Shown in pieces: positions 1-64,000 of a stretch of DNA of 64,000 nucleotides. The notes below the pieces were generated by a model, which ran no database searches, was not told where the DNA came from, and saw nothing but the letters and a program-made list of their open reading frames with translations. This DNA is from Alphaproteobacteria bacterium. GTDB taxonomy: Bacteria; Pseudomonadota; Alphaproteobacteria; Acetobacterales; Acetobacteraceae. Each line of letters begins with the position of its first letter. Positions within the stretch are counted from its first letter, which is position 1. The stretch covers positions 62,001 to 126,000 of the forward strand of contig JAPLOI010000063.1 of assembly GCA_026400815.1 (NCBI GenBank), read 5' to 3'. Made by a program: the position numbers and the translations under genes.

Positions 1-873
1 GATCCCTATATGCGTGGGCGGTTGCGGGAGGTGCAGACCTATGCCGCACCGATCATGCCCGGCGAGGTGATGACCGGGGAGACGATCGGCGAGGTGATTG
101 CCTCGGGCGATCCCGGCTTCGCGGTGGGGGACATCGTGGGCGGGTCGCGCGGGTGGCAGAGCCATACCGTCTCGGCCGCCGCGTCGCTCTACAAGATCGC
201 GCGCGGGTCGGCGCCGCTGCAGGCCTATCTGGGCGTGCTGGGGATGCCGGGGACGACGGCGTATTCCGGGATGAAGGATATCGGGCAGCCGAAGGCCGGC
301 GAGACGGTGGTGATTTCCGCCGCTTCCGGGGCCGTGGGCTCCGTGGCCGGGCAGTTGGCCAAGCGGGCCGGGGCGCGGGTGATCGGGGTGGCCGGCGGGC
401 CGGACAAGTGCCTGTGGGTGCAGGAGGCGCTGGGCTTCGATGCTTGCATCGATCATCGCGTGGGTAATCTGGATGACGCGCTGCGCGAGACCTGCCCGAA
501 CGGGATCGATGTGTATTTCGAGAACGTAGGCGGGGCGCTGCAGCATGCGGTGTTCGCGCAGCTCAATCCGTTCGCGCGCGTGGTGATGTGCGGGATGGTG
601 GCGCAGTACAACGAGCAGGAGATGCCGGCGGGGCCCAATCTGGGGTCCGTGGTGGGCAAGCGGGTGCGGATCGAGGGGCTGATCGTTTCCGACAAGCCGG
701 AGCGGTTCGCGGAATGGCGCGCGCTGGCGGCGCCTTGGGTGAAGGAGGGCTCGCTGCACTATCGCGAGACGGTGCTGGACGGGCTGGAAAGCGCGCCCGA
801 GGCGCTGGGCGGGATCCTGCGCGGGGACAACTTCGGCAAGATGCTGGTGAAGGTGGGGGCGGACCCGGCGTAA
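1..873 (+). CDS. MDR-family NADP-dependent oxidoreductase, 5' partial
   Basis: This is the C-terminal 290 codons of a medium-chain dehydrogenase/reductase of the CurA/leukotriene B4 12-hydroxydehydrogenase type, a zinc-free enzyme that reduces activated double bonds of enones with NADPH. The frame is open from base 1 and begins DPYMRGRL, the motif normally found some 40-50 residues into these proteins, so the start lies outside the window. The Rossmann segment (SAASGAVGSVAGQLAKRAG), the YFENVGG motif and the C-terminal GKMLVKV ending are all visible. The stop is followed after 5 bases by a hairpin that probably ends transcription. The family call is strong; the physiological substrate is unknown. 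Confidence 0.9.
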   Translation, partial: DPYMRGRLREVQTYAAPIMPGEVMTGETIGEVIASGDPGFAVGDIVGGSRGWQSHTVSAAASLYKIARGSAPLQAYLGVLGMPGTTAYSGMKDIGQPKAGETVVISAASGAVGSVAGQLAKRAGARVIGVAGGPDKCLWVQEALGFDACIDHRVGNLDDALRETCPNGIDVYFENVGGALQHAVFAQLNPFARVVMCGMVAQYNEQEMPAGPNLGSVVGKRVRIEGLIVSDKPERFAEWRALAAPWVKEGSLHYRETVLDGLESAPEALGGILRGDNFGKMLVKVGADPA

Positions 874-878
874 GGGTT

Positions 879-902
879 CTTCTTTTTCTGTAGAAAAAGA
901 AG
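879..902 (+). repeat. A/T-rich hairpin repeat, copy A
   Basis: A perfect 10-bp stem, CTTCTTTTTC / GAAAAAGAAG, with loop TGTA starts six bases after the stop of the oxidoreductase, followed by CAAAAAGACTTT (903-914). It is one of five copies of the same hairpin in this window (copies at 975, 36894, 56070 and 56220). With copy B it forms a head-to-head pair. Its position suggests a terminator function. Confidence 0.8.
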
Positions 903-974
903 CAAAAAGACTTTCATTTGTTGGCGCCGGGTCTGGCCAGGCCGGCACGCGTGACAGCGAATGAAGTTTTTTTG

Positions 975-998
975 CTTCTTTTTGTTCACAAAAAGAAG
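975..998 (-). repeat. A/T-rich hairpin repeat, copy B (inverted relative to A)
   Basis: A perfect 10-bp stem, CTTCTTTTTG / CAAAAAGAAG, with loop TTCA, preceded by AAGTTTTTTTG. It is copy A in the opposite orientation, and the inner flanks of A and B (catt...aatg) are also complementary, so the whole 879-998 block is a nested inverted repeat around about 50 bases of unrelated GC-rich sequence. The right arm lies just upstream of the transporter start and supplies its only purine-rich stretch (AGAAGAG). Confidence 0.8.
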
Positions 999-1010
999 AG
1001 TCTTGCTTTG

Positions 1011-1880
1011 ATGCCCCCAGTTGATCATGTGCGCCCCACGGTGCCCTTCGCCGTGGCGACACTGGCGATCATGGTGTTCACCACCATGGACGCGGTGGTG
1101 AAGGCGCTGCCGGCGGGGTTGCCGACCATCCAGGTGGTGGCGATGCGGTTTGCCTTGGGCATTCCGCTGGTGCTTCTGGCGGTGTGGTGGGGGCGGGCGG
1201 GGTGGCCGAGTGCGGCTTCGTGGCGGGCGAACGGGCCGCGCGGGCTGCTGACGATTGCCTCGACCTTCCTGTTTTTCACCGCGCTGCGGCGGTTGCCGTT
1301 CGCGGAGGCGCTGGCGCTTTCGTATCTCGGGCCGCTGCTGGTGGCGACGCTGGCGGCGTTGATCCTGAAGGAGAAGCTGCGGCCGGATGTGCTGGGGGCG
1401 GTGCTGCTGGGCCTGGCGGGCGTGGGGGTGATTGCCTGGGGGCCGCTTTCGGAGGCGGAGGGGCTCAGCGGGGATGTGATCGGGATTGCCGCGGCGGTGG
1501 GGTCGGCGGTGACCTATGCGCTGAATACGGTGTTGCTGCGGCGGCAGGCGAAGAAGGACAGCGCGACCTCCATCGTGTTGATCTTGCACATTGTGCCGGC
1601 GTTCCTGGCCGCACCTTTCGCGGTGGTTGGGTGGCAGGCGCCCTCGGCGCAGGTGTGGGGGGTGTTCGCGCTGGTGGCGGTGCTCGGCGTGTCTGGCCAT
1701 TTCCTGCTGACCTGGGCGTTCGGGCGGGCGCGGGCGGGGGTGCTGGCGATCGTGGATTACCTGGCGCTGCCCTATGCGGCGGCGGTGGGGTATCTGTTTT
1801 TTGGCGAGGTGCCGGCGCTGGCGGTGTGGCTGGGGGCGGGGCTGATCGTGGTGGCGTGCCTGATCGTGACGCGCAGGTAG
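1011..1880 (+). CDS. EamA/DMT-superfamily transporter
   Basis: A 289-residue inner-membrane protein with about ten hydrophobic segments in two halves, typical of two EamA domains (drug/metabolite transporter superfamily). The start at 1011 (MPPVDHVRP...) is chosen because any upstream extension would translate the hairpin repeat at 975-998; an AGAAGAG stretch at 995-1000 may serve as the ribosome site. It ends one base before the convergent ackA stop. The substrate cannot be inferred; homologues export amino acids or other metabolites. A second, distantly similar EamA protein lies at 54980-55867. Confidence 0.88.
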   Translation: MPPVDHVRPTVPFAVATLAIMVFTTMDAVVKALPAGLPTIQVVAMRFALGIPLVLLAVWWGRAGWPSAASWRANGPRGLLTIASTFLFFTALRRLPFAEALALSYLGPLLVATLAALILKEKLRPDVLGAVLLGLAGVGVIAWGPLSEAEGLSGDVIGIAAAVGSAVTYALNTVLLRRQAKKDSATSIVLILHIVPAFLAAPFAVVGWQAPSAQVWGVFALVAVLGVSGHFLLTWAFGRARAGVLAIVDYLALPYAAAVGYLFFGEVPALAVWLGAGLIVVACLIVTRR

Positions 1881-1881
1881 A

Positions 1882-3060
1882 TCAGGCAGCCAGGACTTCC
1901 AGCGTGTGGAGCGCCATCATGCGTTCCTCATCGGTGTGGATGACGAGGACTGGGGTGGTGCCGTCGGCGGAGATGGTGGGGGCGTTGGAAGCGTTGCGGG
2001 CGGGGTCGAGCGTGATGCAGAGGAAGCCGAGGTTCTCGCAGATGGCGGCGCGCAGGGGGGCGGAGTGTTCGCCGATCCCGGCGGTGAAGACCAGGGCATC
2101 GAGACCGCCGAGGCAGGCGGCCAGGGCGCCGATTTCGCGGCGGACGCGCCAGGCGAAGTGGGAGAGGGCCCGGCTGGCCTGTTCGGTGCCGGCGGCCTCG
2201 ATCTCGCGCACATCCTGGCTGATGCCGGACATGCCATTGAGGCCGCTGCCGCTGTAGAGCAGGCGGGTGACCTCGGCGAGGGACATGCCCATGGTGCCGA
2301 GCAGGTGCAGGATCACGCCGGGGTCGATGCTGCCGGTGCGGGTGCCCATCGGCACGCCATCGAGCGCGGTGAAGCCCATGGTGGTGGCGATGCTGCGGCC
2401 GGCCTGCATGGCGCAGAGCGAGGCGCCGTTGCCGAGATGGGCGGCGATGACGCGGCCGGCAGCGAGGTCCGGGTGCTGGGCGGCCAGGGTGCGGGCGATG
2501 AATTCGTAGGACAGGCCGTGGAAGCCGTAGCGGCGGATGCCTTGCTCGTAGAACTGCGGCGGCAGGGCGAAGGTTTCGGCTTCCCAGGGCTGGGTGCGGT
2601 GGAAGGCGGTGTCGAAGCAGGCGATGTGGGGGACATCGGGGAAATGCGCCATCGCGGCGTCGATGCCGGCCAGGTTGTGCGGCTGGTGCAGCGGGGCGAG
2701 GGGGATGAGGGATTGGAGGTCGGCGAGGAGTTCGGTGTCGATCTGGGCGGGGGCAGCGTGGTGGGGGCCGCCATGGACCACGCGGTGGCCGACGGCGATG
2801 ACGCGGGCGGATTCCAGGCTGCGCTCCAGCAGGCCGATCACGGCGGCGACGGCGGCGGCGTGGGTGGTGGGTTCCGGCAGGGTTTCGGTGGCGAGCTTGG
2901 TGCCGGTGGCGTCGTGCGCAGAGAAGCGGGCGCGGGCGCCAATGCCTTCGACCTGGCCGGCGATGCGTTCCTGCGGGATGGCGGAGTCGAGCGTGTAGGC
3001 GGCGAATTTGAGCGAGGAGGAGCCGGCGTTGAGGACCAGGAGGGCGGCGCGGGCCGGCAT
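1882..3060 (-). CDS. ackA: Acetate kinase
   Basis: A 392-residue protein of normal length. The N-terminus LLVLNAGSSSLKF is the acetokinase phosphate-binding signature, and the second family signature region (FHGLSYEFIA, HLGNGASLCA, GIGEHS) is present. It interconverts acetate + ATP and acetyl phosphate + ADP, or the propionate equivalent. Its start overlaps the stop of the upstream DsbA-like gene (TGATG), so the two are probably translated together. No phosphotransacetylase gene (pta), its usual partner, lies next to it in this window. Strong call. Confidence 0.95.
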   Translation of the reverse strand: MPARAALLVLNAGSSSLKFAAYTLDSAIPQERIAGQVEGIGARARFSAHDATGTKLATETLPEPTTHAAAVAAVIGLLERSLESARVIAVGHRVVHGGPHHAAPAQIDTELLADLQSLIPLAPLHQPHNLAGIDAAMAHFPDVPHIACFDTAFHRTQPWEAETFALPPQFYEQGIRRYGFHGLSYEFIARTLAAQHPDLAAGRVIAAHLGNGASLCAMQAGRSIATTMGFTALDGVPMGTRTGSIDPGVILHLLGTMGMSLAEVTRLLYSGSGLNGMSGISQDVREIEAAGTEQASRALSHFAWRVRREIGALAACLGGLDALVFTAGIGEHSAPLRAAICENLGFLCITLDPARNASNAPTISADGTTPVLVIHTDEERMMALHTLEVLAA

Positions 3061-3719
3061 CAGTCTTCCAGCAGCGCCACGTCGAGCAGGCGCTCGATCA
3101 CTTCGGCTTCCTGGGCACCGGCAATGGCGTGGCGGCCGCCGAGGACGAAGCAGGGCACGCCGTTGATGCCGAGGCGGTGGGCGCGCAGGTTCTCGGCGTG
3201 GATGGCGTCGTGCTCCGCGTCGCTTTCCAGGAAATCGCGGGCCGCGGCCATGTCCAGCCCGACGGAGCCGGCCAGCGCGGTGAGGATGAAGACGTCGCCG
3301 ATATCAAGGCCTTCCGTGAAATGGGCGGCGAAGAGGGACATGGCCATTTCGTCGGCGCGGCCTTCGCGGGCGGCGTAGCGGACCAGGCGGTGGGCATCGA
3401 CGGAGGAGGGGGTGCGGCGGATGCGCTCGAAGCGGAAGGTGATGCCTTCGGGGCGGCCGATCTCGGTGATGGAGGCGTAGAGGCGGCGGGCGCGATCCTC
3501 GCCGCCGAACTTGCGCAGCACGTAGTCGCTGCGGGCCATGCCGAGGCGGGGCATGTCGGGGTTCAGCAGGAAGGGGTGCCAGACGAGGGTGGAGGCGATG
3601 TCGGGCCGGCGATGCAGGGTGCGCAGCAGGCGCTGGACGCCGAGATAGCACCAGGGGCAGACGAGGTCGTGGACGACCTCGATCATCAGGCGGGCCTTGG
3701 GTGGCACGTGGATGTTCAT
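3060..3719 (-). CDS. DsbA-family (FrnE-like) thioredoxin-fold oxidoreductase
   Basis: 219 residues with a thioredoxin-fold DSBA domain spanning nearly the whole protein. The redox motif C21-P-W-C24 follows the first beta strand (EVVHDLVCPWCYLG), and the later GVPCFVLGGRHAIAGAQ segment holds the cis-Pro loop of the FrnE/2-hydroxychromene-2-carboxylate isomerase branch. There is no signal peptide, so it is probably cytoplasmic, as FrnE is. FrnE proteins are dithiol oxidoreductases tied to oxidative stress. It is first in a two-gene unit with ackA. The exact substrate is unknown. Confidence 0.88.
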   Translation of the reverse strand: MNIHVPPKARLMIEVVHDLVCPWCYLGVQRLLRTLHRRPDIASTLVWHPFLLNPDMPRLGMARSDYVLRKFGGEDRARRLYASITEIGRPEGITFRFERIRRTPSSVDAHRLVRYAAREGRADEMAMSLFAAHFTEGLDIGDVFILTALAGSVGLDMAAARDFLESDAEHDAIHAENLRAHRLGINGVPCFVLGGRHAIAGAQEAEVIERLLDVALLED

Positions 3720-3939
3720 GGCGGGAAGGCTCGCATCGCGTGGCGTGAGTATCGCGGTGGTGGGGCACGGAGCGCAAGCGGCGGCTGGCGTCGATAGTGC
3801 TGAACCAGGAATGAAGGTGTGACATCATAATGTTGATATAATTTGATGATATAACATTTTCATAGGGTTCGTGATGGATATGAGAGGTTCTAGTGATGGG
3901 GAACCATCACTATGGTGTGGGATGATCATGAAACAAAAA
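3720..3939. other. Intergenic spacer, partly AT-rich
   Basis: No gene is supported here. About 3830-3880 is clearly more AT-rich than its surroundings (runs such as taatttgatgatataac), and 3891-3916 holds short dyads (gtgatgg/ccatcac). It separates the ackA unit from the end of the liv operon and probably contains the promoter of the DsbA-ackA pair, but I could not fix -35 and -10 boxes convincingly. Confidence 0.4.
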
Positions 3940-3961
3940 GGCCCCGCGTTGCCGCGGGGCC
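3940..3961 (-). terminator. Rho-independent terminator of the liv operon
   Basis: A perfect 9-bp stem, GGCCCCGCG / CGCGGGGCC, with a 4-base loop (3949-3952). Read on the minus strand it is followed by a T-tract (TTTTTGTTT, complement of 3931-3939). It sits 25 bases after the livK stop at 3986. Confidence 0.93.
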
Positions 3962-3985
3962 CTTCCGGTCCGGCTGGGCCGGGGA

Positions 3986-5161
3986 TCAGTAGCCGATCGG
4001 CTCCTTGAGCGACTGCTCCCACTTGCCGTTCTTGACCACCGCCACGTAGCTCTTGTTGGAGCCCTGGCGGATGTTGGGGCCGTAGCTCATCGACGGCGAG
4101 CCGAAGATGTCGTCGAAGTTCTTGATGCTCTCCGTGCCGGCGATGAAGCTGTCCAGCGTGAGGTTGCGGCCGGCGTTCTGCAGGCCCTGGATCAGCACCT
4201 GGGCGGCGGAATAGCCGATCTGGGCGGCGAAGTTCGGGTCGCGGCCGAATTTCTCGCGATAGGACTTGAGGAAGGTCTGCACTGCCGGGCGGGGGTCGTC
4301 CTTGCCGACGAAGAGCACGGAGGTCATGCACTCCACGCCTTCGGTGACGCCGCCGGGGACTTCGGCCACGGCGCTGTCATAGGCGGCGACCTGGGCCATG
4401 AGCGGCACGTCCCAGCCGGTTTTGCGCACGGCGGCGACGATCTGGTTGGTGTCGCGCACGATGGTGCCGAGCAGGATGGCGTCGCAGCCGGCATCCTTCA
4501 GCTTGGCGACCGAGGCGGAGAAATCGGCATCCGTCGGCTTGTGGGCGGTTTCGGCGGCCAGCGACATGTTCATCGCCTTGAGCTGGTCGCGGGCGCCATC
4601 CATCACGTCGCGGCCGAAATCGGTATCCTGGTACATCGCGCAGATCTTCTTGCGGCCGCGCTCGGCCAGCAGCTTCACGGCGGAGCGCATCTGGTCGTAG
4701 TACGAGGAGGCGAGGCCGAACTTCAGGCGGTGGTACGGCTCGTACATCGAGCGGGCCGAGGTGAGCGGGAACATGTTCGGCACGCCCTTGGCGAGCTGGT
4801 CGGGCATGACCGCGTTGTTCATCGGCGTGCCGCCATTGGCGATCAGCAGGAACACGTTGTCGCGGTTGATCAGCTTGTTGGCGGCCTGGATGGAGCGCGG
4901 CACCTGGTACTGGTTGTCTTCCAGGATGTAGCGGATCTTGCGGCCGTGGATGCCGCCCTTGGCGTTGATCTCATCGAAGGCGAGGCGGATGGCGTTGGAG
5001 TTGTTGACGCCCCAGGCGACGGTGACGCCGGAGAGGTCGGTGTAGGTGCCGATCACGATTTCCGTGTCGGTGACGCCGCGCACGGCCTGTGCGTTGGCGG
5101 AAAACGGCAGGACCGCGGAGAGCGCAAGTGCGCCCGCGGCGGCCAGGATGTGTCGACGCAT
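3986..5161 (-). CDS. livK: Branched-chain amino acid-type ABC transporter substrate-binding protein
   Basis: 391 residues. The start at 5161 (MRRHILAAAGALALSAVL) is chosen because it opens a classical Sec signal peptide ending near FSANAQA and is preceded by a strong GGAGGG ribosome site; reading further upstream only adds arginine-rich sequence. The mature part matches the periplasmic Leu/Ile/Val-binding (peripla_BP_6) family: TDTEIVIGTYTDLSG at the N-terminus, then LAFDEINAKGG. It delivers ligand to LivHMGF, encoded upstream on the same strand. The ligand could be an aromatic or acyl compound rather than Leu/Ile/Val, given the CoA ligase in the operon. Confidence 0.9.
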   Translation of the reverse strand: MRRHILAAAGALALSAVLPFSANAQAVRGVTDTEIVIGTYTDLSGVTVAWGVNNSNAIRLAFDEINAKGGIHGRKIRYILEDNQYQVPRSIQAANKLINRDNVFLLIANGGTPMNNAVMPDQLAKGVPNMFPLTSARSMYEPYHRLKFGLASSYYDQMRSAVKLLAERGRKKICAMYQDTDFGRDVMDGARDQLKAMNMSLAAETAHKPTDADFSASVAKLKDAGCDAILLGTIVRDTNQIVAAVRKTGWDVPLMAQVAAYDSAVAEVPGGVTEGVECMTSVLFVGKDDPRPAVQTFLKSYREKFGRDPNFAAQIGYSAAQVLIQGLQNAGRNLTLDSFIAGTESIKNFDDIFGSPSMSYGPNIRQGSNKSYVAVVKNGKWEQSLKEPIGY

Positions 5162-5228
5162 TCGTCCCTCCTTCAATCTCGCCGGAATTCTGTGGGGCGT
5201 GCGCCCCGGCCGCGTGCCTGCCGACGGT

Positions 5229-7031
5229 TCAGGCGACGCGGCTTCTTTCCTCCGCCGCCATCTCATCGACGAGCGGGCGGAAACGCTGCAGCACCACCGC
5301 GCGGCGGAGCTTCATCATGGGGGTCAGCTCCGGATCGTCCGGCCCGAGGGCGCGGTCGAGCAGGCGGAAGCGGGCGATGCGGCGGTTGCCGGGGGCGCGG
5401 CCATTGGCGGCCTCCACGGCCTGGGCGACGAGGGCCAGGGCCTCTGGCGCGCGCAGCAGGCCCTGGAAGGCGGTGAAGGCGATGCCGTTCTGCTGCGCCC
5501 AGCCTTCCAGCGCCTCCTGCTCCACCATCAGCAGGGCGGTGAGCTGGCCGGCCTGCTGCAGCACCAGCGCATCGGCGATGTAGGGGCTGAGGGCCAGCTC
5601 GTTCTCGAGCGTCGCGGGGCTGAGCTGGGAGCCGTCGGGCAGGGTGAGCACGTCTTCGGTGCGGCCGGCCAGGGTGAGCATTCCGCCTTCGAGGCGGCCG
5701 AGATCGCCGGTGCGCAGCCAGCCATCGGCGAAGGCGGCGCTGGTGGCTGCCTCATCGCGCCAGTAGCCGGCGCAGACATGGGCACCGCGGACGAGGACCT
5801 CGCCTTCCGGGGAGACGGCGATCTCGCCATGGGCGACGGTGGCGCCGACGCTGCCATGGACGAGGCGGCCTTGCGGCGTGGCGGTGGCCAGGCCGCCGCA
5901 TTCGGTGAGGCCGTAGACCTCGCGCAGGTCGATGCCCATGACGCGGTACCAGCGCAGCAGGGCAGGGGAGACCGGGGCGCCGCCGACCCAGGCGACGCGC
6001 AGGCGATCGAGCCCGATGGTGGCGCGCACGCGCTTGAGCACCAGGGCATCGGCGAGGCCGGCGAGCGGCGAGGCCTGCCCGCTGCGGCCGGCGAGTTCGG
6101 CATCCACGCCGCGCGAGGCGGTGGCCAGCGCCCAATCGAAGGCCGCGCTTTGCAGGCGGGTGGCGCCGGCGGCGGCGACGGCGACGCGGGCGTAGAATTT
6201 CTGCCAGACGCGCGGGATGGCGATCATCACCGTGGGGCGAACCTCGGCGAGGTTCTCCGGCACGGTTTCCGCGTTCTCGACCAGGTTGCTGACGGCGCGG
6301 GCGTGGAGCGAGAGGTAGAGGCCGAGGACGCGCTCGGTGATCTGGCTGGGCGGCAGGAAGGCCAGGCGCTCATCCTGCGGGCCGAGGCCGGTCATGGCGG
6401 CGGCTCCTTCGAGCTGGGCCATGATGTTGCGGTGGGTGAGCATGACGCCGCGCGGCGCGCCGGTGGTGCCGGCGGTGTAGGCGAGCACGGCGAGATTTTC
6501 GGGCGCGATGGCGGCGATGCCCTGGTCCCAGAAGGTGGGGTGGGCGCGGTCGGCGGCTTCGCCGGTGGCGGCGAGGCTGTCCAGGCCGACGCACATCGGG
6601 TCGCTGAAGTCGCGCAGGCCCTTCATGTCCATGATGATGATGCGCTTCAGGGCGGGGCAGCTCTCGCGGAGCTGCAGCACCTTGTCCAGCTGTTCCTCGC
6701 CTTCGACGAAGACGGTGGTGCAGCCGGAATCCTGCAGGATGGCGGCGACGGCGGGACCAGCGTCTGTCGGGGTGAGCCCCAGGCTTACCCCGCCAATCGA
6801 GAGGATGGCCAGGTCGGCGGCGATCCAATCCGGCGTGGCTTCGGAGATGATGCCGACGACTTCGCCGGGCTGGATGCCATCGGCACGGAGCGCGCAGCCG
6901 ATGGCGCGCAGGCGGGCGCCGAGTTCGGACCAGGAAATGGCGCGCCAGATGCCGCGTTCCTTGCGGCGCAGGATCGTCTCCGGCGCGTGGGCGGCGATGC
7001 GGGCGGCGAGCAGGGCGGGGAGGGTTTGCAT
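5229..7031 (-). CDS. AMP-dependent acyl-CoA synthetase (long-chain type) in the liv operon
   Basis: About 600 residues of the ANL superfamily. Visible are the AMP-binding P-loop-like YTAGTTGAPRGVMLTHRN, the YGLTECGG adenylation motif and the GWLRTGDLG hinge motif. The fold resembles FadD15/long-chain ligases that activate a carboxylate to acyl-AMP and then acyl-CoA. ATG 7031 is taken as the start; a GTG at 7043 would overlap the end of livF by ten bases, and neither has a good ribosome site. Its place between livF and livK suggests that the imported compound is activated with CoA on entry. Substrate unknown. Confidence 0.88.
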   Translation of the reverse strand: MQTLPALLAARIAAHAPETILRRKERGIWRAISWSELGARLRAIGCALRADGIQPGEVVGIISEATPDWIAADLAILSIGGVSLGLTPTDAGPAVAAILQDSGCTTVFVEGEEQLDKVLQLRESCPALKRIIIMDMKGLRDFSDPMCVGLDSLAATGEAADRAHPTFWDQGIAAIAPENLAVLAYTAGTTGAPRGVMLTHRNIMAQLEGAAAMTGLGPQDERLAFLPPSQITERVLGLYLSLHARAVSNLVENAETVPENLAEVRPTVMIAIPRVWQKFYARVAVAAAGATRLQSAAFDWALATASRGVDAELAGRSGQASPLAGLADALVLKRVRATIGLDRLRVAWVGGAPVSPALLRWYRVMGIDLREVYGLTECGGLATATPQGRLVHGSVGATVAHGEIAVSPEGEVLVRGAHVCAGYWRDEAATSAAFADGWLRTGDLGRLEGGMLTLAGRTEDVLTLPDGSQLSPATLENELALSPYIADALVLQQAGQLTALLMVEQEALEGWAQQNGIAFTAFQGLLRAPEALALVAQAVEAANGRAPGNRRIARFRLLDRALGPDDPELTPMMKLRRAVVLQRFRPLVDEMAAEERSRVA

Positions 7032-7033
7032 GT

Positions 7034-7806
7034 TCAGCGCCACAGCTTCTTCTTTTTCCAGCGCCGTTGGCCGCGGGCGCCTTCCTCCTTGTGGCCGAGG
7101 TAGAACTCGCGGATGTCGTCGCGCTGCATCAGGCTTTGGCAGGTGTCTTCCATGACGATGCGCCCGACCTCCAGCACGTAGCCGTAATCGGCGGTTTGCA
7201 GCGCGATATGGGCGTTCTGCTCCACCAGCAGGATGGACACGCCGCGCTCGCGGTTGATGCGCTTCACGATCTCGAAGATCTGCAGAGTGAGCAGGGGCGA
7301 GAGGCCGAGCGAGGGTTCATCGAGCAGGAGCAGCTTCGGGCGGCCCATCAGGGCGCGGCTGATGGCCAGCATCTGCTGCTCGCCGCCGGAAAGCTGGCCG
7401 GCGCGCTGGTCGGCGCGTTCCTTGAGGCGGGGGAAGTAGCCGAAGCACATCTCCAGGTCGCGGGCGACCTCATCCTTGTCCGTGCGCGTGTAGCTGCCCA
7501 TGCGCAGGTTTTCGGCGACGGTGAGGAAGGGGAAGATCTCGCGGCCTTCGGGGGAGTGGCAGATGCCGGAGCGCATCACGCGGTCGGGCGTGAAGCCCAT
7601 GATGTCCTGGCCCTGGAAGGCGATCTCGCCGCGATCGGGGTCCAGCACGCCGGAAATGGTGCGCAGGATGGTGGTTTTGCCGGCACCGTTGGCGCCGAGC
7701 ACGGTGACGATGCGGCCTTCCGGCACTTCGAGCGTGACGCCGCGGATGGCCTGGATGGGGCCATAATACGTGTCGATGCCCGATACCTTCAGAAGAGGGG
7801 CTGCGT

Positions 7807-7810
<4 letters not shown>
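7034..7810 (-). CDS. livF: Branched-chain amino acid ABC transporter ATP-binding protein LivF
   Basis: 258 residues. Walker A (GANGAGKTT, near residue 40), the ABC signature LSGGEQQM and Walker B LLLLDEPSLGL mark an ABC ATPase; length and sequence fit LivF. It pairs with LivG to power import through LivHM. The start overlaps the livG stop by four bases (ATGA). The C-terminal tail is unusually basic (RRWKKKKLWR). Confidence 0.93.
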
Positions 7811-8609
<799 letters not shown>

Positions 8610-8613
<4 letters not shown>

Positions 8614-9686
8614 CGCAGCCGCTCCGACTTGGCGTAGGATTTCTGGCGGCGGAAGGCGGCGCGGCGGTGCAGCGGGAATTCGCCGAACCAGCGCTTGGCC
8701 TTCAGCCAGCGACCGTTGATGCCGGCGGGCTCGAACATGATCACCAGCACGAGGATGATGCCGAACAGGCTCGGCTCCAGCCCGGGCAGGCGGCCGAGGC
8801 CGAAGGGCAGGCTGTCGCGGCTGAGGGCGATGGCCTGGGGCAGCATGGAGATGAAGATGGCCCCGAAGATGGCGCCGTGCAGCGAGCCGAGCCCGCCGAT
8901 GAAGACGATGGTGACGAGCTGGATGGAGAGCAGGATGCCGAACCCGTCCGGCGCCAGGTAGTTGGTGTAGTGGCCGTAGGCGGCACCGGCCAGGCCGGTG
9001 ATCCCCGCGCTGATGGCGAAGGCCACGGTTTTGTAGAAGGCCAGGTGGATGCCCATCGACTGGGCCGAGATCTCGCTGTCGCGGATGGCCACCATGGCGC
9101 GGCCGAGCGGCGAGCGCAGGATGTTCATGGCCAGCAGCAGCACCGCGACCAGAATGGCGAGCGAGAGGTAATAGACGCCGGTGCGGCCCTCGATCACGTA
9201 GCCGAAGATCGCCGGGGTGGGCACGGCCAGCCCGTCGAACCCGCCGGTGAGGCCGTGCCATTTCTCCAGCACGATGCCGACGATGCTGCCGAAGGCCAGC
9301 GTGGCGATGGCGAGGTAGAGCCCGCTCATGCGCAGGGTGGGGATGCCGATCAGCACGCCGAACAAGGCGGTGAGCAGGCCGGCGGCGGGCAGCGAGAAGA
9401 TGAACGGCACACCCTTGGTGAGCAGGATGGCGTTGGTGTAGGCGCCGATGCCGAGGAAGGCGGCGTGGCCGAGGCTGACCAGGCCGGTATAGCCGATCAG
9501 CAGCATCAGCCCGACGCCGGCGATGGCGAAGACGAACACGCCGGCCATTTCGCCCACGTAGAACTCGCCCAGCATGTGCGGGATGGCGAGCAGCACCAGC
9601 ATCAGCAGGCCGTACCAGCCCCAGGCGGCGGGGCTGCGGGCCAGGAGCAGGTCCTGGGCGTAGCTTGTTCTGAACATCGCGCGCAT
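8610..9686 (-). CDS. livM: Branched-chain amino acid ABC transporter permease LivM
   Basis: 358 residues with about ten hydrophobic segments. It contains the permease motifs LVSLGHAAFLGIGAYTNAIL and, further on, SLHGAIFGAIFI, typical of the BPD_transp_2 LivM branch. The start at 9686 (MRAMFRTSYAQD) has an AGGGGG ribosome site and lies 11 bases after the livH stop; the inner ATG at 9677 is an alternative. Together with LivH it forms the membrane channel. The C-terminus is long and basic. Confidence 0.92.
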
Positions 9687-9697
9687 CGGTGTGCCCC

Positions 9698-10582
9698 CTA
9701 GACCCGCTTGCGGATGACCTGGCCGAACAGGCCTTGCGGCCAGACGATCAGCACGGCCAGAAGCACGATGTTGGACGTGAGCTCCATGGAACCCGCGGGC
9801 AGGAAGCGGCCGGCGAACTGTTCCGTGATGCCCACGATGATGCCGCCGACCAGCGCGCCGGGGATGGAGCCGAAGCCCCCCAGCACGGCGGCGGCAAAGG
9901 CCTTGAAGCCGAGGATGCCCATGTTCACGTCGATCATGGAGACCGGCACCAGCAGCACCGCGGCCACGGCCGAGACGCCGGCGCTGATCGCCCAGATGAG
10001 CGAGAACACGGTGCGCACCGGGATGCCCATGTAGTAGGCGGCGAGCTGGTTCTGCGAGCTGGCCTGCATGGCGATGCCGAGCGGGGTGCGGCTGAAGAAG
10101 ACGTAGAGCACGGCGCAGAGGATGACGGTGCCGACGATGATCGAGACGTTGTCCTGCCCCAGGATCACGCCGCCGCCGAAATCCGCCACCTTGTTGGTGA
10201 AGGGGGTGAGGAAGCCGACGCTGTCGTAGCCCCAGACGGCGCCGGCGACCGCGCGGAAGATGAAGGCCAGGCCGAGGGTGAGCATCACCACCGCGAATTG
10301 CGGCTGGCCGATCACGCGGCGCAGCACCACGGCATCCAGCGCGTAGCCGAAGGCGGCGGTGGCGGCGATGGCCAGCGCGAAGCCGACCCAGTAGTTCATG
10401 CCCCACATGCCAACAAAAGTGTAGGCAAAGAACGCCCCGAGCATCATCAGCTCGCCCTGGGCGAAGTTCACCATTTCGGTGGCCTTGTAGATCAGCACAA
10501 AACCAAGCGCGACCAGCCCATAGATGCAGCCTGCGGCTGTACCGTTGATGGCCAATTGCAGCAGGCGAACGAGTTCGTCCAT
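9698..10582 (-). CDS. livH: Branched-chain amino acid ABC transporter permease LivH
   Basis: 294 residues, hydrophobic throughout, with the LivH hallmark N-terminus (LAINGTAAGCIYGLVALGF) followed by MVNFAQGELMMLGAF. The start at 10582 (MDELVRLLQ) matches the usual family start and has a GGAGGGGG stretch upstream. An upstream ATG at 10633 would add 17 basic residues and sits only about three bases after the predicted transcription start, so that longer form is possible. First gene of the operon livH-livM-livG-livF-ligase-livK. Confidence 0.92.
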   Translation of the reverse strand: MDELVRLLQLAINGTAAGCIYGLVALGFVLIYKATEMVNFAQGELMMLGAFFAYTFVGMWGMNYWVGFALAIAATAAFGYALDAVVLRRVIGQPQFAVVMLTLGLAFIFRAVAGAVWGYDSVGFLTPFTNKVADFGGGVILGQDNVSIIVGTVILCAVLYVFFSRTPLGIAMQASSQNQLAAYYMGIPVRTVFSLIWAISAGVSAVAAVLLVPVSMIDVNMGILGFKAFAAAVLGGFGSIPGALVGGIIVGITEQFAGRFLPAGSMELTSNIVLLAVLIVWPQGLFGQVIRKRV

Positions 10583-10643
10583 CCCCGCGCGTTTCCCCCT
10601 CCGGCGTGGACGAGATTCCGTCGCAGCGCTCATTGTGGGGGAA

Positions 10644-10672
10644 CGTTAGGCAGGTGCTCGCGTGGCCGTCAA
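10644..10672 (-). promoter_or_regulatory. Putative sigma-70-type promoter of the liv operon
   Basis: On the minus strand TTGACG (complement of 10667-10672) is followed after exactly 17 bases by CTAACG (complement of 10644-10649). The -35 box is good and the -10 box is weak. The expected transcription start lies a few bases before the ATG at 10633. Confidence 0.5.
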
Positions 10673-10699
10673 TGACCCTTTCTGCGCGCATACAAATTG

Positions 10700-10711
10700 G
10701 CAATGCATTGC
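10700..10711. promoter_or_regulatory. Perfect 12-bp palindrome upstream of the liv promoter
   Basis: GCAATGCATTGC is its own reverse complement and lies about 28 bases upstream of the -35 box of the liv operon. The position and symmetry suit a dimeric regulator. The palindrome is seen; the role is inferred. Confidence 0.4.
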
Positions 10712-10737
10712 GCAGGCGGCATGGCTTGCCGCCGGGG

Positions 10738-11181
10738 TCAGCGCACCGGCAGCAGGCGCTGCCCGGTCCAGCGCAGGGTGAGGGTGCATTCGGGGGCGCC
10801 GCCGCATTCGGGGCCGCCGGTGGTGATGGACAGGGTGGCGGGGCGGGCGGCGCGGTCCGGCTTCCACTGGCGGGCCTTGTAGCGCTCGGCGATGCCGGAC
10901 CAGCTGGAGAGGTAGATCTGGATGGTGCAGCCCTCGGCCTCGTTGCAGTAGAGCGCGCGCACCGCCGCACAGCCTTTCGCCGAATCGACCACGTGCTCCG
11001 GCAGGCCGTCGCCGTCGAGGTCGGGGATTTCCGTGACCAGGGTGGCGATGGACGGGACGAGCTGCTTCTCCTGCCGGCAATCGTATTGGTAGCCGCTGGC
11101 GGGGCCGGCGACGTATTGCGGCGGGCCGGCGGCCAGGGCGGGGCTGGCTGCCAGCACGAGGAGGGCGGCAAGCAGCCTCAT
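10738..11181 (-). CDS. Secreted protein of unknown function with a DxDGDG motif
   Basis: 147 residues. A signal peptide (MRLLAALLVLAASPALAAG) is followed by a small domain with several cysteines (CRQEK, GCAAVRALYC, EGC, PECGGAPEC) and the motif DLDGDGLPE, a calcium-loop-like sequence common in secreted repeat proteins. I do not recognise a named family. The start overlaps the amidase stop by four bases (ATGA), so it belongs to the amidase transcript and is probably periplasmic. Paired cysteines suggest disulfides. Confidence 0.75.
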   Translation of the reverse strand: MRLLAALLVLAASPALAAGPPQYVAGPASGYQYDCRQEKQLVPSIATLVTEIPDLDGDGLPEHVVDSAKGCAAVRALYCNEAEGCTIQIYLSSWSGIAERYKARQWKPDRAARPATLSITTGGPECGGAPECTLTLRWTGQRLLPVR

Positions 11182-12635
11182 GCCGCGCCGTGCACCGGCG
11201 GGCGGTGCTGCGCCCAGGGGCGGGCCTGCTCCAGCATGGCGCCGAGGCGCAAAATGTCCGTCTCGCTGCCCCAGGGGCCGACGATCTGCAGCGCGGTGGG
11301 CAGGCCATCGGTGCCGAAGCCGGAGGGGATGGTGAGTGCGGGGTGGCCGGTGAGGTTGAAGGGGTATTGGTAGGCGGTCCAGCCCTGGCGGGTGATGCCG
11401 GTGGGCACGCCATCCACCATCACCTGGTCGTTGGCGGCGTCGTGGCCGACAGGCAGGGCGGTGCGGGCCATGGTGGGCATCACCAGCAGGTCGTACTGCT
11501 CGAACAGGCCCTGCACGGCGCGGAACAGGGCGGTGCGGGCCCATTCCGCTTCCCGCCAGTCGGCCAGAGTGAAGCGGGTGCCGCGCTCGGCGAAGGCCAG
11601 GGTGACGGGGTCCATCTGGTTCTGCCACTTGGGCAGGTACTTGGCCATGCCGACGGCGATGCCGGCCTGATAGAGCACGCGGCCCGGCGGCTCGGCCCAA
11701 TCGAACGCTTCGGTGTGTTCCTCCACCTCGGCGCCCAGCTCGGTGAGCGTCTGGAGCATGGCGTTGGTGTTGGCGGTGACGTCCTTTGCGACCAGCGGGT
11801 TGGCGCAACGGGCGAAGTAGCCCAGGCGCAGGCCGGTGGCTTTCGCGCCGATCAGCAGCGGGCGCAGGCGGCCCTGCGGGGCCGGGGTGATGGCCCAGGG
11901 GTCGAGGCTGAGCGGGGCAGGTGCGCCGTCGCCTGCGAGCACGGCGTGCATCACGGCGGCGTCGGTCACGGTGCGGGTGATCGGGCCGGCATAGGTGGTG
12001 TTGCCGAGCGCGTCGGCGGGGTCTTCGCGCGGGACGACGCCGAGGGTCTGCTTCAGGCCCACCAGGCCGCAGGCGGCGGCGGGGCCGCGGATGGAGCCGG
12101 CGCCGTCGGTGCCCAGGCCGAGCGGGCCCAGCCCGGCGGCCACGGCTGCGGCCGCGCCGCCGGACGAGCCGCCGGGGGTGCGTTCGAGGTTCCAGGGGTT
12201 GCGGGTGATGCCGAAGCTCGGCCCGTCCGTGAGCGCCTTCACGCCGAATTCGGGCGTGGTGGTCTTGCCCAGGATGATGGCGCCGGCGGCGCGCAGGCGC
12301 TGCACCGTGATGTCGTCCTTCTCGCCCACGGCATCGGCGAAGATGGCGGTGCCGCGGCGGAAGGGCACGCCATCCACCTCCACCAGATCCTTGATGGAGA
12401 CTGGCACGCCGTGCAGCGGGCCGAGCTCGTCGCCGCGGCGCACGGCCTGCTCGGCGGCGACGGCGCTGCGGCGGGCGTGATTGGCCATGACGTGGCTGAA
12501 GGCGTTCAGCTTCGGATTCGCGTGCTCGATGCCGGACAGGATCGCATCGACATACTCCACCGGGGAGATCTTGCCGCGCCGGATCAGGGCGGCGGCCTCC
12601 ACGGCGGACATGAACAGCAGGTCGGCATTGGACAT
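11178..12635 (-). CDS. Amidase (amidase signature family)
   Basis: 485 residues of the amidase signature family with the Ser-cisSer-Lys catalytic set: Lys in VSIKDLVEVDG, the glycine/serine-rich TPGGSSGGAAAAVAAG stretch, and TDGAGSIRGPAAACG. Such enzymes hydrolyse carboxamides; GatA, indoleacetamide hydrolase and others share this core, and nothing here picks out one substrate. No gatB or gatC lies nearby, so a role in tRNA amidation is unlikely. It is followed by the overlapping secreted-protein gene and preceded by crcB 17 bases upstream. Confidence 0.9.
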   Translation of the reverse strand: MSNADLLFMSAVEAAALIRRGKISPVEYVDAILSGIEHANPKLNAFSHVMANHARRSAVAAEQAVRRGDELGPLHGVPVSIKDLVEVDGVPFRRGTAIFADAVGEKDDITVQRLRAAGAIILGKTTTPEFGVKALTDGPSFGITRNPWNLERTPGGSSGGAAAAVAAGLGPLGLGTDGAGSIRGPAAACGLVGLKQTLGVVPREDPADALGNTTYAGPITRTVTDAAVMHAVLAGDGAPAPLSLDPWAITPAPQGRLRPLLIGAKATGLRLGYFARCANPLVAKDVTANTNAMLQTLTELGAEVEEHTEAFDWAEPPGRVLYQAGIAVGMAKYLPKWQNQMDPVTLAFAERGTRFTLADWREAEWARTALFRAVQGLFEQYDLLVMPTMARTALPVGHDAANDQVMVDGVPTGITRQGWTAYQYPFNLTGHPALTIPSGFGTDGLPTALQIVGPWGSETDILRLGAMLEQARPWAQHRPPVHGAA

Positions 12636-12652
12636 GGCGGAACTCCGGGTGG

Positions 12653-13033
12653 TCAGGCGGTGGCAGCGAGCCAGTGGCCGGCGGCGGTGGCGGCGAGGCA
12701 GAGCAGGACGGAGAGCAGAACATTGGCCGCCGCCCCGGTAAAGTCGCCGGCGCGCAGCAGGTCCAGCGTTTGCAGGCTGAAGGCGGAGAAGGTGGTGAAG
12801 CCGCCGCACAGGCCGGTCATGACCAGCAGGCGGATCTCCTGGCTGGCGGGGTAGGCGGCGCCGGGCATTGTGGCGGTGGCGAACCAGCCAATGACGAAGC
12901 TGCCGACCACATTGATGACGATGGTGGCCCAGGGGAATTCCACCCAGCCGATCCGGGCGGCCAGCAGCGTGCCCCAGTAGCGCAGCATGCTGCCCGCCGC
13001 CCCGCCCGCCGCCACTGCCAGCGTTCCCATCAT
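12653..13033 (-). CDS. crcB: Fluoride ion exporter CrcB/Fluc
   Basis: 126 residues with four hydrophobic helices, the normal size for a Fluc channel subunit. Family motifs include GGAAGSMLRYW at the N-terminus, the WATIVINVVGSFVIGW helix carrying the conserved Asn, and GLCGGFTTFSAFS, the phenylalanine-box and sodium-site region. It forms a dimeric channel that lets fluoride out. The start is at one of two adjacent ATGs (13033/13030). No fluoride riboswitch could be recognised in the short divergent spacer. Confidence 0.93.
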   Translation of the reverse strand: MMGTLAVAAGGAAGSMLRYWGTLLAARIGWVEFPWATIVINVVGSFVIGWFATATMPGAAYPASQEIRLLVMTGLCGGFTTFSAFSLQTLDLLRAGDFTGAAANVLLSVLLCLAATAAGHWLAATA

Positions 13034-13055
13034 GCGAAAGCCCTCCGGTTCGACA

Positions 13056-13072
13056 GGCACGCGCGCCGTGCC
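13056..13072. promoter_or_regulatory. Small dyad between crcB and the SDR gene
   Basis: GGCACG-cgcgc-CGTGCC in the 66-71-base divergent spacer between crcB and the short-chain dehydrogenase gene. It could be an operator shared by the two promoters or a weak hairpin. Position is the only support. Confidence 0.3.
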
Positions 13073-13104
13073 ATGATTGGTACCGAACACGGGGAGCGAT
13101 GGCG

Positions 13105-13851
13105 ATGCAACTGGCAGGGCAGGTGGCGCTGGTGACGGGCGGGTCGCGCGGGATCGGGCGGGCAGTGGCGCTGGCCTTTGCGCGGGAGGGGGCGGATATC
13201 GGGTTCTGCCATCTGAACGACGATGAGAAGGCCGTGGAGACGGCAGCCGAGATTGCCGCACTCGGCCGGCGCGTGGTGCAGCGCAGTTGCGACGTGGCGG
13301 ATATCGCGGCGGGGCGGGACTTCGCGGGATGGGTGGCGGAGCAGCTCGGCACGGTGGATGTGTTGTTCAATAATGCCGGCAGCAACATCCGCAAACCGTT
13401 TGAATTGATGACGGAAGCAGATTTCGACGCGATCCTGGATACCCACCTGAAGGGCATGTTCTTCATGGCCCAGAATGTCTATCCCGCGATGGTGGCGCGC
13501 GGGCGCGGCTGCATCATCAATGTGGCGAGCCAGCTCGGCATCAAGGGCGGGCCGGATATCACGCCGTACTGCTCGGCCAAGGCGGGGATTGCCGGCTTCA
13601 CCCGTGCGCTGGCCTGGGAGGCGGCGCCGAAGGGGATCAGGGTGAACGCGATCGCGCCCGGGCCGATCGACACCGATTTGGTGCGGCGCAACTCGCCGGA
13701 ATGGCGGCGCGCGTTCGAGGCGCGGCTGCCGGCGGGGCGGTTCGGCACCCCGGAGGAAATGGCCGCCACCGTGCTGCTGCTGGCCGGGCCGCAGGGCGGA
13801 TTCTACGTGGGGGCCACGCTGTCTCCCAATGGTGGGGATGTGATGTACTGA
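13105..13851 (+). CDS. Short-chain dehydrogenase/reductase
   Basis: 248 residues of a classical SDR. The cofactor motif TGGSRGIG sits near residues 11-18, NNAGSN follows strand four, the catalytic Ser is in NVASQLGIKG, and the active-site YxxxK is YCSAK. These enzymes oxidise alcohols or reduce carbonyls with NAD(P). The second ATG (13105) is preferred because GGGGAG (13091-13096) is eight bases upstream of it but only two from the ATG at 13099. Resembles glucose/gluconate and 3-oxoacyl reductases; substrate unknown. Confidence 0.9.
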   Translation: MQLAGQVALVTGGSRGIGRAVALAFAREGADIGFCHLNDDEKAVETAAEIAALGRRVVQRSCDVADIAAGRDFAGWVAEQLGTVDVLFNNAGSNIRKPFELMTEADFDAILDTHLKGMFFMAQNVYPAMVARGRGCIINVASQLGIKGGPDITPYCSAKAGIAGFTRALAWEAAPKGIRVNAIAPGPIDTDLVRRNSPEWRRAFEARLPAGRFGTPEEMAATVLLLAGPQGGFYVGATLSPNGGDVMY

Positions 13852-13896
13852 TGAGCGGTTCCAATCGGGGCCGGTTGGGTTAAATCCTCCGCCTGT

Positions 13897-15612
13897 ATGG
13901 ACGACTCGGATCCACGGCCGCCGCCGCAGGGCGCGGCCCCCCACGCCCCGGCGGGCCCCTGGCTGCGCCTGCGCCTGCGCGCGGCCCGTCGGGAGGCGGT
14001 GCCGGCGGCGGCGTTCGGGCTGTTGGGCATCGTGGCGGCGATCGGCCAGGCGGTGTGCGCGGCGCGGGCGCTGCAGCTGGCGCTGGATGGCGCCGGGATG
14101 GGCGAGGCGGTGGGGCCGCTGCTGGGTTTCGCGGGGCTGGCGCTGCTGCGCGCGGGGCTGGGGGTGCTGTTCGAGCGCGCCGGCTTCGATGCCGGGGCTG
14201 CCTCTCGCCGCCGGCTGCGCAGCGAGGCACTGGGGGCGATGCTGGCCGCCGGGCCCGCGCTGCTGCGCCGGCACCATTCCGCGGAACTGGCCACCGTGGT
14301 GGTGGACCGGGTGGAGGCGCTGGAGGGGCTGTTCGCGCGCTGGCTGCCGGCGGCGATGCTGGCGCTGGCCGGCCCGGTGCTGGTGGTGCTGGTGGTGCTG
14401 TGGGTGGACCCGATCGCCGCCGCGATCCTGGCCGCGGTGGGGCTGCTGGTGCCGGCGGCGATGGGGTTGGCGGGGCTGGGGGCGGCGGCGGCGGCACGGC
14501 GGCAGTTCACCGCCATGACGCGGCTGCAGGCGCGCTTTGTCGATCGGGTGCGGGGGATCGCTACCATCGTGCTGGCAGGGCATGCCGAGGCGGAGGCGCA
14601 GGCGCTGGGCCGGGCGGCGCATGAATTGCGGCGGCGCACGCTGAAGGTGCTGTCCCTGGCGTTCCTGTCTTCGGCGGCGATGGATCTCGCCTTCGCCGTG
14701 GGGATCGTGGTGCTGGCGCTGCGCTATGCCGCGGGGCTGGCGGATGGGTCGCTCGTGCGGCCCGGCGATGCGCTGCTGGTGCTGCTGCTGGTGCCGGAAT
14801 TCTTCGCCCCGCTGCGCGGTTTCGCGGCCGCCTATCAGGATCGCAGCCATGCCGGCCCGGCGGCGGAGGCGCTCGCCGCCCTGCCGGAGCCGCCACCCGC
14901 GCCGCCCGCGCTGCCGGTGCGCAATGTGGCGGCGCGCGGCGTGGCGGTGGCGTTCGAGGATGTGTGCCTCACCTGGGATGCCAGCCGGGGCAGGGCGCTG
15001 GATGGCGTCTCGTTCCGCGTGCCGGCCGGGGAGACGCTGATCCTGACCGGGCCTTCGGGCTCCGGGAAATCGAGCGTGCTGGAGATCCTGCTCGGCTTCG
15101 TCCGGCCGGAGAGCGGGCGGGTGACGCTGAACGGGGCGGATATCGCCACACTGGTGCCGGCGGCGCAGGCGCGGCTGGTGGCCTGGATCGGCCAGCGCCC
15201 GGTGCTGTTCGCCAGTTCGATCCGCGACAACATCCGCTTCGCCCGGCCGGAAGCGAGCGATGCCGAGGTGGAGGAAGCCGCCCGCTTCGCCCGGCTCGAC
15301 CCGGTGCTGGCCACGCTGCCGCAGGGGCTGGATACGCCGGTGGGCGAGGGCGGCTACGGGCTTTCCGGCGGGCAGGCGCAGCGCGTGGCGATCGCGCGTG
15401 CCTTCCTGAAGAACGCGCCGCTGCTGCTGCTGGACGAGCCGACGGCGCATCTGGACCCCGCGACGGAGGCGGAGGTGCTGGACGGGCTGCGCCGCCTGGC
15501 GCTGGGCCGCACCGTGGTGCTGGCGAGCCATGCCGCCGCAGCGCACGCGTTCTCCGGCCGGCGGTTGGATCTGCGCGACGGGCGGGTGCAACTGGGGCGC
15601 GGGGTGGCATGA
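13897..15612 (+). CDS. cydD: Thiol reductant ABC exporter subunit CydD
   Basis: 571 residues. A six-helix ABC transmembrane domain in the first ~320 residues is followed by an ATPase with GPSGSGKSSV (Walker A), LSGGQAQRVAIARA (signature) and LLLLDEPTAHL (Walker B). Size, order and its partner fit CydD of the heterodimeric CydDC exporter, which moves cysteine/glutathione to the periplasm and is needed for cytochrome bd assembly. The N-terminus is proline-rich, and no ribosome site is evident before ATG 13897. The stop overlaps the cydC start (ATGA). Confidence 0.9.
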   Translation: MDDSDPRPPPQGAAPHAPAGPWLRLRLRAARREAVPAAAFGLLGIVAAIGQAVCAARALQLALDGAGMGEAVGPLLGFAGLALLRAGLGVLFERAGFDAGAASRRRLRSEALGAMLAAGPALLRRHHSAELATVVVDRVEALEGLFARWLPAAMLALAGPVLVVLVVLWVDPIAAAILAAVGLLVPAAMGLAGLGAAAAARRQFTAMTRLQARFVDRVRGIATIVLAGHAEAEAQALGRAAHELRRRTLKVLSLAFLSSAAMDLAFAVGIVVLALRYAAGLADGSLVRPGDALLVLLLVPEFFAPLRGFAAAYQDRSHAGPAAEALAALPEPPPAPPALPVRNVAARGVAVAFEDVCLTWDASRGRALDGVSFRVPAGETLILTGPSGSGKSSVLEILLGFVRPESGRVTLNGADIATLVPAAQARLVAWIGQRPVLFASSIRDNIRFARPEASDAEVEEAARFARLDPVLATLPQGLDTPVGEGGYGLSGGQAQRVAIARAFLKNAPLLLLDEPTAHLDPATEAEVLDGLRRLALGRTVVLASHAAAAHAFSGRRLDLRDGRVQLGRGVA

Positions 15613-17252
15613 GCGCCTTGTTCCGCATCATGGCGTTGTGGCGCCCGCAGGCCGGCTGGATGGTGGCCGGGGTGGTGCTATCCCTGGCCGCGCTGCTGGC
15701 GGCGTTGCTGCTGATGACGCAGGCCGGGTTCACCGTGGGTGCGGCGGCGCTGGGCGGGGCGTTGGTTGCGCCGGTGGGGGCCGCGGTGGCGCTGCGCAGC
15801 CTGGGCGCGTTGCGAATCGTGCTGCGCTACGGCGAGCGGATGGCCACGCACGACGCGCTCTTCCGGGCGCTGGCGGCCCTTCGGGTGTGGTTCTTTCGCG
15901 GGCTGGCGGCACGCGCCGCCGGCGGGCTCGGGTTCCGGCGCGCGGGCGACGTGCTCTCCCGCCTGGTGGGCGATATCGAGGCGCTGGACATTCTTTATAT
16001 CCGCATCCTGGTGCCGCTGGCCGGGGCGGCGCTGCTGCTGCCGGTGCTGGCCTGGGTGATCGGGGCGGTGGATGTGGCGCTGGCCGTGGTGGTGGTGGTG
16101 CTGTTCGCGCTGGCCGCTTTCGGGCTGCCGCTGCTGGCGGCACGGATCAGCTGGCGGGAGAGCGGGCGCATCGCCGGGGCCTTTGCCGGGTTGCGCATCG
16201 CCTGCCTGGATACGCTGGCCGGGCTGCGCGAGGTGCGCGCCTTCGGCGCCGAGGGGCGGATGCTGGCCACAGTGCAGGGGCGCGAGGCCGGGCTGCTGGC
16301 GGCGCAGCACAGTTTGGCCACGCGCGCGGCGCTGGCCGGGGCCGCGGCGTTCCTGGCCGGGCAGGCGGCGCTGCTGGCGGTACTGGTCTTCGCCCTCGGC
16401 CAGGGCAATGCGGCGCTGGTGGCCGTGGCCTTCCTGGTAGTGGCGGCGTTCGAGGCGGTGGCGATCCTGCCGCGCGTGGGCGCCGGGCATGCGGCGCGCG
16501 CCGCCGGGCGGGTGCTGGAGGTGGCCGACGGGCCGTTGCCGCAGGCTGCCATGCCCCCGGCGCCGATGCCCGCCGGCAGCGCGATCCGGTTCGACGGCGT
16601 GTATTTCGCCTGGGCGGCGGACCGGCCCAAGGTGCTGGACGGGCTGACACTGGATATCCCGCAGGGCAGCCGGGTGGCGCTGCTGGGGCCTTCCGGCGCC
16701 GGCAAGTCCACGCTGGCCGCATTGCTGCTGAAGGTGGCACGGCCGCAGGAGGGGCGGATCCTGCTTGGCGGCACCGACATCGCCGCGTTGGGGGATGATG
16801 CGGTGCGGGCGCGCTGCGCCTGGCTCTCCCAGGCCACGCATCTGTTCAGCGACACGATTCGCGCCAACCTCGCCCTCGGCCTGCCCCCCGGCGCTACGGC
16901 GGACGATTCGCGGCTTTGGGCGGCGCTGGAGGCGGCACGGCTGGCCGAGGTGGTGAGGGCCCTGCCGCAGGGGCTGGACACCTGGCTGGGCGAGGGCGGG
17001 CTGGGGCTTTCGGGCGGGCAGGGGCGGCGGCTGGCGCTGGCGCGGGCGCTGCTGTCCGACGCGCCGATCCTGGTGCTGGACGAGCCCTGCGCCGGGCTCG
17101 ATGCCGCCACGGAGCGGGAATTCTTCCAGGCGCTGAACGAGGGTGCCGCCGGGCGCACCGTGCTGCTGATCGCCCATCGGTTGACCGGGGCGGAGCGGCT
17201 GGACCGGATCTGGCGGCTTTCCGCCGGCCGCGCCGTGGCGGCGGCGGGATGA
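15609..17252 (+). CDS. cydC: Thiol reductant ABC exporter subunit CydC
   Basis: 547 residues starting MSALFRIMALWRPQAGW at the ATG that overlaps the cydD stop. It has the same architecture as CydD: transmembrane domain, then GPSGAGKSTL, LSGGQGRRLALARA and VLDEPCAGL. The pair makes a heterodimeric exporter of reductant thiols. No cydAB (cytochrome bd subunits) follows, although that is a common arrangement; the next gene downstream is an OmpA-like protein. Strong call. Confidence 0.9.
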   Translation: MSALFRIMALWRPQAGWMVAGVVLSLAALLAALLLMTQAGFTVGAAALGGALVAPVGAAVALRSLGALRIVLRYGERMATHDALFRALAALRVWFFRGLAARAAGGLGFRRAGDVLSRLVGDIEALDILYIRILVPLAGAALLLPVLAWVIGAVDVALAVVVVVLFALAAFGLPLLAARISWRESGRIAGAFAGLRIACLDTLAGLREVRAFGAEGRMLATVQGREAGLLAAQHSLATRAALAGAAAFLAGQAALLAVLVFALGQGNAALVAVAFLVVAAFEAVAILPRVGAGHAARAAGRVLEVADGPLPQAAMPPAPMPAGSAIRFDGVYFAWAADRPKVLDGLTLDIPQGSRVALLGPSGAGKSTLAALLLKVARPQEGRILLGGTDIAALGDDAVRARCAWLSQATHLFSDTIRANLALGLPPGATADDSRLWAALEAARLAEVVRALPQGLDTWLGEGGLGLSGGQGRRLALARALLSDAPILVLDEPCAGLDAATEREFFQALNEGAAGRTVLLIAHRLTGAERLDRIWRLSAGRAVAAAG

Positions 17253-17337
17253 GACCTCACCGGGCCCGTATCCGCGATTGACGCGGCCCGCGCCGCTGGC
17301 GCACCTAGGGGCCTGTTCCCTGCACGGAGTCTCCGGC

Positions 17338-17730
17338 ATGCGCCGCCGCATCGCGATCCTGACCGCCGCCTTCGCCGCCCTGCTGGCCGTGTCTGCCGTT
17401 CCGGCCAAGGCCGAGCAGAAATTCATCGTGTTCTTCCACGCCTGGTCCGGTGAGATGGACCCGGCCGCGCAGGACGTGGTGGCCGCCGCGGCGAACTACG
17501 CCCGGCAGAACCCGGCGATGCAGGTGGAGGTGGTTGGCTTCGCCAGCACCACCGGCAGCCGCCAGTCCAACCTGTATCTGTCGCTGCTGCGCGCGCAGCT
17601 CGTGAGCGATCGGATCGCAGAGGCCGGGATCGCGCCTGCCCGCATCGCCCGCGTGGGCGAGGGCTCGGTGAACGTGGTTGGCACCATCGAGGAGGCGCGG
17701 CGCGTGGAGATCGTCGTTCGCGCCCCGTGA
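17338..17730 (+). CDS. OmpA-family C-terminal domain protein, secreted
   Basis: 130 residues. The start at 17338 (MRRRIAILTAAFAALLAV) opens a signal peptide ending near VPAKAEQ and has GGAG eight bases upstream; the reading frame extends further up without a good start. The mature part resembles an OmpA-like peptidoglycan-binding domain, with VVGFASTTGSRQSNLYLSLLRAQLVSDRI followed by RIARVGEGS and EEARRVEIVV. It is much shorter than porin-type OmpA, so it is a stand-alone periplasmic domain. It lies 22 bases before recQ. Confidence 0.8.
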   Translation: MRRRIAILTAAFAALLAVSAVPAKAEQKFIVFFHAWSGEMDPAAQDVVAAAANYARQNPAMQVEVVGFASTTGSRQSNLYLSLLRAQLVSDRIAEAGIAPARIARVGEGSVNVVGTIEEARRVEIVVRAP

Positions 17731-17751
17731 GCGGAGCTGGCTGAGCCCCGC

Positions 17752-19602
17752 ATGGACGCATCGCCCATGGCGCTGGATGCGCCGATGGCGGACGACCCGC
17801 GCGGCGTGCTGCGCCGGGTCTTCGGCTATCCCAGCTTCCGCGGCCTGCAGGAGCAGGCGATCACCCATGTGCTGGCCGGCGGCGATGCGCTGGTGCTGAT
17901 GCCCACGGGCGGCGGCAAGTCGCTGTGCTACCAGATCCCCGCCTTGTGCCGGCATGGCACCGCCATCGTGATCTCGCCGCTGATCGCGCTGATGGACGAC
18001 CAGGTGGCGGCCCTGCGCCAGGTGGGCGTGGCGGCTGCCGCGCTGCATTCGGAGCTGGAGCCGGAAGAGCATCGCCGCGTCGGCCGCGAGCTGGACGCCG
18101 GCATGCTGGATCTGCTCTACGTGTCGCCGGAGCGGCTGCTCTCGCCGGGCACGCTGGAGCGGCTGCAGCGCCAGGAAGTGGCCTTGGTGGCAATCGACGA
18201 GGCGCATTGCGTGAGCCAGTGGGGCCACGAATTCCGCCCGGAATATCGCGACCTCGCCCGCCTCGCCCAGTTGTTCCCCGGCGTGCCGCGCATGGCGCTG
18301 ACCGCCACGGCCGACCCGCGCACGCGCGACGATATCCTGGCCGCGCTGGACATGCCCACGGCCGAGGTTTTCGCGGCCAGCTTCCATCGCCCCAACCTGC
18401 ATCTGGCTGCCGAGGCCAAGATGGGCGAGACGCAGCAGCTGCTTTCGCTGCTGCAGCGCCACAAGGGCGAGGCCGGCATCGTCTATTGCGGCAGCCGGGC
18501 CAAGACCGAGCGCATGGCCGAGTCCTTGGCCGGCAAGGGCTATCCGGCCATTGCCTTCCATGCCGGGCTCGATCCCGGCACCAAGCGCGCCGCCGCCGCC
18601 CGGTTCCGCTCCGGCGAGCCGGTGGTGATCGTGGCGACCATCGCCTTCGGCATGGGGATCGATCGGCCGGATGTGCGCTTCGTGGCGCATCTGGACATGC
18701 CGGACAGCCCGGAATCCTACTACCAGCAGATCGGCCGCGCCGGGCGCGACGGCGAGCCCAGCGATACGCTGCTGCTGTATGGCGGCGAGGATATCGCCCG
18801 GGCGCGCTACTGGCTCAATTCCTCCAACGCGCCGGAGGAACAGCTGCGCGCCAAGCGGTCGCGGCTGGAGATGATGATCTCGCTGACCGAGACGGTGGAA
18901 TGCCGCACCCGCCAGTTGCTGGGCTGCTTCGGCGAGGATCTGCCCGCGCCCTGCGGCCATTGCGACAATTGCCAGAGCCCGGTGGGGCTGTTCGACGGCA
19001 CGATCGATGCGCAGAAGGCGCTGTCTGCCGTGTACCGCACCGGCCAGCGCTTCGGGGCCGGACATGTGATTTCCGTGCTGCTCGGCACCGTGACCGACGC
19101 GATCATGCAGCGGGGCCATGACCGGCTGCCGACCTTCGGCGTGGGGGCGGAGCGCAGCAAGGAGTTCTGGCGCGGCGTGATCCGCCAGCTGGTGGCGCGC
19201 GGGGCGCTCAACGTCGATACCGGCGAATTCGCCACGCTGAGCCTGGTGGACGAGAAGGCGCGGCCGATCCTGAAGGGCCAGGAGACGGTGATGCTGCGCG
19301 AGGACACGCTGGCCGGGCCGCGCCCGCGGCTGCGGGCCAAGCGCGCGGCGGCGGTGCTGGAGGCCACCGGCTCCCCCGAGGCCGCCGGGTTGTTCGAGGC
19401 GCTGCGCCAGTGGCGCGCCGGCGAGGCGAAGACCCAGGGCGTGCCGCCCTACGTGATTTTTCACGATACCACGCTGCGGGAGATAGCGGCAGTACGGCCA
19501 GACAGCCTGGGCGAGCTGGGCGAGGTGAAGGGCGTCGGCGCCTCCAAGCTGGTGCGCTACGGGGACCAGGTGCTGGCGGTGGTGCAGTCCCACGCGGATT
19601 AG
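17752..19602 (+). CDS. recQ: ATP-dependent DNA helicase RecQ
   Basis: 616 residues. Motif I is T52GGGKS57, the DEAH box is at 149-152, and motif VI reads QQIGRAGRDG. After the helicase core come a RecQ zinc-binding cluster (CRTRQLLGCFGEDLPAPCGHC with DNC next to it), the RQC winged-helix region, and a C-terminal HRDC domain (EALRQWRAGEAKTQGVPPYVIF). It unwinds DNA 3'-5' in recombination and fork repair. The start is ATG 17752; internal ATGs at 17767 and 17785 are alternatives. Confidence 0.96.
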   Translation: MDASPMALDAPMADDPRGVLRRVFGYPSFRGLQEQAITHVLAGGDALVLMPTGGGKSLCYQIPALCRHGTAIVISPLIALMDDQVAALRQVGVAAAALHSELEPEEHRRVGRELDAGMLDLLYVSPERLLSPGTLERLQRQEVALVAIDEAHCVSQWGHEFRPEYRDLARLAQLFPGVPRMALTATADPRTRDDILAALDMPTAEVFAASFHRPNLHLAAEAKMGETQQLLSLLQRHKGEAGIVYCGSRAKTERMAESLAGKGYPAIAFHAGLDPGTKRAAAARFRSGEPVVIVATIAFGMGIDRPDVRFVAHLDMPDSPESYYQQIGRAGRDGEPSDTLLLYGGEDIARARYWLNSSNAPEEQLRAKRSRLEMMISLTETVECRTRQLLGCFGEDLPAPCGHCDNCQSPVGLFDGTIDAQKALSAVYRTGQRFGAGHVISVLLGTVTDAIMQRGHDRLPTFGVGAERSKEFWRGVIRQLVARGALNVDTGEFATLSLVDEKARPILKGQETVMLREDTLAGPRPRLRAKRAAAVLEATGSPEAAGLFEALRQWRAGEAKTQGVPPYVIFHDTTLREIAAVRPDSLGELGEVKGVGASKLVRYGDQVLAVVQSHAD

Positions 19603-19753
19603 CGGCCGTACGGGCATCGTTCCGCATTGTTATGCCGTGGGCGTTGGATTAATGATTCGTTACCGCTGCACGCGGAACGAGTCTTTCGTTGCGTAGGCAG
19701 CGGCTTTTCAATCCGCGGGCTCCGGGTGAGTGCCGCAGCTTATGGAGTGGCCG

Positions 19754-19891
19754 ATGCGCAAGATTGCCGCCATTCTCTCGCTGGCCCTGTTCGCCGCCGT
19801 CTTTGCCCCGCTGCTGGCTGGCAGCCAGGCGGATGCGCAATCCAAGTGCACGCGGGTGTACACCACCTCGGGCTGGATCACCCGCTGCTAG
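19754..19891 (+). CDS. 45-residue secreted peptide
   Basis: A short frame not reached by length-filtered gene finders: MRKIAAILSLALFAAVFAP opens a signal peptide (cleavage probably after QADA), leaving a mature peptide of about 18 residues, QSKCTRVYTTSGWITRC, with two cysteines that could form one disulfide loop. GGAG lies seven bases before the ATG, and a strong terminator hairpin follows 18 bases after the stop, so it looks like an independently expressed gene. Function unknown; no family recognised. Confidence 0.65.
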   Translation: MRKIAAILSLALFAAVFAPLLAGSQADAQSKCTRVYTTSGWITRC

Positions 19892-19909
19892 GCTGGGCTT
19901 TTCCCAGGC

Positions 19910-19954
19910 GCCCCGCCCGCGTGTTTCGGCACGCCGGCGGGGCGTTCTCGTTTA
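19910..19954 (+). terminator. Terminator after the small secreted peptide
   Basis: A 14-bp stem with one mismatch (GCCCCGCCCGCGTG 19910-19923 / CACGCCGGCGGGGC 19930-19943), loop TTTCGG, followed by GTTCTCGTTT. It lies between the plus-strand peptide gene and the convergent DUF1499 gene. Confidence 0.8.
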
Positions 19955-19964
19955 AGGGGACGTT

Positions 19965-20429
19965 TCAGGAGGGCGGAAGGGTCGCGTCCAGCGCCGCCAG
20001 CCACGCAACCAGCCTGGCGCGGTTCACGCCGAAATCGGAGCGGCCATAGATGCTGCGCGACCACAAGATCAGCCCTGAGTCGGGCGTGACCTGCACGGCG
20101 ATCAGGTCCGGGAAGTTCAGCAGGGCGCTGCGGGCGACGAAATGTGCCTGCATCTGCCCGTCGAAGGCGGCGTGCAGGTGGGTGCGCGGCTGCGCCAGGG
20201 CCACGCCGCGGATCGCGGCATACAGCCGCTCCGGCGGCACGGGGTAGCGGCGCGTTTCGATATCGGGCGCCGGGGTGAAGCCGGGTGGTGCGGCGAGCGC
20301 GGTGTTGGGCGTGCCGGGGCGGGACAGATGGGCCATGTCCATCGGCTCCGGCGCGGGCAGCCCATCCGCCCCGGTGCCACGGCAGGCCGGCAGCAGCAGG
20401 GCGAGGAGCAGGGCGGCGAGGCGCATCAT
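19965..20429 (-). CDS. DUF1499 lipoprotein
   Basis: 154 residues. The N-terminus MMRLAALLLALLLPACRG carries a lipobox (LLPAC), so it is probably a lipoprotein. The rest matches DUF1499: YPVPPERLYAAIRGVA, then DGQMQAHFVARSALLNFPDLIAVQV and SRSIYGRSDFGVNRARL near the C-terminus. DUF1499 has no established activity. GGGAGAGG lies right before the start, and the gene overlaps the DUF3253 gene upstream by four bases. Confidence 0.85.
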   Translation of the reverse strand: MMRLAALLLALLLPACRGTGADGLPAPEPMDMAHLSRPGTPNTALAAPPGFTPAPDIETRRYPVPPERLYAAIRGVALAQPRTHLHAAFDGQMQAHFVARSALLNFPDLIAVQVTPDSGLILWSRSIYGRSDFGVNRARLVAWLAALDATLPPS

Positions 20430-20731
20430 GCCTCTCCCTCGGCTTGTGTCTCATCGGGGGCGGGTTCAGGCAGCAGGCGCAGGCGGATCACGCCGCGCGC
20501 GGCTTCCGGCGGCACCGGCTTGCCCTTGCGCAGGATCTCCAGCCGGCCTTCCCCCGCCATGCGAACCGCGGCGCGGCGCACGGCAGAGAGGTGGCGGTGC
20601 CACGCTTCCGGATCGGGATTTTCGGGCTGGGTGGTGGCCTGGAAGGCGCGCGCCACCTCCACGGGATCAGCCGATCCCGGCAGGCGGACGCGCAGATGGT
20701 CGAGGATGAAGGCTTCGAGGGGGATGCTCAC
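20426..20731 (-). CDS. DUF3253 protein (small winged-helix-like)
   Basis: 101 residues starting at GTG 20731 with an adjacent run of G. The pattern AFILDHLRVRLPGSADPVEVARAF..., HLSAVRRAAVRMAGEGRLEILRKGKPVPPE and GVIRLRLL is the DUF3253 profile, a short helical domain predicted to fold like a winged helix. Such proteins are often found beside DUF1499 or S-adenosylmethionine genes; their role is not known. It overlaps the following DUF1499 gene (ATGA). Confidence 0.82.
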   Translation of the reverse strand: MSIPLEAFILDHLRVRLPGSADPVEVARAFQATTQPENPDPEAWHRHLSAVRRAAVRMAGEGRLEILRKGKPVPPEAARGVIRLRLLPEPAPDETQAEGEA

Positions 20732-20773
20732 CCCCCTGTAATGGCCCCGCGCCCCGCGCCCCGCAAGCCTGGA

Positions 20774-21625
20774 CTACAGGCTTGTGTTGGCGCGGAACTG
20801 GTCTTCCGGCAGCGGCTGGCTGAACAGGTAGCCCTGCGCCTCGTCGCAGCCCAATGCGGCGAGCAGGCTGCGCTGGGCTTCCGTCTCCACCCCTTCAGCC
20901 ACCACGCCCAGGCCGAGTGCGTGGCTGGTGTCGATGATCGCCTGCACGATCGCCACGTCCTCGCCATCATCCGGCAGGGTGCGAACCAGGCTGCGGTCCA
21001 GCTTGATCAGCTCCAGCGGCAGCCGCTTGAGCATGGAAAGGCTGGCGACGCCGGAGCCGAAATCGTCGAGCGTGATGCACACGCCGAGGTCGCGGATGGC
21101 CGAGAGCGCCAGCAGCGTGTCCAGGTCGTCATCCAGCAGGATCGACTCCGATAGCTCGATCTCCAGCCGCTCCGGCGGCAGGGCGGAGCCTTCGATCGAT
21201 TCGCCGATCTGGCGCAGCAGCTCGCGATCATGCAGCTGGCGGGCGGAAACATTCACTGCCACGCGCAGGTCGCGGTTCCAGGTGGCGGCGGACAGGCAGG
21301 CGGCGCGCAGCACCCAGGCGCCGATGTCGCTGATCAGCCCGGCCTGCTCGGCGATCGGGATGAAGGAGCCGGGCGCCATCAGGCCGCGCTTGCGGTGCGG
21401 CCAGCGGATCAGCGCTTCCGCCCCCGTGACGGCGCCGCTGCGCAGGGCCACGCGCGGCTGGTAGTGCAGCACGAAGCCCTCCTGCTCCGACGCGGTGCTG
21501 AGGTCGCGGCGCAGGCGGCGGAGATGGGCGCGCTCCGCCTGGGTTTCATGCAGCACGGCCACGGGTGGGGCCCGCCTGGGTCGGAAAGACCCGGCGGTCG
21601 CATCGCTGGGGCGGATCTGGGACAT
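20774..21625 (-). CDS. EAL-domain cyclic-di-GMP phosphodiesterase
   Basis: 283 residues, with an EAL domain from about residue 50 to the end. E70-A71-L72 is in GAEALIRW. The other metal and catalytic positions look intact: NVSARQ, ELSES, the DD pair in TLDDFGSG, KLD, AEGVET and the final QGYLFSQPL. It should hydrolyse c-di-GMP to pGpG. There is no GGDEF, PAS or membrane segment; about 45 N-terminal residues are of no known type. The start codon sits directly against one arm of an inverted repeat (21627-21695). A counterpart diguanylate cyclase (pleD) is at 38890. Confidence 0.92.
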   Translation of the reverse strand: MSQIRPSDATAGSFRPRRAPPVAVLHETQAERAHLRRLRRDLSTASEQEGFVLHYQPRVALRSGAVTGAEALIRWPHRKRGLMAPGSFIPIAEQAGLISDIGAWVLRAACLSAATWNRDLRVAVNVSARQLHDRELLRQIGESIEGSALPPERLEIELSESILLDDDLDTLLALSAIRDLGVCITLDDFGSGVASLSMLKRLPLELIKLDRSLVRTLPDDGEDVAIVQAIIDTSHALGLGVVAEGVETEAQRSLLAALGCDEAQGYLFSQPLPEDQFRANTSL

Positions 21626-21626
21626 G

Positions 21627-21695
21627 GGGGCATCTCACGCGATTCGGACGGTCTCAATTTGGGAGACAAATCTTTATCCGGAGTTGAGATGCCCC
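21627..21695. repeat. Nested inverted repeat in the EAL / unknown-gene divergent region
   Basis: GGGGCATCTCA (21627-21637) and its exact complement TGAGATGCCCC (21685-21695) enclose a second perfect dyad, GTCTC (21651-21655) / GAGAC (21663-21667). The left arm begins two bases from the EAL start codon, so in that mRNA the initiation region would be in the stem. It could instead be a regulator site between the divergent genes. Confidence 0.65.
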
Positions 21696-21792
21696 ATCCG
21701 GTGATATGATTTTGCCTCGCATGGGACGATATCCTATTTGTGCGACGTTAACTCCGTACAGCGAGAGTGGGGTGCACTCGCGAGACGGATCC

Positions 21793-22782
21793 ATGACCCA
21801 GGAAGACGATTCCCCGCCAGAGCGCTGCCTGCTGAACCACCAGGTGTTCACCATGCTTGGCGCCGTCAGCTTTCGTCGCGCCCGGGCCGACGGCACCCCG
21901 GTGATGGTGGTGACCCTGGGCGACCGCGAGGCGGTGGTGCCGCTGCGCGCCCTGCAGCGTGAATTCGGCATCGGCGACGACAGCGCGGACGGGCGCATGC
22001 TCGGCCTGATCGCTGAGAGCCTCGATTATGTCTGTGGCCTCAGCCTGGGCGACAAGCTGCCCAGCGAGGTGCTGACCGGCCGCGCCAGCTGGGATCCTTC
22101 GGCCGAGCACAAGCGCCTGGCCATCAACATCATCCGCCTGCAGCTGCTCTCCTGGATCGACCCGGAAGCGGCGGACCCGGCCAAGGGCGACCCGCTGCTG
22201 CGGCTGGAGAACGATCCGGCATTGCGCCAGCAGGTGCAACTGGCCTTCGATCGCGCCGCGACGGAGTTGGGCCTGCCGGACAGGGACGCCGTGGTGGTGC
22301 TGGTGCAGGAGCTGGCCGGCGAGCTGGCCTATATCGAGGCGCTGCGCGACCGGCTGCTGCGCCCGGTGCGGGCCATCACCAACCGGCTGGAGCGCCTTGT
22401 GGCCGCCTATCGCGGCGACAGCCAGCGCCAGGAGTCGGCCAGCCGCGTCACCCGCCTGGCAATCACGGCCCGGCAGACCTTCCAGGAGCGCTTCGACGAG
22501 TTGGCGGCGCAGACCGGCGAGGTGATGAGCGCGCTGCGCAACATGGAAAGCCAGCAGGCCTTCATCCGCTCGATCCGCGACCAGCTCTACCGCGAGCAGC
22601 GCGCCTGGCAGTCGATCCTGGATGGCTGGGCCGCCAGCGATCCGGCCGAAGAGGTGCCGTGGGACCTGATCATGCGCACCTACCAGTTCCTGGCCCCGCG
22701 CTACATGCCGGTGACGGAATGGACCCCGGTCAGCCGCAACGTGCGGCCCACGGCCAAGCAGGCCCCGACGATGTCCTGGTAG
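21793..22782 (+). CDS. Conserved-looking protein of unknown function with coiled-coil region
   Basis: 329 residues from ATG 21793 (MTQEDDSPPERCLLNHQVF); the frame is open a further 29 codons upstream, but those would lie in the inverted-repeat spacer. I do not recognise a family. It has no signal peptide or membrane helix. Residues about 200-290 are rich in charged and Gln residues in a heptad-like pattern (RLVAAYRGDSQRQESASRV, MESQQAFIRSIRDQLYREQ), suggesting coiled coil. The C-terminus (YMPVTEWTPVSRNVRPTAK) is well-structured-looking. GC-ending codons support it as real. It is divergent from the EAL gene, so a link to c-di-GMP control is possible but unproven. Confidence 0.75.
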   Translation: MTQEDDSPPERCLLNHQVFTMLGAVSFRRARADGTPVMVVTLGDREAVVPLRALQREFGIGDDSADGRMLGLIAESLDYVCGLSLGDKLPSEVLTGRASWDPSAEHKRLAINIIRLQLLSWIDPEAADPAKGDPLLRLENDPALRQQVQLAFDRAATELGLPDRDAVVVLVQELAGELAYIEALRDRLLRPVRAITNRLERLVAAYRGDSQRQESASRVTRLAITARQTFQERFDELAAQTGEVMSALRNMESQQAFIRSIRDQLYREQRAWQSILDGWAASDPAEEVPWDLIMRTYQFLAPRYMPVTEWTPVSRNVRPTAKQAPTMSW

Positions 22783-22849
22783 GCAGCGGAGGCACTTCTC
22801 CGGGCCGTCGCCGCGAGGCACTCTGGCGCCGCACCCAGGGGAGACAGCG

Positions 22850-23782
22850 ATGACGGGCGAAGACATCAGGCAGGTCGCGGTGATCGGCGCCGGCACCATC
22901 GGCGCCAGCTGGACCGCCGCCTTCCTCAGCCGCGGACTGAAGGTGCGGGTGTACGATCCGTCACCGGGAGCGGCCGACCTCGTGCGCCGCACCATTGCCG
23001 CGGCATGGCCGGTGCTGCAGCGGCTGGGCGCCACGGCCGATGCCAACCCGGACAATTGGAGCTTCCATACCGACCCGGTGGAAGCGGTGCAGGGCGCGCA
23101 GTTCGTGCAGGAGAACGCGCCGGAGCGCTACGAGGTGAAGCTGCAGCTTCTTCCGCGCATTGCCGCCGTGCTGGGCGCGGAGGTGGTGATCGCCTCCTCC
23201 AGCTCCGGCCTGCTTGCCAGCCGGCTGTCGGCAGGCTGCGCCCATCCCGAGCGCATCCTGATCGGCCACCCGTTCAACCCACCGCATTTGGTGCCGCTGG
23301 TGGAGGTGGTGGGCCCGCACTGCACGCGCGCGGCCATCGAGACCGCGATGGGCTTCTATCGCGCCATCGGCAAATACCCGATCGAGATCCGCAAGGAGGT
23401 GCCGGGCCATCTGGCGAATCGTCTCCAGGCCGCACTCTGGCGCGAGGCGGTGCACCTGGTGGCCGAGGGCGTTGCCAGCGTGGCCGACGTGGATGCCGCG
23501 ATTTCCGAAGGCCCGGGCCTGCGCTGGGCGCTGATGGGCCCGCACACCACCTTCCACATGGCCGGCGGCGAGGGCGGGATGGACGCGTTCATGCATCATC
23601 TGATGCCGGCGGTGACGAGCTGGTGGGCCGACCTGGGCAACCCCGTGATGACGCCGGAGCTGCAGGCGCAGCTGGTGGCGGGCGTGCAGGAGGCCACCGG
23701 CGGTAAGCCGATCCCGGAGATGGCCAAGCGGCGCGATGCCTTCCTGACGGCCCTGATCGAACTGCGCCAGAAGACTGGCTAA
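22850..23782 (+). CDS. 3-hydroxyacyl-CoA dehydrogenase family protein (carnitine/gulonate dehydrogenase-like)
   Basis: 310 residues. The NAD-binding motif VIGAGTIGASWTAAF opens the protein, then ASSSSGLLASRL and IGHPFNPPHLVPLVEVV carry the catalytic region of the 3HCDH fold, and KEVPGHLANRLQAALWREA starts the C-terminal helical domain. The single-domain length, and WALMGPHTTFHMAGGEGGM, favour the L-carnitine dehydrogenase/L-gulonate 3-dehydrogenase branch over fatty-acid oxidation enzymes. GGGGAGA lies just before the start. The HD-domain gene follows after 11 bases. Confidence 0.88.
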   Translation: MTGEDIRQVAVIGAGTIGASWTAAFLSRGLKVRVYDPSPGAADLVRRTIAAAWPVLQRLGATADANPDNWSFHTDPVEAVQGAQFVQENAPERYEVKLQLLPRIAAVLGAEVVIASSSSGLLASRLSAGCAHPERILIGHPFNPPHLVPLVEVVGPHCTRAAIETAMGFYRAIGKYPIEIRKEVPGHLANRLQAALWREAVHLVAEGVASVADVDAAISEGPGLRWALMGPHTTFHMAGGEGGMDAFMHHLMPAVTSWWADLGNPVMTPELQAQLVAGVQEATGGKPIPEMAKRRDAFLTALIELRQKTG

Positions 23783-23793
23783 GGGCAGACCGG

Positions 23794-24465
23794 ATGAGCT
23801 TCGCCCCGTTCGAAGCGCTCGCCGCCCGGCTGCTGCCCGAACTCGATCCGGGCGATGACGGCTCGCACGACACCAGCCATCTCGCCCGCGTCTGGGCCAA
23901 TGCGCGGGTGATCCAGGCGGCGGAGGGCGGCGATGCCGAACTGCTCGCCGCCGCGGTGCTGCTGCATGATTGCGTGGCGGTGGAGAAATCCTCCCCGCTG
24001 CGCGCCCAGGCCTCCCGCCTCGCCGCCGAACGCGCGCGCGGCATCCTGGCCGGGCTGGGCTGGGACGGGACGCGGATCGAAGCGGCCGCCCACGCCATCG
24101 CGGCGCATAGCTTCTCCGCCGGCATCGCGCCCGAAACGCTGGAGGCGCGCATCCTGCAGGATGCCGACCGGCTGGAGGCACTCGGTGCCATTGGCATCGC
24201 GCGGCTGTTCTACACTGCCGGGCGCATGGGCTCGCTGTTCTACGACCAGGACGACCCGCGCGCCGAACGCCGGGCGCTGGATGACCGAAGCTTCGCCACC
24301 GACCATTTCCGCGCCAAGCTGCTCAGGTTGGAAGGCGGCTTCCAAACCCCCACTGGCCGCCGCCTCGCGCGCGAACGGACGCAGCTCGTGGCCGATTTCC
24401 TGGCGGCCTTCGAGGCGGAGATTGGCCTGCCCGACCCTGCACCGACGCACCCGGAACCCATGTAA
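23794..24465 (+). CDS. HD-domain metal-dependent phosphohydrolase (YedJ-like)
   Basis: 223 residues. The HD signature is intact: H in DTSHLARVW, the HD pair in LLHDCVAVEK, and the last Asp in QDADRLEALGAIGIAR. The layout is that of the small YedJ/YpgQ group, which hydrolyse nucleotides in vitro. AAGGG eight bases before the ATG supports the start. It probably shares a transcript with the preceding dehydrogenase. The natural substrate is unknown. Confidence 0.86.
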   Translation: MSFAPFEALAARLLPELDPGDDGSHDTSHLARVWANARVIQAAEGGDAELLAAAVLLHDCVAVEKSSPLRAQASRLAAERARGILAGLGWDGTRIEAAAHAIAAHSFSAGIAPETLEARILQDADRLEALGAIGIARLFYTAGRMGSLFYDQDDPRAERRALDDRSFATDHFRAKLLRLEGGFQTPTGRRLARERTQLVADFLAAFEAEIGLPDPAPTHPEPM

Positions 24466-24514
24466 GGGCCCGGCGCTTCCCTGCGAGACGCATGAGGTTC
24501 AGACGCAGATCCAG

Positions 24515-24853
24515 GTGAGTACCGACGACACTGTGAACGGCCGCGAGGATTTGACCCGCGCGGTGACGCAGGAGGTGCAGCACGCGCTGCGGCGCTTCGC
24601 CAGCCATCTGCAGCGCGTGGAAGTGCATCTCGGCGACACCAATGCCGGCAAGCACGGCGCGGACGACAAGCGCTGCATGATGGAGGCGCGTCCCTCCGGC
24701 CATCTGCCAATCGCCGTGACGCACCAGGCCGATACGCTGCCGCTGGCGATTTCAGGTGCGGCGAAGAAGCTGCAGCACCGGCTGGAGACGGTGCTGGGCA
24801 AGATCAGCGATGCAAAGGGGCGCGAATCGATCCGCGATCACGCTCCGGAATAG
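24515..24853 (+). CDS. HPF/RaiA-family ribosome-associated protein, start uncertain
   Basis: 112 residues from GTG 24515. The body matches the HPF/RaiA family: VNGREDLTRAVTQEV, HLQRVEVHLGDTNAGK, DDKRCMMEARPSGHLPIAVT, then helix two with AAKKLQHRLETVLG. Such proteins bind the ribosome decoding site in stress or stationary phase. The codons just before the GTG, reading EVQTQIQ, look like the missing first beta strand, but there is no start codon for them in frame. The nearest ATG (24491) is out of frame and ends after eight codons in a TGA overlapping the GTG. A one-base sequence error or a real frameshift could explain this. Confidence 0.75.
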   Translation: MSTDDTVNGREDLTRAVTQEVQHALRRFASHLQRVEVHLGDTNAGKHGADDKRCMMEARPSGHLPIAVTHQADTLPLAISGAAKKLQHRLETVLGKISDAKGRESIRDHAPE

Positions 24854-24857
24854 CGGC

Positions 24858-25430
24858 TCAGAACCCGCTGCCGGCATCCAGCCACACCTGCTCGGCTGCG
24901 GTGCTCTTCCGCCCCAGCGCGGCATTGCGGTGCGGGAAACGGCCGAATTCGCGGATCACGTCGCGATGGCGGTGGGCGTAGTCCACCACGTTGGCGCGCC
25001 AGTCGGCGGGTGGCAGGCGTTCGAACAGGCGGATCGAGAATTCCTGGTCCGCCAGCGCCTCCGAATGCTCGAACGGCAGATACAGGAACACGCGCTGCAC
25101 CGGGGTCAGCTTCGCCTCCGCACCGGCTGTGACCGCGGTGCGGGCGATGCGGCGGGCATGGGCGTCGCCGGCGAAGGCGAGGTAGCTGCCGCGATGGATG
25201 TTGCGGCCGAACTGGTCGAGCAGCAGCGACAGCGCCAGCGCGCCCTCCGGCGTGACCGCCCAGCCATCCAGCACGCCGTCCTGCGCCGCCTGCACGGCGG
25301 TGGCGAAGCGGTCGCGGATCGTGGCGTCGAAGGCGTCGCTTTTCTTGAACCAGGGGTCGGTGCGCCAGGTGTCCGGTTCGCCCTGGAACCAGAAATCCAG
25401 CACGTTGTGCGCCGTGATGCTGTCGGTCAT
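24858..25430 (-). CDS. DUF924 family protein
   Basis: 190 residues from ATG 25430. The N-terminal VLDFWFQGEPDTWRTDPWFKK, the central LLLDQFGRNIHRGS and LYLPFEHSE, and the tail GRFPHRNAALGR are the signature blocks of DUF924, an all-helical family with a tetratricopeptide-like fold and no established activity. It overlaps the signal peptidase stop by four bases (ATGA), so the two are co-translated. It is convergent with the HPF-like gene, four bases away. Confidence 0.9.
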   Translation of the reverse strand: MTDSITAHNVLDFWFQGEPDTWRTDPWFKKSDAFDATIRDRFATAVQAAQDGVLDGWAVTPEGALALSLLLDQFGRNIHRGSYLAFAGDAHARRIARTAVTAGAEAKLTPVQRVFLYLPFEHSEALADQEFSIRLFERLPPADWRANVVDYAHRHRDVIREFGRFPHRNAALGRKSTAAEQVWLDAGSGF

Positions 25431-26284
25431 TGGATCACCTTGCCGAATCGGCCCCCGGTCCAGGGCCAGTAGATGATGGCGGCCCGGCCCACCAGGGATT
25501 CGACGGGGATATAGCGCATTCGCCCATCCAGCCGGCTGTCCAGGCTGTTCTCCACATTGTCGCCCATCAGGAACACGTGGCCGGGCGGCACATCGAACCG
25601 CTCCGTGTTCTGGCCCATTCCCGCGCCGGGCACGCGCAGCACGTCCACCACGGGCCCATCGGGCAGGGCCCAGGATTCGCGGCCGTCTGCCCCGGGCGTA
25701 ACCGGCACCGGCACGTTGTTCAGCACCAGCCGGCCGCGGACCATCTGCACGGTGTCGCCGGGCAGGCCGATCACCCGCTTCACATAGGCGGCCCCGCCGG
25801 GGGTGAGCGTGAACACTGCCACCTCGCCGCGGCGCACCGGGTTGGCCTCGTACCAGCCCTCCTGCACCACAAAGCGGTCGCCCACCAGCAGCGCGGGGAT
25901 CATGGAGCCGCTGGGCGCGTAGAAGCTGCGCCAGGCCAGGGGCTCGCCCGGCACCAGCGCCAAACCGGCGCCCAGGGCAATCGTGCCGGCCGCCACGCCG
26001 AGCCGCCCGCGCCAGCCGCCCGGCTCGGCGGCGCGCGCCTGGCGCCAGGAATCGATGGACGCGAACGGCGCCAGAGCCAGCATCAGCACCAGCCAGGCCG
26101 CGGCAAGCAGCAGCAGCGGAACCGTTACCCGCGCCGCGGACTGCACCGCGAGGTAGCCGAGCTGCCCCGCCAACGCCAGCCCGGCCAACAGCCACGCCCG
26201 GCGATGGTCCCGCGCCAGCGCATGCCCGAGCCCGGGCAGCAGCAGCGAGACGAGCGCGAGCAGCCCGGCCGGAAGCCGCCTCAC
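25427..26284 (-). CDS. lepB: Signal peptidase I with extra N-terminal membrane segments
   Basis: 285 residues from GTG 26284, which overlaps the stop of the FAD oxidoreductase (GTGA). The S26 catalytic motifs are present: the nucleophile S127 in APSGSMIPALLVGD and K169 in AYVKRVIGLPGDTV, plus GHVFLMGDNVENSLDSR. It removes signal peptides from exported proteins. Before the catalytic part lie about 110 residues with four hydrophobic stretches (LLALVSLLLPGLGHALA, AWLLAGLALAGQLGYLA and others), longer than a standard one- or two-helix anchor. It may be an accessory rather than the housekeeping LepB. Confidence 0.85.
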   Translation of the reverse strand: MRRLPAGLLALVSLLLPGLGHALARDHRRAWLLAGLALAGQLGYLAVQSAARVTVPLLLLAAAWLVLMLALAPFASIDSWRQARAAEPGGWRGRLGVAAGTIALGAGLALVPGEPLAWRSFYAPSGSMIPALLVGDRFVVQEGWYEANPVRRGEVAVFTLTPGGAAYVKRVIGLPGDTVQMVRGRLVLNNVPVPVTPGADGRESWALPDGPVVDVLRVPGAGMGQNTERFDVPPGHVFLMGDNVENSLDSRLDGRMRYIPVESLVGRAAIIYWPWTGGRFGKVIQ

Positions 26285-29157
26285 CCCAGCGCCCGGGCCA
26301 GCACCTGCACCGAATGCAGCGCGCGCCGCCCGCCCAGCGACTCGATCTGATGCCGGCAGGAGGTACCGTCGGCCACGATCAGGTCTTCGGCTGCCGCCGC
26401 GCGCACCGCCGGCAGCAGCCCGGCTTCGGCCATGGCGCGCGAGGCATCCTGCGTTTCCGCCTGGTAGCCGAAGGCGCCGGCCATGCCGCAGCAGCTGGAG
26501 GCGATGGGTTTCACCGTCAGGCCCGGCACCGCCCGCAACGCGGCGAGGCCGGGCAGGAAGGCGCCGAAGCTTTTCGCGTGGCAATGGCCGTGCACATGCG
26601 CGGTGGCCGCCAACGCCTGCAACGGCAGCTTCTCGGCGTGCTTTGCCAGGAACTCGCCCAGCAGCACCGCGCGCTTGCCCAGGCTTTCCGCTTCCGCCCC
26701 CGGCAGCAGGGAGGCGAACTCGTCGCGCAGGGTCATCAGGCAGGAGGGCTCCAGCCCGATCACCGGGCGGTCCCCGGCCAGCGCCTCCAGCGTGCGGCGG
26801 GCTTCCTCGCGCGCGCGGTCGACCATCCCCGCGGAGAGATAGGTTCGCCCGCAGCACAGGTTGCGCCCATCCCAGCTGGCGGCGATCTCCACCCGCAGCC
26901 CCATGGCGCGCAGCACCTTCACCGCGGCGCGCAGGATCTCCGGCTCGAAATGGCGGTTGAACGTGTCGGCCAGCAGCAGCACGTCGCCGTTGGTGTCGGC
27001 CTCATCGTCGCGGAACGGGTTGCCGGCGAATTCCGGCAGGTCGCGGCTGGCAGCGAAACCGATCCGCTCCGACAGCGCACGCAGCGCCGGGATGCGGTTG
27101 CGCAGATTGGCGAGCGCCGGAAACCGGCTGGCCCAGGGTGCCAGGCGGGGCAGGGCGGCTACCAGCCTGTCGCGCAGCTTCACGCCGTGCCGGTCGGCGC
27201 GGGCGGCCTGCACCTCGATCTTCATCTTGGCCATGTCCACCCCGGTGGGGCATTCGCGGCGGCAGGCCTTGCAGGAGACGCAGAGGGAGAGCGCCTCGGC
27301 CACCGCCTCGCCCGCCATCGCATCGCGGCCGAGCTGGCCGGTGAGGGCCAGGCGCAGCGTGTTGGCGCGGCCGCGCGTTACGTCCTTCTCATCGCGCGTG
27401 GCCCGGTAGCTTGGGCACATCACCCCGGCATCGAAGCTGCGGCAGGTGCCGTTGTTGTTGCACATCTCCACCGCCCCCAGCATCCCGCCGAGCGGGCCGG
27501 GCCAGGCGGACCAGTCGAGCTTGGGCGTGAAGCCCGGCGCCGCGCCGTAGCCCGGGGGGTAGCGCAGCAGCGAGCGGTCATCCATGCGCGGCGGATCGAC
27601 GATGCGGTTGGGGTTCAGCAGCCCCGCGGGATCGAACGCCGCCTTAACCCGGCCGAACGCGCCCACGATCCGCTCGCCGAACATCGGCGTGTGGAACTCG
27701 CTGCGCACGATGCCGTCGCCGTGCTCGCCGGAATGCGAGCCCTTGTATTCCCGCACCAGCGCGAAGCATTCCTCGGCGATGGCCCGCATGCGGGTCACGT
27801 CCGCCCCGTCCTTCATGTTCAGCACCGGGCGCACATGCAGGCAGCCGACGGAGGCGTGGGCATACCAGGTGCCCTTGGTGCCGTGGCGCTCGAACACGTC
27901 GTTCAGGCGCTCGGTGTAGTCGGCGAGGTCGGCCAGCGGCACGGCGCAGTCCTCGATGAAGGAGACCGGCTTTCCGTCCCCCTTCATCGACATCATGATG
28001 TTGAGGCCAGCTTCGCGCACCGAGGCGATCTCGGCCTGGAAGCCGGCATCGGTGGCGCGCACCACCATGCCGGGGTAGCCGAGATCGGCCATCATCGTGT
28101 CGAGGTCTGCGAGCTTGGCGAGCAACGGTGCGTCTTCGTGGCCGTGGAATTCCACCAGCAGGATCGAATCCGGCTCGCCGATCAGCATGCGGTCGATGGT
28201 GGGGCGGTAGATCGGGATGGCGCGGCCGAGATCGATCATGGTGCGATCGACCAGCTCCACCGCCTCCGGGTCCAGCGTCACCAGGTGCTGGCTCGCCGCC
28301 ATCGCGGCGCGGAAGCTGGGGAACTGGCAGATGCCCAGCATCTTGCGCGGCTTGATCGGATGGAGAATGAGCTCCAGCGCCGCCGAGAAGGCCAGCGTGC
28401 CCTCGCTGCCCACCAGCAGGCGGGCCAGGTTCTCCCGCCCCTCGGCGCGCGCGCGGGGCGTCAGCGTCTCGATGTTGTAGCCGCCGACGCGGCGGAGTTC
28501 GGTGGGGAAGCGCGCGGCGATCTCATCGGCTTCGGCGGCGCCCAGCGCTCGCAGATCCTGGATCAGGGCGGCGACGCGAGCCGGCATGTCCGCACCGAGA
28601 TTGTCCGGCAGGGCGCCGAAGCGGTGGCCGGTGCCGTCGGCCAGGATGGCGTCGATGGCGCTGACGTTGTCGGCCATCAGCCCGTAGCGGATGGACTTGC
28701 TGCCGCAGGAATTGTTGCCCGCCATGCCGCCGATGGTGCAGCGGGCATGGGTGGAGGGATCCACCGGGAAGAACAGTCCGTGCTGCTTCACCGCCGCGTT
28801 CACATGGCCCAGCACGATGCCCGGCTGCACCAAAGCGCGCCGGGCAGCAGGATCGACCTCCAGCACGCGGTTGAGGTGCTTGGAGCAATCGATCACCAGC
28901 GCCTGGTTCACCGTCTGGCCGCACTGGCTGGTGCCGCCGCCACGGGGCAGCACGGGGATGCCGGCCTCGCGGCAGATCGCCATGGCTGCGGCCACGTCCT
29001 CGATGCGCTTCGGCACCAGCACGCCCACGGGCATCATCTGGTAGATCGAGGCATCGGTGGCGTAGCGGCCGCGATCCCCCTGTGAAAACAGCACCTCGCC
29101 TTCGGTTTCGCGGCGCAGGCGGTCGGCAATGGAGGACGTGGCAAACGGTGCGTTCAT
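26281..29157 (-). CDS. Fused FAD-linked oxidase / Fe-S (GlcD-GlcF type) oxidoreductase
   Basis: 958 residues from ATG 29157. The N-terminal half is a PCMH-type FAD domain (VLPRGGGTSQCGQTVN, TIGGMAGNNSCGSKSIRYG) with an FAD-oxidase C-domain. The C-terminal half carries ferredoxin-like clusters (CNNNGTCRSFDAGVMCPSYR; CVSCKACRRECPTGVDMAKM) and two CCG-type cysteine domains ending SSCCGMAGAFGY. This is the YdiJ/D-2-hydroxyacid dehydrogenase architecture: oxidation of a D-2-hydroxy acid such as D-lactate or 2-hydroxyglutarate, with electrons passed to the respiratory chain. It leads the lepB-DUF924 unit. Confidence 0.92.
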   Translation of the reverse strand: MNAPFATSSIADRLRRETEGEVLFSQGDRGRYATDASIYQMMPVGVLVPKRIEDVAAAMAICREAGIPVLPRGGGTSQCGQTVNQALVIDCSKHLNRVLEVDPAARRALVQPGIVLGHVNAAVKQHGLFFPVDPSTHARCTIGGMAGNNSCGSKSIRYGLMADNVSAIDAILADGTGHRFGALPDNLGADMPARVAALIQDLRALGAAEADEIAARFPTELRRVGGYNIETLTPRARAEGRENLARLLVGSEGTLAFSAALELILHPIKPRKMLGICQFPSFRAAMAASQHLVTLDPEAVELVDRTMIDLGRAIPIYRPTIDRMLIGEPDSILLVEFHGHEDAPLLAKLADLDTMMADLGYPGMVVRATDAGFQAEIASVREAGLNIMMSMKGDGKPVSFIEDCAVPLADLADYTERLNDVFERHGTKGTWYAHASVGCLHVRPVLNMKDGADVTRMRAIAEECFALVREYKGSHSGEHGDGIVRSEFHTPMFGERIVGAFGRVKAAFDPAGLLNPNRIVDPPRMDDRSLLRYPPGYGAAPGFTPKLDWSAWPGPLGGMLGAVEMCNNNGTCRSFDAGVMCPSYRATRDEKDVTRGRANTLRLALTGQLGRDAMAGEAVAEALSLCVSCKACRRECPTGVDMAKMKIEVQAARADRHGVKLRDRLVAALPRLAPWASRFPALANLRNRIPALRALSERIGFAASRDLPEFAGNPFRDDEADTNGDVLLLADTFNRHFEPEILRAAVKVLRAMGLRVEIAASWDGRNLCCGRTYLSAGMVDRAREEARRTLEALAGDRPVIGLEPSCLMTLRDEFASLLPGAEAESLGKRAVLLGEFLAKHAEKLPLQALAATAHVHGHCHAKSFGAFLPGLAALRAVPGLTVKPIASSCCGMAGAFGYQAETQDASRAMAEAGLLPAVRAAAAEDLIVADGTSCRHQIESLGGRRALHSVQVLARALG

Positions 29158-29214
29158 GGGTGAGGATAGGCCCCCGATGGCGCAGTTTGGCAAGGCGCGA
29201 TGCACAAACGAAAA

Positions 29215-29240
29215 GCCCCGGCGACCTGGTTCGCCGGGGC
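29215..29240 (-). terminator. Terminator after the PEP-CTERM gene
   Basis: A perfect 10-bp stem, GCCCCGGCGA / TCGCCGGGGC, with a 6-base loop. On the minus strand it is followed by TTTTCGTTTG. It lies 26 bases after the stop at 29267 and separates this gene from the FAD oxidoreductase. Confidence 0.88.
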
Positions 29241-29266
29241 CATGCGCCTATCGCGTGGCGGCTTGA

Positions 29267-30057
29267 TCAGTCCGCCTTCGTGTTCCTGCGGCGGCGGGCA
29301 GCGGCAAGCCCCGCCAAGGCGACCCCGATCATCATCATGGAAGCGGGTTCCGGTGTGGCAGTCGTCTCGGTCTGCACGAAGGAAATCAGATTGCGCAGCA
29401 GGGTCTGGGAATCGGCTTCGGCGCCGGTCTGCATGAAGTTGACGTCGAAGATCGCCGTGAGTGCCCCTGCCGGTGCGTTGACCAGGTCGCCGGCCCCCCA
29501 GGCGACGCCCGTGCCACCGATGGATCCGTCCGTCGTGATGAACTGCCCCGCTGCTCCCGGCGAAGAGACGCCGCCACTGGCCGAGTAGTCGACAAAGCCG
29601 TCCGCGATAGAGTTGGGTCCGGTGAACGGCGCGATCACCTGCTGATGGTCGTCCGGAGAGACGAATGACAGCGTCTCACCGGTGGCGTCTGCAATCAATT
29701 GCAGTACCGAGTTGTTGCGCGTGGTGAAGCCGCTATTCTCACCCATCACGAAGATGCCGCCACCGCCTGCATGAAGGAGAGGTATTGCGACAGAACCCCG
29801 GACGTGAGCGGAGAGGAATTGCTGAAACGGATATCCCACACCTGGCTGTAGCCCGCGAGGCTGCCCGGTACGTTGTCCACCACGGTGATCGTATTGCCGG
29901 CGGCAACCTGGAAATTGCCCAGCTGCGTGGTGAACGAGTTGGTCGTGCCAACCTCGGAGGTTGATCCCAATCCATTGACGATCAGGATGTCGCCGGCGAA
30001 CGCTTCCGGAATGGTCATCAAGGCAAAGGCGGCCGTCGCGAGCAAAAGCTTCTTCAC
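29267..30057 (-). pseudogene. PEP-CTERM secreted protein, frameshifted
   Basis: Two frames together make one protein. The first (from GTG 30057, with GGGAGA six bases upstream) has a signal peptide and LIVNGLGSTSEVGTTNSF... SQYLSFMQA, then runs into a stop at 29746. The second picks up with GGGIFVMGENSGFTTRNNS and ends in a PEP-CTERM tail (TPEPASMMMIGVALAGLAAA, then RRRRNTK). Adding one G within the GC-rich stretch 29755-29769 would restore a 263-residue reading. The tail is normally read by an exosortase, none of which is in this window. It is a recent pseudogene, a sequence error, or an on/off switch at the G/C-rich run. Confidence 0.78.
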
Positions 30058-30336
30058 TGAGTGTCTCCCATTGCTCGGCGCCAGCGGGCTCTTGTGATCA
30101 AAAACGAAACGTACGACCACGACTAAGGAAGATCCGTTCCAGAAAATGATATCAACGAGTTGTCTTCCATTGATACGGGCACGGAGTTGATCCGTAAAAA
30201 TCTCCGACAGATCGTTTGGAGGAAAGCGCCGGGAATCAATGAAGCGGTCTCGGATCGACGCAAAAACTGTAAGATTCTCTGACAGGCCGATGCAGTCTGC
30301 CGCTTGTCGAAACGGGCCGGTCCGTCGAACACTCCG
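30058..30336. other. Divergent spacer between the PEP-CTERM gene and DUF2306
   Basis: About 280 bases with mixed composition and no gene that I can support. It should carry the promoter of the PEP-CTERM gene. Several short AT patches are present (gaaaatgatatcaac, gtaaaaatctc), but none gives a convincing box pair on the minus strand. Confidence 0.4.
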
Positions 30337-30364
30337 TTACATGTTCGGCGGAACAGTGTATAAT
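30337..30364 (+). promoter_or_regulatory. Promoter predicted to give a leaderless DUF2306 mRNA
   Basis: TTACAT (30337-30342), 16 bases, then a perfect TATAAT (30359-30364). The ATG is at 30370, only five bases after the -10 box, so transcription would start at or beside the A of the start codon and no ribosome site could exist. Confidence 0.65.
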
Positions 30365-30369
30365 ATCGC

Positions 30370-30768
30370 ATGACCATCGACCCGCTCCTGAATGCCCCGC
30401 TCGCCGTGCAGCTGCACGCGCTGGCTGCCGCCAGTGCCTTCGTGCTGGGGATCGTGCAGTTCGCCTCGCCGAAAGGCACGCGGCCACACCGCATGCTGGG
30501 CTGGATCTGGTCGGGGCTGATGCTGGGGGTGGCGCTCTCCAGCTTCCTGATCACGGAGGTGGCGGGGCCTGGCCGCTTTTCCTGGATCCACCTGCTGTCG
30601 GTGTTCACGCTCGTGATGCTGCCGGTGGCGATCTGGGCGGCGCGGACGGGGCGGATCAGCACGCATGAGCGGGTGATGAAGGGGCTGTTCCTGGGTGGGC
30701 TGGTGATTGCCGGTGCCTTCACCTTCGTGCCGCCGCGCATTCTTGGGCGGATGGTGTTCGGCGGCTGA
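30370..30768 (+). CDS. DUF2306 membrane protein
   Basis: 132 residues with four hydrophobic helices. The conserved histidines of DUF2306 are in place: LHALAAASAFVLG, HRMLGWIWSG, FSWIHLLSVFTLV and HERVMKGLFLGGL, ending FVPPRILGRMVFG. The spacing of these His residues suggests a heme- or quinone-type membrane protein, but no function has been shown for the family that I know of. No Shine-Dalgarno sequence precedes the ATG; see the promoter entry. sgaA follows on the same strand after 54 bases. Confidence 0.85.
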   Translation: MTIDPLLNAPLAVQLHALAAASAFVLGIVQFASPKGTRPHRMLGWIWSGLMLGVALSSFLITEVAGPGRFSWIHLLSVFTLVMLPVAIWAARTGRISTHERVMKGLFLGGLVIAGAFTFVPPRILGRMVFGG

Positions 30769-30822
30769 TCTGGCCAATCGGCGCCTCGGCAGGGCATTGT
30801 GGCGGCAACGAGGAGCACCACG

Positions 30823-32004
30823 ATGGCCTACTACCAAACCAAGCCTGCCGCCGGCCGCCACTTCCTGCAGATCCCCGGCCCCACCAACGTGCCGGATCGC
30901 GTGCTGCGTGCCATGGACAATCCCACCATGGACCATCGCGGCCCCGATTTCGGCAAGCTCGGCGCGCAGGTTCTGTCCCGGCTGAAGCAGGTGTTCCAGA
31001 CCGAGGGCCACGTGGTGATCTACCCGGCCTCCGGCACCGGCGCGTGGGAGGCGGCGTTGGCCAACACGCTCTCCCCCGGCGATACCGTGCTGATGTGCCG
31101 CACCGGCTGGTTCGCGCATCTGTGGCACGAGATGGCCAACCGACTGGGCCTGGTGGCCGAGTTCATCGAAACCGACTGGCGCCGCGGGGCGGACGTGCCC
31201 GCCATCGCCGAGGCACTTGCCAAGGACACGCAGCATCGCATCAAGGCGGTGTGCGTGGTGCACAACGAAACCTCCACCGGCTGCACGAGCCGGATCGACG
31301 AGGTGCGCGCGGCGGTCGATGCCGCCAAGCACCCGGCGCTGCTGATGGTGGATACCATCTCTTCGCTCGGCAGCATCGACTACAAGCACGATGCCTGGGG
31401 CGTGGATGTGACCATCGCCGGCAGCCAGAAGGGGCTGATGCTGCCGCCGGGCCTGTCGTTCAACGCCGTCAGCGCCAAGGCACTGGCTGCCGCCGAGACG
31501 GCGAAGCTGCCGCGCAGCTACTGGGACTGGCGGCCGATGCTGGCGGCCAATGCCACTGGCTACTTCCCGTTCACCCCAGCCACCAACCTGCTCTATGGCC
31601 TGGATGCCGCCTGCGGGATGCTGCTGGAGGAAGGGCTGGCCAATGTGTTTGCCCGGCATGACCGTTTCGCCGAGGCCACGCGCCGCGCCGTGCGGGCCTG
31701 GGGGCTGGAGATCCAGTGCGCCGAGCCACGGCATTATTCCAGCGCGCTGACCGCGGTGCGGGTGCCGGAGGGGCATAGCGCCAACGCGCTGCGGGCGACG
31801 ATCCTGGAGCGGTTCAACATGTCGCTCGGCAACGGGCTTGGCCAGTTGAACGACCGGGTGTTCCGCATCGGCCATCTCGGCGATTTCGGCGATTTGCAGC
31901 TGGTCGGCACGCTCGGCGGGGTGGAGATGGGGCTGCGCGCCGCCGGCATTCCGCACAAGGAGGGCGGGGTGCAGGCGGCGCTGGGGTATCTGGCGGGGAA
32001 CTAG
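30823..32004 (+). CDS. sgaA: Serine-glyoxylate aminotransferase
   Basis: 393 residues, start at 30823 (MAYYQTKPAAGRHFLQIPGP) with GAGGAG eight bases upstream. The class V aminotransferase PLP lysine is K203 in AGSQKGLMLPPG; YPASGTGAWEAAL and VVHNETSTGCTSRIDEVR are typical of the serine-glyoxylate branch. It converts glyoxylate and serine to glycine and hydroxypyruvate, used in the serine cycle of methylotrophs and in glyoxylate metabolism. No other serine-cycle gene is adjacent here. It is convergent with a methyltransferase gene, nine bases away. Confidence 0.93.
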   Translation: MAYYQTKPAAGRHFLQIPGPTNVPDRVLRAMDNPTMDHRGPDFGKLGAQVLSRLKQVFQTEGHVVIYPASGTGAWEAALANTLSPGDTVLMCRTGWFAHLWHEMANRLGLVAEFIETDWRRGADVPAIAEALAKDTQHRIKAVCVVHNETSTGCTSRIDEVRAAVDAAKHPALLMVDTISSLGSIDYKHDAWGVDVTIAGSQKGLMLPPGLSFNAVSAKALAAAETAKLPRSYWDWRPMLAANATGYFPFTPATNLLYGLDAACGMLLEEGLANVFARHDRFAEATRRAVRAWGLEIQCAEPRHYSSALTAVRVPEGHSANALRATILERFNMSLGNGLGQLNDRVFRIGHLGDFGDLQLVGTLGGVEMGLRAAGIPHKEGGVQAALGYLAGN

Positions 32005-32013
32005 CCCCGCCGC

Positions 32014-32880
32014 CTAGGGGGCTGCTGCCTCGAACAGCAATACGCGGGCGGGCAGGTCGATCCAGGGGCCCTTGGCCAGGGGGGTGATGGCCTGGGCGAT
32101 GGCGGTGGCGGCCTGGGTGCGCAGCGCTTCCGGGTGATCGCGCAGCAGGCGGCCGGTCTGGCCCATGTTGGAAAGGCCGGTGGCGGTGCGGGCGATGTCG
32201 TCGGCGGGGAAGCGCATGTTGAAATCGAAGGGGCGGACGCGGGCGGTGGGGTAGCCGGCGTCGTGCAGCAGGCGCAGCACGCGGGCGGGGTTGCCGAAGG
32301 CGAACTGGCCGGGCTCGTTGGGGTCGGAGGCCGGGAGCGGCGGCGCGGGCGGGGGCAGGACGGACAGCGCGGCCTGGTAGGGGATGTCCATCCAGGGGTT
32401 CTCGGCCAGCGGCGCCCAGGCGGCGAAGGCGAAGCGGCCGGCGGGCTTGAGCGAGCGGCGCAGATTGGCGAAGGCGGCGACGGGGTCGCCGAAGAACATC
32501 ACGCCGAAGCGGGAGAAGAGCAGGTCGGCGGGTTCGCCGGGCAGGGACCAGGTGAGGGCGTCCGCCAGGGTGAGGGTGACGTTTGGGGTCTCGGCGAGGC
32601 GGGCGCGGGCGGCTTCGAGGATGACGGCGGAGACATCGAGGCCGGTGACGTGGCCGGTGGGGGCGACGGCCTGGGCCAGGGCGAGGGTGGTGCCGCCGGC
32701 GCCGCAGCCGACATCGAGCACGCGCATGCCGGGGGCGGGGGCGGCCCAGTCCATGAGGGCGGCGAGCACGGGGGCGAGGCCGCGTTCGGTGCGCGCCTCG
32801 CTGGCGGCCCATTGCGCGCCGGTGGGGCCGTTCCAGGCCTCGACCTGGCGGGCATGGCGCTCGGTGGCTTGGTCGGTCAT
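32014..32880 (-). CDS. Class I SAM-dependent methyltransferase
   Basis: 288 residues, start at 32880 (MTDQATERHARQVEAWNGPTG). The SAM-binding motif VLDVGCGAGGTTLALAQ, the acidic end of strand two (GLDVSAVILEAARAR) and DLLFSRFGVMFFGDP follow the UbiE/methyltransf_25 pattern. The C-terminal third resembles enzymes acting on small hydrophobic acceptors. It could methylate a lipid or quinone precursor, but the substrate cannot be told. An ATG two codons upstream is an alternative start. Confidence 0.85.
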   Translation of the reverse strand: MTDQATERHARQVEAWNGPTGAQWAASEARTERGLAPVLAALMDWAAPAPGMRVLDVGCGAGGTTLALAQAVAPTGHVTGLDVSAVILEAARARLAETPNVTLTLADALTWSLPGEPADLLFSRFGVMFFGDPVAAFANLRRSLKPAGRFAFAAWAPLAENPWMDIPYQAALSVLPPPAPPLPASDPNEPGQFAFGNPARVLRLLHDAGYPTARVRPFDFNMRFPADDIARTATGLSNMGQTGRLLRDHPEALRTQAATAIAQAITPLAKGPWIDLPARVLLFEAAAP

Positions 32881-32936
32881 CCGCAATTCCAGTGCATTTT
32901 GGCGTTATATTGATGTTGGAACATCGAGCTTGCGGG

Positions 32937-33518
32937 TCAGACTAGCACCGGGGCGCGATTTTTTCGCGAGGGGGTGGGTGGGACGCGGCGGGAGGGGGCG
33001 TGATGCGGCGCGCGCGGGGAGTCCGGCCGCATTTGTGGATGCGGCATAGGCGTGCGGGCGCGCGGCGGCGCGGGTTCTGCCGGGGGTGTGGAGGGAGGGG
33101 CTGTGCGCGGCGCGGCCGGGTGGAGGCTGGGCTGCGGCACGGCCTCGGGCGCGCGGGCGCGGCGGGCGCGGGGCGCACACGCGTCGCGGGCCCATTCCTG
33201 CTCGGCATGGCCCGACCAGGGCCACCAGGCGAAGAGGTCGCGCCAGGAGCGGGCGGGGGTGGCGGGTTCGCTGGGGGCGAGCGGCGTGGTGGGGGCGGCA
33301 GACGGCGCCGGACGGGTGGCGGCCGGCATGGGGTGGAGGAGGCCGGCGTTGTGGAGAGCCACGAGGGCGTCGAAGCGCGCGGCGAGGCGGCGCAGCAGGG
33401 CGGCGAGGGCGAGGAACAGGGGCGCCAGCAAACGGTCGGAGTCCGCCCGTGCGACCAGACCATCGGTCAGGCCGGCCATCGCCTGGCCGAGCAGGGGAAC
33501 GGGGGGGTGAATTGACAT
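32937..33518 (-). CDS. Hypothetical protein with proline/alanine-rich tail
   Basis: 193 residues from ATG 33518 (MSIHPPVPLLGQAMAGL). The first ~65 residues are helical and moderately hydrophobic (LLAPLFLALAALLRRLAARF); the rest is low-complexity Pro/Ala/Arg sequence, probably disordered. I recognise no family. All frames are open here because of the extreme GC content, so coding status rests on the promoter at 33525-33553 and on the structured N-terminus. There is no ribosome site; the mRNA is predicted to be leaderless. It may share a transcript with the methyltransferase 56 bases downstream. Confidence 0.55.
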   Translation of the reverse strand: MSIHPPVPLLGQAMAGLTDGLVARADSDRLLAPLFLALAALLRRLAARFDALVALHNAGLLHPMPAATRPAPSAAPTTPLAPSEPATPARSWRDLFAWWPWSGHAEQEWARDACAPRARRARAPEAVPQPSLHPAAPRTAPPSTPPAEPAPPRARTPMPHPQMRPDSPRAPHHAPSRRVPPTPSRKNRAPVLV

Positions 33519-33524
33519 GTGAGT

Positions 33525-33553
33525 TATATATTCTGTCCGCATCGGCGGTGCAA
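33525..33553 (-). promoter_or_regulatory. Promoter predicted to give a leaderless mRNA
   Basis: On the minus strand TTGCAC (complement of 33548-33553), exactly 17 bases, then TATATA (complement of 33525-33530), then six bases to ATG 33518. Transcription would begin at the start codon itself. Confidence 0.6.
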
Positions 33554-33596
33554 CTGGGGCTGCGAAAAAATTCTCGGCGTGATGGTGTCGTGCGAC

Positions 33597-33893
33597 TCAG
33601 CGCGGCCGCAGCGCGTCCACCGGGCCAGTGATGGAGACCACCACGGGGACGCCGCCGATCTCCGGTGGGATATGGGCAGCCACGCCGGCATCGACGACGC
33701 CGACCAGCAGGGCCTGCTGGCCCGGGGGGCCGAAGCCGATGCCGACGGAGGTGACGCCGGGGATGGCGAGCAGCCGAGCCTCCTCCTGCGCCAGGACCTG
33801 GGCGGCCTGGCCGTGCGGGGCGGCCTCGGCCGGCCGGAACTCCACGGGGCCCGACCCGGAGAAATCCGGCCCGGCGTGATCGATGTCGCTCAT
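33597..33893 (-). CDS. Small partner protein of the trypsin-like protease (propeptide-like domain)
   Basis: 98 residues from ATG 33893, with AGGA four bases upstream. The segment IPGVTSVGIGFGPPGQQALLV, followed by a region with IPPEIGGVPVVVSITGP, resembles a region inside the neighbouring protease (IIGVGIGLPDP, EPVLTLFTEN, VPVQQVPVGVVDAF). This looks like the beta-rich domain that in related proteins precedes a trypsin domain. Here it is a separate gene 73 bases downstream of the protease, so it may act as an inhibitor, folding helper or substrate. No signal peptide. The role is inferred. Confidence 0.7.
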   Translation of the reverse strand: MSDIDHAGPDFSGSGPVEFRPAEAAPHGQAAQVLAQEEARLLAIPGVTSVGIGFGPPGQQALLVGVVDAGVAAHIPPEIGGVPVVVSITGPVDALRPR

Positions 33894-33966
33894 CGTTCCT
33901 GCCCTTTCCAGACCGCGCGGAGATAGGCGGCCGGCTGCCCCACGGCAAGGGCAGCCGGCGCCGGGG

Positions 33967-35163
33967 TTACGGCAGCAGGCGGATGTTGAGGGCGGAGAGC
34001 ACAGTGCCGATCGGGTTGGCGAAGGTGGTGCCGCCGCCACCGGCGAAGAGCAGGCCGACCGGGCGCATGCCCGCCGCCCAGTTCCAGATCAGCGAACCGG
34101 AATCGCCGCCGGCGGAGAACGGGTTGGCGTTGACCGACTGGATCGCGATCTGGTTGCGGAACAGCGCCACGCGGCCGCCGCCGTAGTTGACGTTGACCGA
34201 CACGCCGATCTGGGTAACGCGGCCCTGGGTGAGGCCGGTGGTGCGCCCGCTCTTGCCCACGGTCATGCCCAGCGAGGCCGCCAGCGGGGCGGTGCCGGTG
34301 CGGTAATAGGCGGGGCTGCCGCCGGACAGGTAGTACTGCTCGCCGCGGATGCGTTCGTGCCAGGCCCAGCCGAAGGCGCAATCGACCAGGTTGGCGGCGC
34401 CGCCGAAGCTGATCGGGACCCAGCGCGCCAGCACCGCGATCTGGTCGGCCGGGTGGTGGCCGCCATCGGCGGGGCCGTGCTGGACGATGCTGTCGCCCAC
34501 GGCGGCGGCGTTGGAGTTGGCCAGCACATGGTTGTTGCTGAGGATCAGGTGGCGGTTGGTCCAGGGCGCGGTGAGCCCGATGGCGCGGCTGCCGAGGGTG
34601 CCGGCCGTGACCTTGGTATGGGCCACGGAGACGCCGCCGGGGGCCGGGCGGTGGCGCGCGCGGTGGGAGAAGGCATCCACCACGCCCACGGGAACCTGCT
34701 GCACCGGCACGCTGGCAAGGGCGCGGGTGCCGGCGCTCTGGGCCAGCTGGGCCAGCAGGTCCTGGTGCGGCAGGGCGTTCTCGGTGAACAGGGTGAGCAC
34801 CGGCTCGCCGGGGCCGCCGGGGCCGAAGCCGAGGCTGGTGGGGTCTGGCAGGCCAATGCCGACGCCGATGATGCCCTGGTTGGAGGGCCCTTCGGCACGT
34901 GCCGACGCCAAGCCGGAGACGCCGAGCAGCGTGGCCTCCACCGCATCGCGCAGGGCGAGCAGGTCATCGGAGACGCCGGCTTCGGCGAAGACGGATTGCA
35001 GTTCGGCCTCCTGGCCGAGGGCCTCCAGGCCGGAGCTGCTGGCGTCTGGGTTCTCCAGGCTGGAGGCGCTGGGTGCGGGCGAGCCGCCGGTGGGGCCGGA
35101 TCCGCCCCCATTGCCTGCGCCGGGATTATCGATGCCGGAACCGGCGCGAGTCTTGTCGCTCAT
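33967..35163 (-). CDS. Trypsin-like serine protease, cytoplasmic type
   Basis: 398 residues from ATG 35163, with AGGGG about eight bases upstream. A glycine/serine-rich N-terminus (about residues 1-50) is followed by a helical segment, a beta-rich propeptide-like domain (GIIGVGIGLPDP) and a C-terminal chymotrypsin-like fold: His in LILSNNHVLANSN, a probable Asp in LVDCAFGW, and the nucleophile Ser in AGGDSGSLIWNW. There is no signal peptide, which is unusual for this fold and resembles the intracellular NAL1-like group. It is transcribed with the small gene downstream. The target is unknown. Confidence 0.8.
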   Translation of the reverse strand: MSDKTRAGSGIDNPGAGNGGGSGPTGGSPAPSASSLENPDASSSGLEALGQEAELQSVFAEAGVSDDLLALRDAVEATLLGVSGLASARAEGPSNQGIIGVGIGLPDPTSLGFGPGGPGEPVLTLFTENALPHQDLLAQLAQSAGTRALASVPVQQVPVGVVDAFSHRARHRPAPGGVSVAHTKVTAGTLGSRAIGLTAPWTNRHLILSNNHVLANSNAAAVGDSIVQHGPADGGHHPADQIAVLARWVPISFGGAANLVDCAFGWAWHERIRGEQYYLSGGSPAYYRTGTAPLAASLGMTVGKSGRTTGLTQGRVTQIGVSVNVNYGGGRVALFRNQIAIQSVNANPFSAGGDSGSLIWNWAAGMRPVGLLFAGGGGTTFANPIGTVLSALNIRLLP

Positions 35164-35568
35164 GATGATTCCCCTCTGCCGCATCGTGCGGCATGGGAAC
35201 GAAGCGCTTGTTGGTGGATTGCATCAAGCGCAATTCAAATAATAAAAATCAACAAAACTTGATGTATACAATAATAGTCAATTGTTTGGAATAAGAAATG
35301 TAAGTTTATTTTTGTGTGTTGCAGTCAATGGCTGGGGGCGCTGCTTGCCGGGTGGGTTGAGGCGGGCCGTTGACGAAGCAGTTTGAACGCACAAGACGCG
35401 TTTCTGCGACATAGCTTACGCGAGCAACGCAGCTCGGCCAGGATAAGCACGCAAATCCCTGTGGGGAGGCGAAAACTCTCCACCTCGAACGCAACGCAGA
35501 AGGGAAGGCCGTAGGAGTGCCCGCAGCCTGACAGATGGCAGCAAGCGGGCAAGCACTCCGGGCTTTGG
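35164..35568. other. Long spacer with AT-rich promoter region
   Basis: About 400 bases without a supportable gene. Bases 35225-35325 are strikingly AT-rich for this genome (attcaaataataaaaatc, taagtttatttttgtgtg), then GC content rises again. The AT-rich part lies upstream of the protease gene and probably holds its promoter. Short frames in the rest (about 35306-35552, minus strand) look spurious: poor codon choice and no ribosome site. Confidence 0.45.
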
Positions 35569-35880
35569 CTATTTCACGGCTTCGTTGAACATCATGCGCA
35601 AGACCCCGTCGGCGGCGCAGTTGGTTGCGTCGGCACGGATTTCTGCCTCTGCCGCCGCGCGCATCGTGGCCTTTTCGGCTGCCGTGATGCGCAGTGCCTG
35701 TTCCTGTGCGGCGATTGTCGCGTCAAGCTTTGCGGCGTTGGGCGCATCCTTCCAACCACACACAGCCGGAGCCATCTGCATCTGGTAAAAAGCACCCATC
35801 ATTTCACGCTGCGCGAAAGCATCAGAGTGGATGGCGAGGCCGCCAATGAGGGCAGAGAATGCAAGCAGGGCTGTTTTCAC
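35569..35880 (-). CDS. Small secreted protein of unknown function (1)
   Basis: 103 residues from GTG 35880. A signal peptide (MKTALLAFSALIGGLAIHSD, cut near AFAQ) precedes a mostly helical mature part with two cysteines (AVCGWKDAP and DATNCAADG). The LDATIAAQEQALRITAAEKA stretch is amphipathic helix. No family recognised. Its leader (cctggatcgagaa) and signal-peptide start resemble those of the next gene upstream, which suggests shared regulation or origin. A 16-bp palindrome lies 30-45 bases before the start. Confidence 0.7.
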   Translation of the reverse strand: MKTALLAFSALIGGLAIHSDAFAQREMMGAFYQMQMAPAVCGWKDAPNAAKLDATIAAQEQALRITAAEKATMRAAAEAEIRADATNCAADGVLRMMFNEAVK

Positions 35881-35909
35881 GCTGTTTTTCTCGATCCAGG
35901 TTTCAGAAG

Positions 35910-35925
35910 GTCAGGATATCCTGAC
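35910..35925. promoter_or_regulatory. Perfect 16-bp palindrome upstream of a secreted-protein gene
   Basis: GTCAGGATATCCTGAC is fully self-complementary and sits 30-45 bases before the GTG start of the gene ending at 35569. Such a site suits a dimeric repressor or activator. The symmetry is seen; binding is inferred. Confidence 0.5.
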
Positions 35926-35951
35926 TTGGACGGCTTTCCGGCATGGTCAAC

Positions 35952-35988
35952 AGCCACTCCTTTGCGGGACGACCGCAAAGGAGTGGCT
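35952..35988 (-). terminator. Strong hairpin after the second secreted-protein gene
   Basis: A perfect 16-bp stem, AGCCACTCCTTTGCGG / CCGCAAAGGAGTGGCT, with loop gacga. It lies 7 bases after the stop of the minus-strand gene 35995-36360. There is no T-tract, so it may stabilise the mRNA end or act only as part of a termination signal. Confidence 0.65.
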
Positions 35989-35994
35989 GCGATA

Positions 35995-36360
35995 TCAGTC
36001 GAAAGAAGCAGATGTGGTATCCGTGCTCTTGTTGTATTTGATAGTAATTTTCTCTACCACGCACAGATCGATATTCTGCCAAACGGCGCTGGAGCTATCT
36101 ACAGTGTAGACGACCTTAAGGTCCCATTTGCAGGTTTTGGTCGCGCGATTGAACTTGATGTCAACCGTGGCTCCATCGGCAAGAGTGCCGCTTCCAAGAA
36201 CGTCGTTCTGCCAGTCGGCCGCTGTTGCTGGCGAGACATAAACTTCCTTCAATTCATAGCCTGTGCTGTTGGACAGACTAAAGTCCTGCTTGGCCTCCTG
36301 TGCCAGCGCTGGCGCCACCAAGGCAACCGCAAAGCATGCGGAAAGAAGAGTCGTTTTCAT
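35995..36360 (-). CDS. Small secreted protein of unknown function (2)
   Basis: 121 residues. A signal peptide (MKTTLLSACFAVALVAPALA) is followed by a compact beta-rich domain: LSNSTGYELKEVYVSPATA, DWQNDVLGSGTLADGATVDI, CKWDLKVVYTVD, WQNIDLCVVEKITIKY. I recognise this as a recurring family of small periplasmic proteins in proteobacteria, some mis-named argininosuccinate lyase in databases, but no function is known to me. The two cysteines (TCKWD, DLCVV) probably pair. Codons are less GC-rich than in neighbours. The start has a GGGAAG site. Confidence 0.78.
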   Translation of the reverse strand: MKTTLLSACFAVALVAPALAQEAKQDFSLSNSTGYELKEVYVSPATAADWQNDVLGSGTLADGATVDIKFNRATKTCKWDLKVVYTVDSSSAVWQNIDLCVVEKITIKYNKSTDTTSASFD

Positions 36361-36880
36361 GTTGCACTTCCCGATCCAGGATATTTTTCAGGTGCCACCC
36401 GTAGTAACACCACGGCATGTAGATTGAAGTTTCAGATAGCGAGCTGCAAGTTTTAAATCGTAAGGAAATCCAAAAATAATAATTTTGTATTTATTGTAAA
36501 CAATAAATTAATTCATGATTTTCATATATTGTTAATATAATATTCCATGCATGCTGCCCCGCGTGCGACCTTCTGGCCGTGGCAGGCACTCCGTAGCGGC
36601 GTTTTCGGGACCTTTGCCGGCACCAAGCGGCTTGGGAAGCTTTGGCGTTCCTGGCTCACAGCGGAGAGAGGGCTGTGGCGTAGGGGAACGCATCGCGAAG
36701 CGGCCCAAGGATGCGACGGAACGTCGGGCATCAGGGACCTGTCGCTTCTGGCGGCGACGCCATCCAGAAGAGACCGCCCAGGGCTAAGCGTCGCGCCAGC
36801 CACGCTGACAAGCGGTGTTCCTGAGACACCAACCGCGATCCTACGGCTGGCTCTCGAATGGAGGACCGGGCGCAAGGTCA
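36361..36880. other. Spacer: AT-rich promoter zone, then GC-rich non-coding block
   Basis: Bases 36410-36545 are very AT-rich (for example ttgtatttattgtaaacaat) and probably carry the promoter of the secreted protein gene on the minus strand. Bases 36546-36880 are GC-rich but give no credible gene; translated frames are rich in Arg and Trp, with low-quality composition, and run into the hairpin repeat. It may be part of a dispersed repeat, which would need a genome comparison to show. Confidence 0.4.
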
Positions 36881-36924
36881 GAAAGTCTTTTTGCTTCTTT
36901 TTCTTCAGAAAAAGAAGGACTTTC
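36881..36924. repeat. A/T-rich hairpin repeat, copy C
   Basis: Core CTTCTTTTTC (36894-36903) / GAAAAAGAAG (36908-36917) with loop TTCA, and an outer arm GAAAGTC (36881-36887) / GACTTTC (36918-36924). It is the same element as at 879, 975, 56070 and 56220. This copy is single and lies downstream of the minus-strand acyl-CoA synthetase. Confidence 0.8.
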
Positions 36925-36935
36925 TTGCCTTCTTT

Positions 36936-36983
36936 TCATCCCGGACAAGTGGAAGCGTGGGTCCTTCACTTCGCCCGGGATGA
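36936..36983. repeat. Imperfect palindromic intergenic element
   Basis: TCATCCCGG (36936-36944) and CCGGGATGA (36975-36983) are exact complements, and the inner AAGTGgAAG / CTTCACTT also pair with one bulged G. It ends 8 bases past the stop of the acyl-CoA synthetase. It resembles the short palindromic elements dispersed in alphaproteobacterial genomes that carry a GTCATCCCGGG end; membership is not proven here. Confidence 0.6.
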
Positions 36984-36991
36984 CGTAGTTG

Positions 36992-38617
36992 TTAAAGGGC
37001 CGCTGCCCGTTCGCGCAGGACGTATTTCTGCATCTTGCCGGTGCTGGTTTTCGGCAGGGGGCCGAAGACGACGGATTTGGGCACCTTGAAGCGGGCCATG
37101 TTGGCGCGGCAGAAGGCGATAAGGTCTTCGGCGGTGGCCTGGGCGCCGTCTTTGAGGGTGACGAAGGCGCAGGGGGTTTCGCCCCAGGTGGTATCGGGCC
37201 GGCCGACGACGGCGGCTTCCAGGACGGCGGGGTGTTTGTAGAGGACGTCCTCGACCTCGATGGTGGAGATGTTCTCGCCGCCGGAGATGATGATGTCCTT
37301 GGAGCGGTCCTTCAGCTCGATGTAGCCGTCGGCGTGCCAGACGCCGAGGTCGCCGGTGTGGAACCAGCCGCCTTCGAAGGCTTCGGCGGTGGCCTTGGGG
37401 TTTTTCAGGTAGCCTTTCATGACCGGGTTACCGCGCATGAAGACCTCGCCCATGGTGGTGCCGTCTTTCGGCATGGGCTGGAGGTTGCGGGCGTCGGCGA
37501 CCATGAGGCCTTCCAGCGAGTGGTAGCGCACGCCCTGGCGGGCCTTGATGCGGGCCTGTTCGGCCATGGGCAGGTCGTTCCATTCCTCCTGCCAGGCGCA
37601 GACGGTGACGGGGCCGTAGACCTCGGTGAGGCCATACACATGGGTGATGTGGAAGCCGCGGGCCTCGATGCCGGCGATGACGGCGGCGGGGGGCGGGGCG
37701 CCGGCGGTCATGAACTCCACGGTGCGGGGCAGGGGCGGGAACTGCGCGTCGGGCACGTTGATGAGCATGTTGGCAATGATCGGGGCGCCGCACATGTGGG
37801 TGACGCCGTGGTCGGTGATCGCGCCCAGCACGGCCTGGGGTTCGACGCGGCGCAGGCAGACATTGGTGCCGGCGACGGCCGCCATGGTCCAGGGGAAGCA
37901 CCAGCCGTTGCAGTGGAACATCGGCAGGGTCCAGAGATAGACCGGGTGCGGGGGCATGCCCCAGGTGAGCACGTTGGAGGTGGCGTTCAGGTAGGCGCCG
38001 CGGTGGTGATAGACCACGCCCTTGGGGTTGCCGGTGGTGCCGCTGGTGTAGTTCAGCGCGATCGCGTCCCACTCGTCGGCAGGCAGCTCGATGGGGAAAT
38101 CGGGGTCGCCGGAGGTGAGGAAGGTTTCGTAATCGGTCTCGCCGAGGGTTTTGCCCGGGGGGGCGAGGTCGTCGATGACGTCGATGACCAGCGGGCGGTT
38201 CGCTTCGGGGATCTGGGCGAGGGCGGCTTCGATGGTGGCGCTGAACTCGCGGTCCGTCAGCAGGATCTTGGCCTCGCCGTGCTGCAGGATGAAGGCGATG
38301 GTGGCGGCATCGAGGCGGATGTTCAGCGCGTTGAGGACGGCGCCGGCCATGGGGATGCCGAAATGGGCCTCCCACATCTCGGGAATGTTGGGGAGCATGG
38401 CGGCGACGGTGTCGCCCTTGCCGATGCCGCGTTTTGTCAGCGCGCTGGCGAGGCGGCGGCAGCGTTGGCCGGCCTCGGCCCAGGTGATGCGCCGTGTGCC
38501 GTGGATGGTGGCGATGCGGTTGGGGTGCACGGCCTCGCTGCGGGCGAGGAAGGAGAGCGGCGAGAGGGCGGCGAAATTGGCCTGGTTCTTGGGCAGGTCG
38601 TAGTCGGTGGCGGCCAT
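36992..38617 (-). CDS. AMP-dependent acyl-CoA synthetase (fadD/DmdB-like)
   Basis: 541 residues of the ANL superfamily. Motifs: LNYTSGTTGNPKGVVYHHRG (P-loop-like), HVYGLTEVYGPVTVCAW, GWFHTGDLGVWHADGY, DRSKDIIISGGENIS and the catalytic Lys in PKTSTGKMQKYVLR. The subgroup (with NIRLDAATIAFILQHGEAK and MFHCNGWCFPW) covers short/medium-chain acyl-CoA ligases, including methylmercaptopropionyl-CoA ligase DmdB. It converts a carboxylate, ATP and CoA into acyl-CoA. Substrate undetermined. It is divergent from pleD, 272 bases away. Confidence 0.9.
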   Translation of the reverse strand: MAATDYDLPKNQANFAALSPLSFLARSEAVHPNRIATIHGTRRITWAEAGQRCRRLASALTKRGIGKGDTVAAMLPNIPEMWEAHFGIPMAGAVLNALNIRLDAATIAFILQHGEAKILLTDREFSATIEAALAQIPEANRPLVIDVIDDLAPPGKTLGETDYETFLTSGDPDFPIELPADEWDAIALNYTSGTTGNPKGVVYHHRGAYLNATSNVLTWGMPPHPVYLWTLPMFHCNGWCFPWTMAAVAGTNVCLRRVEPQAVLGAITDHGVTHMCGAPIIANMLINVPDAQFPPLPRTVEFMTAGAPPPAAVIAGIEARGFHITHVYGLTEVYGPVTVCAWQEEWNDLPMAEQARIKARQGVRYHSLEGLMVADARNLQPMPKDGTTMGEVFMRGNPVMKGYLKNPKATAEAFEGGWFHTGDLGVWHADGYIELKDRSKDIIISGGENISTIEVEDVLYKHPAVLEAAVVGRPDTTWGETPCAFVTLKDGAQATAEDLIAFCRANMARFKVPKSVVFGPLPKTSTGKMQKYVLRERAAAL

Positions 38618-38889
38618 GGCGCGGGCTCCGTTGCTTGGCCGTGGGCGGCCTCGGGCGGAAGGTAGCGCCGGATGGCGGCGGGGGGAACGTATGGCGTGAT
38701 GGTGAGACAGAAGGTATCGTATTCTTCAACCAATTCCGTGCCAGAAGGGTACGGGGTGCCGCATGCAGGCGTTGCGCCCTGCTGCCCCGGCGCCCTTGTG
38801 CCCCGGCGGGTTCGGGCCTGGGTCACGGTGGCTGAAGGACGGCATGTGGATTCGGCGGTGATAAGCGCGATGCGGGTGGGGCGGGCCGG

Positions 38890-40257
38890 ATGACGGCGCG
38901 GATTCTGATCGTTGACGACGTGGCTGCGAATCTGCGGCTGCTGGAGGCGCGGCTGAGTGCCGAATACTACCAGGTGGCCACGGCGCAGGATGGGCAGGAG
39001 GCGCTGCGGATGGCGCGGAGCTGGCAGCCGGACCTGGTGCTGCTGGATGTGATGATGCCGGGGCTGGACGGTTTCGAGACCTGCCGGGCGCTGAAGCGCG
39101 ACCCTATGACGCAGCATATCGCCGTGGTGATGGTCACCTCGCTCGACCAGGGCGCGGAGCGGGTGCGCGGGCTGGAGGCCGGTGCCGATGATTTCCTGAC
39201 CAAGCCGGTGGATTTCACCACGCTGCTGGCGCGCACACGCTCCCTGGTACGGCTGAAGCGGCTGCTGGACGAATGGCGGGTGCGCGGGGAGACGGCGCGC
39301 GCGCTGGGGCTGGGGGCGGATGGGGCGACGCTGCCCTCCGTGGCCGGCGCGCGGGCGCTGATCGTGGACGATTGGGAAGACTCCGCCGAGGCCATGCAGC
39401 AGGCGCTGCTGGAGGAGGGCATCCTGGCCGGCCGTGCCTCCAGCGAGGCGGAGATGCTGGCGCTGACGCAGGCGATTGCGTTCGACCTGGTGGTGATCAG
39501 CCTTTCGATGGTGGGGGATGATCCGCTGCGCCTCGCCTCCCGGCTGCGGGCGGGGGAGAGCACGCAGGCGGTGCCGATGCTGGTGGTGGCGGAGCCGGAG
39601 CAGCGCGACCTGGTGCTGCGCGGGTTCGACCTGGGCGCCAATGACTGGCTGATGCGGCCGCTGGACCCGATGGAGCTGCGGGCGCGGACGCGCAACCAGA
39701 TCCGGCGCAAATTCTACCAGGACCGGCTGCGCAGCGATATCGGCCACGCGCTGGAGCTGGCGCTGACCGATCCGCTGACCGGGTTCTACAACCAGCGCTA
39801 TTTGTCGCGGCATTTGCAAACGCTGCTGGCGGCCGGGGCGACGAATGGCCTGGCGGTGCTGATGCTGGATGTTGACCATTTCAAGCAGATCAACGATCGC
39901 TGGGGCCACCAGACAGGCGACCAGGCGCTGACGCTGATCGCGCAGACGCTGCGCAGCCGGATCCGGGTGTTCGATTCCATCGCGCGCTATGGCGGCGAGG
40001 AATTCGTGGTGGTGATGCCGGGGACCGGAGAGCTGGACGCGCTGAGTGCGGCGGAGCGGCTGCGCGGCGCGGTGGAGGAGATCCGCTTCGTGCCGGAGAT
40101 GGGGCTGGTGCATCCGCTGACGGTGAGCGTGGGGATTGCGTGCTGCGCGGCGGGAAGCCAGACGACTCCGGAGCGGCTGATCCTGGCGGCGGACCAGGCG
40201 CTGTATGCCGCCAAGCGGGCGGGGCGGAACCAGGTTAAGGTCGGCCAGATGGTCTAG
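38890..40257 (+). CDS. pleD: PleD-type response regulator diguanylate cyclase
   Basis: 455 residues: receiver 1 (about 1-120, phosphoacceptor D53 in LVLLDVMMPG), receiver 2 (about 150-270) and GGDEF (about 290-455). The active site is G368GEEF372, and the inhibitory I-site RVFD (359-362) lies exactly five residues before it, so product feedback should work. In receiver 2 the segment FDLVVISLSMVGDD has no Asp at the phosphoacceptor position, as in the adaptor receiver of Caulobacter PleD. It makes c-di-GMP when phosphorylated and dimerised. An EAL phosphodiesterase is encoded at 20774. Confidence 0.94.
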   Translation: MTARILIVDDVAANLRLLEARLSAEYYQVATAQDGQEALRMARSWQPDLVLLDVMMPGLDGFETCRALKRDPMTQHIAVVMVTSLDQGAERVRGLEAGADDFLTKPVDFTTLLARTRSLVRLKRLLDEWRVRGETARALGLGADGATLPSVAGARALIVDDWEDSAEAMQQALLEEGILAGRASSEAEMLALTQAIAFDLVVISLSMVGDDPLRLASRLRAGESTQAVPMLVVAEPEQRDLVLRGFDLGANDWLMRPLDPMELRARTRNQIRRKFYQDRLRSDIGHALELALTDPLTGFYNQRYLSRHLQTLLAAGATNGLAVLMLDVDHFKQINDRWGHQTGDQALTLIAQTLRSRIRVFDSIARYGGEEFVVVMPGTGELDALSAAERLRGAVEEIRFVPEMGLVHPLTVSVGIACCAAGSQTTPERLILAADQALYAAKRAGRNQVKVGQMV

Positions 40258-40338
40258 GTCTTTGCTGGATCGCGTGATTCACGTCTCCGGCGATTCCGCC
40301 TCCGATGATCACGCTCTAGGCAGGCCGGGCCGCGTAGA

Positions 40339-40371
40339 CGCAAAAAGGGGCGCTCGCGCGCCCCTTGCGTC
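40339..40371. terminator. Terminator between pleD and rpmG
   Basis: GGGGCGC (40347-40353) / GCGCCCC (40358-40364) with loop TCGC; outer GACGCAA / TTGCGTC also pair. On the minus strand TTTTT (complement of 40342-40346) follows, serving rpmG; the symmetric layout may also stop pleD transcripts. Confidence 0.85.
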
Positions 40372-40395
40372 CGTGCAGCGATGCGCTGCGGCGGA

Positions 40396-40563
40396 TTACT
40401 TGATCTTGGCTTCGCGGTACGCAACGTGCTTGCGCGCCACGGGGTCGTACTTGCGGAACTCCATCTTGCCGGTCTGGGCGCGGGCGTTCTTTTTGGTTAC
40501 GTAGAAATGCCCAGTGTCGGCGCTGGAGACCAGCTTGATCTGGATGGTGTTGGACTTGGCCAT
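40396..40563 (-). CDS. rpmG: 50S ribosomal protein L33
   Basis: 55 residues starting [20 protein letters not shown], ending [16 protein letters not shown], the full bL33 sequence pattern. It lacks the CxxC zinc pairs, so it is the zinc-independent form. The start at 40563 is chosen over an upstream ATG five codons earlier on family length. It lies 92 bases after the S41 peptidase gene and has its own terminator. Confidence 0.97.
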
Positions 40564-40655
40564 GGAACGGGATCCCAAGCGAAAAGCGTGATCGGCAGGC
40601 GTGCCGGCGGCAGGCCATGCGGAAGGTTCCGCGCGGCCGGGCAGGGCGAAGGCGG

Positions 40656-42287
40656 CTAGTTACGCACCACGGATGCCGGCGTCAAGCCCGGCGGTGGAGT
40701 CGCGGGCATCGGGGCGATGATGGGGCGCACGCCGAGGATGGAACGGGGCGGCAAGGGCGGCATGAGGGCGGCGGTGTATGAGGCGGGGGAGCGGACCAGC
40801 TCGGCGGCGGCCAGCAGATCGAGGTCGCTGCCCTCGGCGGCCGGGCAGATGGCGCGTATCTCCAGCACCGCGGGGGGCGCGAGCGGGGCGCGGGCGGCGC
40901 GGTGGCGTTCCAGCCCGGCCTGAAGCGGCTGCTGGCCGCGCGCCAGGCTGGCGAGGTTGCGGGCCAGCGCATCCTGGCCGAGGGAGGTGCAGAGCTGGGG
41001 CAGCACGCCGAGCGCCTGCAGCGGCCAGCCGCGCGGGGCGAGCAGGCGGGCCCAGGTGAGGGAGAGCTCCCCGCCATCGGGCAGCGGGACGATGGTCTGC
41101 ACCAGGCCCTTGCCCAGCGTGGTGCTGCCGATGACGACGGCGCGGCGCTGGTCCGCCAGGGCGGCGGCCAGCACCTCGGCGGCGCTGGCGCTGCGGCCAT
41201 CGACGATGACGATCACCGGCAGGCCCGGGGCGAGGTCTCGCCCGCCATCGGCGCGGTATTCCACCGCGGCGGCGGGGTCGCGGCCGGCGGTGACGGCGAC
41301 GACGCCGCCGGGAACGAGCATGGCCGAGGCGGCGACGGCCTGGCGCAGCAGCCCGCCGCGGTTGCCGCGCAGATCAATCACGATGCCCTGCAGCGGCGCG
41401 GCGCCGGCCGGGGGGGCGGTGGTGCCGGCGATCAGCTCCTGCCCCAGCCGGGCAGCGGTGTTGGCGGCGAAGCTGGTGATGCGGACGACAAGGAGCTCAT
41501 CGTGCCGCGTGGCGGTGACGGTTTCCTCCGGCAGGGAGACGCGTTCCAGCACCAGGGTGCGGGTGCCCTCGCGGCCGCGCAGGGCCAGGGTGAGGCGGCT
41601 GCCCTCGGGGCCGGCGAGCAGGGCGTTGATGGATTGCAGGTCGGCGCCCTGCACCGGCTCTCCGTCGATGGCGGTGATGCGTTCGCCGGCGCGGATGCCG
41701 GCAAGCGACGCGGGGCCGCCGGGCTGCACGCTTTCGACCAGCACCTGGCCGGTGCGCAGCTGCGGGCGCAGGCCGACGCTGGCGCGGCCGCTGCGCCGTG
41801 CGCGGTCGGCGGAGGCCTCGGCGGGGGTGGCGTAGCGGGAATAGGGGTCCAGGTGGTTGAACAGCTCATCGAAGAAGCTGCGCAGGATGCCCTGGGTGCC
41901 GGCGCGGCGCACGGAATCCGACCCGTCCCACGCGGCGCGGACCATCTGGGAAACGGCTTCGCCCCAGGCCGCGGCGTTGTCCGGCGCGGGGGCGGGGCGG
42001 CTGAACAGCACGCGGCTGGGGCCGATCAGGCGCAGGGTGCGGCCGGACTGGAGATCGGCGGTGAGGCGGGCATCCAGCGTGGTGAGGCCGCGCAAGCCCC
42101 ACATGGCCATCTGCGCCACCGGGATCGGCTCCAGCGTGCGCGGGGCCATGAAATCGAAGGCGGTGGCGGTGACCCCTGCGACGAGAACGGGGCTGAGGCT
42201 GGGGCCAACACCGAACGGCTCCGCGCGGGCGGCGCGGTCGGGCGCCACCAGGGCGAGCAGCAGCAGCAGGAGCCAGGAACGGTTCAC
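40656..42287 (-). CDS. S41-family (C-terminal processing) peptidase with PDZ domain
   Basis: 543 residues from GTG 42287, which overlaps the rnr stop (GTGA). A signal peptide ([21 protein letters not shown]) suggests a periplasmic location. After a helical region with [18 protein letters not shown] comes a PDZ domain ([20 protein letters not shown]), then the S41 protease core with nucleophile S366 in [15 protein letters not shown] and general base K393 in [10 protein letters not shown]. Such CtpA/Prc proteases trim envelope proteins from the C-terminus. The long tail beyond the core is Pro/Ala-rich. Confidence 0.88.
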
Positions 42288-44572
42288 CGGTGCCGCCGGG
42301 GCCCCCCATTGCGCCCGGGGGTGCGGGAGAAGCGCTGGCTTCCGCCACGCCCGGCTGGGGCAGTGCTGCCCTGCATGATCTGGAAGATCAGGCCGCCGGT
42401 GATCGGGCTCGCTTCGGCCAAGCGCGCCTCCACTTCCTGCGCGAGGCGGAAGGTGAGGCCGCTGCGGCGGCCGGTCAGCGTTTGTGCCGCTTCGTCGTGC
42501 ATCCAGAAATCGTCCGGCAGGGAGGAGATGGGCACCAGGCCGCTCGCTCCGCTGTCTGACACTGTGACGAAAAGCCCGAACCGGGTCACGCCGGAAATGC
42601 GGGCGCCGAACACGGAACCCACCTTGTCGGCCATGAAGGCGGCCAGATAGCGGTCGATCGCGTCGCGTTCGGCCAGGGCGGCGCGGCGTTCGGTGGCGGT
42701 GATGTGCTCGCAGGTGTCCGGCAGGGCCGGAATCTCCTCCTCCGAGAGGCCACCCACGCCGAGTCGCAGCCCGGTGATGAGGGCGCGGTGGACGCAGAGA
42801 TCGGCGTAGCGGCGGATCGGGCTGGTGAAATGGGCGTAGCGCGACAGTGCAAGACCGAAATGGCCGATATTCTCGATGTCGTAGGCGGCCTGGGACTGGC
42901 TGCGCAGCATCACCTCGTTGACCAGCTGGGCGTGCTCGGTGCCCTGCACCTTCTTCAGCACGCCCAGGAGGTCGCGCGGATGCACCTGGCCCATGGGGGG
43001 CAGGGAGATGTCGAACTGGCGCAGGAAGGTGCGCAGGTTGGCGAGCTTCTCGTCCGTGGGCGGGGCGTGGATGCGATAGACGCAGGGGCGGTGGAGGCGT
43101 TCCAGCTCCTCGGCGGCGCATACATTCGCCAGCACCATGAACTCCTCGATCAGCCGGTGGCTATCGAGGCGCGGGCGGGGGGCGACGGAGAGAACCTGGC
43201 CCTCGGCGCTGAGGATCACGCGGCGTTCCGGCAGGTCGAGATCGAGCGTGCCGCGGGCCAGCCGGGCGCCGAGCAGGGCGTTGTAGGCGGCGTAGAGGCT
43301 GGGCAGCGGCAGATGCAGGTCGTGGCCGGCATCGTGGGCCTGCTGGACCTGCTCGTAGGTGAGGCGGGCGGCGCTGCGCATCAGGCCGCGGCCGAAGCTG
43401 TGGGAGAGCTTCTTGCCGTCGGCATCCACGATCATCTCGACGAACAGGCAGCCGCGATCCTCGTGCGGGCGCAGGCTGCACCAGCCGTTGGAGAGCGCTT
43501 CCGGCAGCATCGGCACAACGCGGTCGGGGAAGTAGCAGGAATTGCCGCGGGTGCGCGCGGTGCGGTCCAGCGCGGAGCCGGGCCGGACGTAGTGGGCGAC
43601 ATCGGCGATGGCGACGATGAGGCGGAAGCCGCCTTCATGCGGTTCGGCATAGACGGCGTCGTCGAAATCGCGGGCGTCCTCGCCATCGATGGTGACGAGC
43701 TTGGTGTCGCGCAGATCGGTGCGGCCGCGCACGGTGACGGCACGGGCCTTGGCGGCCTCGGCCAGCGCCTCGGCGGAGAATTCCGTCGGGATGTCGTGGG
43801 TGTGGATGACGATGAGGCTGACGGAGCGGGCATCGCCCATGGCGCCGAGGCGCTCCACCACGCGGGCCGGCTTGGGGCCGTAATGGCGGCCGGGTGCCGA
43901 CAGCGGCGCGCCCAGCACGATCTCGCCATCCTCGGCGCCGTTGTGCTCGCCGGCGGGCACGAGCCATTCGGCCTTGGCGCGCCGGTCGGTGGGGATGATG
44001 CGGGCTTCGTCTCGGCTGCCGCGGGCGGCGCGGAACACGCCGAGGATGCGGCCGGGTTCGTCCGACAGCCGCTTCATGGTGCGGCCTTCGTACTTGCCCT
44101 GCCCGACGGGCTTGAGCCGGGCGAGCACGCGCTGGCCCGGCGCCAGGGCGGGGCGGCCGGCGGGTTCCGGCACCATCAGGATCATCGGCGGCGGGCCCTG
44201 GCCGCGCCAATCCACCGGCTTGGCGATGGCGTCGCCATCGTGGTCGGTGCCGGTGACCTGCACGACCGTCACATCCGGCAGCCGGTTCGATTCCGAGCGG
44301 TGCAGGGGGCGGTTCCGGCCGACGGGGGTGGTATCAGCCTTGTCGCCGATCTGCTTCATCAGGCGGCGGAGCGCCACGCGATGCTCGGGGCCGAGGTTGA
44401 AATGGCGGGCGATCTCGCGCTTGCCGACATGGCCCGGCGAGTCGGACACGAACTGGCGCACCACCTCCAGGCTGGGCAGGCCCGCGGGGGAGCCCGCGGG
44501 GGATTCGGAGGGCGTGCCGTTCTCGGGTTCCGGGCGCCGTCGCTTTCCGCCGGGGCGGATGGGTTTTGCCAC
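42284..44572 (-). CDS. rnr: Ribonuclease R
   Basis: 762 residues from GTG 44572, one base after the topA stop. An N-terminal winged-helix-like region (GHVGKREIARHFNLGPEHRV), cold-shock-like OB folds, the RNB catalytic domain (TIDGEDARDFDDAVYAE, RGNSCYFPDRVVPMLPE, YAHFTSPIRRYADLCVHRAL) and a C-terminal S1 domain (GARISGVTRFGLFVTVSDSG) follow in the normal order. It degrades structured RNA 3'-5'. The C-terminus is basic. Conserved position between topA and a peptidase gene. Confidence 0.95.
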   Translation of the reverse strand: MAKPIRPGGKRRRPEPENGTPSESPAGSPAGLPSLEVVRQFVSDSPGHVGKREIARHFNLGPEHRVALRRLMKQIGDKADTTPVGRNRPLHRSESNRLPDVTVVQVTGTDHDGDAIAKPVDWRGQGPPPMILMVPEPAGRPALAPGQRVLARLKPVGQGKYEGRTMKRLSDEPGRILGVFRAARGSRDEARIIPTDRRAKAEWLVPAGEHNGAEDGEIVLGAPLSAPGRHYGPKPARVVERLGAMGDARSVSLIVIHTHDIPTEFSAEALAEAAKARAVTVRGRTDLRDTKLVTIDGEDARDFDDAVYAEPHEGGFRLIVAIADVAHYVRPGSALDRTARTRGNSCYFPDRVVPMLPEALSNGWCSLRPHEDRGCLFVEMIVDADGKKLSHSFGRGLMRSAARLTYEQVQQAHDAGHDLHLPLPSLYAAYNALLGARLARGTLDLDLPERRVILSAEGQVLSVAPRPRLDSHRLIEEFMVLANVCAAEELERLHRPCVYRIHAPPTDEKLANLRTFLRQFDISLPPMGQVHPRDLLGVLKKVQGTEHAQLVNEVMLRSQSQAAYDIENIGHFGLALSRYAHFTSPIRRYADLCVHRALITGLRLGVGGLSEEEIPALPDTCEHITATERRAALAERDAIDRYLAAFMADKVGSVFGARISGVTRFGLFVTVSDSGASGLVPISSLPDDFWMHDEAAQTLTGRRSGLTFRLAQEVEARLAEASPITGGLIFQIMQGSTAPAGRGGSQRFSRTPGRNGGPRRHR

Positions 44573-44573
44573 C

Positions 44574-47252
44574 TCAGACCGCTGCCTTGCGCGCCGCGGG
44601 CTTCTTGGCCTTCGCGGCGGGCTTGCGGGCGGCTGCCTTCTTCGGCGCGGCCTTCTTGGCGGGGGCGGCGGCCTCGGCAGCCGGGGCGGCCTTGGCGGTG
44701 CGGGCCTTGGCGCCTTTCTTCATGCCGCCGCGCGGCTTCAGCGCCTTGCCCTTCTCGGCCAGCAGGGCAACGGCATCCGCCAGCGTCATGTCGTCCATCG
44801 TCATGTCGCGCGGCAGGTTGGCCACGGTGTTGCCATGCTGGGCATAGGGGCCGAAGCGGCCCTTGCGGACCAGGATCGGCTCCTTGTCCTTCGGGTGCGG
44901 GCCGAGGGTGCGGACGGAGGCAAGCTTCTTGGCCAGCAGATCGACAGCGCGGTTGACGCCGACCACCAGCACGTCGTCGTCCTTCTCCAGCGAGGCGAAC
45001 ACGCCGCCCATCTTCACGAAGGGGCCGAAGCGGCCGAGCCCGGCCTCCATCGGCTCCTTGGTTTCCGGGTGGATGCCGATGAGGCGGGGCAGGGACAGCA
45101 GGGAGATCGCCTGCTCCAGCGTGATCGTATCGCCATCCATGCCGCGCGGCAGGGACGTGCGGCGCGGCTTGATCTTGCTGCCCTCCACCTGCTCGCCCTG
45201 CTGGGCGTAAAGGCCATAGGGGCCGCGGCGGACGACGATTTCCTCGCCGGTATCGGGGTGGTGGCCGAGGACGCGCATGCCCTCCTTCAGCGTGTCGTTC
45301 GCCTCCTCGCCGCCATCGACAGCCAGGCGGCGGGTGTATTGGCAGCCCGGATAGTTGGAGCAGCCGATGAAGCTGCCATGGCGGCCGAGCTTGAGGCCGA
45401 GGCGCCCGGCCTTGCAGGAGGGGCATTCGCGCGGGTCGGTGCCGTCATCGCGCGCCGGGAAGAAGTGCTGGCCGAGTTCCTCATCGAGCGCGTTGATCAC
45501 GTCGGTGATCTTGAGGTCCTTGGTCTGCTCCACGGCCTTGGAGAAATGCGCCCAGAAGGCGTGCATCACCTGGCGCCAGTTGGCCCGGCCGCCGGAGATG
45601 TCGTCGAGCTGTTCCTCCAGCCCGGCGGTGAAGCCGGTATCGACATAGCGTTCGAAGAAGCTGGTGAGGAAGGCCGTTACCAGCCGGCCGCGGTCCTCTG
45701 GCACGAAGCGGCGCTTGTCCAGCTTCACGTATTGCCGGTCTTGCAGCACCGAGAGGATGGAGGCGTAGGTGGAGGGGCGGCCGATGCCCAGCTCCTCCAT
45801 CTTCTTCACCAGCGAGGCCTCCGAGAAGCGCGGCGGGGGCTGGGTGAAGTGCTGCTCGGCGGTCACCTCGCCTGATTTGAGGGGATCGCGCTCGCCCATC
45901 GGGGGCAGCATGCGGTTGTCGCTGTCGGCGTCCCCGCCCGGCTTTTCCTCGGTCACTTCCTCGCGGTACAGCTTCAGATAGCCGTCGAAGGCGAGGATGG
46001 AGCCGTTGGCGCGCAGGCGCGGGCCGTTGGGGATGGCGGGGTCGGCGATTTCCACCGCAACCTGGTCGAACTCGGCCGATTGCATCTGGGAGGCGACGGC
46101 GCGCTTCCAGACCAGCTCATACAGGCGCTGCTGGTCGTGGGTGAGGTAGCGGGCGACGCTTTCCGGCGTGCGGGATACATCCGTGGGGCGGATCGCCTCG
46201 TGCGCTTCCTGGGCGTTCTTGGCGCGGGAGGTGTATTCGCGCGCCTGGGCCGGCAGGTATTTGTCGCCGAAGCCTTCCTTCACATAGCCGCGGATCGCGT
46301 CGATCGCCTCGCGCGCCATCTGCACGCCGTCGGTTCGCATGTAGGTGATCAGGCCGGTGGTGTCGCCGTCGATATCCACACCTTCATAGAGACCCTGGGC
46401 GACGCGCATGGTCTGCTGGGCGCCCATGCCGAGGCGGCCGGAGGCATCCTGCTGCAGGGTGGATGTGGTGAAGGGGGCGGGCGGGTTGCGGCGCACGCGG
46501 CGGCGCTCGACGCTGTCGACCGAGTAGTTGCCGGATGCCACCAGGGCGCGGGCGCGCTCGGCCAGGGTGGCGTTGTTGAGGTCGAACTGGTCGAGGCGCT
46601 TGCCATCCAGATGCGTCAGGCGCGCGGTGAACGGGGCGCCGCTGGGGGTGAGCAGCCCGGCCTCGATGGTCCAGTATTCCCGGGCGCGGAAGATCTCGAT
46701 CTCCGCCTCGCGCTCGCAGATCAGGCGGAGTGCGACGGATTGCACGCGCCCGGCGCTGCGGCTGCCCGGCAGCTTGCGCCAGAGCACCGGGGAGAGGGTG
46801 AAGCCCACCAGGTAGTCCAGCGCGCGGCGGGCCATGTAGGCCTCGATCAGCGGCTGATCCAGCTCGCGCGGATGGGCCATGGCGTGGCGCACCGCGGTGC
46901 GGGTGATCTCGTTGAAGGTGACGCGCTCCACCTTCACGCCCTTGAGGACGTTCTTCTCCTCCAGCGCGGCGCGGACATGCCAGCTGATCGCCTCGCCCTC
47001 GCGATCCGGGTCGGTGGCAAGATACAATGTTTTCGCGCCCTTGAGCGCCTTGGCGATCGCGGTAATTTGACGGGCGCCGCGCTCGTCGGCCTCCCAATCC
47101 ATCGCGAAATCCTCGTCCGGGCGCACGCTGCCATCCTTGGGCGGCAGGTCGCGCACGTGGCCGAAGCTGGCCAGCACCGTGTAGTTGCCGCCCAAGTACT
47201 TGTTGATGGTCTTGGCCTTGGCGGGCGATTCGACGACGACGACGTCCGACAT
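44574..47252 (-). CDS. topA: DNA topoisomerase I
   Basis: 892 residues. The Toprim domain (VVVVESPAKAKTINKYLG; DPDREGEAISWH) is followed by the type IA core with active-site Y304 in GLITYMRTDG. The C-terminus has one four-cysteine zinc finger (CPSCKAGRLGLKLGRHGSFI, then CSNYPGC) and two or three topoisomerase repeat units (RRGPYGLYAQQGEQVE; RFGPYAQHGNTVANL), ending in a long Lys/Ala-rich tail (AAPKKAAARKPAAKAKK). It relaxes negative supercoils. The tail probably binds DNA non-specifically. GAGG precedes the start. Confidence 0.97.
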   Translation of the reverse strand: MSDVVVVESPAKAKTINKYLGGNYTVLASFGHVRDLPPKDGSVRPDEDFAMDWEADERGARQITAIAKALKGAKTLYLATDPDREGEAISWHVRAALEEKNVLKGVKVERVTFNEITRTAVRHAMAHPRELDQPLIEAYMARRALDYLVGFTLSPVLWRKLPGSRSAGRVQSVALRLICEREAEIEIFRAREYWTIEAGLLTPSGAPFTARLTHLDGKRLDQFDLNNATLAERARALVASGNYSVDSVERRRVRRNPPAPFTTSTLQQDASGRLGMGAQQTMRVAQGLYEGVDIDGDTTGLITYMRTDGVQMAREAIDAIRGYVKEGFGDKYLPAQAREYTSRAKNAQEAHEAIRPTDVSRTPESVARYLTHDQQRLYELVWKRAVASQMQSAEFDQVAVEIADPAIPNGPRLRANGSILAFDGYLKLYREEVTEEKPGGDADSDNRMLPPMGERDPLKSGEVTAEQHFTQPPPRFSEASLVKKMEELGIGRPSTYASILSVLQDRQYVKLDKRRFVPEDRGRLVTAFLTSFFERYVDTGFTAGLEEQLDDISGGRANWRQVMHAFWAHFSKAVEQTKDLKITDVINALDEELGQHFFPARDDGTDPRECPSCKAGRLGLKLGRHGSFIGCSNYPGCQYTRRLAVDGGEEANDTLKEGMRVLGHHPDTGEEIVVRRGPYGLYAQQGEQVEGSKIKPRRTSLPRGMDGDTITLEQAISLLSLPRLIGIHPETKEPMEAGLGRFGPFVKMGGVFASLEKDDDVLVVGVNRAVDLLAKKLASVRTLGPHPKDKEPILVRKGRFGPYAQHGNTVANLPRDMTMDDMTLADAVALLAEKGKALKPRGGMKKGAKARTAKAAPAAEAAAPAKKAAPKKAAARKPAAKAKKPAARKAAV

Positions 47253-47279
47253 CCGAAATCCTCGAGAAGGCGGCGGGGA

Positions 47280-48392
47280 TCAGCCCCCGCCCAGCAGCGC
47301 CACCCGGTTTCCCGGCAGCGTCTCGATGCGTCCCGCGATCTCGAGGTCCAGCAGGACCGTCAGCACCGCGGGACCGGGTAACTGGCAGCGCCGGATCAGA
47401 TCGTCAACCGCCGTGGGCGTGGGGCCCAGCAGTGCAACAACGGCGGCGAGCGTCCGGGCATGGTCGCCCTCCGGTAGGAATTCGGGCGGATCGGCGGGAA
47501 GCTGGGCCTCGGCGAGGCCGAGCTGGCCACGCAGCCGGGTGGCATCCAGGGGCAGGGCGGCAAGGATGTCGTCGGCGGTTTCGGTGAGGTGGGCGCCATC
47601 GCGGATCAGGCCGTTGGCGCCGCGGGCGCGCGGGTCCAGCGGGGAGCCGGGGATGGCAAACACCTCGCGGCCCGCCTCGGCGGCCAGGCGGGCGGTGATG
47701 AGGGAGCCGGAGCGGGGGGCGGCCTCCACCACCAGCACGCCCAGCGCGAGGCCGGCGATCACGCGATTGCGGCGCGGGAAGTGGCGGGCCTGGGGCTGCA
47801 CGCCGGGCGGCAACTCGGCCACCACGGCGCCGTTCTCGGCGATCTGGCGCTGCAGGTCGGCGTGTTCCGCGGGGTAGGCGACATCGGGCCCGCCGGCGAT
47901 GCACGCAATGGTGATGCCGGTGCGCAGCGCGCCACGATGCGCGGCGGCGTCGATGCCGCGGGCGAGGCCGGAGACGACAGCCAGGCCCTGTTGCGCGAGG
48001 TCGGCGGAGAGCGATTCGGCCAGGCGCTGCCCGTTGGCCGAGGCGTTGCGGCTGCCGACCACGGCCACGGCGCGCTGGGACAGCAGGGCGGGGTCGCCGA
48101 GCACGGCAATCACGGAAGGCGCGTCGTCCAGCCGTGCCAGCAGCGCGGGGTAGGCGGGGTCGTCCTGGAACAGAAGGGTTCCGCCCATGGCGGAAACGCG
48201 GTCGGCCTCGCGGCGGGCATCGCCGGCGCTGGGGATGCGCGGCGGGGTGGCGCGGCCGGCGGCGCGGGCGAGGCCGGGCAGGGCGTCCAGCGCCTCCGTG
48301 GCGCTGGCATAGCGGCGCATCAGGCGGCGCCAGGCGACCGGGCCGACGCCCTCGGTACGGGCGAGGCGGAGCCGGTCGGTGGGGTCGTTCAC
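47280..48392 (-). CDS. dprA: DNA-processing protein DprA
   Basis: 370 residues from GTG 48392, overlapping the plsY stop (GTGA). The Rossmann-like core has VAVVGSRNASANGQRLAE, VVSGLARGIDAAAHRGAL, ACIAGGPDVAYPAEH and FPRRNRVIAGLALGVLVVEA, all DprA hallmarks; the last ~65 residues fit the winged-helix domain (TAVDDLIRRCQLPGPAVLTV). It loads RecA on incoming single-stranded DNA during transformation. Its presence alone does not show that the cell is competent. topA follows after 27 bases. Confidence 0.95.
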   Translation of the reverse strand: MNDPTDRLRLARTEGVGPVAWRRLMRRYASATEALDALPGLARAAGRATPPRIPSAGDARREADRVSAMGGTLLFQDDPAYPALLARLDDAPSVIAVLGDPALLSQRAVAVVGSRNASANGQRLAESLSADLAQQGLAVVSGLARGIDAAAHRGALRTGITIACIAGGPDVAYPAEHADLQRQIAENGAVVAELPPGVQPQARHFPRRNRVIAGLALGVLVVEAAPRSGSLITARLAAEAGREVFAIPGSPLDPRARGANGLIRDGAHLTETADDILAALPLDATRLRGQLGLAEAQLPADPPEFLPEGDHARTLAAVVALLGPTPTAVDDLIRRCQLPGPAVLTVLLDLEIAGRIETLPGNRVALLGGG

Positions 48393-48985
48393 TTCTTGCC
48401 TATGCGCGGCTCGGTGCCGGCGGCGAGGCGGGCGATATTGTCCTTGTGGCGCTGCCAGATCAGGGCGGCGACGATGGTGGTGGCGATCAGCAGCGGGAAC
48501 GGCACCTGCAGCACGGCGGCCACCACCGGGGCGGCGGCGGAGGCGGCAAGCGCGCTGGCCGAGGAGATGCGGATGGTGAAGGCCACGGCGAGCCAGATGG
48601 CGCCGCAGATCAGTGCGATGCCCCAGTTGGCAGCCAGCAGCACGCCCACCCCGGTGGCCACGCCCTTGCCGCCCTTGAAGCCGAGCCAGACCGGGAACAT
48701 GTGGCCCACCACCGCCAGCACCCCGGCGGCATAGCCGGCATTGGGGCCCACCAGGTGCCAGCCCAGGAACACCGCCGCCGCACCCTTGCCGGCATCCAGC
48801 AGCAGCGTGGCGGCGGCCAAGGACTTGCGGCCGGTGCGCAGCACGTTGGTGGCGCCGATACTGCCGGAGCCGATCTGGCGGATATCCCCGGTGCCGGCCA
48901 GCCGCGTAATCACGAGGCCGAACGGGATCGAGCCCAGCAGATAGCCGGCCGCCAGCGAGATCACCCAAGGGAGCAGGGCGTTCAT
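48389..48985 (-). CDS. plsY: Acyl-phosphate glycerol-3-phosphate acyltransferase PlsY
   Basis: 198 residues, five hydrophobic helices. The three PlsY motifs are visible: GYLLGSIPFGLV, IRQIGSGSIGATNVLRTGRK, and VVGHMFPVWLGFKGGKGVATG. It transfers an acyl group from acyl phosphate to glycerol 3-phosphate, the first step of phospholipid synthesis, in the inner membrane. It overlaps the pyrC-like gene upstream (ATGA) and dprA downstream (GTGA). Confidence 0.96.
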   Translation of the reverse strand: MNALLPWVISLAAGYLLGSIPFGLVITRLAGTGDIRQIGSGSIGATNVLRTGRKSLAAATLLLDAGKGAAAVFLGWHLVGPNAGYAAGVLAVVGHMFPVWLGFKGGKGVATGVGVLLAANWGIALICGAIWLAVAFTIRISSASALAASAAAPVVAAVLQVPFPLLIATTIVAALIWQRHKDNIARLAAGTEPRIGKK

Positions 48986-50256
48986 CCGAACACGCGCCTT
49001 CCCGCCTTCCAGGTGCCGAGCACGCGGCCTTCCAGCGCGCGGCCGTCGAACGGCGTGTTCTGCGCCTTGCCGGGCATCTCGCCGGCTTCCACGCGCCAGG
49101 AGCGCTCGAGGTCGAACAGGCAGAGATCCGCGGCCGCACCCTTGGCCAGCGTGCCGGCTTCCGCCCCCAGCAGCCGGGCGGGAGCCACGGTGAGCAAGCC
49201 GAGCGCCTTGGCCAGCGGAATCTTGCCGCCATGCACCTGGGCCAGGGTGACCGCCAGAAGCGTGGCCAGCCCGGTGCCGCCGGGCGCGGCCTGGGCGAAG
49301 GGCAGGCGCTTGTCGTCGGCGTCGCGCGGCTGGTGGTCGCTGGCGATGGCGTCGATCGTGCCATCCGCCAGGGCCGCGACCACCGCGAGGCGGTCAGATT
49401 CTGCGCGCAGCGGCGGGGAGAGCTTGGCGTAGGTGCGGAAATCACCGATCGCCGTCTCGTTCAGGTCAAAATAGGGCGGCGCGGTGTCGCAGGTGACATT
49501 CAGGCCCTCCGCCTTGGCCGCCCGGATCAGATCGAGCGCCTCGGCGGTGGAGACATGGGCGAAGTGGATCGCGCCGCCGGTCATCCGCGCGAGGCGGATG
49601 TCGCGCCACACCATGAGCGCCTCGGCCGCCGGCGGGATGGCAGGCAGGCCGAGCCGGGTGGCCAACTCCCCCTGGGTGGCGCAGCCGGAGCCGGCGAGCG
49701 ATGGCTCCTCCGGGTGCTGCACGATGCGCGCGCCCCATTGCGCGGCATAGGCGAGCGCGATGCGCATCACCCGGGCCGAGGCCACGGCGCGCGAGCCATC
49801 GGTGAAGGCGACCGCGCCGGCCTCGCGCAGCAGGCCAAGTTCGGCCAGTTCCTCGCCCCGTCGCCCCTTGGTGACGGCGGCATAGGGCAACACCGTGAGC
49901 GCCCCGGTTTCCTCGCCGCGGGCGCGCAGCAGGCGCACCAGGCTGGCATCGTCGATGGCAGGCTCGGTATCCGGCAGGGCGGCCAGGGTGGTGATGCCGC
50001 CGGCCGCGGCGGCAATGGCCGCACTGGCGATGGTCTCGCGGAACTCGCCGCCGGGCTCGCCGAGTTCGGCCCGCATGTCCACCAACCCCGGGCAGAGCAC
50101 CGCGCCTTCGGCATCGATCACGATGGCGCCATCCGGTCGGCCGAGGGCGGGGCCGAGATCGGCGATGCGGCCATCGCGCACCAGCAGCCCGCCGATCTGG
50201 TCCAGGCCCGAAGCGGGATCGACCAGGCGGGCGTTGAGGATGAGCGTGTCAGTCAT
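48982..50256 (-). CDS. Dihydroorotase-like protein lacking the metal-binding HxH motif
   Basis: 424 residues, amidohydrolase fold, next to pyrB. Where active dihydroorotases have GLVDxHxH, this protein reads [13 protein letters not shown], so the two metal-ligand histidines are absent; a later His (IVQHPEEPS), the AHVSTAEA motif and SDHQPRD are retained. That pattern fits the pseudo-dihydroorotases (PyrC-prime/PyrX) that assemble with and stabilise aspartate transcarbamoylase. An active PyrC should then be encoded elsewhere in the genome. It overlaps the pyrB end by eight bases and plsY by four. Confidence 0.88.
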
Positions 50257-51220
50257 TGCGCGTCGTCCGGGCCAGGATATCGAGCACCGCCATGCGCACG
50301 GCCACGCCCATCTCCACCTGTTCCTTGATCACGCTGCGCACGGGGTCGTCGGCGATGGCGCTGTCGATCTCCACGCCGCGGTTCATCGGGCCCGGATGCA
50401 TCACGATGGCGTCGTCCTTCGCCCAGGCGAGCTTTTCGGCATCCAGCCCCCAGAAGCGGAAATATTCGCGCGGGCTGGGCACGAGGCTGGCCGCACCCGA
50501 CATGCGCTCGCGCTGCAGGCGCAGCATCATCACCACATCAGCACCTTGCAGACCGGTCTTCATGTCGTGGAACACCTCCACGCCCAGCCGGGACGCCTGG
50601 TTCGGGATCAGCGTTGGCGGACCCACCACCCGCACCCGGCTGCCCATGGCCGTCAGCAGGTGGATGTTGCTGCGCGCCACGCGGCTGTGCTGCACATCGC
50701 CGCAGATCGCCACCGTCAGCCCCTCCAGCCGCCCCTTGTGGCGGCGGATGGTCAGCGCATCGAGCAGCGCCTGGGTCGGGTGCTCATGCGTGCCGTCCCC
50801 GGCATTGATCACCGCGGCATCCACCTTCTGCGCCAGCAGGTTCGGCGCGCCGGACTGGCCATGCCGCACCACCAGCAGATCGCAGTTCATCGCGTTCAGC
50901 GTGGCCGCGGTATCCAGCAGCGTCTCGCCCTTGTTCACGCTGGAGGAAGCGACGGACATGTTGATCACATCCGCCCCCAGCCGCTTGCCGGCCAGCTCAA
51001 AGCTGGTGCGGGTGCGGGTGCTGTCCTCGAAGAACAAATTGATCAGGGTGCGGCCGCGCAGCAGGTCGCGCTGCGTCTTGCCGGAACGGTTGAGCAACAC
51101 GTAGCTCTCCGCCAGATCGAGCAACGTCTCGATCTGCGGCGGGTACATGCCCTCAATCTGCAACAGGTGGCGTGGCGCGGTGATCAACGCTGCGGGTCCC
51201 GACTCCGTTCGGGGCCGCAC
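50249..51220 (-). CDS. pyrB: Aspartate carbamoyltransferase catalytic subunit
   Basis: About 323 residues from GTG 51220; TTG 51187 would give 312. Carbamoyl-phosphate and aspartate motifs are intact: [68 protein letters not shown] and [13 protein letters not shown]. It makes carbamoyl aspartate in pyrimidine synthesis. The GTG is preferred because the family normally has 10-15 residues before HLLxIEG, and AAGG lies nine bases upstream. It heads the run pyrB-pyrC(like)-plsY-dprA-topA-rnr-peptidase, divergent from ppa. Confidence 0.94.
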
Positions 51221-51310
51221 ACTAGCCAGCCTTGCGCGCCGGCGCCATGCAGGGCGCTTGCTGCGGTGCAACATAAACTGCTAATTGCGCCCGCGAACCG
51301 GAGAACCCCC

Positions 51311-51844
51311 ATGCGCATCGACGCCATCGCCATCGGCATCAACCCGCCCGAGGACGTGAACGTGATCGTCGAGGTGCCGATCGGCGGCGAGCCCATCAAG
51401 TACGAACTGGACAAGGCCAGCGGCACCCTGTTCGTCGATCGCTTCCTGCACACGCCCATGCGCTACCCCGGGAATTACGGCTTCGTGCCGCACACGCTCT
51501 CAGAAGATGGCGACCCGATCGACGTGTTGGTGGCCAATACCCGCCCGATCGTGCCCGGCGCGGTGCTGAACGTGCGCCCCGTCGGCGTGCTGAAGATGGA
51601 TGACGAAGCCGGCGGGGATGAAAAGATCATCGCCGTGCCCTCGCCGAAGCTCACCAAGCGCTACCTGAACGTCACCAGCTATCAGCACCTGCCGGCGATC
51701 ACGCTGGAACAGATCCAGCACTTCTTCGAGCACTACAAGGACCTGGAGCCCGGCAAGTGGGTGAAGGTGATCGGCTGGGGCGATGCGGCCGAGGCACGCG
51801 CGATGATCACCGCGGCGATCGAACGGGCGAAGGCCGCCGGCTAG
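51311..51844 (+). CDS. ppa: Inorganic pyrophosphatase
   Basis: 177 residues, standard for the hexameric bacterial family I enzyme. It has [38 protein letters not shown], the PPase signature containing the three catalytic Asp positions, and [16 protein letters not shown]. It hydrolyses pyrophosphate in the cytoplasm. GGAG eight bases before ATG 51311 supports the start. Its stop overlaps the convergent DUF4188 gene by four bases. Confidence 0.97.
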
Positions 51845-52311
51845 CCCGAAAGCCGCTGCCGCGCCGCCTCCCGGTTGCCGGTGGCCGGCACCAGGCGGCT
51901 GACGCGGCCGAGCCCGTGCGGCGGCATGCCGGAATACACCGCCTCATACTGGCCGGCCTTCACCAGATACGTCTCGTGCCAGATGCCGACATCCTCGCGG
52001 CTGCCGCGCATGGCCTTGTTGAACGCCGCCCAGGCCGGGGCGTGCCGCCGCGCGGGGTCGCGCGCATAGGCCTCCAGATGGTCGAAGCTGCGCCAGTACT
52101 GCACGATGCCGCCCAGCCCAAGGCCGTTATGGCCGAGAAAGCCGGTTTCCGGCCCCGCGCGCTCCAGCTCGCGGATCATCCGCGGCATGGCGGTGAACAC
52201 CGGCCACCACCGATGCACCTTCCACGGCTTGTTGATGCGCATGCCGATCAGGAAAACCACGAAATCGCCCTCGATCTCGGCCGCCATGCGGTCTGGAATG
52301 ATGTGGGCCAT
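51841..52311 (-). CDS. DUF4188 family protein
   Basis: 156 residues. The sequence [57 protein letters not shown] and [20 protein letters not shown] matches DUF4188, a ferredoxin-like (dimeric alpha-beta barrel) fold related to monooxygenase-type ABM proteins. No reaction is established. It is a single gene, convergent with ppa and divergent from the methyltransferase gene at 52426. Confidence 0.87.
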
Positions 52312-52425
52312 GCGAGGCTCCCTTGCCGGACGTGCAGCGTATCCCCGGCCGAGGGGGCGAACGCAACAGGATGTTAACCTTCCACGGATGGAATGCAGGC
52401 TTCATCGCCAAAACAGCGAGACGCC

Positions 52426-53208
52426 ATGTCCCTTCCGCCGCTTTCGCCTGCCGTTCCCGGCCAGGTGATCAACTACATCTATCCGGCCCTGTGGGTGGCG
52501 AAGGATCTGCCTGAGGTGGTGCGCCTTGCCCAGGAGATCATCGCCCGCGTGCCCGGCGGTGTTCACCTGGCAGACAGCTTCCTGGCCTGGGGCCGCAACA
52601 ACTCCATGCTGGAGGACGCGGCCTTCCTGCAAGCCTGGGCCGGCAACAATGAAACCGATTCCGACCGCACCGCCATCTGGCGGCGCTACATCCTCGCCAC
52701 CACCGGCTACCACGCGGTGCAGCTGGATGGCGATTTCGTGGAATGCGGCTGCTACCGCGCCGTGGGCCTGAAAACCGTGCTGGACTATCTCGGCGGCCCC
52801 GCCTTCCCGCGCGGCGCCTGGGGCTACGACCTGTTCGAGCACGAGAAAGGCATGGCCCACCACGCCATGCCGGCACACGGGCCGGAACTGGTGGAGACGG
52901 TGCGCGCCAAGTTCGCCGGCTACAACACGGTCCGCATCGTGCAAGGCGAAATCCCCGACAGCTTCGCCCGGGGCATGCCGGACCGCATCGCCTGGCTGCA
53001 CCTGGACCTCAACCAGCCCGCCGCCGAACTCGCAGCCCTCGATGCCCTGTTCGACCGCATCGTGCCGGGCGGGATGCTGATCCTGGACGACTACGAATGG
53101 GCCATGGCCTATCGCGGCCAGAAGCTCGCGGAAGACCCGTGGTTCGAGGCCCGGAAGTATCGGGTAATCCCGTTGCCGACGGGGCAGGGCCTCGTCATCA
53201 AGCGCTAA
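52426..53208 (+). CDS. TylF/MycF-like class I SAM methyltransferase
   Basis: 260 residues from ATG 52426; a start 11 codons upstream (52393) is also possible. Motifs DGDFVECGCYRAVGLKTVLDYLG (SAM-binding region), AWGYDLFEHEK, RIVQGEIPDSFARGMPDRIA, WLHLDLNQPAAE and GGMLILDDYEWAMA follow the TylF/macrocin O-methyltransferase group, which acts on sugars or other hydroxyls with metal assistance. No sugar-biosynthesis genes are adjacent, so the acceptor is unknown. A large inverted repeat follows the stop. Confidence 0.82.
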   Translation: MSLPPLSPAVPGQVINYIYPALWVAKDLPEVVRLAQEIIARVPGGVHLADSFLAWGRNNSMLEDAAFLQAWAGNNETDSDRTAIWRRYILATTGYHAVQLDGDFVECGCYRAVGLKTVLDYLGGPAFPRGAWGYDLFEHEKGMAHHAMPAHGPELVETVRAKFAGYNTVRIVQGEIPDSFARGMPDRIAWLHLDLNQPAAELAALDALFDRIVPGGMLILDDYEWAMAYRGQKLAEDPWFEARKYRVIPLPTGQGLVIKR

Positions 53209-53220
53209 GCGCGGAGAAAA

Positions 53221-53345
53221 GGACGCAAGACAGAAGGAAGGGAACCGCCAAGGCGCCAAGTGCCGCCAAGGAAGGCGCCAAGGAAATCAAGCCCCTGGCG
53301 AATCTTGGCGCTCCTTGGCGCCTTGGCGGTTTCCTTCCTTCGTCC
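53221..53345. repeat. Large inverted repeat built from GCCAAGG units
   Basis: Arms 53233-53260 and 53314-53341 are complementary over 28 bases with a single mismatch (a G-U pair in RNA); an outer GGACG (53221-53225) / CGTCC (53341-53345) pair extends it. Each arm contains CCGCCAAGGCGCCAAG, and the motif GCCAAGG recurs in the loop. It sits between two convergent genes and would act as a bidirectional terminator or mRNA end structure. Confidence 0.8.
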
Positions 53346-53358
53346 CCAGCCCCTCCCG

Positions 53359-54198
53359 CTACTCCTTCTTCTCCCGATAATCCCCGAACGCCTTGTCCCG
53401 CAGGCTCAACGTCTCGCGCACAGAAGTCCCGTCGCGCTTGAAGTTGGCGCGGTAATCCAGGCTCACCTTGGTGGTGAAGGCCAGCGCCTGCAGCTCCGTC
53501 CCGGCCCGGATCGCCGCCCGCAGCCCCATCGCCTCCATCGCCCGGTGCACGCTGCGCTTGTTGATCTGGTTCAGCTCGGTGGGGATCAGCGCCACGCGCG
53601 CGGCGATCTTCATCACCTCTTCCTCCAGCACTGCGGCCGGAAACGCCCGGTTGGCGAACCCCTTCTGCGCCGCCTCGATGCCGCTGATGCCATCGCCGGT
53701 CAGCATCATCTCCATCGCGCTGCGCATCCCCATCAGCCACGGATGGAACTGGTTGTCAGGCGGGGACATCAGGCGCACGGCGGGGTAGCCGATATTGGCA
53801 TCCTCGGCGACGTAGACCAGGTCGCAGCAACTGGCCAACTCACTGCCGCCGGCCAGGCAGTGGCCATGCACCTGTGCGATCACCGGCTTGGCGAGATCCC
53901 AGATCTTCATCCAGCCTTCCACCACATGCCGCGCCCACTGCCCAGCACCGGCGGCGGTGTAGTAGGGCTGGTCCACGGCATTGTTGGCCGAAAGGTCATA
54001 CCCGGCGCTGAAGCTGGGCCCGTCCCCGCGCAGGATGGAGACCTTCACCTCCGGGTCCCGATCCGCCTCGATCAGCGCTTCCAGGATGGCGCCGCGCAAC
54101 GGATTGTTCAGCGCATTGCGCTTCTCGGCCCGGTTCATCGTGAGGCGACGAATACCGGGGGCCGGCGTGTCGATCAGCAGCACGGGCTTGTCGGACAT
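53359..54198 (-). CDS. Enoyl-CoA hydratase/isomerase family protein
   Basis: 279 residues from ATG 54198, with AAGGGG upstream. Crotonase motifs: RRLTMNRAEKRNALNNPLRG at the N-terminus, the oxyanion-hole segments GPSFSAGYDLS and VHGHCLAGGSELASCCDLV, and IGYPAVRLMSPPDNQFHPWL. The Glu pair of classical enoyl hydratases is not clearly conserved (RLMSPPDN replaces the usual E-containing loop), so it may be another crotonase-type enzyme. It sits beside a peroxiredoxin-like gene on the same strand, 60 bases downstream of it. Confidence 0.86.
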   Translation of the reverse strand: MSDKPVLLIDTPAPGIRRLTMNRAEKRNALNNPLRGAILEALIEADRDPEVKVSILRGDGPSFSAGYDLSANNAVDQPYYTAAGAGQWARHVVEGWMKIWDLAKPVIAQVHGHCLAGGSELASCCDLVYVAEDANIGYPAVRLMSPPDNQFHPWLMGMRSAMEMMLTGDGISGIEAAQKGFANRAFPAAVLEEEVMKIAARVALIPTELNQINKRSVHRAMEAMGLRAAIRAGTELQALAFTTKVSLDYRANFKRDGTSVRETLSLRDKAFGDYREKKE

Positions 54199-54258
54199 GG
54201 TGTGTTTCCCCTTGGTTTTGCGGCCATGTTCCGCGCAAACCAAGGGGCACACAAGCGC

Positions 54259-54927
54259 TCAGACGATGGCGCGCAGCGTCTCCACCGTCACGTCCGGCTC
54301 CGGCCGAACCGTGTAGTCGGGGTCGTCGAACACATCCCGCACCAGCCCGGCGCGATCGACGATCCAGCGCGACGGCACGGGCAGCTTCCAGGCCCCGTCG
54401 CCGTTCACCTTCGGCAGGTCGATGCCGAACTTGGCGTAGATCGCCGCCAGATCGTCCGGCACCGTCATGGCGATGCCAAGCTGCGCGGCATAGGCGTTGC
54501 CGGCATCATGCAGCAGCGGGAAATCCAGCTTCTGCTTGGCCTTCACGTCCGTGAGATACTCGGGCAGCTGGGGGCAGATCACCACCAGCTCGGCGCCGAG
54601 GTCGCGGATCGTGGCAAGCACCGCATTCAAAGCATACAGCTCTGATCTGCAGTACGGTCACCACGCGCCGCGGAAGAAGCTCACCACCAGCGGGCCCTGG
54701 GCGAGCAGCGCCGCCGAGGTCACCACGGCACCATTGGTGTCGGGCAACGCGAAGCCGGGCAGGGGGCTGCCGAGGGCCGGCATGCCGGTGCGATAGCCGC
54801 TGGCGCGCTGGTCCGCCGTCACGCGATGCATCACCGCGGCCGCTTCGGGGGGAATGCGGCCGGGCTTGGCCCCGTCCCCGAAGGCGGCGAGGCGCATCGC
54901 CGCGAGTTGTTCCGTAAGGCTGGCCAT
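54259..54927 (-). CDS. Peroxiredoxin-like (AhpC/TSA fold) selenoprotein candidate, Sec at residue 90
   Basis: 222 residues if the in-frame TGA at 54658-54660 is read as selenocysteine. Upstream: ATG 54927 with AGGAG nine bases before it, then GMPALGSPLPGFALPDTNGA and VVSFFRGAW. Downstream, in the same frame: PYCRSELYALNAVL, GAELVVICPQLPEY, FPLLHDAGNAYA, PSRWIVDRAGLVRDVF. Family members read FFRGxWCPYC, so the TGA falls exactly on the peroxidatic Cys, giving UPYC. No frameshift or other damage is visible, and both halves use GC-ending codons. A stem-loop follows the TGA (54628-54644). It should be a thiol/selenol peroxidase. The alternative is a Cys-to-stop pseudogene; sel genes are not in this window. 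Confidence 0.8.
54628..54644 (-). promoter_or_regulatory. Candidate bacterial SECIS stem-loop
   Basis: Read on the minus strand, 13 bases after the TGA: CAGAGC-TGTAT-GCTTTG forms six pairs (one G-U) with a five-base loop carrying G at its second position. Bacterial SECIS elements are short stem-loops just downstream of the UGA with a G in the first two loop bases. The codons here (AGA, TCA, TAT, GCT, TTG, AAT) break the genome's GC-ending habit, as expected if RNA structure constrains them. Confidence 0.6.
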
Positions 54928-54979
54928 CCCGGCACTCCTGCGTTGTGGATTTTGGGCAGACTCGCCACCCAGGCCGGCG

Positions 54980-55867
54980 TTACGCGCGGGCTGCGCGCTG
55001 GCCGCCCAGCACGGCCACCGCGAGGCCCGCAACGACCAGCGCCAGGCCAATGGCGAGCCAAAGCGTGAAGGGCTCGCCCAGCAGCGCCACGCCCAGCAGC
55101 ACGGCGGTGGGCGGGCTCAGCGAAAGGAACAGCGTGGCATGGCTGGCCGAGGCATGGCGCAGTGCCGTCAGCCACAGCATGTAGCCCACGCCGCTGGACA
55201 TGCCGATGAACACCAGCGCCGCCCAGCCGGTGGCGCCAAGGGCGGGCAGGGTGGCAATCATCCCCTCCGCCAGCGCCGGCGGCAGCATCGCCACCACGGT
55301 GGCCGCCATGGCCAGCCCGCCGACCGCCAGTGTGCCGTGCCGGGGCACGTAAGGGCGGGTCAGCACAGTGGCCAACGCACCGACCGTGGCGGCGGCCAGC
55401 ACGGCCAGCACCCCCGGCCATTCCCGCGCCGAAACGCCGGCCAGCACCGCATCGCCGAAGGTGGCGGCCACGCCGAGGAAGGCGAGCAGCGCACCCAGGC
55501 ATTTCGCGGCGGTCAGTTTCTCCCGCCCCAGCACGGCGGCGATCAGCATCGTCATCAGCGGAAAGGTGTTGAACAGCACGGAGGCGCGCACCGCGGGCAG
55601 GAACGCCAGGCCCACGTTCAGCAGCGCGATCTGCACACCGAACTGCAGCACGCCCAACCCGGCCAGCGCCCAGAAATCCCGAACGCCAAAACGCGGCCGC
55701 TTCATGCGCAGCAGCCAGGGCGAGATCAGCAGCACGGCCACCACATAGCGCACGAAGGTCAGCGTCGCCGGCCCGGCCTCATGCACCACATAGCGGCTGG
55801 CCACCATGGCCGCACCCACCTGCACGCCGGTCGCCGCGGCCGCCGCCAACGCCCATCGCTGTCTCAC
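54980..55867 (-). CDS. EamA/DMT-superfamily transporter (2)
   Basis: 295 residues from GTG 55867, with GGGAAG six bases upstream; the frame is open much further but only through a gene remnant and hairpin repeat. About ten hydrophobic helices in two EamA halves (FVRYVVAVLLISPWLL; SVLFNTFPLMTMLIAAVLGREK; SPPTAVLLGVALLGEPFTLW). An inner-membrane exporter or permease of unknown substrate. It lies 52 bases upstream of the selenoprotein candidate on the same strand. Confidence 0.86.
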   Translation of the reverse strand: MRQRWALAAAAATGVQVGAAMVASRYVVHEAGPATLTFVRYVVAVLLISPWLLRMKRPRFGVRDFWALAGLGVLQFGVQIALLNVGLAFLPAVRASVLFNTFPLMTMLIAAVLGREKLTAAKCLGALLAFLGVAATFGDAVLAGVSAREWPGVLAVLAAATVGALATVLTRPYVPRHGTLAVGGLAMAATVVAMLPPALAEGMIATLPALGATGWAALVFIGMSSGVGYMLWLTALRHASASHATLFLSLSPPTAVLLGVALLGEPFTLWLAIGLALVVAGLAVAVLGGQRAARA

Positions 55868-55973
55868 GCCATCTTCCCGTCGCACCCCGTGGCCCCTCGC
55901 CGCCTGCCACACTGGCAACGGCCGCACCGCATCCCACCTGTAGCGCAGCCCAAGCCGTTGCGAAGCCCCATCC

Positions 55974-56062
55974 ATGAACTGGCTGCCGCCCGTCTCCCCC
56001 GAAGCCGATGGCGCCGTGGACCTGATGATCGAGCCCAGATCGAAAGACCTCGGCGGCTTCTC
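55974..56062 (+). pseudogene. 5' remnant of a pirin-family gene
   Basis: From ATG 55974 the plus strand reads MNWLPPVSPEADGAVD, then LMIEPRSKDLGGFSA, which matches the conserved beginning of pirin proteins (IxPRxxDLGGFxVRRxLP). Similarity stops at about 56062 where hairpin repeat copy D begins; the remaining codons to TAA 56142 are repeat sequence. No later pirin motif was found downstream. So the gene was cut off at the repeat, leaving about 30 codons. Confidence 0.6.
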
Positions 56063-56069
56063 CGCAAGC

Positions 56070-56093
56070 GGTTCTTTTTTGAAAAAAAGAACC
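56070..56093 (+). repeat. A/T-rich hairpin repeat, copy D
   Basis: GGTTCTTTTTT / AAAAAAGAACC around a two-base centre (in RNA ten or fewer pairs with a small loop), followed by AAAAAAACTTTT. It is a variant of copies A, B, C and E and forms a head-to-head pair with E, as A does with B. It borders the pirin remnant. Confidence 0.75.
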
Positions 56094-56219
56094 AAAAAAA
56101 CTTTTGTGACTTTGCGCCCGACCTTCCCCGTCATTGCCCGATAAGCGACAAAATCCATCGTGCCGCACCAATTACTTGGGTTTCACTGTTCCCGCGCCAA
56201 AATAATAAAGTCTTTTTTG

Positions 56220-56245
56220 CTTCTTTTTTCTTCAGAAAAAAGAAG
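56220..56245 (-). repeat. A/T-rich hairpin repeat, copy E
   Basis: CTTCTTTTTTC (56220-56230) / GAAAAAAGAAG (56235-56245) with loop TTCA, preceded by AAAGTCTTTTTTG. Opposite orientation to copy D; the D-E pair encloses about 125 bases. Confidence 0.8.
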
Positions 56246-56310
56246 ACGCTTCCTTCCCTGTCAGCCCCTCCGGCCATCCGACGCGCAGCCATCGCCCTAG
56301 CTCTTTTATC

Positions 56311-56322
56311 CTACGTACGTAG
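56311..56322. promoter_or_regulatory. Perfect 12-bp palindrome followed by a T-run
   Basis: CTACGTACGTAG is fully self-complementary and is followed by TTTTTTT. It lies 47-58 bases upstream of the ATG at 56369, with CATAAT (56355-56360) as a possible -10 box between them. It could be an operator; too tight to form a hairpin. Confidence 0.35.
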
Positions 56323-56368
56323 TTTTTTTCCTTCTCCATCGGTGTTGCGTTCGGCATAATAACCGGTG

Positions 56369-57178
56369 ATGCCACATCAACCCGCCACTCCGGTCGAAGC
56401 CGACGCACCGCGCCCCTGGGCGCGGGCGATTCTGCACGCCCGGATTCCGGCGCCGTTGAAGCTCCTGTTGCTGGCCCTGCTCGCCGCCTTCTCGCGGGAA
56501 GAGGCCCCGTGCCGCACACGGCACCTCCTGCGCCAGGACTGGCTCTTCTCCACCAACACCGACCTCCACGAAGACCTGGACTCCGCCCGGAATCCGTACG
56601 CCCTGCGCCGCCTGCTGCAACTCCGTGCGGAGATCGGCTGGCTGATGCGCGGCACGCCCAATCGCGGCATGTCCTTGTCCGGCCAGCGCGCGCCCGTACC
56701 CTGCCCGCCGCAGGCCGCCCGCGCCCCGCCCTGGCACCCAAGCGCCCCCCATCATCCCAAATCCGTCGCGAAAACCCCGCCTCCGGCGGCGACGACTCAT
56801 GCCCGCATCGGGCCTTACCGATCCAGCGCCACCGCCCGCCCCAGCCGCACCGATTCCTCCGCCGCCAGGCACAGCCGCACGCTGAGTGCCGCTTCCTCCG
56901 CCGAAAGCGGAGTCGTTCCTGCCAGGAACGCCGCGTGGCTGCGCCGCAGATGCTCCACCAGCTCGAACACCTCGCCGGATTGCCCGAAGCGGATCGTCTC
57001 CGGCGCCTCGGCTCCGGAGCGGCGGATCGAAAGCCCGGCATTGCTTTCCGTCACCCGTGCATCCCCTGCCGACCACCAGCTGCGCAGCGCGCCCTCGGTG
57101 CCGGCGATATCCAGCGCGCAATGGTGCTCGAACCCGTCCAGGATCTGCGTCACAGTGAAGAAGGCGCCGCTGGCATAG
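56369..57178 (+). CDS. Possible hypothetical protein, 3' part doubtful
   Basis: From ATG 56369 the first ~110 codons are almost all GC-ending and give a plausible basic, helical protein (IPAPLKLLLLALLAAFSRE, CRTRHLLRQDWLF, ALRRLLQLRAEIGWLMRGTP). Beyond about 56700 the composition turns to Pro/Ser-rich, and from 56815 the frame lies antisense to a real oxidoreductase gene, so the true end is unclear or the gene is broken. No ribosome site precedes the start. No family recognised. Confidence 0.3.
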   Translation: MPHQPATPVEADAPRPWARAILHARIPAPLKLLLLALLAAFSREEAPCRTRHLLRQDWLFSTNTDLHEDLDSARNPYALRRLLQLRAEIGWLMRGTPNRGMSLSGQRAPVPCPPQAARAPPWHPSAPHHPKSVAKTPPPAATTHARIGPYRSSATARPSRTDSSAARHSRTLSAASSAESGVVPARNAAWLRRRCSTSSNTSPDCPKRIVSGASAPERRIESPALLSVTRASPADHQLRSAPSVPAISSAQWCSNPSRICVTVKKAPLA

Positions 57179-57819
57179 CGCACCGTCATCGCCAGGTTGG
57201 CGCCGAGCGTGCCCGGCGTGGCCGTGGCCTGCACCGTGGCCGGGGTGCCGTGGGCACCGAAATACCACACCAGCAGGTCCAGGAAATGCACCGGCTCCTC
57301 CAGGATCCAGGAGCCGACGCGGGCGGGATCATGCCGCCAGCCGGTGCTGCCGCCACGGAACGGGCGGCGAAACAGCGAATACACCCCGGCCATCGGGGTC
57401 CCGATGGCACCGGCCGCGATCTCCTGCCGGATCAACCCCCATTGCTCGGAGACCCGCAGCTCATGCACCACGCTCACGCGTTTCCCGCTGGCCCGCTCGG
57501 CGGCCACGATGCGATCGAGATCGGCGGTGCTGGTCGCCAACGGCTTCTCCACCACCACGTGGCACCCGGCCTCCAGCGCCGCGAGCACCATGGCTGCGTG
57601 CAGGTGGTTCGGCGCCACGATGTCCACCACCTCCACCCCGGCTTCCAACAGGGCGGCGAGGGTGCGGTGGATCGGCACGTCGGGGAATTCGGCCGCGGCC
57701 TCGGCGGCAGAGCTGTCGCCATGGGCGGCGATGCCGGCAAGCTCCGCGCCCGCTACCTTGCGCCAGGCGCGTGCGTGAAACTTGCCCCAGGCACCGAATC
57801 CGACCGTTCCGACCTTCAT
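56815..57819 (-). CDS. Gfo/Idh/MocA-family NAD(P)-dependent oxidoreductase
   Basis: 334 residues from ATG 57819, overlapping the mazG stop (ATGA), with GGGAGGAA upstream. The N-terminal Rossmann domain shows VGFGAWGKFHARAWR, VDIVAPNHLHAAMVLAALEA and the EKPLATS motif that carries the conserved Lys; the C-terminal alpha/beta domain includes GSWILEEPVHFLDLLVWYFG, with the conserved active-site His. Such enzymes oxidise or reduce sugars and related polyols. Substrate unknown; no sugar operon is adjacent. Confidence 0.9.
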   Translation of the reverse strand: MKVGTVGFGAWGKFHARAWRKVAGAELAGIAAHGDSSAAEAAAEFPDVPIHRTLAALLEAGVEVVDIVAPNHLHAAMVLAALEAGCHVVVEKPLATSTADLDRIVAAERASGKRVSVVHELRVSEQWGLIRQEIAAGAIGTPMAGVYSLFRRPFRGGSTGWRHDPARVGSWILEEPVHFLDLLVWYFGAHGTPATVQATATPGTLGANLAMTVRYASGAFFTVTQILDGFEHHCALDIAGTEGALRSWWSAGDARVTESNAGLSIRRSGAEAPETIRFGQSGEVFELVEHLRRSHAAFLAGTTPLSAEEAALSVRLCLAAEESVRLGRAVALDR

Positions 57820-58610
57820 GCCCGTTCCTCCCATTTGGCGGCCACCCACAGCGCCTCCATCTCCTCCAGCGTCGCCTCGCCGGGCGTGCGGCCTTCGGCG
57901 GCGAGCGCGGTTTCGATGTGCCCGAAGCGGCGGGCGAACTTGGCATTGGCCTGGCGCAGGCAGCGCTCCGGGTCCAGATCCAGCTTGCGGGCGAGGTTGG
58001 CCAGCACGAACAGCAGGTCGCCCACCTCGTCCGCCAGCCGGGCGGGATCGGCTTCGGGGAGTTCGGCGCGCAGTTCCGCCACCTCCTCGTCCAGCTTCTC
58101 CAGCACCGCGGCGGCGTCCGGCCAGTCGAAACCAACGCGTGCGGCCCGCGCCGTCAGCTTCTGGGCGCGGGTGAGGGCAGGGAGTGCGATGGGAATACCC
58201 GCCAGGGTGCCGATTTCCGCCCGGGCGGTGCGCTCGGCCTTCTTCTGCTCCTCCCACGCGGCGCGCTGCATGCCGGCATCACGGGCGGCGGCCTCGCCGA
58301 ACACATGCGGGTGGCGGCGAACCATCTTGTCGGCGATGGCCTTGGCCACGTCGGCGAAGCCGAAGCGGCCTTCCTCCTCCGCCATGCGGGCGTGATAGAC
58401 CACCTGGAAAAGCAAATCGCCGAGCTCGTCCGGCAGGGCGGCGAAGTCCCGCCGGGCGATCGCGTCCGCCACCTCATAGGCTTCCTCGATCGTGTAGGGG
58501 GCGATGCTGTCGAAATCCTGCTGCACGTCCCACGGGCAGCCACCAATCGGCGCACGCAGCGCCGCCATGATGTCCAGCAGCCGCCGCAGTTCCGTCTCCG
58601 CCTCGCCCAT
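57816..58610 (-). CDS. mazG: Nucleoside triphosphate pyrophosphohydrolase MazG
   Basis: 264 residues with two tandem MazG domains. Metal-binding EExxE/ExxD motifs appear twice: YTIEEAYEVADAI with DELGDLLFQVVYHARMAEEE, and LDEEVAELRAELPEA with DEVGDLLFVLANLARK. CPWDVQQDF at the start of domain one is a family hallmark. It hydrolyses (d)NTPs to monophosphates and pyrophosphate, clearing aberrant nucleotides. It is probably not a toxin-antitoxin component: no mazEF is nearby. Confidence 0.95.
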   Translation of the reverse strand: MGEAETELRRLLDIMAALRAPIGGCPWDVQQDFDSIAPYTIEEAYEVADAIARRDFAALPDELGDLLFQVVYHARMAEEEGRFGFADVAKAIADKMVRRHPHVFGEAAARDAGMQRAAWEEQKKAERTARAEIGTLAGIPIALPALTRAQKLTARAARVGFDWPDAAAVLEKLDEEVAELRAELPEADPARLADEVGDLLFVLANLARKLDLDPERCLRQANAKFARRFGHIETALAAEGRTPGEATLEEMEALWVAAKWEERA

Positions 58611-58671
58611 CCCAGCCTCCTTCGCGCCGTCTCCGGTTTACGGGGCGCCGGGAAGGGCGGCAAATGCCGCC

Positions 58672-59289
58672 ATGACCGATCCTCGCCAGCACGCCCCCGC
58701 CGCCGCCCGCAACCGCGACCCGATCCTGGAGGTGCTGCGCCGCCTGCTGCCGGAGCGCGGCACGGTGCTGGAGGTGGCGAGCGGCAGCGGCGAGCACGCG
58801 GCCCATTTCGCCGCGGCGCTGCCCGGCGTGGTGTTCCAGCCCAGCGACCCCGATGCGGCACGCCGCGCCAGCATCGATGCCTGGTGCGAAGGGATCGCCA
58901 ATGTGCGCCCGGCCGTGGCACTGGATGCCACCGCAGGCGCGTGGCCGGCGGGACCGTTCGACCTGCTGCTGTGCTGCAACATGATCCACATCGCCCCCTG
59001 GGCGGCGGCCGAGGGCCTGCTGGCCGGGGCAGGGCGGGTGCTTTCGCCCAACGTTGAAGGCAGGGGCGGCATCCTGCTGCTCTACGGCCCGTTCTTCCGC
59101 CAGGGCGTGCCGACGGCACCGGGCAACGAGGCGTTCGATGCGGACCTTCGGGCGCGCAACCCAGAATGGGGCCTGCGCGACCTGGAGGCGGTGGACGCGC
59201 TGGCCCGCGCCGCCGGGTTCGGCGTGCCGGAGATCACGGAGATGCCGGCGAACAACCTGTGCGTGGCCTTTCCGCTCAGGCGCGGATGA
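58672..59289 (+). CDS. DUF938 SAM-dependent methyltransferase-like protein
   Basis: 205 residues from ATG 58672 (MTDPRQHAPAAARNRDPILE). DUF938 blocks: RNRDPILEVLRRLLP, the SAM-binding VLEVASGSGEHAAHFAAALP, FQPSDPD, LLLCCNMIHIAPWAA, LLYGPFFRQGV and NPEWGLRDLEAVDALA. The enzyme activity is not established for the family. Its 3' end overlaps the convergent serine hydrolase gene by 14 bases. Confidence 0.9.
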   Translation: MTDPRQHAPAAARNRDPILEVLRRLLPERGTVLEVASGSGEHAAHFAAALPGVVFQPSDPDAARRASIDAWCEGIANVRPAVALDATAGAWPAGPFDLLLCCNMIHIAPWAAAEGLLAGAGRVLSPNVEGRGGILLLYGPFFRQGVPTAPGNEAFDADLRARNPEWGLRDLEAVDALARAAGFGVPEITEMPANNLCVAFPLRRG

Positions 59290-60439
59290 GGTTGGCCATG
59301 ACGATGTCGCGAAAGAGCTTCGCCGGGGTCATCCACTGGTCCGGGGTGTCGTAGGCGCCCGACACGCTTACCAGCACGAGGTCGGCCGCCGGCACCAGCC
59401 ACATCCGCTGGCCGCCATTGCCGAAGCCGGCCATCCAGGGGTGCCGGCCGGGCAGGGCGGGGGTGCCGATCGGGCCGGCATACCAAAGCCAGCCATAGCG
59501 AACCCCGTCAAACGCCTCCACGCGCGGTTGCATCAGGGCCTGCACCCAGCCAGCGGGCACCACCTGCGTGTCCCCAGACCGGCCGCCGGCCAGGACCATC
59601 AGGCCGATCCGCAGCAGGTCCGCCGGGCGAAGCCGCGCGCCCGAAGCCGCCGAGGCACGGCCATCGCGCCCGGTTGCCCATTCGCTGGTGGTGATGCCGA
59701 GCGGGCCGAACAGGACCTCCTGCGCGAAGGCGTACAAACCCTTGCCGGTGCCGCGCTCGATCAGCACGCCCAGCAACGCCACCGCGCCGCCGGAATAGAC
59801 CCAGCGCTGCCCTGGTGCTTCCACCACGGGGCGCTCCAGCACGTAGCGGACCCGATCCGGCGCCATCTCCATGGCGATTTCGTCGTTGGTCGGGTCGGTA
59901 TAGGGCACGCCGCTTTCGCGCCATTGGGTGCCCATGGTCATGCCCAGCACATGCGCCACCGTGATCGCCGCGCGCGCCGGGGTGGCGGCCACCAGGTCTG
60001 CGTGCTCGGGGAACTGCGCGAATAGCGGAGCCTCGGGCGCCGGCACGCGCCCCTGCGCCAGGGCGATGCCGTACATCAGGCCCACCAGGCTTTTCGTCAC
60101 CGAGCGCAAATCGTGCAGCACCTCGGGCCCGAACTGGACCACGCCGAGCTTGCGCCCCCATGCTTCGTCCGGCCCGCTGAGGTAGCGCTCCAGCACGATC
60201 TGCCCTTTGCGGGCCAGCACCACGCCGTGCAGGTCGCGCAGCGCGCCGGAGCGCAGGCCAGCCTCCAGCTGCTCGGCGAGGTCGGGGCGGAAGCCCGCGG
60301 CCTCCGGCGTGGTGGTCGGCAGGGGGCCGGGCGCGGATGAAGCGACGGAGCTTATCGCCCCGCCCCCTGCCACTGCACCGGTGGTGGCAAGCAACAGTCC
60401 CCTGCGGCCGATACGCCCACCACCGGTGCCCTGGCTCAT
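59276..60439 (-). CDS. Serine hydrolase of the beta-lactamase/PBP4* family, Tat-exported
   Basis: 387 residues from ATG 60439. The N-terminus RIGRRGLLLATTGAVAGGG has a twin-arginine pattern and a hydrophobic core, suggesting Tat export. The SxxK motif is S-V-T-K in LRSVTKSLVGLMYG, and the second motif is RWVYSGGAVALLG, where Ser replaces the usual residue after Tyr. It resembles esterase/6-aminohexanoate-dimer-hydrolase-like class C proteins rather than true beta-lactamases. It overlaps the YbjN gene by four bases (ATGA) and is probably co-translated. Confidence 0.86.
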   Translation of the reverse strand: MSQGTGGGRIGRRGLLLATTGAVAGGGAISSVASSAPGPLPTTTPEAAGFRPDLAEQLEAGLRSGALRDLHGVVLARKGQIVLERYLSGPDEAWGRKLGVVQFGPEVLHDLRSVTKSLVGLMYGIALAQGRVPAPEAPLFAQFPEHADLVAATPARAAITVAHVLGMTMGTQWRESGVPYTDPTNDEIAMEMAPDRVRYVLERPVVEAPGQRWVYSGGAVALLGVLIERGTGKGLYAFAQEVLFGPLGITTSEWATGRDGRASAASGARLRPADLLRIGLMVLAGGRSGDTQVVPAGWVQALMQPRVEAFDGVRYGWLWYAGPIGTPALPGRHPWMAGFGNGGQRMWLVPAADLVLVSVSGAYDTPDQWMTPAKLFRDIVMANLIRA

Positions 60440-60894
60440 TTGAAGAACTTCGGGAATTGTTCCATCACCGCCGCCCAGCGCTCGAAGTTGTTCGCCAGCG
60501 CTTCCGTGGTGGTGCCACGCTCCACGTCCATGTCCATCTCCACATAAAGCGTGCCGCCATCGGCATAGGCGCGGCCAAAGCGCTTGGTGCGGTTCCAGTC
60601 GTGGATCTTGACCATCGGCACGCTGGCCGCCCCCTCGTATCCTGCCGAGTATTGTATCGAAGCGCAACGTTCGCTCTGGCACTGGTAGAAATAGACGCCG
60701 AACTTGTGGCCGTCCAAGGTGCTGAGGATCAGCGGGTCGCCATCGCGGTCCGTGGTCTTTTCCACCGGCAGCTTCAGGGCGCGCATCACGCTCGCCACCT
60801 CATCGGCCGTTACACCGCCATCGGGCAGCGGACCGGCCATGGCCGGGGCAGAGGCCAGCACCAGCGCGAGGCCGGCCATCATTGTACGCATCAT
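60436..60894 (-). CDS. YbjN domain-containing secreted protein, intact copy
   Basis: 152 residues from ATG 60894, with GGAG seven bases upstream. A signal peptide (MMRTMMAGLALVLASAPAMAG) precedes a YbjN-type domain (VTADEVASVMRALKLPVEKT, TDRDGDPLILSTLDGHKF, GVYFYQCQSERCASIQYSAG, DWNRTKRFGRAYADGGTLYV), related in fold to type III secretion chaperones. Function unknown. It is followed by the overlapping serine hydrolase. A disrupted second copy lies immediately upstream (60938-62133). Confidence 0.85.
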   Translation of the reverse strand: MMRTMMAGLALVLASAPAMAGPLPDGGVTADEVASVMRALKLPVEKTTDRDGDPLILSTLDGHKFGVYFYQCQSERCASIQYSAGYEGAASVPMVKIHDWNRTKRFGRAYADGGTLYVEMDMDVERGTTTEALANNFERWAAVMEQFPKFFK

Positions 60895-60937
60895 CGTTCC
60901 GCTCCTGCTACTTGCCCGCGCGCCGCACCCGGCGGCG

Positions 60938-61195
60938 CTACGGGAACGCCTTGACGAGATCGGCAAGGTCCCGGACCAGCGATAGACCAGCCGGGCAATG
61001 TGTTCGGTGGAGATGGCTCGCGCCGCGCTCCACGTCCATGTAGAGCGTGCCGCCATCGGCATAGTCACGGCCAAAGTGCTGGGTGCGCTTCCAGTCGTGG
61101 CTCTGGACCATAGGTACGCTGGCTGCCCCCTCATACCCCGCCGAATACTGGATCGAGGCGAAGTTCGAGCCCTAGCATTGGTAAAAAACTACAAC
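60938..61195 (-). pseudogene. 3' half of a disrupted second YbjN gene
   Basis: The minus strand reads VVFYQC, stop (TAG), GSNFASIQYSAGYEGAASVP, then DWKRTQHFGRDYADGGTLYM and DVERGAS, clearly the same sequence as residues about 60-130 of the intact copy downstream; similarity fades before the TAG at 60938. It has an internal stop and no start. The 5' half of this gene is at 61935-62133, and the 61196-61934 segment lies between them. Confidence 0.8.
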
Positions 61196-61249
61196 AAAAC
61201 TCTCCGATTCGACGCAATCAAATAAATTACATGATAAATAATAATACTC

Positions 61250-61855
61250 TTAACGGCAAGTCGTTCGTGATGAGTAAATTGACTTTGTTGTTTGGCAGTC
61301 TACAGATCGAGAATTCATAATGTTCCTATACAAAGCTGCTGCGGCAGCATCTTCAGAAGCTGCTGCTTGTCTCTGTGCGGCCTGGGTTTGTGCTGCAAGC
61401 AATCTAGTTCTTTGCACCTCTAATGCGAATTGCATATCTTTATCATATCCCGCTACACTGGGATCGCGTGAAAATACGATATTATAGGTTCCCTGTGCTG
61501 AGCCGCAAAGTCGGATTGGGTTTATTTGGGTTACTGCGCCACTTATCCAGCGCGCTTCAATTCCGCCCACGAGATAGCATCCGTCAGGCGCTCTGTGCTG
61601 CTTCAATAGGGCAGAGTCAAATTGACCAGAATATGTTCCATTACCAAGCATCGCATTCGATCCGATATGAACCAACTGTGCTCCGTCAGGATTGCTCGAT
61701 ATATTTAACGTTGCACGTGGAGAACATCCAACGGTAGGTAAAATCGCAAAAAGTATAAAAAATATAGGCAAAATATTCTTGAATTTATTAAAAATTTTAA
61801 ATTTTGCGCAATCACAGGTATCTAAGAAAACATTATTAACCTCTCGGTTAAACAT
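61250..61855 (-). CDS. AT-rich lipoprotein gene inserted in the YbjN pseudogene
   Basis: 201 residues. AAAGGAGG five bases before ATG 61855 is the clearest ribosome site in the window. Residues about 25-45 are hydrophobic and end in the lipobox TVGC, so it is a probable lipoprotein. The mature part starts with a PEGA-like stretch (ATLNISSNPDGAQLVHIG), then DGCYLVGGIEARW, and ends in a Gln/Ala-rich helix (AAQTQAAQRQAAASEDAAAA) and a Cys-containing tail. Base and codon use are far more AT-rich than anything around it, a sign of transfer. Function unknown. Confidence 0.7.
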   Translation of the reverse strand: MFNREVNNVFLDTCDCAKFKIFNKFKNILPIFFILFAILPTVGCSPRATLNISSNPDGAQLVHIGSNAMLGNGTYSGQFDSALLKQHRAPDGCYLVGGIEARWISGAVTQINPIRLCGSAQGTYNIVFSRDPSVAGYDKDMQFALEVQRTRLLAAQTQAAQRQAAASEDAAAAALYRNIMNSRSVDCQTTKSIYSSRTTCR

Positions 61856-61934
61856 CGCATCCTCCTTTCTTGTGACTTGGGTCTGTTGAACGTTATTATA
61901 TCTGCAAGTCTACCTTCTATCCTGCAGCGCAGAG

Positions 61935-62133
61935 GATTTCCAGCCCCTGAACACGATCAGACCGGGTCGCCGTCGCCGTCCTTGCTCTCCGTGACCTTGA
62001 AGCCGAGCGCCTGCAGCACCTCCGCCACCTCCGGCGCGGTCACGCCGCCATTGGGCAGTGGCCGCGACAGGGCCGGGGCTGCGACAAGCAGCGAAAGTGC
62101 TGTTGCCAGACCCGTGGCGGCAAGGCGGCCCAT
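61935..62133 (-). pseudogene. 5' half of a disrupted second YbjN gene
   Basis: From ATG 62133 (GGGAG six bases upstream) the reading is MGRLAATGLATALSLLVAAP (signal peptide), then RPLPNGGVTAPEVAEVLQAL, GFKVTESKDGDGDP, matching the N-terminal half of the intact YbjN copy. A two-base shift then brings a stop at 61957; the shifted frame (LIVFRGW) continues to about 61935, after which sequence turns AT-rich and unrelated. Confidence 0.8.
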
Positions 62134-62302
62134 GCGAGACTCCCAAGATCCTAATTGCAATGTTGTCACCTAGCGGGAAGAACTTGGCAATGCGCGACAT
62201 GCCGCCATACGCGCCCGCTCCGCTGGATGCGTGCCCTCATTTCTGACGATGTGGACAAGCCTTGCCCGCATGGGCCAAAAAGCGCGCATCTGGAGGACCG
62301 TC

Positions 62303-64000
62303 ATGCCCGCATATCGCTCCCGCACCACCACCCATGGCCGCAACATGGCCGGCGCCCGCGGCCTGTGGCGCGCGACAGGCGTGAAGGACAGCGACTTCGG
62401 CAAGCCGATCATCGCCGTCGTGAATTCCTTCACCCAGTTCGTGCCCGGCCACGTGCACCTGAAGGATCTCGGCCAGCTGGTGGCGCGCGAGATCGAGGCG
62501 GCCGGCGGGATCGCCAAGGAATTCAACACCATCGCGGTGGATGACGGCATCGCCATGGGCCATGACGGCATGCTCTACAGCCTGCCCTCGCGCGAGCTGA
62601 TCGCCGATGCCGTGGAATACATGGTGAACGCCCACTGCGCCGATGCGATGGTGTGCATCAGCAACTGCGACAAGATCACGCCCGGCATGCTGATGGCCGC
62701 GATGCGCCTCAACATCCCCGTGGTGTTCGTCTCCGGCGGGCCGATGGAAGCCGGCAAGATCGAGCTGAAGGGCCACCAGCGCAAGATCGACCTGATCGAC
62801 GCGATGATCTACGCCGCCGACGACAAGTACAGCGATGCCGAGGTGGAGGTGATCGAGCGCTCCGCCTGCCCCACCTGCGGCTCCTGCTCCGGCATGTTCA
62901 CCGCCAATTCGATGAACTGCCTCATGGAAGCCCTGGGCCTGGCGCTGCCCGGCAACGGCACCGTGCTGGCCACCCATTCCGACCGGAAGGCACTGTTCGA
63001 GGAGGCCGGGCGGCTGGTGGTGGAGCTGACCAAGCGCTACTACGAAGGCAACGACGACAGCGCGCTGCCGCGCAACATCGCCACCTTCCGCAGCTTCGAG
63101 AACGCGATGACGCTGGATATCGCCATGGGCGGGTCCACAAACACCGTGCTGCACCTGCTGGCTGCGGCGCAGGAGGGCGGCATCCCGTTCACCATGGCCG
63201 ATATCGACCGGCTGTCGCGCCGCGTGCCCTGCGTGTGCAAGGTGGCTCCGGCGATTGCCAACGTGCATGTGGAGGACGTTCACCGCGCCGGCGGCATCCC
63301 CGCGATTCTGGGCGAGCTGGACCGCGCCGGGCTGATCCACCGCGACGTGCCCACCGTGCACAGCAAGACCCTGGGCGAAGCGCTGGACGGGTGGGACATC
63401 GCCCTGAAGCCCTCTCCGTCGGTGCAGGAATTCTTCCGCGCCGCGCCGGGCGGCGTGCCGACGCAGACCGCCTTCAGCCAGTCCTCGCGCTGGGATGAGC
63501 TGGATGCGGACCGCGAAAAGGGCGTGATCCGCAACCTGGCGAACGCCTTCAGCAAGGATGGCGGCCTGGCGGTGCTGTTCGGCAACATCGCGCTTGAAGG
63601 CTGCATCGTGAAGACCGCGGGCGTGGATGAGAGCATCCTGAAATTCAGCGGCCCCGCCCGCCGCTTCGAAAGCCAGGACGACGCCGTGAAGGCGATCCTG
63701 GGCAAGAAGATCAAGGCCGGGGATATCGTACTGATCGTCTACGAGGGCCCCAAGGGCGGCCCGGGCATGCAGGAGATGCTCTACCCCACCAGCTACCTGA
63801 AATCGACTGGCCTCGGCAAAGCCTGCGCCCTGGTCACCGACGGCCGCTTCTCAGGCGGCACCTCCGGCCTTTCCATCGGCCACTGCTCGCCGGAAGCGGC
63901 CGAGGGCGGCACGATCGGGCTGGTGGAGGAGGGCGACATCATCGAGATCGACATCCCCGCCCGCACCATCAACGTGGCCGTCAGCGACGAAGTACTGGCC
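62303..64000 (+). CDS. ilvD: Dihydroxy-acid dehydratase, 3' partial
   Basis: 566 codons are present from ATG 62303 (GGAGG seven bases upstream), and the frame is still open at the window end; the family has about 610 residues, so some 45-50 are missing. Hallmarks: [20 protein letters not shown], the Fe-S cysteine motifs [12 protein letters not shown] and [20 protein letters not shown], and [12 protein letters not shown]; later [20 protein letters not shown]. It dehydrates dihydroxy-isovalerate and -methylvalerate in Ile/Val synthesis. It follows a YbjN pseudogene divergently. Confidence 0.97.

Follow-up and report, generated by a model that had tools for sequence, protein, structure and literature searches.

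The minus-strand gene analysed here encodes, with a probability of about 0.96, an AhpC/TSA (peroxiredoxin-like) selenoprotein, with selenocysteine (Sec) inserted at the UGA of codon 90. The gene lies in a stretch of 64,000 nucleotides, hereafter called the window, and its features are collected in the table below. We infer Sec insertion itself, as well as the substrate and the catalytic cycle. Specifically, tRNA-Sec and SelB would decode the UGA under the direction of a hairpin beginning 2 nt downstream of it, and the resulting Sec, within the UPYC motif, would immediately precede a helix of a thioredoxin-type fold. Most likely, the Sec would attack a peroxide or a disulfide, after which a selenenylsulfide would form between Sec and Cys93, to be reduced again by cellular thiols.

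Features of the predicted selenoprotein gene, in window positions
Feature	Position	Strand	Basis
Predicted selenoprotein CDS of 222 residues with Sec90 and Cys93 (UPYC)	54262..54927	minus	frame, Pfam match, homologue codons
ATG start	54927-54925	minus	read in frame
In-frame TGA, putatively read as selenocysteine, at first Cys of WCPYC	54658..54660	minus	TGA 29/89, TGC/TGT 60/89 homologous genes
Final stop codon TGA	54259..54261	minus	reading frame
AGGAG, likely ribosome-binding site, 7 nt before ATG	54935..54939	minus	read from sequence
Predicted bacterial SECIS hairpin	54618..54655	minus	-21.8 kcal/mol, z -3.80, codon conservation, covariance model
Apical loop UGUAU of predicted SECIS hairpin	54634-54638	minus	19 nt after TGA

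The reading frame and codon 90 in relatives

The frame from the ATG to the final stop was broken by the TGA at codon 90 only. As the initial annotation had anticipated, ordinary ORF calling returned two fragments, namely 54658-55050, which uses a TTG start upstream of the ATG, and 54259-54630; its view that these are one frame of 222 residues split by the TGA, preceded by its own AGGAG site, was borne out. The read-through protein matched Pfam AhpC-TSA (PF00578) over residues 53-198, across the TGA, at 3.9e-21 and 75.7 bits, above the gathering score of 26, so that it belongs to the AhpC/TSA superfamily. Furthermore, purifying selection was found on both sides of the TGA, with dN/dS of 0.11-0.23 before and 0.24-0.39 after it (Nei-Gojobori, ten pairs from five copies in the genus), so that both parts of the gene are constrained, the one after the TGA somewhat less strongly. 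The neighbouring genes, also on the minus strand, are an enoyl-CoA hydratase (ECH_1) at 53359-54252 and an EamA transporter at 54980-56158; neither is a selenium or redox gene.

Codon 90 was then compared among 89 homologous genes from 88 loci. It was TGA in 29 genes, TGC or TGT in 60 and nothing else in any, counts that are not frequencies because the homologues were chosen for their similarity to the Sec form used as query. The UGA is thus aligned with the Cys of homologues, as is expected of a bacterial selenoprotein. None of the 29 TGA genes had a further stop codon. Note that the set was kept apart from four weak genus matches of 20-25 bits (L024, L025, L026 and L028), from L029-L032, which contain L020-L023 whole, from the distant matches L033-L043 and from tblastn pieces below 95 bits. 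The TGA gene was present in 5 of the 9 genomes of the genus. The family sample of 397 genomes had it in at least 13 (own genome counted), and the class sample of 385 in the own genome plus 15 others (E up to 1e-25). In the phylum sample (398 genomes, E up to 1e-30), the TGA forms among the matches listed came from the own genome and the already-known G461 only. The TGA is therefore not private to this strain; relatives whose protein identity is as low as about 41% have it as well.

One genome, G691, carries two tandem copies of the gene (L109:1486-2130 and 2399-3043), each of which has the TGA as well as the hairpin core described below. The use of UAG as a Sec codon was considered and rejected: TAG occurred in two Cys-form relatives, at the codon of Tyr85 in L115 and opposite Trp180 in L162 (G429), and since both keep their Cys at position 90, these genes are broken or misread.

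Predicted fold, function and known families

For the AlphaFold prediction, Sec was replaced by Cys and an alignment of 39 rows was used, drawn from 27/29 TGA genes and 12/60 Cys genes; the pLDDT was 96.8. The first match among solved structures was BcpB of M. tuberculosis (5epf, target TM 0.88), followed by Bcp4 and PrxQ types, and AhpE and ResA were also among the 50 structure matches listed. Across these 39 rows, residues R86, G87, W89, U/C90, P91, Y92, C93 and P185 showed little or no variation, and the UxxC motif was found in all 29 TGA genes. The TGA had been placed on the peroxidatic Cys of the motif FFRGxWCPYC; it does fall on the first Cys of that motif, but the word peroxidatic is unproven, given that the position three residues before, where Thr would be expected, is Gly87 in 29/29 Sec genes and in 59/60 Cys genes. 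The PxxxTxxC/U active site of peroxiredoxins proper was accordingly absent, and without its threonine "peroxiredoxin-like UxxC oxidoreductase" is a safer name than peroxidase.

The predicted protein may be either a peroxidase or a disulfide reductase. That the protein is a thiol-disulfide oxidoreductase of glutaredoxin- or ResA-like kind rather than a peroxidase, an alternative that concerns function only and is compatible with a selenoprotein, has in our estimate a slightly less than even chance: UPYC resembles CPYC, the motif of glutaredoxins, the threonine is replaced by Gly as described, and ResA structures are among the matches, whereas the best matches in both sequence and structure are peroxiredoxins of the BcpB/Bcp type.

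When the protein was searched against NCBIfam, no family exceeded its cut-off. SelL_rel_redox (NF040769), a model that we take to be related to the Prx-like thiol:disulfide oxidoreductase, scored 22 bits against a curated cut-off of 120. With regard to published families, Table 1 of PMC13188914, in the excerpts of that paper, has entries for Prx-like PF00578 (UxxC/UxxU), cd02970 (UxxS), PF08534 (UxxC) and Prx PF00578 (TxxU), none of which names the FRGxWUPYC branch. The Prx-like thiol:disulfide oxidoreductase of that table shares both the Pfam family and, in its UxxC form, the motif with the gene here, as does "Prx-like 1" (pfam00578, UxxC) in the excerpted text of the ocean survey PMC2398784; these entries agree with the statement of the initial annotation that peroxiredoxin-like selenoproteins are known in bacteria. 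The cd02970 protein, as far as the same excerpts of PMC13188914 describe it, is also of AhpC/TSA-type redox function with Sec at the first active-site position, but its motif is UxxS, in contrast to UxxC in 29/29 genes here. The likeness to cd02970 rests on the product name of plasmid relatives, "Peroxiredoxin-like family protein"; of the 30 plasmid relatives listed, 17 are annotated with this name and 9 have no annotation. The Sec peroxiredoxin (PF00578, TxxU) shares superfamily and fold, but the gene here has no Thr three residues before the Sec.

In Alphaproteobacteria, the selenoprotein reported in the available passages of PMC1794560 and PMC8124441 is Sec formate dehydrogenase (FdhA/FdoG), an enzyme unrelated to the gene here, and in the same passages of PMC1794560 the 2006 survey counted one selenoprotein family (FdhA) for this class. 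Our literature search returned no paper that combines selenocysteine and selenoproteins with Acetobacteraceae and, among the papers listed, no description of the FRGxWUPYC branch, which may be included in "Prx-like 1" of PMC2398784. The gene thus very probably encodes a UxxC Prx-like selenoprotein, a known kind, of a branch that we did not find described in the papers searched.

Evidence for selenocysteine decoding

The initial annotation had mentioned a visible SECIS candidate and advised a SECIS search over 54600-54665. The 51 nt from the TGA folded at -21.8 kcal/mol (z -3.80), and 2 of 200 shuffles were as good. The 7-bp upper stem carries a loop of 5 nt, UGUAU, with G second and then U, at 19 nt from the UGA. 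These values fit the bacterial SECIS model as quoted in excerpts of PMC13188914, namely a loop of 3-9 nt, an upper stem of 4-16 bp, G within the first two loop positions and a distance of 16-37 nt from the UGA, so that a predicted SECIS hairpin directly follows the UGA as in bacterial selenoprotein genes.

The core of this hairpin was conserved at the level of codons. In the TGA genes, codon 96 was GAG in 29/29, codon 97 CTG in 29/29 and codon 99 GCT in 28/29, whereas the Cys genes were mixed at these codons; the four columns with the highest synonymous-codon identity in the TGA genes were 97, 96, 99 and 95 (scorable columns within 5-219). Mean synonymous identity over codons 91-103 was 0.69 in TGA genes versus 0.43 in Cys genes, and over codons 5-89 it was 0.45 versus 0.44. 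GCT is a rare Ala codon here: codon 99 is the single GCT among the 34 Ala codons of the predicted selenoprotein gene, and four other window genes together use GCT for 9 of 227.

A covariance model of the hairpin was trained on 16 TGA genes, all from other families. It scored the window site at 41.1 bits, with the next best site in the window at 11.1 bits, and ranked 13/13 held-out TGA genes (34.8-58.7 bits) above 60/60 Cys genes (best 30.7 bits); note that the model consists mostly of sequence and that the TGA letters count too, so that Cys genes lose points there. As for pairing, RNAalifold retained 4 apical pairs only, with 0 compensatory changes among them. For a 13-pair hairpin, 77.7% of cells pair across the sequences; pairs with changes on both sides were no more numerous than in shuffles (137 of 500 reach the count), though the count of cells with changes on both sides and the covariation score each exceeded all 500 shuffles. 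The stem below the apical part was largely unpaired in some sequences, and only the apical pairs were common to nearly all. Base-pair covariation in the predicted hairpin thus appears weak.

We also searched the own genome (5.1 Mb, 89 contigs, 97.55% complete) for the Sec machinery, as the initial annotation had proposed. All four components exceeded their cut-offs: tRNA-Sec (selC) at 78 bits, a call that ARAGORN confirmed (anticodon TCA), SelB at 338 bits, SelA at 576 bits and SelD at 293 bits. The genome therefore has the selA, selB, selC and selD set of a Sec-using bacterium. Neither of the findings that the initial annotation had named as refuting, a genome without this machinery or a TGA confined to the strain, was thus observed. 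These genes are spread over four contigs (C33, C47, C6 and C37), with selD on the contig of the window. Here, SelD forms the C-terminal portion of a protein of 702 aa that begins with a Pyr_redox_2 domain at its N-terminal end (L063:1402-3510, C37), resembling the Ndh-SelD fusions mentioned in excerpts of PMC2398784. The selC gene (G000:C33:40141-40232) and the selB gene (G000:C47:68654-70486) are on different contigs, in contrast to the selC nested in selB that the available passages of PMC8124441 describe for some Alphaproteobacteria.

The machinery and the TGA gene occurred together across genomes. Outside the genus, selA exceeded its cut-off in 23/23 of the TGA genomes tested, with a partial match in the case of G010, versus 2/30 genomes (G640 and G747) with only Cys forms among the matches listed (Fisher p 5e-13; 53 genomes searched, the genus and G707, which has a TAG gene, being left out). 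Within the genus, 8/9 genomes had selA over cut-off and 8/9 had a tRNA-Sec match of 75-81 bits. In the ninth, G002 (68% complete), the best tRNA-Sec match was 49.7 bits, a score at which the match in the own genome is a tRNA-Leu. selD over cut-off was likewise found in 8/9 genomes of the genus; it was not found in G007 (88% complete), although G007 has the TGA gene.

Readthrough of the UGA by a near-cognate tRNA or through general leakiness, without selenium, could also account for the conserved downstream half. We regard it as very improbable, given that it leaves unexplained why the codon alternative is always Cys (89 genes), why the hairpin core is frozen and why selA was found in 23/23 versus 2/30 genomes. 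Even less credible is a pseudogene or sequencing error, in which a Cys codon mutated or was misread to TGA and no full protein is made: ordinary ORF calling does yield two fragments, but the same TGA recurs in at least 13 of 397 family-sample and 15 other genomes of 385 in the class sample, all 29 TGA genes are free of extra stops, and selection after the TGA is purifying.

Origin of selenocysteine and retention of the machinery

Returning to the selenoprotein reading, trees were computed with Sec coded as Cys. In the tree of 89 rows, the 29 TGA genes formed one clade (support 100/99) with no Cys gene inside, spanning ten families (f1, f8, f27, f56, f66, f67, f80, f91, f102 and f123). G589 has a second gene (L161:841-890, G589:C1, minus), 35% identical, with TGA at the same codon and the motif FYRGGW-UPYC followed by GAGCTGTATGCT. 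This 30th TGA gene has the same hairpin core and scored 39.7 bits with the hairpin model. When it was added, giving a tree of 90 rows, it fell outside the Sec clade, among Cys genes and on a long branch, and the fewest changes were two. A single Sec origin, which the 89-row tree had suggested, is accordingly less certain. A second switch from Cys to Sec in this gene is possible, and only that, because one clade of all 30 TGA genes was not rejected (p-AU 0.066).

The search of the own genome for formate dehydrogenase TIGR01553 gave no match over cut-off, only a partial match of 109 bits without a stop. In the genus, TIGR01553 over cut-off with a TGA was found in 1/9 genomes, G005. The formate dehydrogenase of G005 (L152, G005:C64:45-3095) has one in-frame TGA, and the peroxiredoxin-like gene had no match in that genome. 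Since no Sec-type formate dehydrogenase was found in the own genome, the selenoprotein gene may be a main user of Sec and a main reason why the machinery is kept. On the other hand, G001 and G006 have tRNA-Sec and selA with neither a TGA copy of the gene nor TIGR01553 over cut-off, so that something else can keep the Sec system too.

Taken together, these observations suggest a wider picture that we offer tentatively and consider rather doubtful as a whole. The FRGxWUPYC proteins would be an undescribed alphaproteobacterial Sec subfamily, with one old Sec clade and no return to Cys in the sample, with perhaps a second change from Cys to Sec reaching the same hairpin core, and, in this genus, where Sec formate dehydrogenase is lacking, as the main or only gene keeping the machinery. 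Such a branch may be widely missed, because ordinary ORF calling splits such genes or makes them look like pseudogenes, and no NCBIfam model reached its cut-off for the gene here. A second, old Sec-using family in Alphaproteobacteria, in a genome where no Sec formate dehydrogenase was found, would bear on why bacteria keep the Sec machinery, and the matched Sec and Cys clades would provide a natural comparison for the benefit of selenium in an enzyme of thioredoxin fold.
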